DNA of 44,566 nucleotides from the NCBI GenBank assembly GCA_022710935.1, contig JAKLFY010000050.1:1-44566 (forward strand), read 5' to 3'. The translations under genes and the position numbers were made by a program. The notes below the pieces were generated by a model that was not told where the DNA came from, made no database searches, and saw only the letters and a list, made by a program, of their open reading frames with translations. Numbering within the stretch: the stretch's first letter is position 1; every line of letters begins with the position of its first letter. Source of the stretch: Verrucomicrobiota bacterium (GTDB lineage: Bacteria; Verrucomicrobiota; Verrucomicrobiia; Limisphaerales; J093). Below, piece after piece: positions 1-44,566 of this stretch.

Positions 1-376
<376 letters not shown>

Positions 377-497
377 TAAACTAACTTGCTTGACTCTTAA
401 CCGAGCTTGCGCTCGGTGTTTTGATTAAAACTAACCTCAAGCGCAGTCTCTTTCGAGACCGCCCATGAGGGGGCTCTCACTCATCGCACAATTCAAT

Positions 498-509
498 TGT
501 CAAAGAGCA
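498..509 (-). promoter_or_regulatory. boxA-like antitermination site of the rrn leader
   Basis: On the minus strand the sequence reads TGCTCTTTGACA, one base from the classical rrn boxA TGCTCTTTAACA bound by NusB/S10. It lies about 120 bases upstream of the 16S 5' end, the expected place in a ribosomal leader transcript. Confidence 0.7.
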
Positions 510-618
510 TTCCGGCGTTCTCGCCGCAAAAATCTCATGTTTAGAGGAGACAAATTGCCGCTCGCCGAATCTACTCGCCCGTTCGGCGATGCAGCATCTC
601 GCATCTAAAAGCGGGCAC

Positions 619-646
619 AAAATACTTCGTTCACAGTGAGGGTCAA
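619..646 (-). promoter_or_regulatory. candidate sigma-70 promoter of the rRNA operon
   Basis: Read on the minus strand, TTGACC (641-646) is followed after 16 bases by TATTTT (619-624). An A-rich tract lies directly upstream of the -35 (about 647-670), resembling an UP element. It is the best promoter-like pair between the 16S gene and the gene to its right. The assignment rests on sequence only. Confidence 0.5.
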
Positions 647-794
647 CATCTTTTTTAGTTTTTTTTCACATTTCTTTCCGCCCAGCCCCAGAATCATGCT
701 TGACAAACCGCCGTTCACCCCACCTCGTCCCCGCCCACCGCTCCCACGCTCCCAGGGGCACATCACCCCAACGCCTTCCCGTACCCCGCGGCAG

Positions 795-816
795 CCCGCG
801 TATTACGCAGCGCGGC
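795..816 (+). repeat. dispersed CCCGCGTATT...GCAGCGCGGC repeat, copy 1
   Basis: This 22-base segment matches 31825-31846 at 20 of 22 positions. A shorter variant begins at 10288. The inverted complement of the adjoining GCGGCAAAGCCGC part of the 31825 copy appears at 915-931. It lies between genes and looks like a fragment of a dispersed palindromic repeat. Confidence 0.45.
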
Positions 817-1143
817 TACGGTTCCTCGCGCAGCGTTGTACCACTCTCTGTCAACTTCTTTTCCTGTTGACAGAAGTCTCATGCCGCAAGGGGTGTCAGT
901 TGTTGCACATTCTGGTTGCGGCTTTGCCGCGCTAAGAATGGCCGGGCTACGGCGCCGCTCTCGCCGGTTGCGCCGAATCCCGCCGAGGCTTCTTTTCTGT
1001 GCAGATTCGTCCGTTGCAGATTCGTCTTGCCCACTCGCAGGGGCTGGCCACAAATCATGGATCAACATGCACCAAGCATCAAGCATCTCTCCTGCGCCAT
1101 CGCGCGCTGCTCGCCTGTCCTGAGACACATCCCCCTCGCACCC

Positions 1144-1596
1144 ATGCGCACCGTCGTCCAACGCGTTGCTTCAGCCTCCGTCACGATCGGAGGCAGGACA
1201 GTCTCGCAGATCGGCCAGGGCTTGCTGATCCTGCTGGCGGTCGAGTCCGAGGACACCGGACGCGACGTGGAATGGCTGAGCGGAAAGATCGCACGGCTGC
1301 GCGTCTTCAGCGACGATCAGGGCCTGATGAATCGCTCGCTTGGGGATACGGACGGCGAGGCGCTGGTCGTGAGCCAGTTCACGCTCCTGGCGAGCACAAA
1401 GAAGGGGAACCGCCCCTCTTACTGCAACGCGGCCAGGCCGGAGATCGCGATCCCGCTTTACGAGGCGTTCATCCAGCGGCTCGAAGCGGATCTGGGCAAG
1501 CCGGTGGCAACCGGCGAATTCGGCGCTGAGATGAGGGTGGCCCTGGTCAACGATGGCCCCGTCACCGTCATCATCGACACACGACGCAAGGAATGA
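1144..1596 (+). CDS. dtd: D-aminoacyl-tRNA deacylase
   Basis: This 150-residue protein is a D-Tyr-tRNA(Tyr) deacylase-type enzyme, a cytosolic editing hydrolase that removes D-amino acids (and glycine) mischarged on tRNA. It starts MRTVVQRV, the conserved family N-terminus. It carries the two signatures that form the active site across the dimer: SQFTLLA (about residue 78) and NDGPVT (about residue 137), the latter a variant of the usual NxGPVT. The length is typical. The frame is open further upstream, but the family begins at this ATG. It is followed by a 118-base gap with a palindromic element, then the lytic transglycosylase gene on the same strand. Confidence 0.95.
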
Positions 1597-1610
1597 GGGA
1601 GCATGCGTGC

Positions 1611-1656
1611 TAGCCCGGTGATTTCACACGCTTCGCGAGGAACCGTAACCGGGCTA
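1611..1656 (+). repeat. palindromic intergenic element (AGCCCGG-type)
   Basis: TAGCCCGGT (1611-1619) and ACCGGGCTA (1648-1656) form a perfect 9-bp stem around a 28-base loop. It lies 15 bases after the dtd stop, so it could end transcription, but there is no T-run. A hairpin with nearly the same stem lies at 3629-3678. Confidence 0.5.
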
Positions 1657-1714
1657 TCCCGCATCGCAGTCCCCTTGCGAGGTCTGACCGCCCTCTGCAC
1701 CATCAAGGTGAAAC

Positions 1715-2335
1715 ATGCGGGCTAGGCGGTCACGCGCAAAGAGCAAGCTGCACAGGGTCAGGAAGCTGGCTTTGAGGGGAGCGGCGGTCTGCCTGGTCCT
1801 GCTGCTGATCGCGTCGCTGACGCTGTGGCGGCGATCCAGGGAACGACTCGATCACAGCCAGGACGCTCCGATCCTGGAGGCAGCCAGGCGCTACAACCTC
1901 GATCCGGCCTTGGTGAAGGCCGTGGTCTGGCGGGAGAGTCGATTCCACCCGGGCGTGCGTGGGCGAGCGGGCGAGATCGGGCTCATGCAGTTGACCGATG
2001 CGGCTGCTCAGGAGTGGGCTGAAACAGTCCGCGCCTATCCGTTGCCCGAGGCGCATCTGTATGATCCGCGCACCAACGCCCTTGCGGGGACTTGGTACCT
2101 GCGGAAGCTGATCGAGCGTTACCGCAAGACGGACGACCCGGTCCCCTACGCGCTGGCGGACTACAACGCCGGACGCGCGAATGTGCTCAAGTGGGCGAGA
2201 GAGGCCGCCGCGACGAACAGCGTCGAGTTCGTGTCGCAGATTGCCTTCCCCGGCACCCAACACTACGTCGAATCCGTCATCCGCCGATGGCGCCACTATC
2301 AGCAGAAGACCGGCTCCGGGCTGTCGACACGATGA
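1715..2335 (+). CDS. membrane-anchored lytic transglycosylase (SLT domain)
   Basis: The protein has 206 residues. A basic N-terminus is followed by one hydrophobic segment (about residues 22-39), consistent with an inner-membrane anchor or uncleaved signal. The rest is a soluble lytic transglycosylase (goose-lysozyme fold) domain. Its signatures are WRESRFHP with the catalytic Glu (about residue 74), GLMQLT (about 90) and the DYNAG motif (about 150). Such enzymes cleave the MurNAc-GlcNAc bond of peptidoglycan to form 1,6-anhydro ends. The stop overlaps the mnmA start in an ATGA (2332-2335), so the two are probably translationally coupled although functionally unrelated. A specific family name cannot be assigned. 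Confidence 0.88.
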   Translation: MRARRSRAKSKLHRVRKLALRGAAVCLVLLLIASLTLWRRSRERLDHSQDAPILEAARRYNLDPALVKAVVWRESRFHPGVRGRAGEIGLMQLTDAAAQEWAETVRAYPLPEAHLYDPRTNALAGTWYLRKLIERYRKTDDPVPYALADYNAGRANVLKWAREAAATNSVEFVSQIAFPGTQHYVESVIRRWRHYQQKTGSGLSTR

Positions 2336-3519
2336 CGTCCGGGCCTTTACACGGTCCGAACGCCTCCCCTACCCTCGGGCGCGTGTCCGACCGGTCCAGC
2401 ACTCGGGTGGTTGTTGGGATGAGCGGCGGGGTTGACTCCTCGACCGCCGCCATCCTGCTCCGGAACCAGGGTTACGATGTCGTCGGGGTCACACTCAAGC
2501 TCTGGTCGCCCGAGGCGATGCCAGGAGCGCGGGAGCGATGCACCCGGGGTTTGGGGGCGGCGACTGCGGAGGATGCCCGCGCGGTGTGCGAACGGTTGGG
2601 GATCCCCTTTCACGTCGTGGATGGCGCAGACGCATTCCGGCAGCGAGTCATCCAGTACTTCGCGGACGAGTACAGGGCGGGGCGCACGCCCAATCCGTGC
2701 GCGATGTGCAACGCCAGGATCAAATTCGACCTGCTTCTCTCCTTCGCACGGCGATTGGAGGCACACAAGATTGCTTTCGGCCACTACGCCCGCGTGGAAC
2801 GTAACGAGGCCTCGGGCCGCTCGCTGCTCCGTCGAGGACGGGATCCGCGGCGTGATCAGAGCTATTTCCTGTTTTCCTTGAGCCAGGAGCAGCTTGCCCA
2901 CGCCTTGCTGCCGCTGGGCGATCTTCTGAAGTCACAGACGCGCGAAATCGCCCGCGCGCACCAGGTCGCCGCCGCGGACAAGGCGGAGAGCATGGAAATC
3001 TGTTTCGTGCCGGACAACGACTACGGACGTTTTCTGCGCGAGGCCAGGTATGTCACGCCGCACCCGGGAGACATTGTCGATCTGCACGGGCGGGTCCTGG
3101 GCCAGCATGAAGGCATCGAGTTTTACACGATTGGCCAGCGCCGCGGGCTCAGGATCGCATCGTCCGCCCCCCTCTACGTTGTCGACCTCGACGCCGCCGC
3201 CAACCGGGTTGTAGTCGGTGACAACGCGTCGCTCGAAGAGTCCGAGTTCCGGGTGGAACGGTGCAACTGGATCCCTTTTGAAGCGCCGCCCGCTCGACTC
3301 GATGTCATGGCGAAGATCCGCTACAACCATCCCGGCACCCCCGCCACGGTTCTTGCGCACGCCGATGGGACCGCGCGTGTCCGGCTGCACAGCCCCCAGC
3401 GCGCGATCACGCCCGGGCAGGCGTGCGTGTTCTACCAGGGCGATCTGGTGATCGGAGGCGGCTGGATCACGCGGGCAGGTTCTCCGAGGCCGGATCGAGG
3501 CGCTGAAATGAGTGCTTGA
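2332..3519 (+). CDS. mnmA: tRNA-specific 2-thiouridylase MnmA
   Basis: This 395-residue enzyme 2-thiolates U34 of Lys, Glu and Gln tRNAs, using ATP and a persulfide relay. Visible signatures are the PP-loop GMSGGVDSS (about residues 29-37), the catalytic-Cys region NPCAMCNARIKF, SYFLFSL, the second catalytic Cys in MEICFVPDNDYGRF and YTIGQRRG. The start was chosen at 2332 because it gives a 4-base ATGA overlap with the preceding stop. The conserved core begins about 25 residues later, so a later start is possible. The C-terminal OB-like domain is complete. Confidence 0.95.
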   Translation: MTSGPLHGPNASPTLGRVSDRSSTRVVVGMSGGVDSSTAAILLRNQGYDVVGVTLKLWSPEAMPGARERCTRGLGAATAEDARAVCERLGIPFHVVDGADAFRQRVIQYFADEYRAGRTPNPCAMCNARIKFDLLLSFARRLEAHKIAFGHYARVERNEASGRSLLRRGRDPRRDQSYFLFSLSQEQLAHALLPLGDLLKSQTREIARAHQVAAADKAESMEICFVPDNDYGRFLREARYVTPHPGDIVDLHGRVLGQHEGIEFYTIGQRRGLRIASSAPLYVVDLDAAANRVVVGDNASLEESEFRVERCNWIPFEAPPARLDVMAKIRYNHPGTPATVLAHADGTARVRLHSPQRAITPGQACVFYQGDLVIGGGWITRAGSPRPDRGAEMSA

Positions 3520-3628
3520 AGCCCTTCGCATCCAGGGCTGAGAAAATGCAGAACTCTGTCCCCGGATAGGAACGCGGTCGGAACCGACAGGATGCTCCCG
3601 GTTGCCTTTCCGGGCGCGGTTTTGCCAC

Positions 3629-3678
3629 AGCCCGGACATGAGATCACGCGCAGCTTTGAACCACTCTCTGTCCGGGCT
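3629..3678. terminator. stem-loop between convergent genes
   Basis: AGCCCGGACA (3629-3638) and TGTCCGGGCT (3669-3678) form a perfect 10-bp stem with a 30-base loop. It sits between convergent mnmA (plus) and the oxidoreductase gene (minus), and touches the latter's TAG stop. There is no T-tract, so it may be a palindromic repeat that also acts as a barrier. Confidence 0.4.
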
Positions 3679-5059
3679 ACGCCCACTCCCATCCCTGGCG
3701 AACGGGCCGCATCTTCAGGCGCGCATTGGCATCCGGATCGTCGACGAACTGTTCCTTGCCCGGATCCCACGTCAGCGGGCGGTCGACACGCGTGGCGATG
3801 TCGCTGAGATGGCAGAGGATGTCGGCCTGGACGGAGTCCTCGATCGGGCTGATAGCGGGCTGACGGCTCTTGATCGAGTCGAGGAAGTTGCGGACGTGAT
3901 TGCTGCTCTGGACAAGGCGGCGGTCATTCGGACCGAACTTCGTTTCGACGAGGCCCTCGGGCGAGGTGCGGATGGCCCCGCGATCGACGAGGACCCAGCC
4001 GTCGGTCCCCTCGAAAGCGGTGCCGTGATCGATGGCGCGTCCGTACTTCTGCTCCCACGGTCTGAGGTCGTTCATGGGCGTAACCGGCTCGTAGTTGTTG
4101 CGCGTGCCGCGGTAGATCATGCGGACACCATCGGCGAACTTGAATTGGACATCCCAGGCCACCGACGTGTTGCAGGCGCCCTCGGTCGGAATGACGCCCT
4201 TGCCCTCGACCCCCACCTTCCCGCGCATCATGGCCGGGTGGCCCCAGTAGGCGATGTCCAACGGGTGCACTCCCCAGCCGGCGACGAATCCCAGGGCGTA
4301 GTCATAGTTGAACCACCAGGTCTTCCAGGTGTCTGCCGGGTCGCCGTCAAAGGCCTTGCCGTCCGTGTAAGGCATTTCCCGCGCCGGTCCAAGCCACCTC
4401 GGGTAGTCGAGATCCGCGGGAGGCGGAACGGGTTTGGTCGATCCGCCGGGCCGGCTGGCGGAGGCCCAGACAGCGATCTCCTTGAGCGATCCGATCCGGC
4501 CGTTGAGGACGAGTTCGCAGGCGAGGCGGAATTGGCTGCCGGACCGCTGCTGGGTGCCGAATTGAAAGATGCGTTTGGTCAGGCCGCAGGCGGCGCGCAG
4601 CCGTTGATCCTCCTCGACGGAGAGTCCGAGCGGCTTCTCGACGTACATGTCCTTGCTCGCGCGCGCGGCGGCCACGGCGATCGGCACGTGCCAGTGATCG
4701 GGCGTGGCAATCAGGACGGCATCGATGTCGGACCGGCGCAGCAGTTCACGGTAGTCGTGATGTTTGGCGCACGCCTGGTCCTTGTAATGGCCATTGACCA
4801 TCTGCAGCGCGGCGTCGAGGTTGCGTTTCGCGACGTCGCACAGGGCGATCACGCGGCAGTCGGTCTGCGGCAGAAAGTTGCTCATCACGCCCCGGCCCTG
4901 CGGCCCGACGCCGATGCATCCGACCTGGATGCGGCTGTTGGGCGAAGACTGGCCCTGGCCCAGGACGGAGGCCGGGACCAGGTGCGGCAGGCTTGCCGCG
5001 GCAAACGTGAACGTGAGGTTGGCGCGGAGAAAACGGCGGCGGGTCATCGGGATCTTCAT
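3677..5059 (-). CDS. TAT-exported Gfo/Idh/MocA family oxidoreductase
   Basis: This is a 460-residue NAD(P)-dependent sugar-type oxidoreductase. The N-terminus carries a twin-arginine-like signal (MTRRRFLRANLT followed by a hydrophobic stretch ending about residue 34), so it is probably exported folded. The Rossmann fold starts at VGCIGVGPQGRG. The family Lys motif is visible as MYVEKPLG, where the EKP lysine is the usual catalytic residue. The C-terminal region has the GFVAGWGVHPLDIAYWG motif common in the planctomycete/verrucomicrobial branch. The start at 5059 (MKIPMTRRR) is preferred. 5047 is equally compatible with the signal, and 5095 would put 16 extra residues in front. The substrate is unknown, possibly a polysaccharide-derived sugar. 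It stands alone, 124 bp from rpsI on the same strand. Confidence 0.88.
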   Translation of the reverse strand: MKIPMTRRRFLRANLTFTFAAASLPHLVPASVLGQGQSSPNSRIQVGCIGVGPQGRGVMSNFLPQTDCRVIALCDVAKRNLDAALQMVNGHYKDQACAKHHDYRELLRRSDIDAVLIATPDHWHVPIAVAAARASKDMYVEKPLGLSVEEDQRLRAACGLTKRIFQFGTQQRSGSQFRLACELVLNGRIGSLKEIAVWASASRPGGSTKPVPPPADLDYPRWLGPAREMPYTDGKAFDGDPADTWKTWWFNYDYALGFVAGWGVHPLDIAYWGHPAMMRGKVGVEGKGVIPTEGACNTSVAWDVQFKFADGVRMIYRGTRNNYEPVTPMNDLRPWEQKYGRAIDHGTAFEGTDGWVLVDRGAIRTSPEGLVETKFGPNDRRLVQSSNHVRNFLDSIKSRQPAISPIEDSVQADILCHLSDIATRVDRPLTWDPGKEQFVDDPDANARLKMRPVRQGWEWA

Positions 5060-5183
5060 GCCCCGAATAGGACAGTCTTCCGCCAATCTGCGCAAGCAAC
5101 TAATGACGGCGCGCCACGCCTGACAGGCAGCGGCCTGCCCGTCAGGCTGAATGAAGATTCGGATCGGTCCGAGGCGTGCCTCG

Positions 5184-5579
5184 TTACCGCTTGCTGTACT
5201 GGAAGCGCTTGCGGGCGCCGGGCTGGCCGTACTTCTTGCGCTCGCGCATGCGCGGGTCGCGTGTCAGGAGCCCCTGGGCCTTGAGGGTTGGGCGAAAAGC
5301 GCTGTCGGCCTTGAGCAAGGCGCGGGAGATGCCGTGGCGGACGGCGCCGGCTTGGCCGTTGGGGCCGCCGCCTGTGACGTTGACGCGGACGTCGAACTTG
5401 GCGGCCGATTCGGTTGCCAGCAGCGGCTGCATGACGAATGCCCGGTGGGTCTCGACGACGAAGTACCTCTCGAAGGTCCGCCCGTTGACGGTGATCTTGC
5501 CCGTGCCGGGGGCGAGACGAACTCGGGCCACAGCGGTCTTGCGGCGGCCAGTGCCGAGAAATTCGGTAACCTCACTCAT
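5184..5579 (-). CDS. rpsI: 30S ribosomal protein S9
   Basis: The 131-residue protein contains [14 protein letters not shown] near the start. It ends in QYSKR, the universally conserved C-terminal tail that reaches the ribosomal P site. Length is standard for bacterial S9. It is the second gene of the usual rplM-rpsI pair, 7 bases after the rplM stop, so the two are cotranscribed. Confidence 0.98.
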
Positions 5580-5586
5580 AATGCGT

Positions 5587-6021
5587 TCAGTTATTGATGG
5601 TCATCGGGGCGGGTTGCTGGGCGCCGTGGGGATGTTGGTTACCCTTGTAGACTTTCAGCTTGGTGAGCAGGGCGTCGCCCAGCCGGTTCTTGGGGATCAT
5701 CCCCTTGACGGCGTGCAGGATGAGGCGCTCGGGGTGCCGGGCGCGGACCTGGGCGACCGTCTGGTGCTTCTCGCCGCCCTTCCAGCCCGAGTACGACATG
5801 TACTGTTTGTCGGTCTCCTTCTTGCCGGTCAGCAGCACCTTTTCGGCGTTGATCACGACGACGAAGTCACCGGCATCGAGATGGGGGGTGTAGATGGGCT
5901 TATTCTTGCCGCGCAAGACGTTGGCCACCTCGACGGCGAGGCGTCCCAACACCTTGCCCTCGGCATCAACCACGTGCCACTTGCGGGCGTCCAGATTCAC
6001 TTTCGGCAAATACGTCTTCAT
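5587..6021 (-). CDS. rplM: 50S ribosomal protein L13
   Basis: This 144-residue protein matches L13 throughout: [15 protein letters not shown] at the N-terminus, [16 protein letters not shown] in the middle, and [20 protein letters not shown] near the end. It is the first gene of the rplM-rpsI operon. A candidate promoter lies just upstream at 6047-6074. Confidence 0.98.
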
Positions 6022-6046
6022 GAAGCCTTCGGATCAAAGGGCGTGG

Positions 6047-6074
6047 AGGCTAGCAAACGAACCGGCCAAGTCAA
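6047..6074 (-). promoter_or_regulatory. rplM: candidate promoter of rplM-rpsI
   Basis: On the minus strand TTGACT (6069-6074) is followed after 16 bases by TAGCCT (6047-6052), with TGC directly before the -10. It ends 25 bases upstream of the rplM ATG and is the only good pair in this short divergent region. Confidence 0.5.
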
Positions 6075-6132
6075 CAGCCATTTGCGGCATTTCGTTTGCC
6101 AACCCCGGCCCCCGACAATACTGTCGCGCTGA

Positions 6133-7248
6133 ATGAATGCCGCGTTTCTTGCCGCAGCGCTCGCCCTGGCCCCGGGGTCTTCCGCCGCGGAGGCCGCCAA
6201 AGACTGGCCCATGTACCGGGGCGGTCCCGCCTTGTTGGGCGTGGCCCAGGACCCCTTGCCAGACGCCCTCGCCCGGCGTTGGCAGTTCAAGACCGAAGGC
6301 CCCGTGAAATCGTCGGCGGCAGTCGTGGGTGGACGGATCTATGTGGGGTCGGACGACGCTCACCTCTACAGCCTCGATCTCGCAACGGGCCGGAAGGTCT
6401 GGTCGTTCAAGACCGACGGGCCTGTCGAATCGTCGCCGCTTGTTCACGGGGACCGGGTCTTCTTCGGATCGAGCGACAACTTCCTCTACGCAGTCGGGGC
6501 GCGGGACGGGCGTTTGGCGTGGAAGTACGAGACCGAGGACCGCATTCTGGGCGCGCCGAATTGGGTCAAGGCACCCACGGGCCAGGGTGCGTGGATCCTG
6601 GCCGGCAGCTACGACTTCAAACTCCACTGCGTCGATGGAGCCACGGGCAAGAGCAACTGGGTGTACGAGACCGGCAACTACATCAACGGTTCACCCGCCG
6701 TCGCCGCCGGGCAGACGGTCTTCGGCGGATGCGACGCCATTCTGCACGTGATCGGATTGGCCAAAGGAGAACAGGTCAAGGGAGTCGAGGCTGGGGCTTA
6801 CATCGCGGGATCCGTGGCGCTGGACGGCGCCCGCGCCTATTTCGGACATTACGACAACGAGTTTCTCTGCGTTGACATCGACAAGGGCGAGAAGGTCTGG
6901 ACTTATCGCGATCGCAACTTCCCCTACTTCGCCTCGCCCGCGGTCACGGAGGACAAAGTGGTGTTTGGCGGGCGCGACAAGCGCCTGCATTGCGTCTCGA
7001 AATCGGAGGGCAAAGCGCTCTGGACATTCGCGACGCGCGGCAAAGTCGACAGCTCGCCTGTCGTGGCGGGAGACAAGGTGGTTGTGGGCTCGGATGACGG
7101 GCGGCTCTACGTCGTCTCGCTCGCGGAAGGCAAGGAGCTGTGGCACTACGAAATCGGCCAGCCGATCACCGCGTCGCCGTCCGTCGCGGGCGGCCTCGTC
7201 GTGGTCGGCAGCGAAGACGGCAGCGTCTACTGCTTCGGGGCACAATAG
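6133..7248 (+). CDS. exported PQQ-like beta-propeller protein
   Basis: This 371-residue protein has a short hydrophobic N-terminus (MNAAFLAAALALAPGSSA) that looks like a signal peptide. It is followed by about eight repeats of the PQQ-enzyme/BamB type. The repeat consensus is visible as 'G.VYVGSDDG.LY.LDL..G...W.F.T...V.SSP', for example at GSDDAHLYSLDLATGRKVW and GSDDGRLYVVSLAEGKELW. By analogy it forms a beta propeller in the periplasm or cell envelope. There is no dehydrogenase catalytic motif, so a binding or scaffold role is more likely than catalysis. Heptamer repeats follow the stop by about 18 bases. Confidence 0.85.
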   Translation: MNAAFLAAALALAPGSSAAEAAKDWPMYRGGPALLGVAQDPLPDALARRWQFKTEGPVKSSAAVVGGRIYVGSDDAHLYSLDLATGRKVWSFKTDGPVESSPLVHGDRVFFGSSDNFLYAVGARDGRLAWKYETEDRILGAPNWVKAPTGQGAWILAGSYDFKLHCVDGATGKSNWVYETGNYINGSPAVAAGQTVFGGCDAILHVIGLAKGEQVKGVEAGAYIAGSVALDGARAYFGHYDNEFLCVDIDKGEKVWTYRDRNFPYFASPAVTEDKVVFGGRDKRLHCVSKSEGKALWTFATRGKVDSSPVVAGDKVVVGSDDGRLYVVSLAEGKELWHYEIGQPITASPSVAGGLVVVGSEDGSVYCFGAQ

Positions 7249-7265
7249 TCTGCGGGCCCCAATTG

Positions 7266-7293
7266 CGCGTTGAGCGTTGGACGTTGAGCGCTC
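7266..7293 (+). repeat. GTTGANN heptamer repeat, intergenic copy
   Basis: The sequence reads as consecutive 7-base units GCGTTGA GCGTTGG ACGTTGA. It lies shortly after the stop of the propeller gene. The same units occur in a longer array at 26515-26575 and, inverted, inside the kinase gene. Confidence 0.7.
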
Positions 7294-7368
7294 GTGGTGG
7301 ATCCCTGCTCCGCGCGCGCTTTGCGCGATGATGAGGGCCGCGGCGCCTCGGCAAGCCCGCGCGTCCGC

Positions 7369-7397
7369 TTGACATCGCATGCGTCAATCTTCATTTT
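7369..7397 (+). promoter_or_regulatory. acnA: candidate promoter of aconitase gene
   Basis: TTGACA (7369-7374) is followed after 17 bases by CATTTT (7392-7397), 41 bases before the start codon. The -35 is perfect and the -10 weak. Confidence 0.4.
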
Positions 7398-7437
7398 CTT
7401 GTTTTAGGCTCACGAGAATCCGACTGATCAACATGGT

Positions 7438-10284
<2,847 letters not shown>

Positions 10285-10287
<3 letters not shown>

Positions 10288-10310
10288 CCCGGTTATTACA
10301 GCGCGGCGGG
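10285..10310 (+). repeat. TAGCCCGG/GCAGCGCGGC-type dispersed repeat, partial copy
   Basis: Starting at the acnA stop, TAGCCCGGTTATTACAGCGC resembles both the AGCCCGG palindromes (1611, 3629) and the CCCGCGTATT repeat at 795 and 31825. It abuts a stop codon, as does the 31825 copy. Confidence 0.35.
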
Positions 10311-10379
10311 CAGGCCTCACCCAGACGCAAGGTCCTGCACGTATCAGGAGCACCGCTGCCCGGCAACAGTCCCTTGTCT

Positions 10380-11639
10380 TTAAAACCGTATAGGTTGCGG
10401 AGCAAAAGGCCGCGCCGCCGGATCGAGCAGGATGCGGATCGCCGTGGCGTTGAGCGCCGCTTTGGGGACAAACGAGTCCGCCTCGACGAACTCGGGCACT
10501 TTGCTGCCATCGGCGCTGCGCTCCGAGCAATGGTCGTTCTGTCCGTAAGGCCCGAGACCGTCAATCGTCGGCACGGCGTGCCACAGCAGGTTGCCGTCGC
10601 TCAGCCCGCCCCGCTCCTCGCTCTCCAGTTCCATGTCCAGCTCACGGGCCGCCTGCTCCCAGACGCTGAAGAGGCGGTCGGTCGCCGCATTGCGCGGCCA
10701 GGGCCGGCTCTCGCTGAGGATCTCCGCTGACACGTGGCAGGCATAGCCGTCCGCGGGGCTGGTGACGGCGCCCGGCCCCGCCAGAGCCAGCAACGCCGAC
10801 TTGGCCGCGGCATACGCCTCGGGAGTGAACGCGCGGAACTCGCCCTCGGCTACGGCCTCATGCGGAACGCGATTCAGACCGCCTCCGCCCGAAACACAAC
10901 CGAGGTTGAAGGTGATGTGACGCGCATAATCGGTCAGGGCGGCAACTTGCTGGATCGAGTGGGCCATTTGCACGATCGCGTTGGCTCCATACGGGTGTCT
11001 GCCCCCGGCGTGCGCGCCCCTCCCGCTGACCCGCAGACGCCAGGTCGCCCGCCCCTTTCGGGCCACGACGAGCCTCGAAGCGCGTTCCCGGCGCCCCTCG
11101 GCCTCGAACACCAGGGCCGCGCGCGTGTTGCCCTCGATCCGTTCCAGGCACACAACGCCGAAATCGTGTGAAAGGGTCTCTTCCGACGAGTTCCAGAACA
11201 GCTTCCAGCTCACCTGCTCGAACAGGTTCGGCGCAAGCTCGCGCAGAGCCATCAGCACCAGCCACATCATCACCGTGCCCCCTTTGATATCGTGCGTGCC
11301 CGGGCCGTAAATGCGATTCCCTTCCCGTTGCCAATGGAAGCGGTTCTGAACCTCTTCCTCCGGCGGAAAGACGGTGTCCAGGTGCGAAATCATCGCGATC
11401 GCATCCGCGCCCCCGCCTGGTCTCGACAGGATCAGGTGATCCCCCCAGAGCGGGTTCGTTGAAGGGACGCGTTCCGCCGCGAATCCAAGCGGCGCAAACA
11501 TCTCGGCCGTGATCGCGCCGACCCGGTTGACCCCGTCGCGGTTGCCGGTGTAGCTGTTGGTTTCGACCAGGCGGCGAAGCAACTCGATCGCCTCCGGCAT
11601 TCGCCTTTCGAGGCAGGCGACAAGATCGGGTCGGCTCAT
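10380..11639 (-). CDS. M20-family metallopeptidase (carboxypeptidase G2-like)
   Basis: This is a 419-residue zinc-dependent amidohydrolase. The metal and catalytic residues follow the M20 pattern: ISHLDTVFPP (His, Asp), GPGTHDIKGG (bridging Asp), NSSEETLSHD (Glu-Glu, base and ligand), FEAEGRRE, and a late His in YGQNDHCSE. A dimerisation domain with GRGAHAGGRHPYGANAI is present. Closest by eye is the glutamate carboxypeptidase/ArgE-DapE group. There is no signal peptide, so it is cytosolic. The ATG at 11639 overlaps the TGA of the upstream hydrolase by four bases (ATGA), which fixes the start and implies coupled translation. The substrate is unknown. Confidence 0.88.
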   Translation of the reverse strand: MSRPDLVACLERRMPEAIELLRRLVETNSYTGNRDGVNRVGAITAEMFAPLGFAAERVPSTNPLWGDHLILSRPGGGADAIAMISHLDTVFPPEEEVQNRFHWQREGNRIYGPGTHDIKGGTVMMWLVLMALRELAPNLFEQVSWKLFWNSSEETLSHDFGVVCLERIEGNTRAALVFEAEGRRERASRLVVARKGRATWRLRVSGRGAHAGGRHPYGANAIVQMAHSIQQVAALTDYARHITFNLGCVSGGGGLNRVPHEAVAEGEFRAFTPEAYAAAKSALLALAGPGAVTSPADGYACHVSAEILSESRPWPRNAATDRLFSVWEQAARELDMELESEERGGLSDGNLLWHAVPTIDGLGPYGQNDHCSERSADGSKVPEFVEADSFVPKAALNATAIRILLDPAARPFAPQPIRF

Positions 11640-12781
11640 TGGTGCCCTGGATCGAGACTCCGCAGTTTGGCGGAGTCCGGACTCCCGCCTTGGCCCGGCG
11701 ACGCGCCGGGGTCGGCCCTCGGGGTTCGAGGCACCCCCAACTCGCGCCGAAGCAGCGGCCAGAAATCCCGACCGACAAACACATGCCCGCCCTGGTGCAC
11801 CGTGAACACCGCTGCGGACTTGGCGTCGAACACCGCGTAGGCGCCTTGGATGCGCTCGAAGGCCCTCCGGCCGACCTCGACAGGGAACCCGCCCGGCGCG
11901 CGCTCCTGCTCGCCAAGCTCGACCACGAGAAGACGCGGGGCGACCAGCGCAAAGATGTCGGAGAAATCGAAATGCTGTGCGAGCCCGGGGAAGTTCCAGC
12001 ATGGGCAGTGGCCGCGCTTCATATTGTCCACCGTGGTGAGCCAACCGCTGCTGCAGGCCAACCGCAGCCGCTCATCGAGCGCGGCCACGTACATGGTCGT
12101 CTCGCCGCCCAGAGAGAGTCCGGCCACGGCCAGACGGTTCGTATCCACCTCGGGGCGCGTGACGAGATAATCGACGCAACAGAGCGCATCCCAGACGCGC
12201 TCGCCCATGAGACTCCAGTTCGTGTGCTGGAGGTCATGCTGGCCGATGTCCGGCGCCACCACCGCGTAGCCCATCTCGACCAGGGTCCGTCCGTACCCGT
12301 AAGGTCCCTCGCCGCGCACGATCTTCTCGCCGGTGCCGCCGTGCCCGTGCAATGCCAGGACGCCACCGACCTTCGCCGTGGGCCGCCGAGGAACAGCGAT
12401 CCACGCATGCACAGTGCGGTCATCCAGCGTCCGCAGCCTGATCTCCTGCAACCGGGATGCGCTGTTGGCAGGTTCCAGTTCGCGCAGGACGACCGGCTGC
12501 AATGGCACTCGATCCGGGCGATCCCCGCCCATCATCAGGGCGAACAGACGCGCGCGGGCCTCCTTCTGCCATCCGACGGCTTCGACCGCCTCGCGCGCGT
12601 GGAAACGCAGCAACGGAGCGTCGGTTGTCGAGGCGTCGACCGATGCCCCTCCGGCCAAAAGCGGCCGCGCGCACACACTCAACAATGCAAATGCCACAAC
12701 CCAACCTTGCCGCGCGAGGTCGAAAGCGCGAAGCGTCTCGAGCGGCCGTGTCTCAGCACTGCTTTCCATATCGGTGTTCAC
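11636..12781 (-). CDS. alpha/beta hydrolase, probably exported
   Basis: The protein has 381 residues with a hydrophobic N-terminal segment (about residues 26-44), likely a signal. The core is an alpha/beta hydrolase resembling the dienelactone hydrolase/Abhydrolase_7 group. It has LALHGHGGTGEK (oxyanion region), nucleophile elbow GLSLGGE (Ser about 220), GHCPCWNFPGL, and a late GGHVF with the candidate catalytic His. The acidic triad member expected after the 'LVVELG' strand is not an obvious Asp: the sequence runs GEQERAPGG, so Glu may serve. The start at 12781 is not certain, since Met at 12769 also precedes the signal. It is translationally coupled to the M20 peptidase, suggesting the pair processes a related ester/amide substrate. 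That is inference. Confidence 0.82.
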   Translation of the reverse strand: MNTDMESSAETRPLETLRAFDLARQGWVVAFALLSVCARPLLAGGASVDASTTDAPLLRFHAREAVEAVGWQKEARARLFALMMGGDRPDRVPLQPVVLRELEPANSASRLQEIRLRTLDDRTVHAWIAVPRRPTAKVGGVLALHGHGGTGEKIVRGEGPYGYGRTLVEMGYAVVAPDIGQHDLQHTNWSLMGERVWDALCCVDYLVTRPEVDTNRLAVAGLSLGGETTMYVAALDERLRLACSSGWLTTVDNMKRGHCPCWNFPGLAQHFDFSDIFALVAPRLLVVELGEQERAPGGFPVEVGRRAFERIQGAYAVFDAKSAAVFTVHQGGHVFVGRDFWPLLRRELGVPRTPRADPGASPGQGGSPDSAKLRSLDPGHQ

Positions 12782-12826
12782 ACGTATCCACCGCAGCGAC
12801 TGCGGTGTCAGACCGGATTCAACGCA

Positions 12827-12852
12827 AGGGGCGCAGCCACTGCTGCGCCCCT
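12827..12852 (-). terminator. stem-loop downstream of the PEP-CTERM gene
   Basis: AGGGGCGCAG (12827-12836) and CTGCGCCCCT (12843-12852) form a perfect 10-bp GC-rich stem with a 6-base loop. It lies 28 bases past the stop of the minus-strand PEP-CTERM gene and before the hydrolase gene. The T-run (TCTTTT) is on the plus-strand side, so efficiency in the minus direction is uncertain. A second small hairpin (CCGCAG and CTGCGG) lies at 12791-12805. Confidence 0.55.
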
Positions 12853-12880
12853 GTCTTTTCGAGAATGTAAAACCCGGGGG

Positions 12881-13414
12881 TTAGGCACGTGCTCTGCGCA
12901 TGAAGAAAAGGCCGCCCAGCCCGAGCCCCAGCAGGGCCATCGTGCCCGGCTCGGGGATGACCAACTGGCCGCGGATCTCGCCGTTTGGATACATGGCGCT
13001 CTTGATGTTCATGTACAGCCCGCCCTGGTACAGCGTCAGTTCATACGCCTGCGGCAGAACGAAAGTGCCCTGGAAAAAGCCGTACCTCGGGTTGAGACTC
13101 ACCTGAATCGGTTTGAGATCGAAGACCAAGTCGCCGTTCTCGCCGATTTCCCCCGCGTAAATGCCCGACCCAGTGTAGTTGCCCTCGAGGCGATTCCAGC
13201 CAAACATCCCGTAAGCGACGTTGATCATGAGTTCATTCGACTCGCTGTTGTAGCGGATTCCGAGGCCGACCTCGCCACCCTGCGCGGCGCTGGTGTTGGC
13301 CGGGGCTTCTTGCTGCCCCACGAGGAGACCATTCCAGAGGTCGACTTCAAATACCTCCGCCCTCACGCACGCCACCGCCAAAAGAACCGCCACCGCCACG
13401 AGCAGTCGCTTCAT
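12881..13414 (-). CDS. CHRD-domain protein with PEP-CTERM sorting signal
   Basis: The protein has 177 residues. The N-terminal signal peptide is MKRLLVAVAVLLAVACVRA. The body resembles a CHRD domain: QEAPANTSAAQGG near the start and LYMNIKSAMYPNGEIRGQL at the end, the latter a strong match to the family's closing motif. The C-terminus is a textbook PEP-CTERM tripartite signal: VIPEPGTMALLGLGLGGLFF then MRRARA. Such proteins are exported, recognised by an exosortase and anchored or released at the cell surface. No exosortase is in this window. The start is supported by AAAGGGAAG about 8 bases upstream. It is transcribed divergently from an NtrC-type regulator 135 bp away. Confidence 0.9.
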   Translation of the reverse strand: MKRLLVAVAVLLAVACVRAEVFEVDLWNGLLVGQQEAPANTSAAQGGEVGLGIRYNSESNELMINVAYGMFGWNRLEGNYTGSGIYAGEIGENGDLVFDLKPIQVSLNPRYGFFQGTFVLPQAYELTLYQGGLYMNIKSAMYPNGEIRGQLVIPEPGTMALLGLGLGGLFFMRRARA

Positions 13415-13454
13415 ATGAACTTCCCTTTCAGCCTGGGTTAGGATAGACGCTGAT

Positions 13455-13483
13455 CAGTTAGTCAAGCGGGCCGTTTTTGTCAA
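13455..13483 (-). promoter_or_regulatory. candidate sigma-70 promoter of the PEP-CTERM gene
   Basis: On the minus strand TTGACA (13478-13483) is followed after 17 bases by TAACTG (13455-13460), about 40 bases before the start codon. I saw no good -24/-12 sigma-54 site (TGGCAC-N5-TTGCA) in this intergenic region. Confidence 0.35.
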
Positions 13484-13549
13484 GAGGAAGATGTCGATAA
13501 TTTGCTGTGGCCAGTCCGGGACGGCTGTGGTTGAAATAGACGGACGGAT

Positions 13550-14929
13550 ATGGACGGCAAACCTACGCTGCTGATTGTCGACGATGAAAAGCCGACGCGC
13601 GAAGGGCTGCGCGCCGCACTCGAGGATCGTTTCGAGGTTTACCTGGCCGAGGACGTCGCCACCGCGACCGATCTCCTGGAGCGGGAGCGGTTCGACGTGG
13701 TTCTGACCGATTACCGGCTGCCGCGGGAAGATGGTCTGAAGCTGGTGGATCGCGCGAAAAGGCTCACGCGCCCGCCCATCTGCATACTCATGACGGCGTA
13801 CGGATCCGAGGAGTTGGTGAGCCGCGCCTTCAGCGAAAACCGGATTGACGATTACATCCGCAAGGGAATCAGCCTCGAGGAGATTGAGATGCGCATCGCG
13901 CGCGCCCTCAAGCGCCAGCAACTCGAGGTCGAGAACGAATCGCTCCACATCCAGCTCGACGAACGATTCGGCCTGGAACATCTCATCGGCCAATCGCCTC
14001 CCATGATCGAAATGTTCGACATCGTGCGGCAGGTCGCGCCAACCCCCGCCACCGTCCTCATCCAGGGGGAAAGCGGCACGGGCAAGGAACTGGTCGCCAA
14101 AGCAATCCACCGGCTGAGCACACGGAGCCGCATGCCGCTGGTCGCTGTCCACTGCGCCGCCCTGGCCCCATCCCTGCTCGAGAGCGAGCTGTTCGGCCAC
14201 GAGAAAGGGGCGTTCACCGGAGCCCACGAACGGCGGCTCGGACGATTCGAGCAGGCCAATGGCGGGACGCTCTTCCTGGATGAGATCGGCGAGATAGACG
14301 CGGGAACCCAGGTCAAGTTGTTGCGGGTGCTGGGCGAGCGGACCTTCGAGCGCGTGGGCTCGAATAAGACGATCAGCGTCGACGTGCGCCTGATTGCCGC
14401 AACGAACAGGGACTTGGCCCGCCTGGTCCGCGACGGCGCGTTCCGGGAAGACCTCTACTTCCGCATGCGGGTCGTCGAACTGTGGCTGCCGCCCTTGCGC
14501 GAACGACCGGGCGATGTGCCGCTGCTGGCGCTGCATTTCCTGCGCGAGATCGCCAAGGACTACGGCAAGCCGGTGACCGACTTCACCGCCGACGCGATGG
14601 AGGCCCTGGTCCGGTATTCGTGGCCGGCCAATGTGCGGGAACTCCGCAATGCCATCGAGGGCGCGGTGGCCCTGTGTCGGAGCGAGAGGATCGGCCTGCG
14701 CGATCTGCCCATAAACGTGCGCGGCCAGGGGGGCGGCATCGGCGCCGGCGCCTCCGCCAAATCCGTGATCGAGAGCAAAGATCTGACTGTCAAGGAGGCG
14801 GAGAAGCAATTGATCCTGCGCGCCCTCGAGGAGCATCACGGGAATCGCACGCTCGCCGCGAAGAAGATCGGCATGAGCCGGCGCACGCTGCATCGAAAAC
14901 TCCACGACTACCATCTCGGCGGCTTTTAA
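13550..14929 (+). CDS. sigma-54-dependent response regulator (NtrC family)
   Basis: The 459-residue protein has three domains. The receiver domain (1-118) has acidic pocket D11/D12, phospho-acceptor D54 (VLTDYRLP), T82 and K105. The AAA+ sigma-54 activator domain (about 144-375) has Walker A GESGTGKE (173-180), the sigma-54-contacting GAFTGA loop (220-225), Walker B GGTLFLDEIGE, and the R-finger region LYFRMRV. A Fis-type HTH closes the protein (HHGNRTLAAKKIGMSRRTLHRKL). All catalytic motifs are intact. No histidine kinase is adjacent, so it is an orphan in this window. It is divergent from a PEP-CTERM gene. In exosortase systems a sigma-54 regulator (PrsR type) is known to control such genes, so a link is plausible but unproven. 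A membrane-protein gene follows after 5 bases. Confidence 0.93.
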   Translation: MDGKPTLLIVDDEKPTREGLRAALEDRFEVYLAEDVATATDLLERERFDVVLTDYRLPREDGLKLVDRAKRLTRPPICILMTAYGSEELVSRAFSENRIDDYIRKGISLEEIEMRIARALKRQQLEVENESLHIQLDERFGLEHLIGQSPPMIEMFDIVRQVAPTPATVLIQGESGTGKELVAKAIHRLSTRSRMPLVAVHCAALAPSLLESELFGHEKGAFTGAHERRLGRFEQANGGTLFLDEIGEIDAGTQVKLLRVLGERTFERVGSNKTISVDVRLIAATNRDLARLVRDGAFREDLYFRMRVVELWLPPLRERPGDVPLLALHFLREIAKDYGKPVTDFTADAMEALVRYSWPANVRELRNAIEGAVALCRSERIGLRDLPINVRGQGGGIGAGASAKSVIESKDLTVKEAEKQLILRALEEHHGNRTLAAKKIGMSRRTLHRKLHDYHLGGF

Positions 14930-14934
14930 GATCC

Positions 14935-16698
14935 ATGAGAATCCAGGAGATCATCCACAACATCGAGGTGGGCAAGGGCGTTTGGGCCCTGCGCACCCTC
15001 GTCGTCCTGCTGCTGCTCGTCTCCCTGACCGTCTGGTACCACGTCCACGAGTTCCAGAACTTCCGCGCGCCGGAAGCGATGGAGGCAGCCCAACTCGCGC
15101 GCAATCTCTCCCAGGGCGAAGGCTACACGACCAAATGCATTCGCCCGCTCACCATCGGCCTGCTTCAGAGCCGACAGGGATTCGACGCCCGCCTGGCCCG
15201 GCAGGCGCATCCGGATCTGACCAACCCGCCCCTCTATCCCGCGATCCTGGCGGGTCTGATGGCCGTGGCGCCGTTTCGATTCGAGGTCATGCCCCAGTTC
15301 TGGATGTATCAACCCGAGGTGATCATCGCCTTGTTCAACCAGGCGCTGTTCTTCCTGACGCTCTGGCTCGTTTACAGGCTCGCGCGGCGCCTCTTCGACG
15401 TGCCCGTCGCCGTCGTGACCGTGCTCGTCCTGTTGGGATCGGACATCCTCTGGCGATTCACGGTGTCGGGCCTGTCCACCAACCTGCTGATGCTCATTCT
15501 CACAGCCCTGCTCAGTGCTCTCGCGACGGCCGAGCACGGGTGCCGGGACGAGACCAGACCGACCGGGTGGTTTGTCCGCCAGAGCGTCGTGATCGGCGGC
15601 TTGATCGCGCTGGGCGCGCTCACGCGCTACGCGTTCGCCTGGCTGCTGGCGCCGGTTCTGATCTGCTCCTGGTTTTGGTTTGGCAAGCGCCGCCTCCTGA
15701 CTCTCGCGCTGATCACCGCCACCTTCCTCGTGATCTTCGGACCATGGATCGCGCGCAACTACGCCGTCAGCGGCACCCCGTTCGGCGTCCCGGGGTTCGC
15801 CCTCTTCCAGGACACGCTTCCCTTCCCGGACACCCGATTGGAACGGTCCTTGCAGCCAGATCTGGCCAAGGTTGAACCGCGGGACATCTTGCGCAAGATC
15901 TTCACCTACGTGGGCGAGATCTCCCAAAACGAACTGCCCCGGCTTGGCGGCGCAGGCTGGATTGGCGCCTTCTTCCTGGTGAGCCTCTTCCTTCGATTCC
16001 GGAATCCGGGTCTGGGTCGGCTCCGCGCTTTCCTCATCATCAGCCTGGTCGTGTTCGTCTTCGTGCAGGCGGGCGGGCACACGCACCTGAGCCAGGACAC
16101 ATTGCTCCTGAACACGGAGAACCTGCTCATCCTGCTGCTGCCGGGCGTCGCCTTGTTCGGAACGGCGCTCTTCTTCGTGCTGCTCGATCAATTCGATCTC
16201 GCCATCGTCGAGATGCGCTACCTGGTCATCGTCCTTTTCCTCACCGCCACTTCGAGCCAGTTCATCACCGCGCTGTTGCCGCCGCGGACCTACCCGTTCG
16301 CCTATCCGCCCTACCTGCCCCCGTGGATCCAGGAGACCTCCTCCTTCCTGACATCGAAGGAACTGATGATGAGCGACGTGCCCTGGGCCGTGGCGTGGTA
16401 CGGCAATCGCAATTGCGTCTGGACCACCCTGGACGCCACACGCTCGTTCTACGCCATCAACGACGAACAGCAACCGATCGTCGGGCTCTACCTGACCCCC
16501 CTGACCACCGACGCCCGGTTCCTGAGCCAGATTCTCCAGAGCCCGGATCACGCCTGGTCGCGCTTCGCAACCGAAGTCCTCACCAGAACCAACCTGCCCC
16601 CACAGTTCCCGCTGCGGCACGCCCGCCAGAAATACGCCCCCGACCAACTCTTCCTCTGCGACCGCCCTCGCTGGCAGGCGCCCCGGACTGCCCAATGA
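14935..16698 (+). CDS. polytopic membrane protein, glycosyltransferase-39-like
   Basis: This 587-residue protein has about ten to twelve hydrophobic segments spread over residues 22-460 and a soluble C-terminal part. The N-terminal loop after the first membrane segment (FRAPEAMEAAQLARNLSQGE) and the later HPDLTNPPLYPAILAGL segment resemble the first periplasmic loop of GT-C enzymes (PMT/ArnT, GT39), which transfer sugars from polyprenyl phosphates. I do not see a clear paired-acid DE motif, so activity is uncertain. The ATG at 14935 follows the regulator's stop by 5 bases, suggesting cotranscription. Confidence 0.7.
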   Translation: MRIQEIIHNIEVGKGVWALRTLVVLLLLVSLTVWYHVHEFQNFRAPEAMEAAQLARNLSQGEGYTTKCIRPLTIGLLQSRQGFDARLARQAHPDLTNPPLYPAILAGLMAVAPFRFEVMPQFWMYQPEVIIALFNQALFFLTLWLVYRLARRLFDVPVAVVTVLVLLGSDILWRFTVSGLSTNLLMLILTALLSALATAEHGCRDETRPTGWFVRQSVVIGGLIALGALTRYAFAWLLAPVLICSWFWFGKRRLLTLALITATFLVIFGPWIARNYAVSGTPFGVPGFALFQDTLPFPDTRLERSLQPDLAKVEPRDILRKIFTYVGEISQNELPRLGGAGWIGAFFLVSLFLRFRNPGLGRLRAFLIISLVVFVFVQAGGHTHLSQDTLLLNTENLLILLLPGVALFGTALFFVLLDQFDLAIVEMRYLVIVLFLTATSSQFITALLPPRTYPFAYPPYLPPWIQETSSFLTSKELMMSDVPWAVAWYGNRNCVWTTLDATRSFYAINDEQQPIVGLYLTPLTTDARFLSQILQSPDHAWSRFATEVLTRTNLPPQFPLRHARQKYAPDQLFLCDRPRWQAPRTAQ

Positions 16699-16735
16699 AC
16701 ACCCCGATCGCTGTGCATCCCGGTGATTGCTCTGT

Positions 16736-17599
16736 ATGCCCGCCGCGCCTCCTCTGAACCGGGAAAAAGGGCTGCCGTGGCAGGCGGTGTTGCAGTCGCC
16801 CCTCCCGCGCTCCTATACGAATTTCGTTGGACAGTGGATGCTCCGCTGGATCGATGCGAGCCACAAGATGCTCGCTTTCGCCCTGATCAGCCTGGGCGTG
16901 CTCACGACCAAGTTCAAGACCGCGTCCGCTGTGGTGCATCCCCTCATCTTCGAGCAGATCGCGCGGGCGGGCCTGGGAATGCTCCCGATGATCAGTTTCC
17001 TGGCCGCCGCCCTCGGTTTTGTGGTGATCGGACAAACGGTGGCCCTTCTGACCCAGGTCGGCGCTCAGGACCTGATCGGCACGGTCATGGTGACCGTGGT
17101 CGTCCGCGAACTGGGACCGCTCATCGCCGCGATGGTCGTCCTCTTGCGCGTCGGTACCGCCACCGTCATCGAGTTGGGGATGACCCGCGCCCTGGGGGAA
17201 GTCGAGGCGCTCGAAGCCCTGGGGATTGACCCGATCCACTACCTGGTCGTGCCCCGGGTGCTGGGGATGGCCATCGGCGTGCTGACGCTCAGCTCCTACC
17301 TCATCCTCGGGGCGGTCTTCAGCGGTTACCTCTTCGCCTTCCTCCAGGACGTCCCCCTCACGCCCGGCGAATACTTCCGCCAGTTGGCCCTCGCACTCAC
17401 ATGGCAGGACTTTGCGCTCCTCGCGCTCAAGACGATGGCATTCGGCGGGATCCTCGCCGTGGTCACCTGCTTTCATGGCCTGGCCCAACCGCTCCTCCTT
17501 GCTGAAGTCTCGACTGCCACGACCCGGGCCCTGGTGACCAGCCTCATCGCCTGCGTCGCGCTCGACGCGCTGTTCATCGTCGTTTACCTGCTCATGTGA
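16736..17599 (+). CDS. MlaE/YrbE-family ABC transporter permease
   Basis: This 287-residue inner-membrane permease has five or six hydrophobic segments. The diagnostic cytoplasmic coupling helix is present: EVEALEALGIDPIHYLVVPRVLG fits the MlaE family's 'EI.AL..MGI.P...LV.PR' motif. Family members move phospholipids or other hydrophobic molecules between the inner and outer membranes. An in-frame TTG exists 9 bases earlier, but the ATG at 16736 is preferred. It is followed with near overlap by an ATPase-like gene. No MCE-domain (MlaD) gene is in the neighbourhood, which is unusual for this family. Confidence 0.87.
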   Translation: MPAAPPLNREKGLPWQAVLQSPLPRSYTNFVGQWMLRWIDASHKMLAFALISLGVLTTKFKTASAVVHPLIFEQIARAGLGMLPMISFLAAALGFVVIGQTVALLTQVGAQDLIGTVMVTVVVRELGPLIAAMVVLLRVGTATVIELGMTRALGEVEALEALGIDPIHYLVVPRVLGMAIGVLTLSSYLILGAVFSGYLFAFLQDVPLTPGEYFRQLALALTWQDFALLALKTMAFGGILAVVTCFHGLAQPLLLAEVSTATTRALVTSLIACVALDALFIVVYLLM

Positions 17600-17604
17600 C
17601 ACCC

Positions 17605-18384
17605 ATGCCGGCCAGCCTCATCGAGCTTCGAGGCGTCAGCATCCCCGCCCGCCAGGACCCCGACATCACCGTGGTCAGTGGGGTTGACTGGCGCGTCCAG
17701 GACCAGGAGTTCTGGGTGATCGCGGGTCCGCCGGGATGCGGCAAGAGCCTGCTCCTCGAGGTCGCCGCGGGCCTGGTCGCGCCCGGCCGGGGAACACGAT
17801 CCGTGTCCGCCCCAAGCGCGGCAGGAACGGCCACGGCCGCTTTGCCCATTCCCGAACACCGGATTGGACTGGTTTTTGCGGACGGCGGACGCCCCTTCAA
17901 CCAACTGACGGTCGCCGAGAATGTCGCCTTGCCGCTGTGCTACCATCGTGGCTGCCGGCTCGACGCCGTCACGTCCGAGGTCGAACGGCTGCTCGATTGG
18001 ACCGAGTTGGCGCCGCACGCCCAACGTCGGCCAGCTATTCTCAACCGCGGTCTGCGCCAGCGAGTCGCTTTGGCCCGCGCCCTGGCGCTGCGACCATCCC
18101 TCTTGCTCCTCGACAATCCCCTGGGAGGGCTGGCCACATCCCAGATCCGCTGGTGGCTGGATTTCCTCGCCCGTCTCCAGCACCCTCGCCACCCTGCCCT
18201 GCCCGCCCCCGCGGCCATCGCCGTCACGACCGACAACCTGCGTCCGTGGCTGACGCTGGGCACGCATTTCGCCCTGATTGAAGAGGGTCGGTGGCGGTCG
18301 CTCGGCAGCCCTCCCGAGGTCGCCAGCAGCCAGCACCCGGCAGTCCGCGAAATGCTGATCGATCCAGTCCACACAAGGGATTGA
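17605..18384 (+). CDS. ABC ATPase-like protein with degenerate catalytic motifs (MlaF position)
   Basis: The 259-residue protein has an ABC nucleotide-binding fold. Walker A is intact (GPPGCGKS, 41-48) and the Walker B strand with Asp170 is intact (LLLLD). The other catalytic positions are altered. The Q-loop Gln is Ala92 (LVFADGG), the signature LSGG is LNRG (146-149), the Walker B catalytic Glu is Asn171 (LLLLDNP), and the H-loop His is Thr209 (AVTTDN). It may bind ATP but should hydrolyse it poorly by the canonical mechanism. A GTG at 17596 overlaps the permease stop and is an alternative start, though ATG 17605 leads directly into the conserved fold. Position and spacing make it the partner of the MlaE permease. 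Confidence 0.8.
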   Translation: MPASLIELRGVSIPARQDPDITVVSGVDWRVQDQEFWVIAGPPGCGKSLLLEVAAGLVAPGRGTRSVSAPSAAGTATAALPIPEHRIGLVFADGGRPFNQLTVAENVALPLCYHRGCRLDAVTSEVERLLDWTELAPHAQRRPAILNRGLRQRVALARALALRPSLLLLDNPLGGLATSQIRWWLDFLARLQHPRHPALPAPAAIAVTTDNLRPWLTLGTHFALIEEGRWRSLGSPPEVASSQHPAVREMLIDPVHTRD

Positions 18385-18421
18385 ACCGGCGCGCGGGACA
18401 TGTCACGATGTCCGCGTTCGC

Positions 18422-19693
18422 ATGGACCTGGGAACGTCAGCGCCGCCCGTCCGTCGTCTTGGTGACATCGCGCCAATGCAGTGGAAGTCGGGAATCGCGG
18501 CATGGCTGGGATGGACATTCGACGGGCTGGACATGCATCTCTACACGCTGGTGTACGCCCAGTTCGTCGCCCAGTTGCTGGGGGTTGTCAGCACCAAGGA
18601 TCCGCAAGTCGGCTACTACTCCTCGATCATCCAGGCGGCCTTCCTGTTGGGCTGGGCGCTGGGAGGCGGCTTCTTTGGACGCATTGGCGATCGCCTGGGC
18701 CGGAGCAGGACACTCTGCCTGACGATCCTCACCTACGCGCTGTTCACCGGCCTCTCGTCTGTCGCCCAGAATTGGTGGCAGCTCTGCCTGTTCCGGTTCC
18801 TGTCCGCACTGGGCATCGGCGGCGAGTGGGCCGTGGGCGCCTCGCTGCTGGCCGAGACCTGGCCGCGGCGTTGGCGGCCCTGGGTGGCGGCCGTGCTCCA
18901 GACAGGCGTGAATGTCGGCATCCTTCTCGCCATCCTGGCCCATTTCCTGATGTCGGGAATCGTGGCGACACAACCCCGGTGGCTGTTCGTTGTGGGAATC
19001 GCCCCCGCCCTGCTCGTGCTCTGGATCCGCCGCGCCGTGCCTGAAACCGAGGAATGGACTGCCGCCAAGGCGCAAGCCAAACAGCGGCTGCCGGTCGTCC
19101 GCGACCTCTTCCGCGGCGAGGTCCGCCGGACGACCGTGCTGGTGATTGCGGTCTGCGCTTTGGGCCTCAGCGGGCACTGGGCATTCCTGTTCTGGAACCA
19201 GATCCACTTCAAGAACCTTCCGGACGTCATCGGCCTGAGCGACCAGGAGAAAGGGGATTGGGGCCGGCGCATTCTCTACCTGGTGATTGTCGCCTCGATT
19301 GCCGGCAATTTCGTCGCGGCTTGGCTCGCCCGGCGGTTCGGCTATCGCCCGGTGATCGCCGGCATGTCCCTCGGTTACTTCCTGGGCATGATGGGATGCT
19401 ATCTGATCGAGCGCCCGCACGAGCAGCTCTATTACCTGCTGGCGGTGCCCGGTTTCTTTCAGGGGCTTTTCGCCCTCTACACGATGTACCTGCCGCCGCT
19501 CTTCCCCACACTGCTCCGCACAACCGGCGCCGGATTCTGCTACAACATCGGACGCTGCGTCTCGGCCTTGGGGGTTGTCGTCTTCGGGCTCTTCAGCCAG
19601 GTGGGCGATTACCGGATCACCCTCATCGTCGCCGGGGCGATCTTCCTGCCGACGGCTATCGTGGCCTGGTTCCTGCCCGACCTGCGCGACTGA
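18422..19693 (+). CDS. MFS transporter (sugar/organic-acid:H+ symporter type)
   Basis: This 423-residue protein has twelve predicted membrane segments. The first carries GWTFDGLDMHLY, the WxxDGxD pattern seen in aromatic-acid and sialic-acid type symporters. MFS motif A follows as GRIGDRLGRSRTL (loop 2-3), with LSALGIGGEWAVGASLLAE in TM4. PETEEW ends the N-terminal half. The substrate is not evident. The start at 18422 gives a normal cytoplasmic lead, and Met at 18479 is an alternative. It may share a transcript with the ABC genes 37 bp upstream. It converges on the TonB receptor gene with 19 bp between the stops. Confidence 0.88.
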   Translation: MDLGTSAPPVRRLGDIAPMQWKSGIAAWLGWTFDGLDMHLYTLVYAQFVAQLLGVVSTKDPQVGYYSSIIQAAFLLGWALGGGFFGRIGDRLGRSRTLCLTILTYALFTGLSSVAQNWWQLCLFRFLSALGIGGEWAVGASLLAETWPRRWRPWVAAVLQTGVNVGILLAILAHFLMSGIVATQPRWLFVVGIAPALLVLWIRRAVPETEEWTAAKAQAKQRLPVVRDLFRGEVRRTTVLVIAVCALGLSGHWAFLFWNQIHFKNLPDVIGLSDQEKGDWGRRILYLVIVASIAGNFVAAWLARRFGYRPVIAGMSLGYFLGMMGCYLIERPHEQLYYLLAVPGFFQGLFALYTMYLPPLFPTLLRTTGAGFCYNIGRCVSALGVVVFGLFSQVGDYRITLIVAGAIFLPTAIVAWFLPDLRD

Positions 19694-19712
19694 CGCCCAG
19701 CCCCAGTCCGCG

Positions 19713-21875
19713 TCAGAACTGGACCCGGGCGGTCACCACGAAATTGCGCCCTGCTTCGTTCACCCCGGATCCGTGAATGCGGTAATCCTCGTCGGTGCTG
19801 TTCTCGAGGGCGGCGATCAGGCTGACATTGCGCGACGGGTTCCAGCCCGCCCGCAGATGGCAGACGGCGTAGCCCGGCGTGCCCCCGACCGGGATGCGCT
19901 GGGTGTCGAGCTTGTCATTGGCAGCCAACCGATCCTGCTCCTCGGCAAATGTCGCCGAGAATTCCGCCCACACCCGCCCTTTCGGGTGCTGCCAGCGAAT
20001 GCCGGAGTTGACGGTCATGGGCATAAGCCGGCTCAACGGCTCGGTGATGGTCACGCCGCCCAGGTCCTCCCGATCGAGTTCGCCGCGCATCCAGGTGAAG
20101 TTGCCCCACAGTGTCCAGTCGCGGTGCACCTTCACACTCGCGGAGAGTTCGACGCCGTGCACGTGGCCCTCGCCCGAGTTCTCCTTGATCACAATCGGGA
20201 TCGCCCCGGCCATTTCACCCGTGGGCACCCGCACAATCATGTCATCGAAGAGCGTGTGAAAGTAGACCGCCTCGGCCTGAACGCGCTCGTACTGGACGCG
20301 GGCGCCGCCTTCCAGCGACAAGAATGTCTCCGGCTCGACATTCGGGCTCGGGATCTCCTGGCCCCAATCCGCGTCCCACCGGGTGAGGTCGGACAGGTTG
20401 GGCGCGCGAAATCCCTGCGATGCCCCGCCGAAGAGGGCCAGGTGCTGCTCGGGATCCACATGGAAGAGCAGACGCCCGCTGCCGATGAGCTGATCCCAGG
20501 ATTCCTCGATCGAGAAGGTCTCGCCGCTCGAGGGATCGCGAATCTTGTTCGCGTCCACTTGCGCCAAGTTGTACCGCCCGCCCAGGGTCAGAACCAGACG
20601 CTCGTCGGCGAACGGCAACTGGTTTTCCACGTACCCGCCCACCAGGTCATAAGTCGCATCGTCAGCAACCGGTCCCTGCACCCGCACCGCCGCCAGGCTC
20701 CCGTCGGCGTCATACGCCCGATAGCTGGAATCGACCCAATCCCGATAATACTCGGCGCCGTAGACCCATCGGCCCACCGGCGATGGGCTCTCCAACTGCA
20801 TCGAGACCCCCAGCGTGTCCACATTCACGGTCTGGAGCTCCTGCCTGCGATTCGACCGCACCCGATCCTCGATTTCCCCCTGGTAGTGGCGCGACACGCT
20901 GAAATGGACTTCGTCGACAAACCCCTCCAGCGAGTCCGCATGATACTGCACGTAATCGAGATCTCGATCCTGGTCGAAGGCGCGCTTGAGGTCTGTACCC
21001 CGCGTCGTCCCCTCCCAAAGCACGCCGTAAATCGTCGAGTGCGTCCGCCACGCATCGTCCATCCGCACGGTCTGATGGCCGTAGACAAGTCGCGAGTTGG
21101 GCGCCAGGAAGTACTCGGCTTTCGCGTCGAAGTCGTATTCGTCGTAACCGGTCTTCGGCTGGCGGCCCACGCCGCCGCCGCCTCGGAGGTCGCCGAAGCT
21201 CTTGTACGACCCGCCCACATGCACGCCGAGCTTCTCGTTGTACTGCGCGCTCACTTCCGGGTGCGCGGTGTGAGAGTCCTCGGCCGAACTGAACCGATAG
21301 AGCGCCCCGCCGTTCCAATCGAAACCCGAGCCATCGTCGCGCCGGCCTCGGGTGATCGCGTTCACCGTCCCGCCCACCGCGTCGCTGCCATAGAGCACCG
21401 AACTGGGCCCGCGCACCACCTCGAGGCGGTCCAGCGAATACACGTCGATCGTGCTCCAATACTGGTTCGGACCGTCCCGGTAGGTCGAGTTGTTCAGCCG
21501 AATCCCATCGATCAGCATCAGCGTGCGGAACCCGGTAAACCCGCGCAGATAGGGCGAACTCTGACCATGCCCGGTCTTCTGCAGCATGACCGAGGGCTGC
21601 TCGCGCAGCGCTTCGGGGGTGGTTCGGGGCATCTGATGTTCGATATCCGCCACAGACACGTCACTGACCGAGTAGGGCAGTGTGAACGGATCCTGCTCGG
21701 TCCGCGTTGCCGTCACAAACATGGGCGGCAACTCCGCCACCTCGTTGGTTCTGGATTCGCCCGCGATCGCAGGCTCGGGCGCCGACTGCGCCGCGGGCCG
21801 CACGACACACGCCACCAGTGCAATGACGCCAATGGACGTAAGGATTTTCGACATGTGCATTGTTCGCGTCGTCAT
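19713..21875 (-). CDS. TonB-dependent outer-membrane receptor
   Basis: This 720-residue protein starts with a hydrophobic signal (about residues 9-28). A TonB-box-like segment (LPPMFVTATR) and a plug domain follow, with LRGFTGFRTLMLIDGIRLNN and RLEVVRGPSSVLYGSDAVGG. A long beta-barrel ends in an aromatic residue (VVTARVQF), as outer-membrane proteins do. Plug sequence and ending resemble the BtuB/haem-receptor group, but the ligand cannot be read from sequence. The start at 21875 is chosen among three nearby Met codons (21875, 21860, 21854), none with a clear Shine-Dalgarno. No cognate ABC or ligand-processing genes are beside it. Confidence 0.92.
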   Translation of the reverse strand: MTTRTMHMSKILTSIGVIALVACVVRPAAQSAPEPAIAGESRTNEVAELPPMFVTATRTEQDPFTLPYSVSDVSVADIEHQMPRTTPEALREQPSVMLQKTGHGQSSPYLRGFTGFRTLMLIDGIRLNNSTYRDGPNQYWSTIDVYSLDRLEVVRGPSSVLYGSDAVGGTVNAITRGRRDDGSGFDWNGGALYRFSSAEDSHTAHPEVSAQYNEKLGVHVGGSYKSFGDLRGGGGVGRQPKTGYDEYDFDAKAEYFLAPNSRLVYGHQTVRMDDAWRTHSTIYGVLWEGTTRGTDLKRAFDQDRDLDYVQYHADSLEGFVDEVHFSVSRHYQGEIEDRVRSNRRQELQTVNVDTLGVSMQLESPSPVGRWVYGAEYYRDWVDSSYRAYDADGSLAAVRVQGPVADDATYDLVGGYVENQLPFADERLVLTLGGRYNLAQVDANKIRDPSSGETFSIEESWDQLIGSGRLLFHVDPEQHLALFGGASQGFRAPNLSDLTRWDADWGQEIPSPNVEPETFLSLEGGARVQYERVQAEAVYFHTLFDDMIVRVPTGEMAGAIPIVIKENSGEGHVHGVELSASVKVHRDWTLWGNFTWMRGELDREDLGGVTITEPLSRLMPMTVNSGIRWQHPKGRVWAEFSATFAEEQDRLAANDKLDTQRIPVGGTPGYAVCHLRAGWNPSRNVSLIAALENSTDEDYRIHGSGVNEAGRNFVVTARVQF

Positions 21876-22393
21876 GGTGAATTGCCGCACACGCGCCGTC
21901 GAGTCTTGATCGCCCTGGTTCAACTGCTTTCCACTCTTTCTGTTACCTGCCCATCCACCTTGCGTAGCAGAAAATGCGGGGCGATGTCGCCCCAGCCCAA
22001 ACAGCCATGAATAGGGATCGCAGGAATGACGCGAAAGGCGTCGTGCTGTGTGGCTTTGTCCAAACGCGCGGCTGCGGAGAGGAGCGACCGCGGCGCGCCC
22101 GAAGAGCCTATGGGCCGCAGCCTCGGCGTTGCGCGCCCAACCGCGCTCGCGCTCCCACGGACAACTTGTCAACGCACCGCCTTGCACCAGGGCCAATTCA
22201 TGGAGTGGAGCGGCGACGGCCCGTCGCCGAGAAACACCGTCTTCACTCGCGCTGGCGGGGGACGAGCCGTCCCCCCTCCAGCCCTTTCGTCTTCATGATT
22301 TGGCGCTGGGCTTGGACAGGCAGGGGCGAAATAGGTTCGACAATTCGGGGAGACTTGCGGTACAAAACGCCCATCTCCTCCCCACATGCGGCT
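21876..22393. other. divergent intergenic region with palindromic repeats
   Basis: These 518 bp separate the TonB receptor (minus) and the ECF sigma gene (plus). I see no gene. They contain several perfect hairpins: GGGGCGA and TCGCCCC at 21978-21993, CGGCGACG and CGTCGCCG near 22211-22229, and GGGGGACG and CGTCCCCC near 22256-22275. The last two sit in a roughly 85-bp block (22200-22286) that looks like a REP-type dispersed element. Promoters for both flanking genes must lie here, but no convincing -35/-10 pair stands out. Confidence 0.6.
22200..22286. repeat. REP-like block of two tandem hairpins
   Basis: The block is bounded by TGGAGTGGAG on the left and CCCTCCAG on the right, and holds two 8-bp perfect stems whose cores share a GACGG/CCGTC palindrome. 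It is a non-coding palindromic repeat of the sort scattered in many Verrucomicrobiota genomes. Family membership is inferred, because only this copy is in the window. Confidence 0.45.
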
Positions 22394-23146
22394 ATGTCGA
22401 ATCGACGACCACCCGAGGCCCAGATTCGTGCCTCCCCCGATTGGCCCCAGCGAACCCATTGGAGCCTTGTCATGGCCGCTGGCGACCCCGCCGCGCCGGG
22501 CGCCGCGGCCGCACTGGACGCGTTGTGTCGGGCGTACTGGTACCCCGTCTACGCGTATGTCCGCCGCTGCGGCCAGAGCGCAATCGAGGCGGAGGACCTG
22601 ACGCAATCGTTCTTCCTGCACCTGCTGACCTCGAAGGCCCTGGCCACCGCGACGCCGCACCGAGGGCGTTTCCGCGTCTTTCTGCGGGCGTGTGTGGATC
22701 ATTTCATCGTGACCTGCTGGCGACGCGAGCACGCCGTCAAGCGGGGCGGTCGGGTCAGCATTCTCTCCTGGGAACGGGACGGGTCGGAGCCCCGCTACCA
22801 GGCGGACGCTCTGTCGCCCCTGACGCCCGAGGCGCTGTTCGACCGGACTTGGGCGGACACGTTGTTGAACCGGGTCTTGAACCAACTCGAAGCAGAACTG
22901 GTTGCCGAGGGCAAGACCAGCTTGTTCGATCGCCTGAAAGACAGGTTGATCGGCGACCCCGACGCGGCGTCCTATGCCGAGCTGGCGGACACGCTGGGCA
23001 CGACCGAGGCAGCGCTGAAGATGACCGTGCGTCGGCTGCGCCTGCGCTATCGCGAGCTCTTGTTGAGGGAGATCGCGCACACGGTGTCGTCGCGCGAGGA
23101 AGCGGACCAGGAACTGCAACACCTGCTGGCGGTGGTAAGCGCATGA
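22394..23146 (+). CDS. ECF-type RNA polymerase sigma factor, kinase-associated group
   Basis: This 250-residue sigma-70-family protein has region 2 at about residues 35-100 (LCRAYWYPVYAYVRRCG, then EAEDLTQSFFLHLL, the core-binding region 2.2). Region 4 is at about 180-230 (SYAELADTLGTTEAALKMTVRRLRLRYRELL). The segment 'THWSLVMAAGD' is typical of the planctomycete/verrucomicrobial ECF groups encoded beside Ser/Thr kinases. The start at 22394 keeps about 20 residues in front of the conserved part. Its TGA overlaps the kinase ATG (ATGA, 23143-23146), so the two are translationally coupled. No anti-sigma factor is present, fitting the known idea that such sigma factors are controlled by phosphorylation. 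Confidence 0.9.
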   Translation: MSNRRPPEAQIRASPDWPQRTHWSLVMAAGDPAAPGAAAALDALCRAYWYPVYAYVRRCGQSAIEAEDLTQSFFLHLLTSKALATATPHRGRFRVFLRACVDHFIVTCWRREHAVKRGGRVSILSWERDGSEPRYQADALSPLTPEALFDRTWADTLLNRVLNQLEAELVAEGKTSLFDRLKDRLIGDPDAASYAELADTLGTTEAALKMTVRRLRLRYRELLLREIAHTVSSREEADQELQHLLAVVSA

Positions 23147-26100
23147 ATGGTCCTTTCTGCAAACAATGCGGTCGACCGCTGCGGGCCAACGCGCCGCGCG
23201 GCTTGTGCCCGGCCTGCCTGCTCGGAGCGGGGCTGACCGCGTTGCGGCAACCCTCCGAGCCAGCCGCCCCGCCCGCCCCCGGGCCTGCTCCCCTGCGTGT
23301 TGGAGACTACGAACTACTCGATGAAGTCGGCCGCGGCGGCATGGGCGTGGTCTATAAGGCCCGCCAGCTCAGCCTCGACCGCGTCGTCGCGCTCAAGCTG
23401 GTCCTGGGCGGACGGCTGGCCGGACGCGACCAGGCGCAGCGGTTCCGCGCCGAGGCTCAAGCCGCCGCGAATCTCCAGCACCCGAACATCGTGGCAATCC
23501 ACGAGGTCGGCGAGCACGCGGGGCAGCTCTTCTACGCGATGGACTACATCGAGGGGAAGAACCTCGCGTCGATCATCTCAGATTCGAAATTTGAGATTTC
23601 AAATCACACGCGCAGCGTGTCGTGGATGAAGACGGTGGCGGAAGCGGTGCATTACGCCCACGAGCAGGGCATCCTCCATCGCGATCTCAAGCCCGCCAAC
23701 ATCATCATTGACCAGCATGACCAGCCGCGCGTCACCGACTTCGGCCTGGCCAAACGACTGGTGATCCCGCCCCGAGACGGCCCGGGCGGCGTGCCTTCCG
23801 TGACGCCCCCAACCTCGAGTGCGGTGCCGGCCAAGGCCGGGGCTCCCAACCGAGCAACCACCGACTCGAACCCACCGGACCATGCCAACGCCCCACTCTC
23901 CACTCTCAACTCTCCACTCTCAACTTCCCTGACTCTCAGCGGCCAAGTCCTCGGCTCGCCCAGCTATCTCTCGCCCGAAATGGCCGAGGGCAAGCGCACC
24001 GCGGTCGGCGTCGGCAGCGATGTCTATTCGCTGGGCGCGGTCCTGTACCACCTCCTGACGGGTCGTCCGCCGTTCCAGGGCGAGACGCTCACGGCGCTGC
24101 TGCGGCAGGTGATCGAGACCGATCCGGTCGCCCCGCGCCGGCTCAATCCGAGCATTCCGCGTGATCTCGAGACGCTCTGCCTCAAGTGTCTCGAGAAGGA
24201 GCCGCGCCGCCGCTACGCGACTGCGCTCGATGTGGCGGACGAGCTGGGGCGGTTTCTGGCGGACGAACCGATCCGGGCGCGTCCGGCTGGCCGAATCGAA
24301 CGGCTTTGGCGTTGGTGCCGGCGCAACCCGAGACTGGCCGGGGCAATGAGCGCTGTGGTCTTGAGCCTGATGCTCGGTCTGGTCACAACCACCTGGCAGA
24401 TGCGCCGCGCCCAAAGGAGCGAGATGACGGCGCTCCAACGGGCTTACGTTTCCGACATGGATCTCGCCACCCGGGCTTTGGCCGAGGGCGACATTGGGCG
24501 CGTGCGCGACCTCCTCGACCGCTATGCCGCTCCGACCAAACCAACGGCTCCCACTGGCCACCGACCATCAACCATCAACCATCGACCATCAACCGACTTG
24601 CGCGGCTGGGAATGGCAGTACCTCTGGATGAAATCCAGCGGCCAGGGAGACCTTCGACTGTGCACACGCCGGAAACAAGTCAGCAGCCTGGCGTTCACTG
24701 CTGACAGCCGCCGCCTCCTGGTCCACGAACGACAAGGTGTGACCCTGGTCTATGATCTCTCGACCCGACAACCGGTCCCCGGCCTGATCCTGACCAATCG
24801 CAGTTGGCACCTCGGCTTCTGTCCAGTCTCGAATCGCGTGGCCTGCCAGGTCTCTCCCGAGCCGTGGCAGGATGGCGAAGTCCGCCTCTGGGATCTCGAA
24901 AGCAACACCACCGCCTTTCGGCACACCTACCAAGACGACGAGTTCGCCTCGTTCGCGTTCTCTCCCGACGGACAGCGCCTGGCCGGATTCGCGTACGTCC
25001 GCGGCGTCTGTGTGTGGGACCTCACCAGCGAAGGAGCGATGACCACCATCCCGGCCGAGCCGGCTGCGGGGAACATCTGGTCTGGAGCGGTTGCGTTCGA
25101 CCCCACGGGTCAGACGCTCGCCGTCGGCCATCGAACGAACGGCCTCGTGCGTCTGCACCGCGTGTCAGACGGACGGGTCGACGCCGAGTTTCGACTGCCC
25201 GCCGACCCGGTTATGGCACTCGCGTTTTCGCCTGACGGACGCTGGCTGGCTGCGTCGGCACTGGCAACCAACGCCGTGGTCAGGGTCTGGCCGCTGCCAT
25301 CCGGCGAGCCGATGGAACTTGCCGGACAGAGCATCGCTCCCCTGGCCCTGGCGTTCGACCCGCAAAGCCAGGTGTTCGCCACCGGCGATGGCGAACTCAT
25401 CCGCCTCTGGGACTTGCAGCGACGCCGCCCAATCACCACGCTGGTCGGTCACCGGCTGGGGGTCACTGCCCTGGCCTTCTCGCCTGATGGCCGGCAGCTC
25501 GCCAGCGGGTCCAACGCCACCGGTGCCGAAGACGCCGAAGTGCGGCTGTGGGACGTCGCCACGGTGGCGCGTCCGGCGCAGCCTGACTATCAGGTCCTCA
25601 GCAACATCGGGCTGGTGGCCTTCGAACGCGATGCGCGCTCCTTCCTCGCGCTGGCGGATGGAGCAGTAACCCGTTTCGACCTGGTCACTCTCGAACCCAT
25701 CGAACCGCTGCGCCTGTATGGGACCAACAACTCGAGCCTGAGCGTGTCCAAAGACGGACGCTGGCTGGCGAACGCAGAGACCAACGGCATGGTTCATGTG
25801 TGGGACCAAGAGACACACCAGGAATGCGCCTCGTTCCGCCCCTACCCCGACACCACTCCTGAAAGAGGGACCATGCGGATCCTGGCGCGAGGGCGCCTGC
25901 TGCTGTCCCGACCCAATAACGTCGTTCAACACCCCATGAACCTCTGGGACACGCGCACCGGCCAGCAGCCCGAACCTTGGCATTCGCTCAACACCGAGGC
26001 CCGACTGGGCTGCATCACGGCCGAGGACTCGATGGACGGACGCTTGCTGGCAACCGGCCACTTCGACGGGCGCGTCTTACTCTGGGATGCCGAATCGGGA

Positions 26101-26511
26101 GACCAGTTGGCCGCGTTCGACGCCCACCGCGAGTGTGTCATGGAAGTCGCCTTCTCACCGGATGGCCGCTGGCTCGCCTCAGCAGGCTGGGACGGTGCTT
26201 TGCGGCTCTGGGATGTCCATCGGCGGGAGGCCGCGGGACAGTTCGGCAGGACCGAGGCGCCGGCCTACGGCATTACGTTCTCGCCCGACGGACGCCGCGC
26301 CGCCAGCGGCGGCCTCACGGGACCTGTTTCCGTCGGCATCTGGGACGTCGCCACCCGAGAGCACCTGACCGGTCTGGTGGGCCCGGGGTGCTTCTTCTTC
26401 GCTCCGCGCTTCTCGCCCGACGGACGGACCCTCGCGGTGTGGAAGTACACGGAAGATGTGACGTGCTTCTGGCGCGTGAATGCACTTGAAGATATCGACA
26501 GACAGAAGTGA
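23143..26511 (+). CDS. transmembrane Ser/Thr protein kinase with WD40 propeller
   Basis: The protein has 1122 residues. An N-terminal zinc ribbon (CKQCGRPL...GLCPACL, residues 6-26) precedes the kinase domain (about 54-377). That domain has VGRGGMGVVYKA, VALKLV, HRDLKPANI (about 178) and DFGLAK (about 199), so the catalytic residues are intact. One membrane segment follows (about 398-418). The remainder (about 490-1120) carries about twelve WD40 repeats, with repeated FSPDGR.LA and LWD motifs. Low-complexity stretches interrupt it at about 146-157 (hinge side), 246-264 (activation segment, LSTLNSPLSTSLTLSG) and 474-487 (RPSTINHRPST). These are encoded by DNA repeats that also occur between genes. 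It is coupled to the sigma factor upstream and probably phosphorylates it. Confidence 0.93.
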   Translation: MNGPFCKQCGRPLRANAPRGLCPACLLGAGLTALRQPSEPAAPPAPGPAPLRVGDYELLDEVGRGGMGVVYKARQLSLDRVVALKLVLGGRLAGRDQAQRFRAEAQAAANLQHPNIVAIHEVGEHAGQLFYAMDYIEGKNLASIISDSKFEISNHTRSVSWMKTVAEAVHYAHEQGILHRDLKPANIIIDQHDQPRVTDFGLAKRLVIPPRDGPGGVPSVTPPTSSAVPAKAGAPNRATTDSNPPDHANAPLSTLNSPLSTSLTLSGQVLGSPSYLSPEMAEGKRTAVGVGSDVYSLGAVLYHLLTGRPPFQGETLTALLRQVIETDPVAPRRLNPSIPRDLETLCLKCLEKEPRRRYATALDVADELGRFLADEPIRARPAGRIERLWRWCRRNPRLAGAMSAVVLSLMLGLVTTTWQMRRAQRSEMTALQRAYVSDMDLATRALAEGDIGRVRDLLDRYAAPTKPTAPTGHRPSTINHRPSTDLRGWEWQYLWMKSSGQGDLRLCTRRKQVSSLAFTADSRRLLVHERQGVTLVYDLSTRQPVPGLILTNRSWHLGFCPVSNRVACQVSPEPWQDGEVRLWDLESNTTAFRHTYQDDEFASFAFSPDGQRLAGFAYVRGVCVWDLTSEGAMTTIPAEPAAGNIWSGAVAFDPTGQTLAVGHRTNGLVRLHRVSDGRVDAEFRLPADPVMALAFSPDGRWLAASALATNAVVRVWPLPSGEPMELAGQSIAPLALAFDPQSQVFATGDGELIRLWDLQRRRPITTLVGHRLGVTALAFSPDGRQLASGSNATGAEDAEVRLWDVATVARPAQPDYQVLSNIGLVAFERDARSFLALADGAVTRFDLVTLEPIEPLRLYGTNNSSLSVSKDGRWLANAETNGMVHVWDQETHQECASFRPYPDTTPERGTMRILARGRLLLSRPNNVVQHPMNLWDTRTGQQPEPWHSLNTEARLGCITAEDSMDGRLLATGHFDGRVLLWDAESGDQLAAFDAHRECVMEVAFSPDGRWLASAGWDGALRLWDVHRREAAGQFGRTEAPAYGITFSPDGRRAASGGLTGPVSVGIWDVATREHLTGLVGPGCFFFAPRFSPDGRTLAVWKYTEDVTCFWRVNALEDIDRQK
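23582..23606 (+). repeat. palindromic AT-rich microrepeat inside the kinase gene
   Basis: The stretch GATTCGAAATTTGAGATTTC is markedly AT-rich for this gene and forms a GAAAT/ATTTC hairpin. It encodes DSKFEIS at about residue 147, where no insertion is expected in a compact kinase fold. Confidence 0.5.
23889..23927 (-). repeat. GTTGANN heptamer repeat in the kinase coding sequence
   Basis: On the minus strand this reads as heptamers GTTGAGA GTGGAGA GTTGAGA GTGGAGA GTGG. On the coding strand it yields PLSTLNSPLSTS between DFGLAK and GSPSYLSPE, that is in the activation segment. Confidence 0.7.
24563..24597 (-). repeat. ACCATCA heptamer repeat in the kinase coding sequence
   Basis: The plus strand reads ACCATCA ACCATCA ACCATCG ACCATCA ACC. 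Its complement unit, TTGATGG, is a GTTGANN variant. It encodes RPSTINHRPSTD in the linker between membrane segment and WD40 domain. Confidence 0.7.
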
Positions 26512-26514
26512 GTG

Positions 26515-26575
26515 AGCGTTGAGAGTTGAGCGTTGAGAGTTGAGCGTTGAGAGTTGAGCGTTGAGCGTTGGACGT
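26515..26575 (+). repeat. GTTGANN heptamer array, intergenic
   Basis: Three perfect 14-base units of alternating GCGTTGA and GAGTTGA, then GCGTTGA GCGTTGG ACGTTCG. It starts a few bases after the kinase stop codon. Confidence 0.85.
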
Positions 26576-26702
26576 TCGCTCTGCTTTTCCCCGCCGTCTC
26601 GAGACCCTCACCCCTCAATTCACCCGACTCTTCCTGTTACCTGCCAGCCCTATCGGCGTAGACGTATGTAAGGGACTGAATCCCCCAAAACAACAAGCGG
26701 CT

Positions 26703-28358
26703 ATGAAGACTCACAGAAAAATACACATCCTGTTAGCTATCAGCGGCTTGACGCTGACAACGGCCCTGGGCTACGCCCAGGCCAACGGCCCCCTGTCAGT
26801 TTTGTGGCAGAAGACCTACGGACCAGGCAAGAACATCAACGGCGTCGGGATGGCTGCGCCTTACGACTTCGTCCAGACCCCCGACGGCGGTTTCCTGATT
26901 GCGGGTTACGCCTACGGATCGACCAACGACATGCGCACAGCACCTGTCTGCCCCGCCACTGACTTCTGGGTCATCAAGATCGACGCACAGGGCATAAGGC
27001 AATGGGACAAATCCTGCGGCGGTGAGGCTTCCTGGGGCCCCGGCTCTCTCGCTGTGCGGATATTCCTCGACCCCGACGGCGGCTTCCTGCTCGCCGGACA
27101 CACAACATCGGATGCCCGTTGCTGTCAGACAGCGCCGCGCCACGGGCTCATCGATGCATGGGCTGTGCGCTATGACGCAAGTGGCAACAAGCTCTGGGAC
27201 CAAACTTATCTTCCAGACGGTCATGACTTCTTCTGGGCGTTCGATTTCGAGCGAACCGCGGACGGCGGTTACCTGGGATGCGGCCTCGGCGGCGTATCTC
27301 CGAACGGCGGCTACTACGGTATTGTGAAATTCGACGCCCAAGGGCAACAGCTATGGACCAAGAAGATCGGCTGCCTGGATCCGGTCGTCTTCTCGGAAGC
27401 TCTGCGGATTCTGGAGACCGCGGACGGCGGCTTCATTGTCGCCGGCGCCTCGGGTCTCACGGCGTGCGATGACAAAACCAGCCCCTACTTCGGCGGATAC
27501 GACCCGAACAACGCGTTATTGGGATCCGACTTCTGGGTCGTTCGCTGCGACGCGCAGCAGAACAAGCTCTGGGACAGATCCTACGGTGGTAGGAATGGCG
27601 ATTTGGCCCTGGACATATACGCGCTGGCCGATGGCGGCTTCATGGTCTTTGGCACTTCGGCGTCGCCGCCCGAAACCGATCCCACGAAGGGCACCAAAAC
27701 CAGTCCGCTCTATGGCCTCCACGATTACTGGGTTGTCCGGATCGACGCCCAGGGCAACCAACTCTGGGACAGGTCCTACGGCGGCACCAGCGACGACGTC
27801 TGCACCCACGCTGAGCCGATGCCCGACGGCGGATGGCTGCTTTCGGGCACATCGATGTCACCCCCGAGTGCAGACAAGACAAGCCCACGGTTTGGCAGCG
27901 CGGACATCTGGATCGTGCGGATCGACGAAGATGGCAACAAGCTCTGGGAGCAATCCTTCGGCGGCAACGGGCTCGAGGGAAAACAGTGGCGAGGGTTTGT
28001 CCCACCGCAATTCATGCGAGAACGGATCAAACACACGCCGGATGGCGGGTTCCTGCTCACCGCGTCCTCAGAGTCCCAGGTCAGCGGCGTAAAAACCGCG
28101 CCTCTGATCAGCCAGGGGGACTTCTGGGTCCTCAAACTCGGTCCCGAACCGCCCTCGTTGAGCGGCGCGGTCACGCCGGACGGCAAGTTCCAGCTCCGCC
28201 TCATCGGCCCTCCCGAGTTCAAATACGCCATCCAAGGCTCGGCCGACCTCGTCGCATGGACGACCCTGGCGGATGATGTGGAGATCCCGACCGGCAAGGT
28301 GTTCTGGACAGATCCGGACACCGCCGGCCACCGATTCTATCGGGCTGTGCGCAAGTAG
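26703..28358 (+). CDS. exported protein with seven DGG-type propeller repeats
   Basis: The 551-residue protein has signal peptide MKTHRKIHILLAISGLTLTTALGYAQA. Seven repeats of about 60-75 residues follow. Each pairs a 'DGGFLLAG' strand with a 'FWVVRIDAQGNKLWDRSYGG' strand (for example TPDGGFLIAG, DPDGGFLLAG, TADGGFIVAG, MPDGGWLLSG), which predicts a seven-bladed beta propeller. The last 60 residues (FQLRLIGPPEFKYAIQGSAD to HRFYRAVRK) resemble a small Ig-like C-terminal domain common on exported verrucomicrobial proteins. The open frame extends further upstream through the heptamer array, but the signal peptide places the start at 26703. Function is unknown, probably extracellular binding. Confidence 0.8.
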   Translation: MKTHRKIHILLAISGLTLTTALGYAQANGPLSVLWQKTYGPGKNINGVGMAAPYDFVQTPDGGFLIAGYAYGSTNDMRTAPVCPATDFWVIKIDAQGIRQWDKSCGGEASWGPGSLAVRIFLDPDGGFLLAGHTTSDARCCQTAPRHGLIDAWAVRYDASGNKLWDQTYLPDGHDFFWAFDFERTADGGYLGCGLGGVSPNGGYYGIVKFDAQGQQLWTKKIGCLDPVVFSEALRILETADGGFIVAGASGLTACDDKTSPYFGGYDPNNALLGSDFWVVRCDAQQNKLWDRSYGGRNGDLALDIYALADGGFMVFGTSASPPETDPTKGTKTSPLYGLHDYWVVRIDAQGNQLWDRSYGGTSDDVCTHAEPMPDGGWLLSGTSMSPPSADKTSPRFGSADIWIVRIDEDGNKLWEQSFGGNGLEGKQWRGFVPPQFMRERIKHTPDGGFLLTASSESQVSGVKTAPLISQGDFWVLKLGPEPPSLSGAVTPDGKFQLRLIGPPEFKYAIQGSADLVAWTTLADDVEIPTGKVFWTDPDTAGHRFYRAVRK

Positions 28359-28633
28359 TGCGGGAAAGTCAGCGGGAGGCGCGGGACGGGACATCGCCGA
28401 CGACAGACACCCGTTCCGTCGCAGTCGGGATGCCGCGGCATGAGCAGGCAGTTGGGGCTGCCTCGGACCACAGACGGAGATTCTGTGGCCCCAGAGCCTG
28501 CCTGTTTCATGGAGTTGACACCGCCCCGAAGCCGAAAACTGCACAACGCCGCCCACCACGGGCTCTGACCCGCACAGCAGTCCTCTCGCGAAGTCTGATC
28601 GCCCTGTGAACTCACGGGGTGTAACTGTGCGGG
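28359..28633. other. structured intergenic region
   Basis: No gene is seen. From about 28437 to 28511 the sequence can form a compound hairpin. CAGGCAG (28445-28451) pairs with CTGCCTG (28498-28504), GGGGC (28454-28458) with GCCCC (28488-28492), and an inner CCACAGA (28468-28474) with TCTGTGG (28482-28488). It may be a terminator for the gene before it or a palindromic repeat. Confidence 0.45.
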
Positions 28634-28637
28634 TCAG
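28565..28637. repeat. 13-bp perfect inverted repeat enclosing a smaller hairpin
   Basis: CTGACCCGCACAG (28565-28577) and CTGTGCGGGTCAG (28625-28637) are exact complements. The 47 bases between them contain a further hairpin (CCCTGTG and CACGGGG). The right arm contains the stop codon of the ferredoxin remnant on the minus strand. Confidence 0.55.
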
Positions 28638-28810
28638 CCGGGAGCGGATGCGCGCTCGAGTTCCTCGCATTCCTGCCTGACTTCCGGCGGGACGGTTCCT
28701 TCGCGCACGACCCGGATGCCCCGTTTGCCTTCGACGGGGCACTTGTTCTCACAGATGCCGCGCCCGATGCACAGACTGAGGACAACGAACGGCTCTTTGA
28801 ACACAATCCT
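28634..28810 (-). pseudogene. remnant of a 4Fe-4S ferredoxin-domain protein (C-terminal piece)
   Basis: Read on the minus strand, this encodes IVFKEPFVVLSLCIGRGICENKCP and about 36 more residues, then TGA (28634-28636). The pattern CIGxGICENKCP is the classic second 4Fe-4S motif (CxxCxxCxxxCP). However the second Cys is Arg: codon CGC instead of TGC, a single transition. No start codon, ribosome-binding site or upstream ferredoxin half is visible, and the sequence upstream has no recognisable homology. I read it as a decayed gene end, not an active protein. Confidence 0.5.
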
Positions 28811-29103
28811 TGCAATCCATGAGGCAAAGAGGCGAGAACTTGCCCAGGGACTGCCATGATTGCGATATCGAGGATTCGAGCTGAAGCGGGCACAGACGTC
28901 CGGGTTTCCAAAGCGACTCGAGGCGGCGCTGACCGGCGCGCCGACAACGTGTGCGCTCTGGGCCGGACCGCGCGCCGCGCGTTGCGGGTGGGCTTGTGTC
29001 GCCGGTTCGCGCCCGAACCGTCGTTCAGAATCTCGAGCGCGATGGACGGTTGGAGGGGTCCAAGACCCGAGCGGCAGCGCGACTGAAACGACAGACGCCC
29101 ACC

Positions 29104-31824
29104 ATGGAAACCCTCCTGAGCCATCACTGGCATCACCTCCCCGCCCCCGAGGTGGTGCAACTGCTGGAAACCAACACGGACAAGGGGCTCGATCTCTTCG
29201 AAGTCAAACACCGCCGGCAGCGCCTCGGCCCAAACCAACTCACCCCCCGGAAAGGGCGCAGCGCGTTGTTGCGCTTCCTTCTCCAGTTTCATAACCCTCT
29301 GATCTACATCCTGATCGCAGCGGGCCTCACCAAGCTTGTCCTGGGCGGTTTTGTGGATGCGGGCGTGATTCTGGTCGTGGTGGTCGTGAACGCCTGGATC
29401 GGCTACATCCAGGAAGCGAAAGCCGAACGCGCGATCGAGGCGCTGGCCCGAAGCCTCGCCACCGAAACCAATGTCGTGCGCGCGGGCAACACGCTCAGAG
29501 TGCCCTCGACGGAGTTGGTGCCGGGGGACGTGGTGCTCCTCGCCTCCGGAGACAAGGTCCCGGCTGACCTCCGCCTGGTCGCCGCCCGCGATCTGCAGGT
29601 CGCCGAGGCTGCGCTCACCGGCGAATCCACCGCGGTCATCAAGAAAGCCGATGCCCAACTGGGCCCGGAAACCCTCCTGGCCGACCGCGCGAACATGGCC
29701 TATGCCTCGACGCTCGTGACCTATGGCCAGGGCCGCGGTGTGGTGGTTGCCACGGGCGACCGCACCGAGATCGGACGCATTTCCGAGATGATCTCGGCTG
29801 CGCCCAACCTCGAGACGCCGCTCACGCGCAAAATGGCCGCTTTCGGACACAAGCTCCTGATCCTGATCCTGGGCCTCGCCGCCCTGGTCGTGGCCGTCGG
29901 ATTGGCCCGTGGCGAAAACCTGGACGCCATCCTCTCGTCGGCCATCGCGCTGGCCGTCGGCGCCATCCCCGAAGGACTGCCTGCCGCCGTCACCGTGACC
30001 CTGGCCATCGGCGTGGCCCGCATGGCAAGGCGTCGCGCCATTGTCCGCAAACTGCCCGCGGTGGAAACGCTCGGAAGCACCACGGTGATCTGTTCCGACA
30101 AGACCGGCACGCTCACCCGCAACCAGATGGCCGTGCGACAGGTCGTCGTTGGCGACAGCGTGGTCGAGATCGACGGCAGCGGCTATGAGCCGCAAGGGGC
30201 CGTCACGCTCGACGGGAAAGCACTCAAGCCCGACGAGGCCCCAGGCATCTCGGAGTGCTTCCTGGCCGGGTTGGTCTGCAACGACAGCGCCCTCGTCCAG
30301 AAGGACGGTCGTTGGGATGCCCAAGGCGACCCCACCGAGGTCGCCCTGATCGTCGCAGCCCACAGGGCCGCCCTCGAGGACGCGCGGGTCAAGTCGCGCC
30401 TCCCGCGGCTTGACGCCATCCCTTTCGAGTCGCAACACCAGTTCATGGCCACGCTGCATGACGACCCGGGTGCGGGCCGCAAGCGGGTCTACCTGAAAGG
30501 CGCGGTCGAGGTCGTGCTCGAACGGTGCCATGCTGCCCTCGATGCCGCCGGACAACCGGTCAGCCTCGATCGCAGTCGCGTTCAAGCCCAGGTCAGCCAA
30601 ATGACCTCCGGAGGGCTGCGCCTGCTGGGCTTCGCCCGCGCCGAGGTTGGCCCCGAGACCCGGCACCTCGACATTCACAACCTGCCGGGCAACTTCACCT
30701 TCATCGGCCTGCAAGGGATGATCGATCCGCCGCGGCCGGAAGCCATCGATGCCGTGGCGGCCTGTCACCGCGCGGGCATCCGGGTCAAGATGATCACAGG
30801 CGATCATGCCGGAACGGCCGCGGCGATCGGCCAGCAGTTGGGCCTGATCGGGAAGAGCACGGCGGCCGACGGCCCCCCGGCATTGACGGGCACGGATCTT
30901 GCCGGGCTCTCCGATGAGGCGCTGGTCGACGTGGCGGAGAACGTCTCCGTCTTCGCCCGGGTCACCCCTGAACAGAAGCTGCGACTGGTCGAGGCACTGC
31001 AGGCACGCGGCCACATCGTCGCCATGACCGGCGATGGGGTGAACGACGGCCCCGCCCTCAAGCAAGCCAACATCGGCGTCGCCATGGGCGTCACCGGAAC
31101 CGAGGTCGCCAAGGAAGCCGCCGACATGGTTCTGACAGACGACAACTTCGCGTCGATCCGATCGGCTGTCGAGGAGGGCCGGAACGTCTTCGACAACCTG
31201 ACCAAAATCATCACCTGGGCGCTGCCCAGCAACCTCGGGCAAGGCCTCGTGATTCTGGCCGCGGCGTTGGCCGGCGCGACGCTGCCCATCCTTCCGCTTC
31301 AGGTGTTGTGGATCAACATGACAACCGGAGGCTTGCTCGGGTTGTTCCTCGCTCTCGAACCCAAAGAACAAGACCTCATGGACCGACCGCCCCGCTCGCC
31401 CCAAGCCCCCATTCTCACCGGGCGCATGCTGGCGCAAGTGGCGCTCGTCGGTCTGCTCATCCTCATCGCTGCCTTCGGGCTGTTCAAATGGGAGTTGGCT
31501 CGAGGCGCCGGCATCGACGCGGCCCGCACGGTCGCCCTGAACACCGTAGCCATCGTCCAGGCGCTCTACCTGGTCAACTGCCGCTCCCTGCGCCACGGCA
31601 TCTGGTCCATTGGACTGTTCCGCAACGGCTGGCTGTGGCTGGGGATCGCAGGTGTGCTGCTGGCGCAAGTCGGCCTCACGTATTTGCCCTTCCTGAACTC
31701 GATCTTCCAGACCGCTCCGATTGGCTGGGACGAGTGGTTGCGCATCCTCGGCGCGGGCCTGGTCGGCATGGTGCTGGTCGAATTCCAGAAGTGGCTGATC
31801 CACCGACGGCAATCTCAACTCTAA
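29104..31824 (+). CDS. P-type cation-transporting ATPase (P2 type, CtpF/Ca2+-like)
   Basis: This 906-residue membrane pump has an N-terminal cation-ATPase domain and A-domain LTGES (171-175). The M4 site is AIPEGLPAAVTVTLA. Phosphorylated Asp332 lies in SDKTGTLT, followed by the N-domain and hinge GDGVNDGPALKQANIGVAMG. The C-terminal block has six membrane segments, including INMTTGGLLGLFLALEP (M6) and LMDRPPRSP. PEGLP in M4 and the M6 pattern point to the P2 group that exports Ca2+ or alkali cations, closest by eye to mycobacterial CtpF. The ion is not certain. The frame is open for 51 codons before 29104, but MetGluThr followed by the conserved 'LSHHWHHLPAPEV' start is typical. A dispersed repeat abuts its stop codon. 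Confidence 0.92.
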   Translation: METLLSHHWHHLPAPEVVQLLETNTDKGLDLFEVKHRRQRLGPNQLTPRKGRSALLRFLLQFHNPLIYILIAAGLTKLVLGGFVDAGVILVVVVVNAWIGYIQEAKAERAIEALARSLATETNVVRAGNTLRVPSTELVPGDVVLLASGDKVPADLRLVAARDLQVAEAALTGESTAVIKKADAQLGPETLLADRANMAYASTLVTYGQGRGVVVATGDRTEIGRISEMISAAPNLETPLTRKMAAFGHKLLILILGLAALVVAVGLARGENLDAILSSAIALAVGAIPEGLPAAVTVTLAIGVARMARRRAIVRKLPAVETLGSTTVICSDKTGTLTRNQMAVRQVVVGDSVVEIDGSGYEPQGAVTLDGKALKPDEAPGISECFLAGLVCNDSALVQKDGRWDAQGDPTEVALIVAAHRAALEDARVKSRLPRLDAIPFESQHQFMATLHDDPGAGRKRVYLKGAVEVVLERCHAALDAAGQPVSLDRSRVQAQVSQMTSGGLRLLGFARAEVGPETRHLDIHNLPGNFTFIGLQGMIDPPRPEAIDAVAACHRAGIRVKMITGDHAGTAAAIGQQLGLIGKSTAADGPPALTGTDLAGLSDEALVDVAENVSVFARVTPEQKLRLVEALQARGHIVAMTGDGVNDGPALKQANIGVAMGVTGTEVAKEAADMVLTDDNFASIRSAVEEGRNVFDNLTKIITWALPSNLGQGLVILAAALAGATLPILPLQVLWINMTTGGLLGLFLALEPKEQDLMDRPPRSPQAPILTGRMLAQVALVGLLILIAAFGLFKWELARGAGIDAARTVALNTVAIVQALYLVNCRSLRHGIWSIGLFRNGWLWLGIAGVLLAQVGLTYLPFLNSIFQTAPIGWDEWLRILGAGLVGMVLVEFQKWLIHRRQSQL

Positions 31825-31846
31825 CCCGCGTATTTTGCAGCGCGGC
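31825..31846 (+). repeat. dispersed CCCGCGTATT...GCAGCGCGGC repeat, copy 2
   Basis: It begins immediately after the TAA of the P-type ATPase gene and matches 795-816 at 20 of 22 positions. It continues into GCGCGGCAAAGCCGCG, a hairpin whose complement appears at 915-931. Confidence 0.5.
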
Positions 31847-32076
31847 AAAGCCGCGACGAAAGCAACGGGTACTCTTGCACCGGCCGTGGCCACGAACGCC
31901 CTGGTCGCCGCGCTGCGCCGGCGCTGCTGTGCGGGTTGAAAAAGCAAAACCGAGTCGACAAACGATCCGAAATCCCTGTCCGCGCTTGCACCCGCGGGCG
32001 TCTTGCGGCATCAATGCAGGCATGTCACCCGCCTGCCTCACCCCAATCGCGGGCCCATCCGGGCAATGACGATGCC

Positions 32077-34251
32077 ATGACCACTTCCCCCGATCCCGCA
32101 GCACCGCCTCGCCCCGGCGACGTCGCCCAACCTCCAGACGCCAACCATCTCCGCGTCGAAATCGAGCGTGATCCCGAAGGCAAACCGAAGGCTTTCACCC
32201 TCACGCTCGCCAATCAAACCGTCGTGCTGCGTTCGGGCACAACCTGGCTCAAGACCGACGAGTTCAAGTGGGTCACGCGCGGCTTGATCGAAGCTCCGCA
32301 GTCGTTCCAGGTCGAGCCCAATGGCACGGTCGACATCAATGGCGAGAAGATCGCTCTGGACGACCCCGAAGGCGCCGCCAAGCTCGAACACGAACTCAAT
32401 AAACACCACGCCGTCGCGCCCAAAAAGAAGGCCGCCCCCAAGACCGCCGCGGCGCACACGGTCTCCGGACCGCGCGCGCCGCATTTCGCCGTCAAGCTCG
32501 ATCAGTTCGGCCACCTGGTGGTGGTCTGCACGCGCGGCGCCGAACGCGTGGAAACCGGGTTGCGGGGGCTGCCGTCGCTCGTTCAAAACCGGCTCATGCT
32601 CGCCCCGCGGCAGTATCACGTCGATCCGCTGCATCGCGGCATCGAGCTGGACGGGACATTCTACGAGGCGACTCAGGACGGCGCCGGCCAACTGGCCGAG
32701 ATCCTCAACACGCGCTACGCCCCGAGCCCGGAGGACGACCAGGACACGGCGATCGAAATTAAGGAAAACCCCGCCGCGGCGACCGGTTTCGACATCCATT
32801 TCGTGACCGTGGTCTCAGGCGCCCGGTTCGAGGTCAAAGGCCACCTCTCCCAGGAGAAACTCGATCTGCTCCAGGACTCCGCCAAGTGCGATCTGCTCCA
32901 GCCCGGCGTCATCCTCCGCCTGACTCCCCCTCACATGCTCTTCCGTCGGCGCCGCCCCGACGGCGGCGAAGAGCATATCCCCGAGTTGCCCGACATCCAG
33001 TACCGGCGCATCACCGCCCCCGAACTCCAGCGGCTGTTCAACCACCCGATCATCCGTCGCGGCGGCGAGTCGGTCGCGGCCGCGGCTCTGCATGCCCACG
33101 AACAGGACGACGACCTCGTCGAGTTGCGGGTCACCCGCAATCCCCAGAACAAGAAAGTCCTCTGGCTCGAAACCTCGACCGCCGCCGGCAGCGCGCCGAC
33201 AGGCCGCGCATTCACCCATCACAATATCGCCGATCTTCAGGAGGCCGGCGTCTTCCTCCCGCACCTTGATGTCTCGCTCTCGCTCGACCACTGCGTCCTG
33301 AGCATCCTCAACATAGAGACCAAACACGAAGATAGACTGACCCTCGACACCCAGAGCCCGGACAGCACCCTCGACGAAGCAGGCCGCATGCTGACCGCCG
33401 CCCTCAAACCCCCGCGGCCCCGCGCGCCCGCCGCCCCCGCGCCCCAGACTCCATCGCCTCCGCCACCCCCCGGCCCGGTCGCCTCAGCGCCCGCGCCCGC
33501 TCCGCCTCCAACACGCCCAACCCCTGCGCCCGCGCCCGCGCCGGCTCCGCCTGTGATCGCAGCGCCGCGGCAACCGGCTGTTCCGCCGAAGCAGGCCGAG
33601 CCGCCCGCCCCACCGCCGATCGCCAAAGCGACGGCGCCGCCGCCTCAACCACAGGCGCCGCAACCTCCGCCTGCCGCGCCTCCTGCCGAGCCCGAACCAG
33701 ACGTCGATGCGTCGTTTCTTGCGCTCTTCGAGCGGACCAGCCCCCTGGCGGTCAATCTCGCCGTGTTCAATCGGCTTACCGACCTCCTGGGGATGCCGGT
33801 CCAGGACATTCTCCTGACGCTGCCCCGCGCCTTTACGGACAGGCGCTTCCAGGTCCTGAGCTTCAGCCATCCGGAGATTGAAACCATCCTCGACCTCCGC
33901 TCCGAGACCTTCTACGGCTTCTACCTGACGCACGTGAGCGAGCAGAAGGTCCTGCTGGTCTATGCCTGCAAAGGGCGGCACATCGAGTGGGGCCCGGACC
34001 GCTGCCTGCTGCAGCCAAGCGTCTCCGCCGAACCCAACGAGTACAAGCTAAGCGCCCTCCTCGGCCTGGCCCAGGACGCCGACAGCCAGTTCGCATTCAT
34101 CGTCACGCCGGCGTACAGCGATTGGGCCCAGGCCTTCGCCCCGACCTACCGGGACGTCTGCGCCCGCTTCGTCACCCCGCGCGACGTCGCGCTCGAACCC
34201 GACCGGTTCACACTGATCTGGCCGGAGCCATCGCAATGGGGTCGCATCTAA
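32077..34251 (+). CDS. large unrecognised protein: four internal repeats, Pro-rich linker, C-terminal domain
   Basis: The protein has 724 residues, with no signal peptide or membrane segment, so it is probably cytosolic. I do not recognise a family. Residues about 22-445 appear to be four diverged repeats of 80-100 residues (about 22-108, 135-211, 237-322, 344-441). Each is rich in beta strands and ends in a short helix such as 'GAAKLEHELN', 'GAGQLAEILN', 'TAPELQRLFN' and 'EAGRMLTAAL'. Residues about 444-541 are an Ala/Pro-rich linker. Residues about 543-724 form a compact domain with conserved-looking aromatic and acidic positions (SETFYGFYLTHV, PDRCLLQP, FAFIVTPAYSDW). The ATG at 32077 follows a 252-bp region with a repeat. 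Its neighbours offer no functional clue. Confidence 0.75.
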   Translation: MTTSPDPAAPPRPGDVAQPPDANHLRVEIERDPEGKPKAFTLTLANQTVVLRSGTTWLKTDEFKWVTRGLIEAPQSFQVEPNGTVDINGEKIALDDPEGAAKLEHELNKHHAVAPKKKAAPKTAAAHTVSGPRAPHFAVKLDQFGHLVVVCTRGAERVETGLRGLPSLVQNRLMLAPRQYHVDPLHRGIELDGTFYEATQDGAGQLAEILNTRYAPSPEDDQDTAIEIKENPAAATGFDIHFVTVVSGARFEVKGHLSQEKLDLLQDSAKCDLLQPGVILRLTPPHMLFRRRRPDGGEEHIPELPDIQYRRITAPELQRLFNHPIIRRGGESVAAAALHAHEQDDDLVELRVTRNPQNKKVLWLETSTAAGSAPTGRAFTHHNIADLQEAGVFLPHLDVSLSLDHCVLSILNIETKHEDRLTLDTQSPDSTLDEAGRMLTAALKPPRPRAPAAPAPQTPSPPPPPGPVASAPAPAPPPTRPTPAPAPAPAPPVIAAPRQPAVPPKQAEPPAPPPIAKATAPPPQPQAPQPPPAAPPAEPEPDVDASFLALFERTSPLAVNLAVFNRLTDLLGMPVQDILLTLPRAFTDRRFQVLSFSHPEIETILDLRSETFYGFYLTHVSEQKVLLVYACKGRHIEWGPDRCLLQPSVSAEPNEYKLSALLGLAQDADSQFAFIVTPAYSDWAQAFAPTYRDVCARFVTPRDVALEPDRFTLIWPEPSQWGRI

Positions 34252-34331
34252 ATAGTTGACATTTCCGATTCCGGCAACCTCGGCGCGCGCCTCCTCGAGA
34301 CCCTGTGCGGTGGCAGTCACTGAATCGAGCC

Positions 34332-34679
34332 AGGGACGATCCCGCGATCGCGCATACGCGTCAACCTTAGGCCGGCAAAGATGCGGACCTCGCACGCAAG
34401 CTGCCGGGGCACGAGCGTGTTCGGTCGCGCGGAGCGCTTGGAGTGCGTGTGCCTCAGCACCGCTTTGGAATGGGAACGTACGGAGGACGGTCCTCGCAAA
34501 GCGGCGGTCAACCGCCGCACTCCAGACGCTTCGCGACCTCGGAGCCGAACTGAGCAGAGGCGACTGCCACAACGAACACCGGTCCAAGGAGTTAGACACC
34601 CTCGACAGCGCTGCTCCGAGAAAACCACTCAGGAGCCTTGCTTAGGTTGACGCGTATGCGCAATCGCGGGATTGTCCCT
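34332..34679. mobile_element. MITE-like element with 39-bp terminal inverted repeats
   Basis: The left arm (34332-34370) and the complement of the right arm (34641-34679) match at 36 of 39 positions and share the core GCGCATACGCGTCAACCT. The interior holds further complementary segments (GGAGTGCG near 34440 and CGCACTCC near 34520) but no transposase. There is no clear target-site duplication. It could be a non-autonomous transposable element or a large palindromic dispersed repeat. Confidence 0.6.
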
Positions 34680-34832
34680 CGTGCCTGCGTGCATGGCCCC
34701 CGTGCGCTCTGACCCAGCGGCTGAGACTTGAGGCTTGGGCGCTGAACGGTTCTGTTCATGGCCCCCGCTCACATTCCTGTTGACACGATCCGGACGAAGG
34801 GGCTTGATGTCCAAAAATGTCTAATTGCGGTT

Positions 34833-34838
34833 TATGAT
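34833..34838 (+). promoter_or_regulatory. candidate -10 box before the HTH-EIIA gene
   Basis: TATGAT lies 18 bases before the start codon, in an AT-rich patch unusual for this chromosome. No good -35 is at the right distance. Confidence 0.25.
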
Positions 34839-34856
34839 GGGTAATCGCGAGCCACG

Positions 34857-35669
34857 ATGAACCTGACGGTCAGAGGCGTGTCCGAGTTGCTCGATGTGTC
34901 CGAGAAAACGGTCTACCGCTGGCTCGGCGCGGGCAGGCTCCCCGCCTACCGGCTCAGCGGCCAGTACCGCTTCAGCCGGGCCGAAATCCTCGAGTGGGCG
35001 ACGGCCAACAGGCTCAATGTGCCGGCCCGAACCCTGCACGAGACGGACGACACGAATGAGCCGCTGCCGACGCTGGCCGAGGCTCTCGAAGCCGGCGGCA
35101 TCTTCTACCGGATCGGCGGCACGAACCGCGAATCCGCCCTCCGCAACGCGGTCGAGACGCTGCGCCTCCCGGACGAAGTGGACCGGGGGTTCCTTCTCGA
35201 GGCGCTGCTCGCGCGCGAACACCTGGCCTCGACCGGCATCGGCGAGGGCATCGCCATCGCCCACGCGCGCAATCCCGTCGTGCTGCACGTGATCAAGCCG
35301 GTCCTCGCGCTCTGTTTTCTCGAACGGGCCGTCGATTTCGGCGCGCTCGATGGCCGTCCAGTGCGGGCGCTGTTCACCCTGGTCAGCCCCAGCGCCCGCG
35401 CGCACCTCGATCTCCTCTCCCGGCTGTCGTTCGCGTTGCGCGATGCGGACTTCAAGCACATGGTGCTCGCACAGGCCGACCGCGACACGCTCCTCGGCGC
35501 CATTCGGCGCCTCAGCGCGGGCGCGTCACCCCGGAACCGGACACCGGGCGCGCACCGCCGCTCGACCCGTCGCACCGATCCCCAGGGCCCGACCGGCACG
35601 TCCCGCTCGCCGGCACGCACACGACATGCTGGTGCGCACCGGGCCGGACCAAGCCGCGCGCGGTCCTGA
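34857..35669 (+). CDS. HTH (excisionase-type) and PTS EIIA fusion regulator
   Basis: The 270-residue protein has two domains. Residues 1-52 are a MerR/excisionase-type helix-turn-helix (VRGVSELLDVSEKTVYRWLG, with YRFSRAEILEW). Residues about 70-222 are a PTS EIIA domain of the fructose/PtsN class. The phospho-His lies in STGIGEGIAIAHAR, the counterpart of the family's GiGiAiPHgr. The last 47 residues are Arg/Pro-rich and look non-conserved, possibly an extended tail after a lost stop. It precedes the hydrogenase-related operon by 39 bp on the same strand and is likely its regulator or energy-state sensor. A PtsN-like, non-sugar role is more likely than transport because no EIIB or EIIC is nearby. 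Confidence 0.85.
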   Translation: MNLTVRGVSELLDVSEKTVYRWLGAGRLPAYRLSGQYRFSRAEILEWATANRLNVPARTLHETDDTNEPLPTLAEALEAGGIFYRIGGTNRESALRNAVETLRLPDEVDRGFLLEALLAREHLASTGIGEGIAIAHARNPVVLHVIKPVLALCFLERAVDFGALDGRPVRALFTLVSPSARAHLDLLSRLSFALRDADFKHMVLAQADRDTLLGAIRRLSAGASPRNRTPGAHRRSTRRTDPQGPTGTSRSPARTRHAGAHRAGPSRARS

Positions 35670-35708
35670 CTGAGTGAACGGAGCGATTCAAGGCAAGACG
35701 AGGCGCAC

Positions 35709-37757
35709 ATGACCGACTTTACGCTGTCGCTGTTGAGTGTTGCCCTGTGGGCCTATCTGGCCGGTGCGGCCGGCGCGTTGGCCTTCCAGCGCTTCGAGAG
35801 ACTGGCCAATGGCTTCGGATTCGGCATGGCCGCGGTGGGCGGTCTGTGCGGCCTGGTCTCATGCGGCGCGGCGCTGGCTTCAGGCATGCCTGCCGCGTCC
35901 CGGTCGATCGAGCTGTTTCCCGCGCTCATTCCGTTTGTCCGGTTCGTGATTCGGCCGGACGCGCTGGGCTGTTTCTTTGGCCTGATCGTCTCGCTCCTGG
36001 CCGTGGCTCTTTCGGTCTACTCGCTGGGCTACGCCCGCGGCTACTTCGGACGCAGGAACGTCGGCGTGCTGGCCGCCCTGTTCAACCTGTTGCTGCTTTC
36101 AATCACGCTGGTCTTTCTGGCCGACCATGTCGTCTTCTTCCTCATCGCCTGGGAGCTCATGGCGCTGAGCGCCTCGCTCCTTGTCTGCTTCGAGCACGAA
36201 CAGGACGAAAGCCGAGGCGGCGCCGTGCTCTTCTTCGTGATGTCGCACATCGGCACAGCCGCCCTGATTCTGGGATTCCTGCTCCTGTTCCAGGCGTCCG
36301 GCAGCTTCGCCTTTGCCGACTTTCATGCGCTGGGCGCGAAGCTCTCGGCGGGCCGGCGTGACGGGGTGTTCCTGCTGTTCCTCTTTGGATTCGGGATCAA
36401 GGCCGGGCTGGTGCCCCTGCACATCTGGCTGCCGGCCGCCCATCCGGTCGCGCCCAGCAACGTGTCCGCTCTCATGTCCGGCGTGCTCATCAAGACCGGC
36501 GTCTATGGGCTGACCCGTGTCTGTTTCGATTTTCTGGGCGCGCCGCCGCAGTGGTGGGGTGTGACGGTGCTGGGCCTGGGGACGGTCTCCGCGGTTCTGG
36601 GCGTGCTCTTTGCGCTGATGGAACACGATCTCAAGCGCTTGCTCGCCTACCATAGCATCGAGAACATCGGGATCATTCTCATGGGGCTCGGCGCGGCGCT
36701 CATGCTGCTGCACTCGGGCCATCCGATGCTGGCATCGCTCGCCTTGATCGCCGGCCTCTACCACACCCTCAACCACGCCTGCTTCAAGGCGCTGCTGTTC
36801 CTGGGCGCCGGCGCGGTCCTCCATGCCACCCATACTCGCAACATGGAGGAGATGGGGGGGCTGGCGAAGCGCATGCGATGGACGACCGCATTCTTCCTCC
36901 TGGGCGCCGCCGCCATTTCCGCGCTGCCGCCTCTCAATGGATTCGTCAGCGAATGGCTCACCTACCAGTCCTTGCTGCATGGTTTCGGGTCCACGCCCAG
37001 CCTCATCCGGCTGATGTTCCCGCTGAGCGGGGCCATGCTGGCGCTGACCAGCGCTCTGGCGGCAGCCTGCTTCGTCAAGGCTTTCGGCATCACGTTCCTG
37101 GCCCAGCCGCGCGGCGCGCATGCACGGGAGGCGCGGGAGGCCCCGTTGACGATGCTGCTTGGCCAGGGCCTCCTGGCGGCAACGTGCGTCGTCCTCGGCC
37201 TGTATCCGGGTCTTCTCCTGAGGTTGTTCGACCCGCTGACGCACCAGTTGATCGGCGAACGGTTGAGCCAGCGCCTGAGCCTCGCCGGGGGCCTCGTCCT
37301 CTCGAGTGGGTCCGCCCAGGGCGGCACGGTCTCGACCCTGGGCATTGTACTCATGCTCTTGGCGTTGCTGGCCGTGCCGGTTGTCTTGTGGGCCCTGTTC
37401 GCGCGCGGGACCCGGACGCGGATCGCGCCGACGTGGGACTGCGGCTTGCGGGGATTGACGCCGCACATGCAATACACCGCCACGGGATTCTCGAAGCCGC
37501 TCCGGATGATTTTCAAGGCGCTGTTCCGCCCGCGGCGCGAGGTGCAGCGCGAGTACGATTTCTCGCCCTACTTCGCCACGACCCTTCGTTTCGAGAGTCA
37601 TGTCGAGGAGGTGTTCCAGACCCGCGTGTACCGTCCGCTCAAATGGCTTGTGCTGCGGATCTCGAGGCGGTCGCGCGCGCTGCAGGCGGGCAGCATCCAG
37701 GCCTACCTCATCTACATCTTCCTCACGCTGCTGGCGCTGCTCCTCTTCGCGCTATGA
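35709..37757 (+). CDS. hyfB: hydrogenase-4 component B-like antiporter subunit of Ehr complex
   Basis: This 682-residue membrane protein of the NuoL/MrpA antiporter superfamily (HyfB/HycC group) has about 16 membrane segments. Ion-pumping residues are kept: Glu in IAWELMALSA (TM5), Lys in FGFGIKAGLVPLHIWLP (TM7), Lys in SGVLIKTGVYGL (TM8), and EHDLKRLLAYHSIENIG (TM10-12 region). A late motif GTRTRIAPTWDCGL is typical of HyfB. The start has AGACGAGG about 6 bases upstream. Its TGA overlaps the next ATG (37754-37757). It is the first membrane subunit of the six-gene locus. Confidence 0.92.
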   Translation: MTDFTLSLLSVALWAYLAGAAGALAFQRFERLANGFGFGMAAVGGLCGLVSCGAALASGMPAASRSIELFPALIPFVRFVIRPDALGCFFGLIVSLLAVALSVYSLGYARGYFGRRNVGVLAALFNLLLLSITLVFLADHVVFFLIAWELMALSASLLVCFEHEQDESRGGAVLFFVMSHIGTAALILGFLLLFQASGSFAFADFHALGAKLSAGRRDGVFLLFLFGFGIKAGLVPLHIWLPAAHPVAPSNVSALMSGVLIKTGVYGLTRVCFDFLGAPPQWWGVTVLGLGTVSAVLGVLFALMEHDLKRLLAYHSIENIGIILMGLGAALMLLHSGHPMLASLALIAGLYHTLNHACFKALLFLGAGAVLHATHTRNMEEMGGLAKRMRWTTAFFLLGAAAISALPPLNGFVSEWLTYQSLLHGFGSTPSLIRLMFPLSGAMLALTSALAAACFVKAFGITFLAQPRGAHAREAREAPLTMLLGQGLLAATCVVLGLYPGLLLRLFDPLTHQLIGERLSQRLSLAGGLVLSSGSAQGGTVSTLGIVLMLLALLAVPVVLWALFARGTRTRIAPTWDCGLRGLTPHMQYTATGFSKPLRMIFKALFRPRREVQREYDFSPYFATTLRFESHVEEVFQTRVYRPLKWLVLRISRRSRALQAGSIQAYLIYIFLTLLALLLFAL

Positions 37758-38701
37758 ACCCGGACCCGCTCGCCCTACTGCTCCAGACTCTCCTGCTGCT
37801 GCTGCTGGCGCCGCTGGTCAGCGGGATCATCAAGAACTGGAAAGCCAAGCTCCAGAACCGCCGCGGCCCGCGCCCCTGGCAGGTCTATCTCGATATCGCC
37901 AAGTTCCTGCGCAAGGACATGGTGATTTCCGAGAATGCCTCGTGGATCTTCTCGGTCGCCCCGCACGTTCTGTTCACAAGCGCCCTGCTCGCGGGCCTGA
38001 TGGTCCCCATGCTGGCCGCGCCGGCGCCCCTGAGCCTCTTCGGCGGCGCCCTGGCGCTGATCGGCCTGCTCGCCCTGGGCCGGTTCTTTCTCGCCCTGGG
38101 CGGGCTCGACCCGGCCAGCGCGTTTGGCGGGATGGGCAGCAGCCGCGAGATGACGCTCTCGGCGATCGCGGAGCCGGCGCTGATGCTGGCGATCTTCACC
38201 GTGGCCATCACGGCGGGGTCGACCGATTTGAGCCAGATCTGCCGCAGCACCCAGAGCGCGACCTGGAGGCTGCTCAACCCCGCCCATGTCCTCGCGTTCG
38301 CGGCGATGTTTGTGGTCCTGCTGGCGGAGACCGGGCGCGTGCCGGTCGACAATCCGGCCACGCATCTCGAGTTGACGATGGTGCACGAGGCGATGCTGCT
38401 CGAATACTCGGGCCGCTATCTGGCCTTGATGGAATGGGGCGCCTCGATCAAGCAACTGGTGCTGATGACGCTGCTGGCCAATGTGTTCGTGCCGGTCGGC
38501 CTCGCGGTCTCGGGAGCGGGTCCGGGAGCGCTGGCCCTAAGCCTGCTCGCTTACCTGGCCAAGCTGCTCGCCCTCGCGGCCGCCGTGGTCCTGGTCGAAA
38601 CCAGCAACGCGAAACTGCGCCTCTTCCGCGTGCCGGATCTGCTCAGCGCGGCGTTCGTTCTGGCCACGCTGGCGCTGCTTTCGACTTTCCTCTTCCAGTG
38701 A
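37754..38701 (+). CDS. hyfC: hydrogenase-4 component C-like (NuoH family) subunit
   Basis: This 315-residue membrane protein of the NuoH/HyfC/HycD family anchors the peripheral redox arm to the membrane. It has eight hydrophobic segments. The conserved loops carrying charged residues are visible: NRRGPRPWQVYLDIAKFLRK after the first segment, and LLAETGRVPVDNPATHLELT followed by HEAMLLEYSGRYLALMEWG, the counterpart of NuoH's AE.NR.PFD.PE.E loop. It starts in an ATGA overlap with hyfB, and the hyfE-like gene follows after 2 bases. Confidence 0.93.
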   Translation: MNPDPLALLLQTLLLLLLAPLVSGIIKNWKAKLQNRRGPRPWQVYLDIAKFLRKDMVISENASWIFSVAPHVLFTSALLAGLMVPMLAAPAPLSLFGGALALIGLLALGRFFLALGGLDPASAFGGMGSSREMTLSAIAEPALMLAIFTVAITAGSTDLSQICRSTQSATWRLLNPAHVLAFAAMFVVLLAETGRVPVDNPATHLELTMVHEAMLLEYSGRYLALMEWGASIKQLVLMTLLANVFVPVGLAVSGAGPGALALSLLAYLAKLLALAAAVVLVETSNAKLRLFRVPDLLSAAFVLATLALLSTFLFQ

Positions 38702-38703
38702 AC

Positions 38704-39375
38704 ATGAGCCCATCCGCAACAGCGGCCATCGGGTCGCAGATTCTGACGCTCATGGCGGCGTTGATGCTCGTGCTGCAGTTGTTCATCATTGCGCAGCGCA
38801 GGCTGCTCACCAACATCCGCCTCTTCGCGATTCAGTCGCTGCTTCTGGCCGGCATTGCGGCCGTCGTCGCCTTCCACCACTCCGCCAGCCACGTCTATCT
38901 GGTTGCGGGCCTGACTCTGGCGGGCAAGGTCGTCCTGCTCCCGTGGCTCCTGACCCGCCTGGTCTATCGCATCCAGATCCACCAGGAAATTGAGCCCCTG
39001 CTCAATGCCCCGAGCTCGATGCTGATCGGCGGGGGGCTGACTCTGCTCGGCTACGTGGTCGCACGCCCGTTCACGTCGATGGAACGTCTGGGGAACAACA
39101 CCCTGGCCATCGCGCTGGCGCTGGTGCTCACCGGCTTCTTCCTGATGATCAACCGGCGCAAGGCCCTCACCCAGGTGCTGGCGCTGCTCACCGTCGAGAA
39201 CGGGGTCATGCTCGCCGCCGTCGCCCTGACCACCTACGGCATGCCGCTGGTGGTCGAGTTGGGGATCTTCTTCGACGTGCTTGTGGCGGTGATGGTGCTC
39301 GCAATCCTCGTCTACCGCATTCGCGAGAACTTCGCGTCGATGGACACCAGCAAGCTCAACCAATTGAAAGGCTGA
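38704..39375 (+). CDS. hyfE: hydrogenase-4 component E-like membrane subunit
   Basis: The 223-residue protein has six or seven hydrophobic segments. The C-terminal half resembles NuoK/MrpC (LTVENGVMLAAVALTTYGMP, with the buried Glu in TVENG). That matches HyfE, which combines a NuoK-like part with extra N-terminal helices. It lies between hyfC and hyfF with 2-base and 1-base gaps, so it is clearly part of the operon. HyfD is absent, as in smaller formate-hydrogenlyase-like clusters. Confidence 0.88.
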   Translation: MSPSATAAIGSQILTLMAALMLVLQLFIIAQRRLLTNIRLFAIQSLLLAGIAAVVAFHHSASHVYLVAGLTLAGKVVLLPWLLTRLVYRIQIHQEIEPLLNAPSSMLIGGGLTLLGYVVARPFTSMERLGNNTLAIALALVLTGFFLMINRRKALTQVLALLTVENGVMLAAVALTTYGMPLVVELGIFFDVLVAVMVLAILVYRIRENFASMDTSKLNQLKG

Positions 39376-39376
39376 C

Positions 39377-40855
39377 ATGTCGTTGTTGACGCCCATCCTC
39401 ATCGCGCCCCTCCTGGCAGGACTCCTCTGCCTGGTGGTGCCGTCGCGCCGGGCCATGGCGGCGCTGGGCGTGCTGGCGTTTGCCACCACCCTGGCACTGG
39501 GCGTCGCCCTCCTCCGCGAGGTCCTGGCTCGCGGCGTCGTGACCGAATGGAATGGATTTCTGTCCGCCGACGCCCTCAGCGCCTGGATGGTGCTCCTTAT
39601 CTCGGTCGTTTCCTTCGCGTCCGCCCTCTACGCCGGACGCTACTTCCAGCGCGACATCGACGCGGGCGTGGCCAGCCCGGCGCGGGTCCGCGAGTTCTAC
39701 GTGCTCACGCCGCTCTTCGGAGCGGGGATGTTCCTGGTGGTGCTGGCCAACAACCTGGGCGTGATGTGGGCAGCGGTCGAAGGCACCGCCCTGTCGTCGG
39801 TGTTGCTGGTGGCGCTCTACAACCGCCGCAACTCGCTCGAAGCGGCCTGGAAATACGTCATGCTCGGCAGCGTCGGCCTGGCCCTGGCCCTCCTGGGCAC
39901 GGTGTTCGTCTATGCCGCCGCCTGCAAGAACACCCCCGACGCCCTGCCCAGCCTCAATTGGTCGTATCTGATGTCCGTGGCCGGGGGGCTCGATCCGCAT
40001 CTGCTCAAACTCGCCTTCGTGTTCGCGTTTGTCGGTTACGGCACCAAGGCCGGCCTGGCCCCGATGCACACCTGGCTCCCCGACGCGCACAGCGAGGCGC
40101 CCTCGCCTACCAGCGCAATGCTCTCCGGAGTGTCGCTCAAGATCGCCTTCTACGCCTTGTTGCGGTTCCACATTCTGACAACCGCATGCCTCGACTCTCC
40201 CTTCAGCCGCCGCCTCCTCCTTGTCTTCGGCCTTCTCTCGATGCTCCTGGCCCCGCCGTTCATCCTGGTCCAGCGCAACCTCAAGCGGCTCCTCGCCTAT
40301 TCGAGCCTCGAACACATCGGCCTCATCTGCACAGCCATCGGCCTGAACACGCCTCTGACCATCCTGGGCGCGCTCATGCACATGGGCTACCACGCGCTTA
40401 CCAAGCCGGTGCTCTTCTTCGCCGCCGGCAACATCCATCAGGCCTTCCACTCGCTCGAATTCCGGCGCATTGGGTCGGGCGTTGTTAAGGTCCTCCCGCT
40501 CACAGCGCTCTGGATGGGGCTGGCCGCTCTGGCCGCAATCGGGCTGCCGCCCTTCGGCCTGTTCTTGAGCGAACTGACAGTCCTCAGCGGCGGCCTCGCC
40601 GCGCATGAAACAACTGTCAGTGCGCTGATCCTGATCGCCCTCGTCGCTTCCTTCTGCGGTATTCTCCAACAACTCACCCGCATCCTGCTCGGCGCGCGCC
40701 GCCCGGACGCCCGCCCCATTGAGACCCACCGGCTCGATGGAGCGCCGGCGATGATTCTGCTGTTGGGGGCGCTGCTGCTTTTCAGCGTGTGGCTGCCGAC
40801 GCCTCTGCTTGATCTGCTGCGCCAGGCCGCCGCCATCATCGGAGGTCAACCATGA
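39377..40855 (+). CDS. hyfF: hydrogenase-4 component F-like antiporter subunit
   Basis: This 492-residue second NuoL/M/N-type subunit has about 14 membrane segments. Key residues are present: WAAVEGTALSSVLLVALYNR (Glu in TM5), VGYGTKAGLAPMHTWLPDAHSEAP (Lys in TM7, HTWLPDAH typical of HyfF), and QRNLKRLLAYSSLEHIGL. The stop overlaps the next ATG (40852-40855). With HyfB it gives the complex two antiporter-type ion channels. Confidence 0.93.
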   Translation: MSLLTPILIAPLLAGLLCLVVPSRRAMAALGVLAFATTLALGVALLREVLARGVVTEWNGFLSADALSAWMVLLISVVSFASALYAGRYFQRDIDAGVASPARVREFYVLTPLFGAGMFLVVLANNLGVMWAAVEGTALSSVLLVALYNRRNSLEAAWKYVMLGSVGLALALLGTVFVYAAACKNTPDALPSLNWSYLMSVAGGLDPHLLKLAFVFAFVGYGTKAGLAPMHTWLPDAHSEAPSPTSAMLSGVSLKIAFYALLRFHILTTACLDSPFSRRLLLVFGLLSMLLAPPFILVQRNLKRLLAYSSLEHIGLICTAIGLNTPLTILGALMHMGYHALTKPVLFFAAGNIHQAFHSLEFRRIGSGVVKVLPLTALWMGLAALAAIGLPPFGLFLSELTVLSGGLAAHETTVSALILIALVASFCGILQQLTRILLGARRPDARPIETHRLDGAPAMILLLGALLLFSVWLPTPLLDLLRQAAAIIGGQP

Positions 40856-42456
40856 ACCTGTTCGGCGTCTCCAGCGAACTCCGTCCGGTGGTCGAGGACC
40901 TCAACCGACGCTTCGAAGGCCGGTTCGACGCCCTCGTCACCCCGCGGCTCAACGAGGTCTATTTCCACGCCGCGATGGATCTGGTGCCGGGCTTCTGCGC
41001 CCACCTCTGCCGCAAGTGGAAGGCGCGCTTGATGACCGTGTTTGCCGACGATGCCCGGGCCGGGCATGGCGTGTTTCACCTCTATTACGCGCTGGTGCTC
41101 GACGACTTGCACGGGCTCCTCGTCCTCCGAGTCCCCGTTTCGCCCGAAACCCCCGAGTTCGCCGCCCTGACCAACGCCATCCCAGCCGTCAATTGGCAGG
41201 AACGCGAGATCCAGGATTGGTTCGGATTGAAGCTCATCGGCCATCCCAATCCGCGGCGCTGCGCCCTGCACGACGACTGGCCGGCAGTCCATCCGTTGCG
41301 CAAGGATTTCAACCTCGACACGGTGCTGCCCCCCTTCCAGGGCGAACGCCACAAGTTCCGCCCCGTCGAGGGCGAGGGCGTGTTCCAGGTGCCGGTCGGG
41401 CCGGTCCATGCGGGCATCATCGAGCCGGGGCATTTCCTTTTCAGCGTGGCGGGGGAGCCGGTGCTCTACTTGCAGTTGCGTCTGTTCTACGTCCACAAGG
41501 GCACTGAGAAGCTCTTCGAGCGCCTGCCCATCCCTCATGGCGTGCGCCTGGCCGAGAGCATCTCCGGCGATTCGAGCTTCGCCCATGCGACGGCCTTCTG
41601 TCACGCCATCGAGCGCGCTGCCGGCGCCCAGGCGCCTCAGCGCGCGCGTATGTTGCGGTCGGTCTGCCTCGAACTCGAACGCCTCTACAACCACGTCGCC
41701 GACGTCGGGGCGATCTGCACCGATGTCGCGTTCGTCACGGCCAACATGCACGCCATGCGGCTCAAGGAGCAGATCCTCCGCGTCAACGAACACCTCACCG
41801 GGAACCGACTCCTGCGCGGCATGGCCTGTCTGGGCGGAGTCCGGTTCGATTGGGACGCCGACCAGATCAAGCGTCTCAATGGGCTGGTGAACGACCTGCG
41901 GCCCGAGTTCGATTCACTCGTCCAGCTCGTCGAGGGCTCGTCTTCCACCCTCGACAGGCTCGATACCACGGGCATCCTCAAACCCGAGGTGGCCCGCGAC
42001 CTGGGGGTGGTCGGCATCGCCGGCCGGGCGTCCGGATTCGCCCACGACCTGCGCCGCGATCTTCCCCACGCCGCCTACGATCAGGTGCGGATCCGTGTCC
42101 CCGTCCACCAGGTGGGAGACGTCCGACACCGGCTGCAGGTCCGCGTGGACGAGGTGCGCGAGTCCCTTGCGCTCATCCAGACGTTTATCGCAAAGCTGCC
42201 CGGCGGACCTCTGCGCATCGAGATCGGCGAAGTCCCCCCCGACCGGGTCGCCTTCGGCTACGTCGAAGGGTGGCGCGGCGAGATCTTCCACTGGATTCGC
42301 ACCGCGCCCAACAACCGACTCGCCCGATGCCGCGTCAAGGATCCGTCCCTCCAGAACTGGCCGGCCCTGAGCGAAGCTGTCCTGGACAACATTGTCCCCG
42401 ACTTCCCGGTCATCAACAAGAGCTTCAACCTGTCGTATTCGGGCACCGACCGCTGA
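40852..42456 (+). CDS. HyfG/HycE-like large subunit lacking Ni-Fe ligands (NuoC-NuoD fusion)
   Basis: The protein has 534 residues. The N-terminal about 165 are NuoC-like (30 kDa family, WQEREIQDWFGLKLIGHPNP with HPLRKDF). The rest is NuoD/hydrogenase large-subunit-like. In Ni-Fe hydrogenases the metal is held by RxCGxC near the start and DPCxxC near the end. Here the aligned sequences are SISGDSSFAH (Ser238, Ser241) and DPSLQNW (Ser499, Asn502), so all four cysteines are missing. H2 chemistry is therefore ruled out by known mechanism. The family fits Ehr complexes. The rest of the fold, including RLYNHVADVGAICTDV, is well kept, so this is not decay. Confidence 0.9.
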   Translation: MNLFGVSSELRPVVEDLNRRFEGRFDALVTPRLNEVYFHAAMDLVPGFCAHLCRKWKARLMTVFADDARAGHGVFHLYYALVLDDLHGLLVLRVPVSPETPEFAALTNAIPAVNWQEREIQDWFGLKLIGHPNPRRCALHDDWPAVHPLRKDFNLDTVLPPFQGERHKFRPVEGEGVFQVPVGPVHAGIIEPGHFLFSVAGEPVLYLQLRLFYVHKGTEKLFERLPIPHGVRLAESISGDSSFAHATAFCHAIERAAGAQAPQRARMLRSVCLELERLYNHVADVGAICTDVAFVTANMHAMRLKEQILRVNEHLTGNRLLRGMACLGGVRFDWDADQIKRLNGLVNDLRPEFDSLVQLVEGSSSTLDRLDTTGILKPEVARDLGVVGIAGRASGFAHDLRRDLPHAAYDQVRIRVPVHQVGDVRHRLQVRVDEVRESLALIQTFIAKLPGGPLRIEIGEVPPDRVAFGYVEGWRGEIFHWIRTAPNNRLARCRVKDPSLQNWPALSEAVLDNIVPDFPVINKSFNLSYSGTDR

Positions 42457-42459
42457 CCT

Positions 42460-43323
42460 ATGCCGGGCATTCTCACCAAGTCGTTGTCGACGGGCATCGT
42501 CACCACCCGCTATCCGGACACCCCCGCCCACGCATCCCCCCACACCCGCGGTCGGCCCGAGATCGACTGGCCGAAGTGGAATGACGCCCGCTCCGCGGCC
42601 GCCGTCTGCCCAACCGCCGCCATCGCGTGCAACGACGCCGCCCAGACGCGCACAGTCACGTTCGACCTCGCCAAGTGCGTCTTTTGCGGCCTCTGTGCCG
42701 ACACCGACAAGGCAATCCGCATGAGCAACGTCTGCGAGTGCGCCGCGCGTCACCGAAACCGCCTCGTCGCGACCGCGCAGTACGGCCTCAACGAGGACGG
42801 CACGCACCGGCAGTTGATCGCCGGGCCCGATGCGGCGACAGCGATGCATGATGCCGTCTCCTCTGCCACACGAAACGACTCGATCGAGTCGCTGGGCCGC
42901 CAGATCCAATCCCGGGCCGCCCGCCTCTTCGGCCGCTCGCTCCACATCCGCGAGGTCGATGCCGGTTCGTGCAACGGATGCGAAATCGAGATCGTCGGCC
43001 TCACCAGCCCGGTCTACGACATCGAACGCTTCGGCATTCACTTCGTCGCGTCGCCGCGTCATGCCGACATGCTGCTCGTGACCGGCCCCGTGACGCGGAA
43101 CATGGAACTTGCGCTGAAGAAGACCTACGACGCCACCCCCGAACCCCGGCTCGTGGTCGCTGTGGGCGCCTGCGGCTGCAGCGGCGGCATCTTTGGCGTG
43201 AACTACGCCACGCGGGGCGCTGTCGACACCGTGATTCCCGTCGATGTCTACATCCCCGGCTGCCCGCCCAATCCGCAGGCCCTGTTGCACGGAATCCTCA
43301 TGGCGATCGAACGCACCGCCTAG
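42460..43323 (+). CDS. ferredoxin and NuoB/HyfI-like small subunit fusion
   Basis: The 287-residue fusion has a ferredoxin-like N-terminal part (about 40-95) and a small subunit C-terminal part (about 150-287). The small subunit has a [4Fe-4S] site at Cys171, Cys174 (CNGCEIE), Cys238 (GACGCSGG) and Cys268 (PGCPPNP). In the ferredoxin part only one cluster can form, from Cys73-Cys76-Cys79 (CVFCGLC) and Cys50 (CPTAAI). The first CxxCxxC and the second CP of a normal 2[4Fe-4S] HycF/HyfH protein are missing (CADTDKAI). It combines the roles of HyfH and HyfI in one chain, giving a short two-cluster wire to the large subunit. It follows the large subunit after 3 bases and ends the operon. Confidence 0.88.
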   Translation: MPGILTKSLSTGIVTTRYPDTPAHASPHTRGRPEIDWPKWNDARSAAAVCPTAAIACNDAAQTRTVTFDLAKCVFCGLCADTDKAIRMSNVCECAARHRNRLVATAQYGLNEDGTHRQLIAGPDAATAMHDAVSSATRNDSIESLGRQIQSRAARLFGRSLHIREVDAGSCNGCEIEIVGLTSPVYDIERFGIHFVASPRHADMLLVTGPVTRNMELALKKTYDATPEPRLVVAVGACGCSGGIFGVNYATRGAVDTVIPVDVYIPGCPPNPQALLHGILMAIERTA

Positions 43324-43329
43324 TATTAC

Positions 43330-44250
43330 TATGTTAAGTGGAGTCATTGATTTTCGGCGGAAATGTTGTTCCGCAGCAAGGACAACACCCGATCAACCGC
43401 ACCAACCACGGCTGTATCGCGTGCAAAACCCTTTCCCACGTAACACCAGAAGATCTTTTTAGAGCGCAGGTAGATCACCATGACAAACAGATACGCCACC
43501 GCCGCCAGGACCAAGTGGTGGTGAAAGCCCTGCCAGCATCGGCCCTCGTAGTGATCCAATCCCAAATCGGTCTTGTCGCGTTGAAAGAACTGCTCGACGG
43601 GAAACCGACCACGGCTCAGCCGCAAACAACGCGGCGCCGTCGGTTTGGTTTTGAACCAGGCCGAATACAGATGGTAGGGCTCGGCCTCGCCTTGAGGCCA
43701 GTCCGCCACCAGCCAGGTCTGTGGCCACTCCCCGGTTTGCGGATCCAAATCGCTGAGCACGTACACGGGCACCCAGGCGATGCGGGTTTTGCGCTTGGTT
43801 CCATCGGCCGCGCGCCATGCCACCGGGTGCCATTGGGCTTTGCGAATCGATTGGCTCAACGCGGCTAACGAACTGGCTGCCGCTTGACCCTCGGCGACTC
43901 CCCAGTACTTCTTGGCCCGCCGCGTCTTCACCGGTTGGGTCCACGCCAGCAAATCGCCCCCCACGTTAAGAAAGTACTCCAGTCCCATCTGGCGCAACTC
44001 CCACCGCAACTCGCTGGCCGCACCATAGACTTCGTCGCCCAACACAGGGGCGGGAGTCACGTTGTCGGCCAGTACCGATTTGATCAGTTCCAGCGCGATC
44101 GCCGGCTTGGTTTGAAATGACACTTCCGCCGGCACTCCCGCCCCCTCTCGCCGCAGCGGGTCATTGGCCCACTTCTCCGGCAAATAGAGCCGTCCAGCCA
44201 CCGGCGCCGCAATCTCCCCATCGCTGACGACGATTTCCATAAAGGCAATA
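43330..44250 (-). mobile_element. truncated IS701-type insertion sequence
   Basis: The boundary on the operon side lies just after the last Ehr gene stop (43323). On the other side the transposase is cut at about 44240 and joined to unrelated sequence starting GGGTCAGATCC. No matching terminal inverted repeats could be found, because one end is lost. Confidence 0.6.
43344..44240 (-). pseudogene. 5'-truncated IS701-family (DDE) transposase
   Basis: The remaining frame encodes 298 residues. It starts inside the fold, at GRLYLPEKWANDPLRREGAG. It retains GDEVYG (second catalytic Asp) and QRDKTDLGLDHYEGRCWQGF with HHHLVL (catalytic Glu region). IS701 transposases are normally above 400 residues, and the missing N-terminal part would hold the first catalytic Asp. 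The protein should therefore be inactive. The Met at 44240 is simply the first in frame. Confidence 0.85.
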
Positions 44251-44274
44251 GGGTCAGATCCGTATTATTGACAC
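44251..44274 (+). repeat. GGGTCAGATCC...TATTGACAC REP-type end motif
   Basis: The stretch GGGTCAGATCCGTATTATTG followed by ACAC resembles the motif found near genes for REP-associated tyrosine transposases. It marks the point where the IS701 remnant is interrupted. The link is from memory of such loci, not proven here. Confidence 0.45.
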
Positions 44275-44422
44275 ATGAGATCCGGTTGGAGAAGCTCCGG
44301 GGCATCGCACGACCGTTGAGGATCCTGGCGGCGGGCGGGTGGACTCGGGGTCTCAGCCGGCGCCGGGGGCAATGGGAACAGAGCGACACCTATCGCAATA
44401 GTGCAACCCCGCGAGCTTTTTC

Positions 44423-44566
44423 TCATCCTCGCTCTCCCCGCCTTATCTCGCACAGCTTGCGCTTCATGCCTTCCACGAACCGAACCTTCGCCCCGTCCTT
44501 CCCCAGACCGGACGCGAACCGTCGCACCCCTTGGGCCGCCGCTGCGTACTTCAACCCGCCCATTGC
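44423..44566 (-). CDS. probable REP-associated tyrosine transposase, C-terminal end (partial)
   Basis: The minus strand enters the window in an open frame and reads GGLKYAAAAQGVRRFASGLG, then KDGAKVRFVEGMKRKLCEI, and ends at TGA (44423-44425). The pattern 'YAAAAQGVRRF' resembles the DnaA-like helix-turn-helix tail of Y1-type REP transposases. The GGGTCAG motif downstream agrees. Only about 47 residues are visible and the catalytic HUH/Tyr part is outside the window, so the call is tentative. A small frame starting in an ATGA overlap with this stop (44426 leftward to 44265) is probably not a gene. Confidence 0.45.
   Translation of the reverse strand, partial: AMGGLKYAAAAQGVRRFASGLGKDGAKVRFVEGMKRKLCEIRRGERG

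Follow-up and report, generated by a model that had tools for sequence, protein, structure and literature searches.

An operon of six contiguous genes in a Verrucomicrobiota bacterium (assembly GCA_022710935.1), found within a window of 44,566 nucleotides (here the whole analysed stretch, contig JAKLFY010000050.1), almost certainly encodes an Ehr complex, ehrABCDLS, whose large subunit has none of the four cysteines that serve as Ni-Fe ligands in group 4 [NiFe] hydrogenases. Because the six genes, assigned by Pfam and NCBIfam in the order A-B-C-D-L-S, match the named set ehrABCDLS, the locus can be placed in Ehr, a family of unknown function. This gene set has been reported in verrucomicrobial methanotrophs including Methylacidiphilum (PMC6688271), high abundance of EhrA-S with formate was observed in Geobacter sulfurreducens (PMC7894505), and the absence of Ni-Fe ligands from Ehr large subunits of unknown function was stated in several studies (PMC10284858, PMC10432482, PMC6349859). 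The complexes of Methylacidiphilum, G. sulfurreducens, and comammox Nitrospira share with the present one the same six subunits, the lack of Ni-Fe cysteines, and the antiporter-like arm (PMC6688271, PMC7894505, PMC10284858); no difference in kind from published Ehr was shown, with the Geobacter and Methylacidiphilum proteins compared by description rather than by sequence. An earlier note, which was made from the window's letters alone, had assigned the locus to energy-converting hydrogenase-related (Ehr) complexes, in agreement with the present result, and had also called it a candidate for an undescribed bioenergetic system, which goes too far in that Ehr complexes have already been described and named, although it is true that their function is undescribed. 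What is new here is a residue signature extending across the Ehr family, a comparison of electron entry, and a link to SulP transporters.

The operon is intact, as had been claimed, neighbouring genes overlapping by 4 bases at the closest and standing a few bases apart at the widest, and all genes lie on the forward strand. It starts with EhrA (35709-37757), an antiporter-like subunit of the HyfB/NuoL type, followed by the HyfC/NuoH-type membrane anchor EhrB (37754-38701), the HyfE-type (NuoK-related) subunit EhrC (38704-39375), and a second antiporter-like subunit, EhrD, of the HyfF/NuoN type (39377-40855). Both antiporter-like proteins have kept the Glu of TM5, Lys of TM7, Lys of TM8, and Glu of TM12 (E149, K231, K262, and E415 in EhrA; E135, K224, K255, and E399 in EhrD), and EhrB has an Ehr-specific stretch, DNPATHLELTMVHEAMLLEYSG, at the position of NuoH DQPEAEQEL. 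EhrB, EhrA, and EhrD are predicted to transport ions. Two EhrA-like antiporter subunit genes were observed in several acidobacterial loci (L048, L049, L050, L052, and L053). The large subunit EhrL (40852-42456) and the small subunit EhrS (42460-43323) complete the operon. A putative regulator with HTH_17 and PTS EIIA-2 domains and a GIAIAHAR histidine site (34857-35669, forward strand) is located 39 bp upstream of EhrA and is probably co-transcribed with the operon. On the opposite strand, a DDE transposase ORF (43344-44240) ends 20 bp past the EhrS stop; synteny with the same-genus locus L007 stops at 43314, which points to a likely recent insertion immediately downstream of the operon.

The open reading frame at 40852-42456 was correct in coordinates and frame, and its product of 534 amino acids was recognized as a large subunit of the HycE/NuoCD type by Pfam, PDB sequence match, alignment, tree, and fold. 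It has the fused NuoC-NuoD layout also seen in HycE, with a NuoC-like domain (PF00329, E 4.1e-21) and a NuoD-like domain (PF00346, E 2.9e-43), and among PDB sequences the formate hydrogenlyase subunit HycE of E. coli matched best (7z0s_E, E 3.2e-88). A fold search with the AlphaFold model (pLDDT 84, pTM 0.88) ranked the same chain first (481 residues, Z 40.9), with complex I chains behind it; within the pocket region of this model, residues 183-190 and 511-534 have pLDDT below 50, too low for the shape of the pocket to be read from it. Alignment of HycE RVCGICGFAH with EhrL SISGDSSFAH (residues 236-245, 41557-41586, forward strand) places S238 and S241 at the first two cysteines of RxCGxC, as the earlier note had read by eye, together with an Ehr-specific aspartate, D240. 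The same note had located the second motif at DPSLQNW (residues 497-503, 42340-42360, forward strand; Ser499 and Asn502), which can be rejected as the DPCxxC counterpart since it pairs with RAATYANW of HycE. The true site is at the very C-terminus, within NKSFNLSYSGTDR (residues 522-534, 42415-42453, forward strand), where NLSYSGTDR (526-534) aligns with HycE DPCYSCTDR and the cysteines are replaced by S528 and G531. The conclusion that all four ligand positions are replaced thus stands, with the second pair moved.

A stop codon directly follows this motif, and EhrL ends exactly after the final R of TDR, where active homologues carry a tail of 28-35 amino acids. The active-type homologues from the window's family have RICGICG, DPCFSCTDR, and such a tail, and the cleavable C-terminal extension of group 4 [NiFe] hydrogenases is absent in EhrL. 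In active [NiFe] hydrogenases, it is well established that these tails are cut off by maturation proteases (PMC7654741, PMC2670836). Judged from its residues, the EhrL complex would be unable to make hydrogen, and the metal pocket appears to have been rebuilt.

A scan of species genomes for relatives detected 80 loci; wherever a phylum was recorded, it was Verrucomicrobiota or Acidobacteriota. Every full-length relative that was aligned has SGDS at motif 1 and ends in SYSG plus TDR or NDR, and single-letter variants occur around these positions. Between EhrL and the copy in L007 (93% protein identity), dN was 0.037 and dS 0.235 (dN/dS of about 0.16), and the gene is thus judged to be under purifying selection. 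Since the aligned full-length close relatives all have the same S/S/S/G and the L007 comparison gave these rates, a sequencing error or a pseudogene was ruled out. A survey of the phylum gave matches at E 1e-60 or better, mostly at 33-42% identity, in 111 of 388 genomes, a set that was sorted only in part into Ehr and active types.

When 35 sequences were placed in a maximum-likelihood tree, a split supported at 100/99 separated EHR1 (the class of the window), EHR2 (a second class, from Verrucomicrobiota), and the relatives from proteobacteria from a group made up of HycE, HyfG, MbhL, complex I, and the local active hydrogenases; the tree contains no published Ehr reference sequence as an anchor. 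EhrL therefore lies outside the active group 4 enzymes and apart from complex I, and the clustering with active hydrogenases that would have contradicted the earlier reading of the locus as something other than a hydrogenase did not appear. MbhL and complex I form long branches whose mutual position is unsure, as is that of L105 (G010:C11:99272-100597), a third and very divergent large subunit with FAATTAFAH and LSVAENDR, whose long branch leaves the Ehr side at its base. In eight loci (L008, L009, L010, L014, L015, L034, L037, and L085), the EHR1 cluster has an EHR2 large subunit (AGDT / NLSYCG) nearby, and genes for membrane subunits separate or flank the two.

Elsewhere in the same genome, a second large subunit with all four cysteines and a 28-residue tail is encoded at C182, adjoined by a HycI-type maturation protease, a molybdopterin oxidoreductase, a two-cluster ferredoxin, and NuoH-like and NuoB-like proteins. 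The cysteines, tail, and protease are present at C182 and none of them was found at the window operon, and a true group 4 hydrogenase thus seems to exist in this organism separately from Ehr. Two complex I large subunits are also encoded in this genome. Near the window operon, where family labels covered part of the flank, no HycI-type protease, HycB/HyfA-like, or NuoE/F gene was found.

When 84 Ehr rows were aligned, some of them repeated (about 71 distinct, three classes), eight residues proved invariant, namely D240, N280, D284, D497, N522, K523, N526, and G531. None of the eight occurs in the seven active hydrogenases compared, and the sole match among four complex I sequences is one N at position 280. 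Three residues are common to EhrL and hydrogenases, namely E191 (HycE E193, in the beta1-beta2 loop), R475 (HycE R478), and H281 (HycE H284). HycE D529, the canopy aspartate, has been described as strictly conserved in the superfamily (PMC9474812); its position is N526 in EhrL and Asn in every Ehr sequence compared. We infer that the former Ni-Fe site is now a rebuilt polar pocket under strong selection.

These features distinguish the locus from three related systems. Counterparts of E. coli HyfB, C, E, F, G, H, and I are present and the three hydrogenase residues are kept, but Ni-Fe cysteines, cleavable tail, adjacent protease, HyfA, HyfD, and FdhF are missing and the canopy Asp is Asn. With complex I (NuoB, CD, H, K, L, M, and N), the locus shares the fold, the fused CD layout, the pumping residues, and D291 (Nqo4 D139), whereas it has no NADH module or NuoA, and its proximal cluster is of the hydrogenase CxxC type. 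The quinone residues of Thermus Nqo4, H38 and Y87 (PMC7684303), correspond to I190 and G239 in EhrL, and the His/Tyr pair is thus missing. MBS is likewise a hydrogenase relative with an altered active site, without the Nqo4 H38/Y87 residues, and with its ion-pumping arm kept; it differs in retaining two of the four cysteines (C85 and C385) and in a shortened proximal-cluster motif (PMC7684303), while EhrL retains no such cysteine and EhrS has a motif of the hydrogenase type.

EhrS consists of an N-terminal ferredoxin-like domain fused to a NuoB/HyfI-type domain. Its ferredoxin-like part has one 4Fe-4S site (C50, C73, C76, and C79), kept in 57-58 of 58 relatives, and in the window's class it has lost the first of the CxxCxxC motifs seen in HyfH-type ferredoxins. 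By analogy with NuoI, the cluster that was lost would presumably correspond to the outer N6a and the remaining one to the inner N6b. In the NuoB-like part, the proximal-cluster ligands C171, C174, C238, and C268 are kept in 55-57 of the 58 relatives, the remainder being gaps, and the cluster has CNGC with the hydrogenase spacing, where complex I has CC, and a motif as long as that of HycG. It is thus predicted that EhrS of this class kept the two clusters nearest the site and lost one ferredoxin cluster. This one-cluster fusion sets the class apart from neighbouring Ehr classes, since both ferredoxin clusters are present in EHR2 small subunits and the proteobacterial EhrS proteins (171-179 amino acids) have no ferredoxin domain. 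With one, two, or no ferredoxin clusters depending on class and the proximal cluster in common, the point of electron entry differs among Ehr classes. In one EHR2 EhrS (L034:10437-, forward strand; Opitutaceae genome), the proximal cysteines are replaced by N, E, D, and W and the remainder is well conserved, and this locus is possibly a redox-free Ehr.

Such variation bears on whether Ehr is a redox complex at all. A role in pH homeostasis was proposed for Ehr in Methylacidiphilum (PMC6688271), and the complex might be an ion-transport or pH-homeostasis system whose peripheral arm lost its redox function and acts only as a scaffold or sensor, a reading with which L034 and the varying electron-entry domains of EhrS would agree. 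It is considered rather improbable, because nearly every one of the 58 relatives in the window's class keeps the cluster ligands, which is hard to explain without electron transfer. The reading that we modestly favour is an electron-driven ion pump with an acceptor other than protons in the rebuilt polar pocket. A soluble ferredoxin-like donor would most likely supply low-potential electrons, which would enter at the single [4Fe-4S] site of EhrS and pass to its hydrogenase-type proximal cluster, whose ligands are conserved; the electrons would then reduce a small molecule in the polar pocket at the old Ni-Fe site, as the Ehr-wide signature suggests, and this reduction would power ion export via EhrB, EhrA, and EhrD, the last two of which keep the Glu and Lys residues. 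As a single candidate, a membrane quinone is preferred as the acceptor, at rather less than even chances, and some other small molecule has about the same odds; the evidence does not point to a quinone in particular, because I190 and G239 stand at the Nqo4 H38 and Y87 positions and the operon has no NuoA-type subunit.

The sole recurring metabolic neighbour of Ehr operons was a SulP-STAS anion transporter gene, detected on the same strand in 11 of 78 loci with a usable flank, in both Verrucomicrobiota and Acidobacteriota. It lies 37-141 bp upstream in nine loci (L020, L024, L031, L039, L044, L045, L047, L051, and L058) and 98-168 bp downstream in three (L045, L061, and L083), the L045 and L061 downstream copies being short. 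Identity among the main SulP proteins is 49-61% between phyla and, for the most part, 72-94% inside a phylum, a divergence about equal to that of EhrL. Their closest NCBIfam models are DauA, SulP, and BicA. It is conceivable, though unlikely, that the redox pump uses a polar or anionic non-quinone acceptor and that a DauA/BicA-like SulP in the operon imports or balances the anion (bicarbonate or a C4-dicarboxylate). The invariant K523, N522, and N526 would suit an anion, and the hyf-like cluster of Acidithiobacillus caldus adjoins a beta-carbonic anhydrase (PMC3826726). However, scores were mostly below the model cut-offs, including those of DauA and BicA, no beta-class carbonic anhydrase was found in any Ehr locus with E. 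coli Can as the query, and most relatives have no adjacent SulP. As the window has none beside the operon either, and its own genome has only a 26% identical SulP elsewhere, the link is a lead and not a rule.

A partner dehydrogenase was likewise sought around the operon. A formate-linked chain of formate dehydrogenase and Ehr was proposed for Riflemargulisbacteria (PMC6349859) and suggested for Geobacter, whose Ehr subunits are high in formate-grown cells (PMC7894505), and the present genome does encode a molybdopterin oxidoreductase. That gene, however, adjoins the active hydrogenase at C182 and not Ehr, a search of the window detected neither NuoE/F nor a HyfA-like gene, and none of the labelled ORFs flanking its operon is a dehydrogenase, which makes such a chain quite improbable here. 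In annotated proteobacterial plasmid-borne Ehr loci, neither SulP nor a dehydrogenase partner immediately adjoins the operon. The regulators beside Ehr vary, being of the PTS EIIA type in several Verrucomicrobiota (including the HTH-EIIA protein of the window) and of the ArsR type in Acidobacteriota. HPr-family phosphocarrier genes were observed about 3 kb upstream of EhrA on three Burkholderiales plasmids (L119, L125, and L127); together with the PTS EIIA domains adjoining EhrA, they make a link between Ehr and PTS-type regulation possible. A long ORF with a Ser/Thr protein kinase domain and WD40 repeats was also observed in the window (22030-26508, forward strand).

A decidedly tentative proposal is that Ehr is a distinct functional branch of the complex I superfamily, in which the Ni-Fe pocket was rebuilt once around D240/N280/D284/N522/K523/N526 to bind or reduce an acceptor unlike protons, quinone, or polysulfide, and that in some lineages it acts together with an anion imported by SulP. 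Ehr complexes occur in many phyla, and the signature singles out a few residues (K523, N526, D240, and D284) within them. The comparison of EhrS proteins suggests that the electron entry point varies between classes but the pocket does not, and the apparent presence of a true group 4 hydrogenase alongside Ehr in one organism may provide an internal control.
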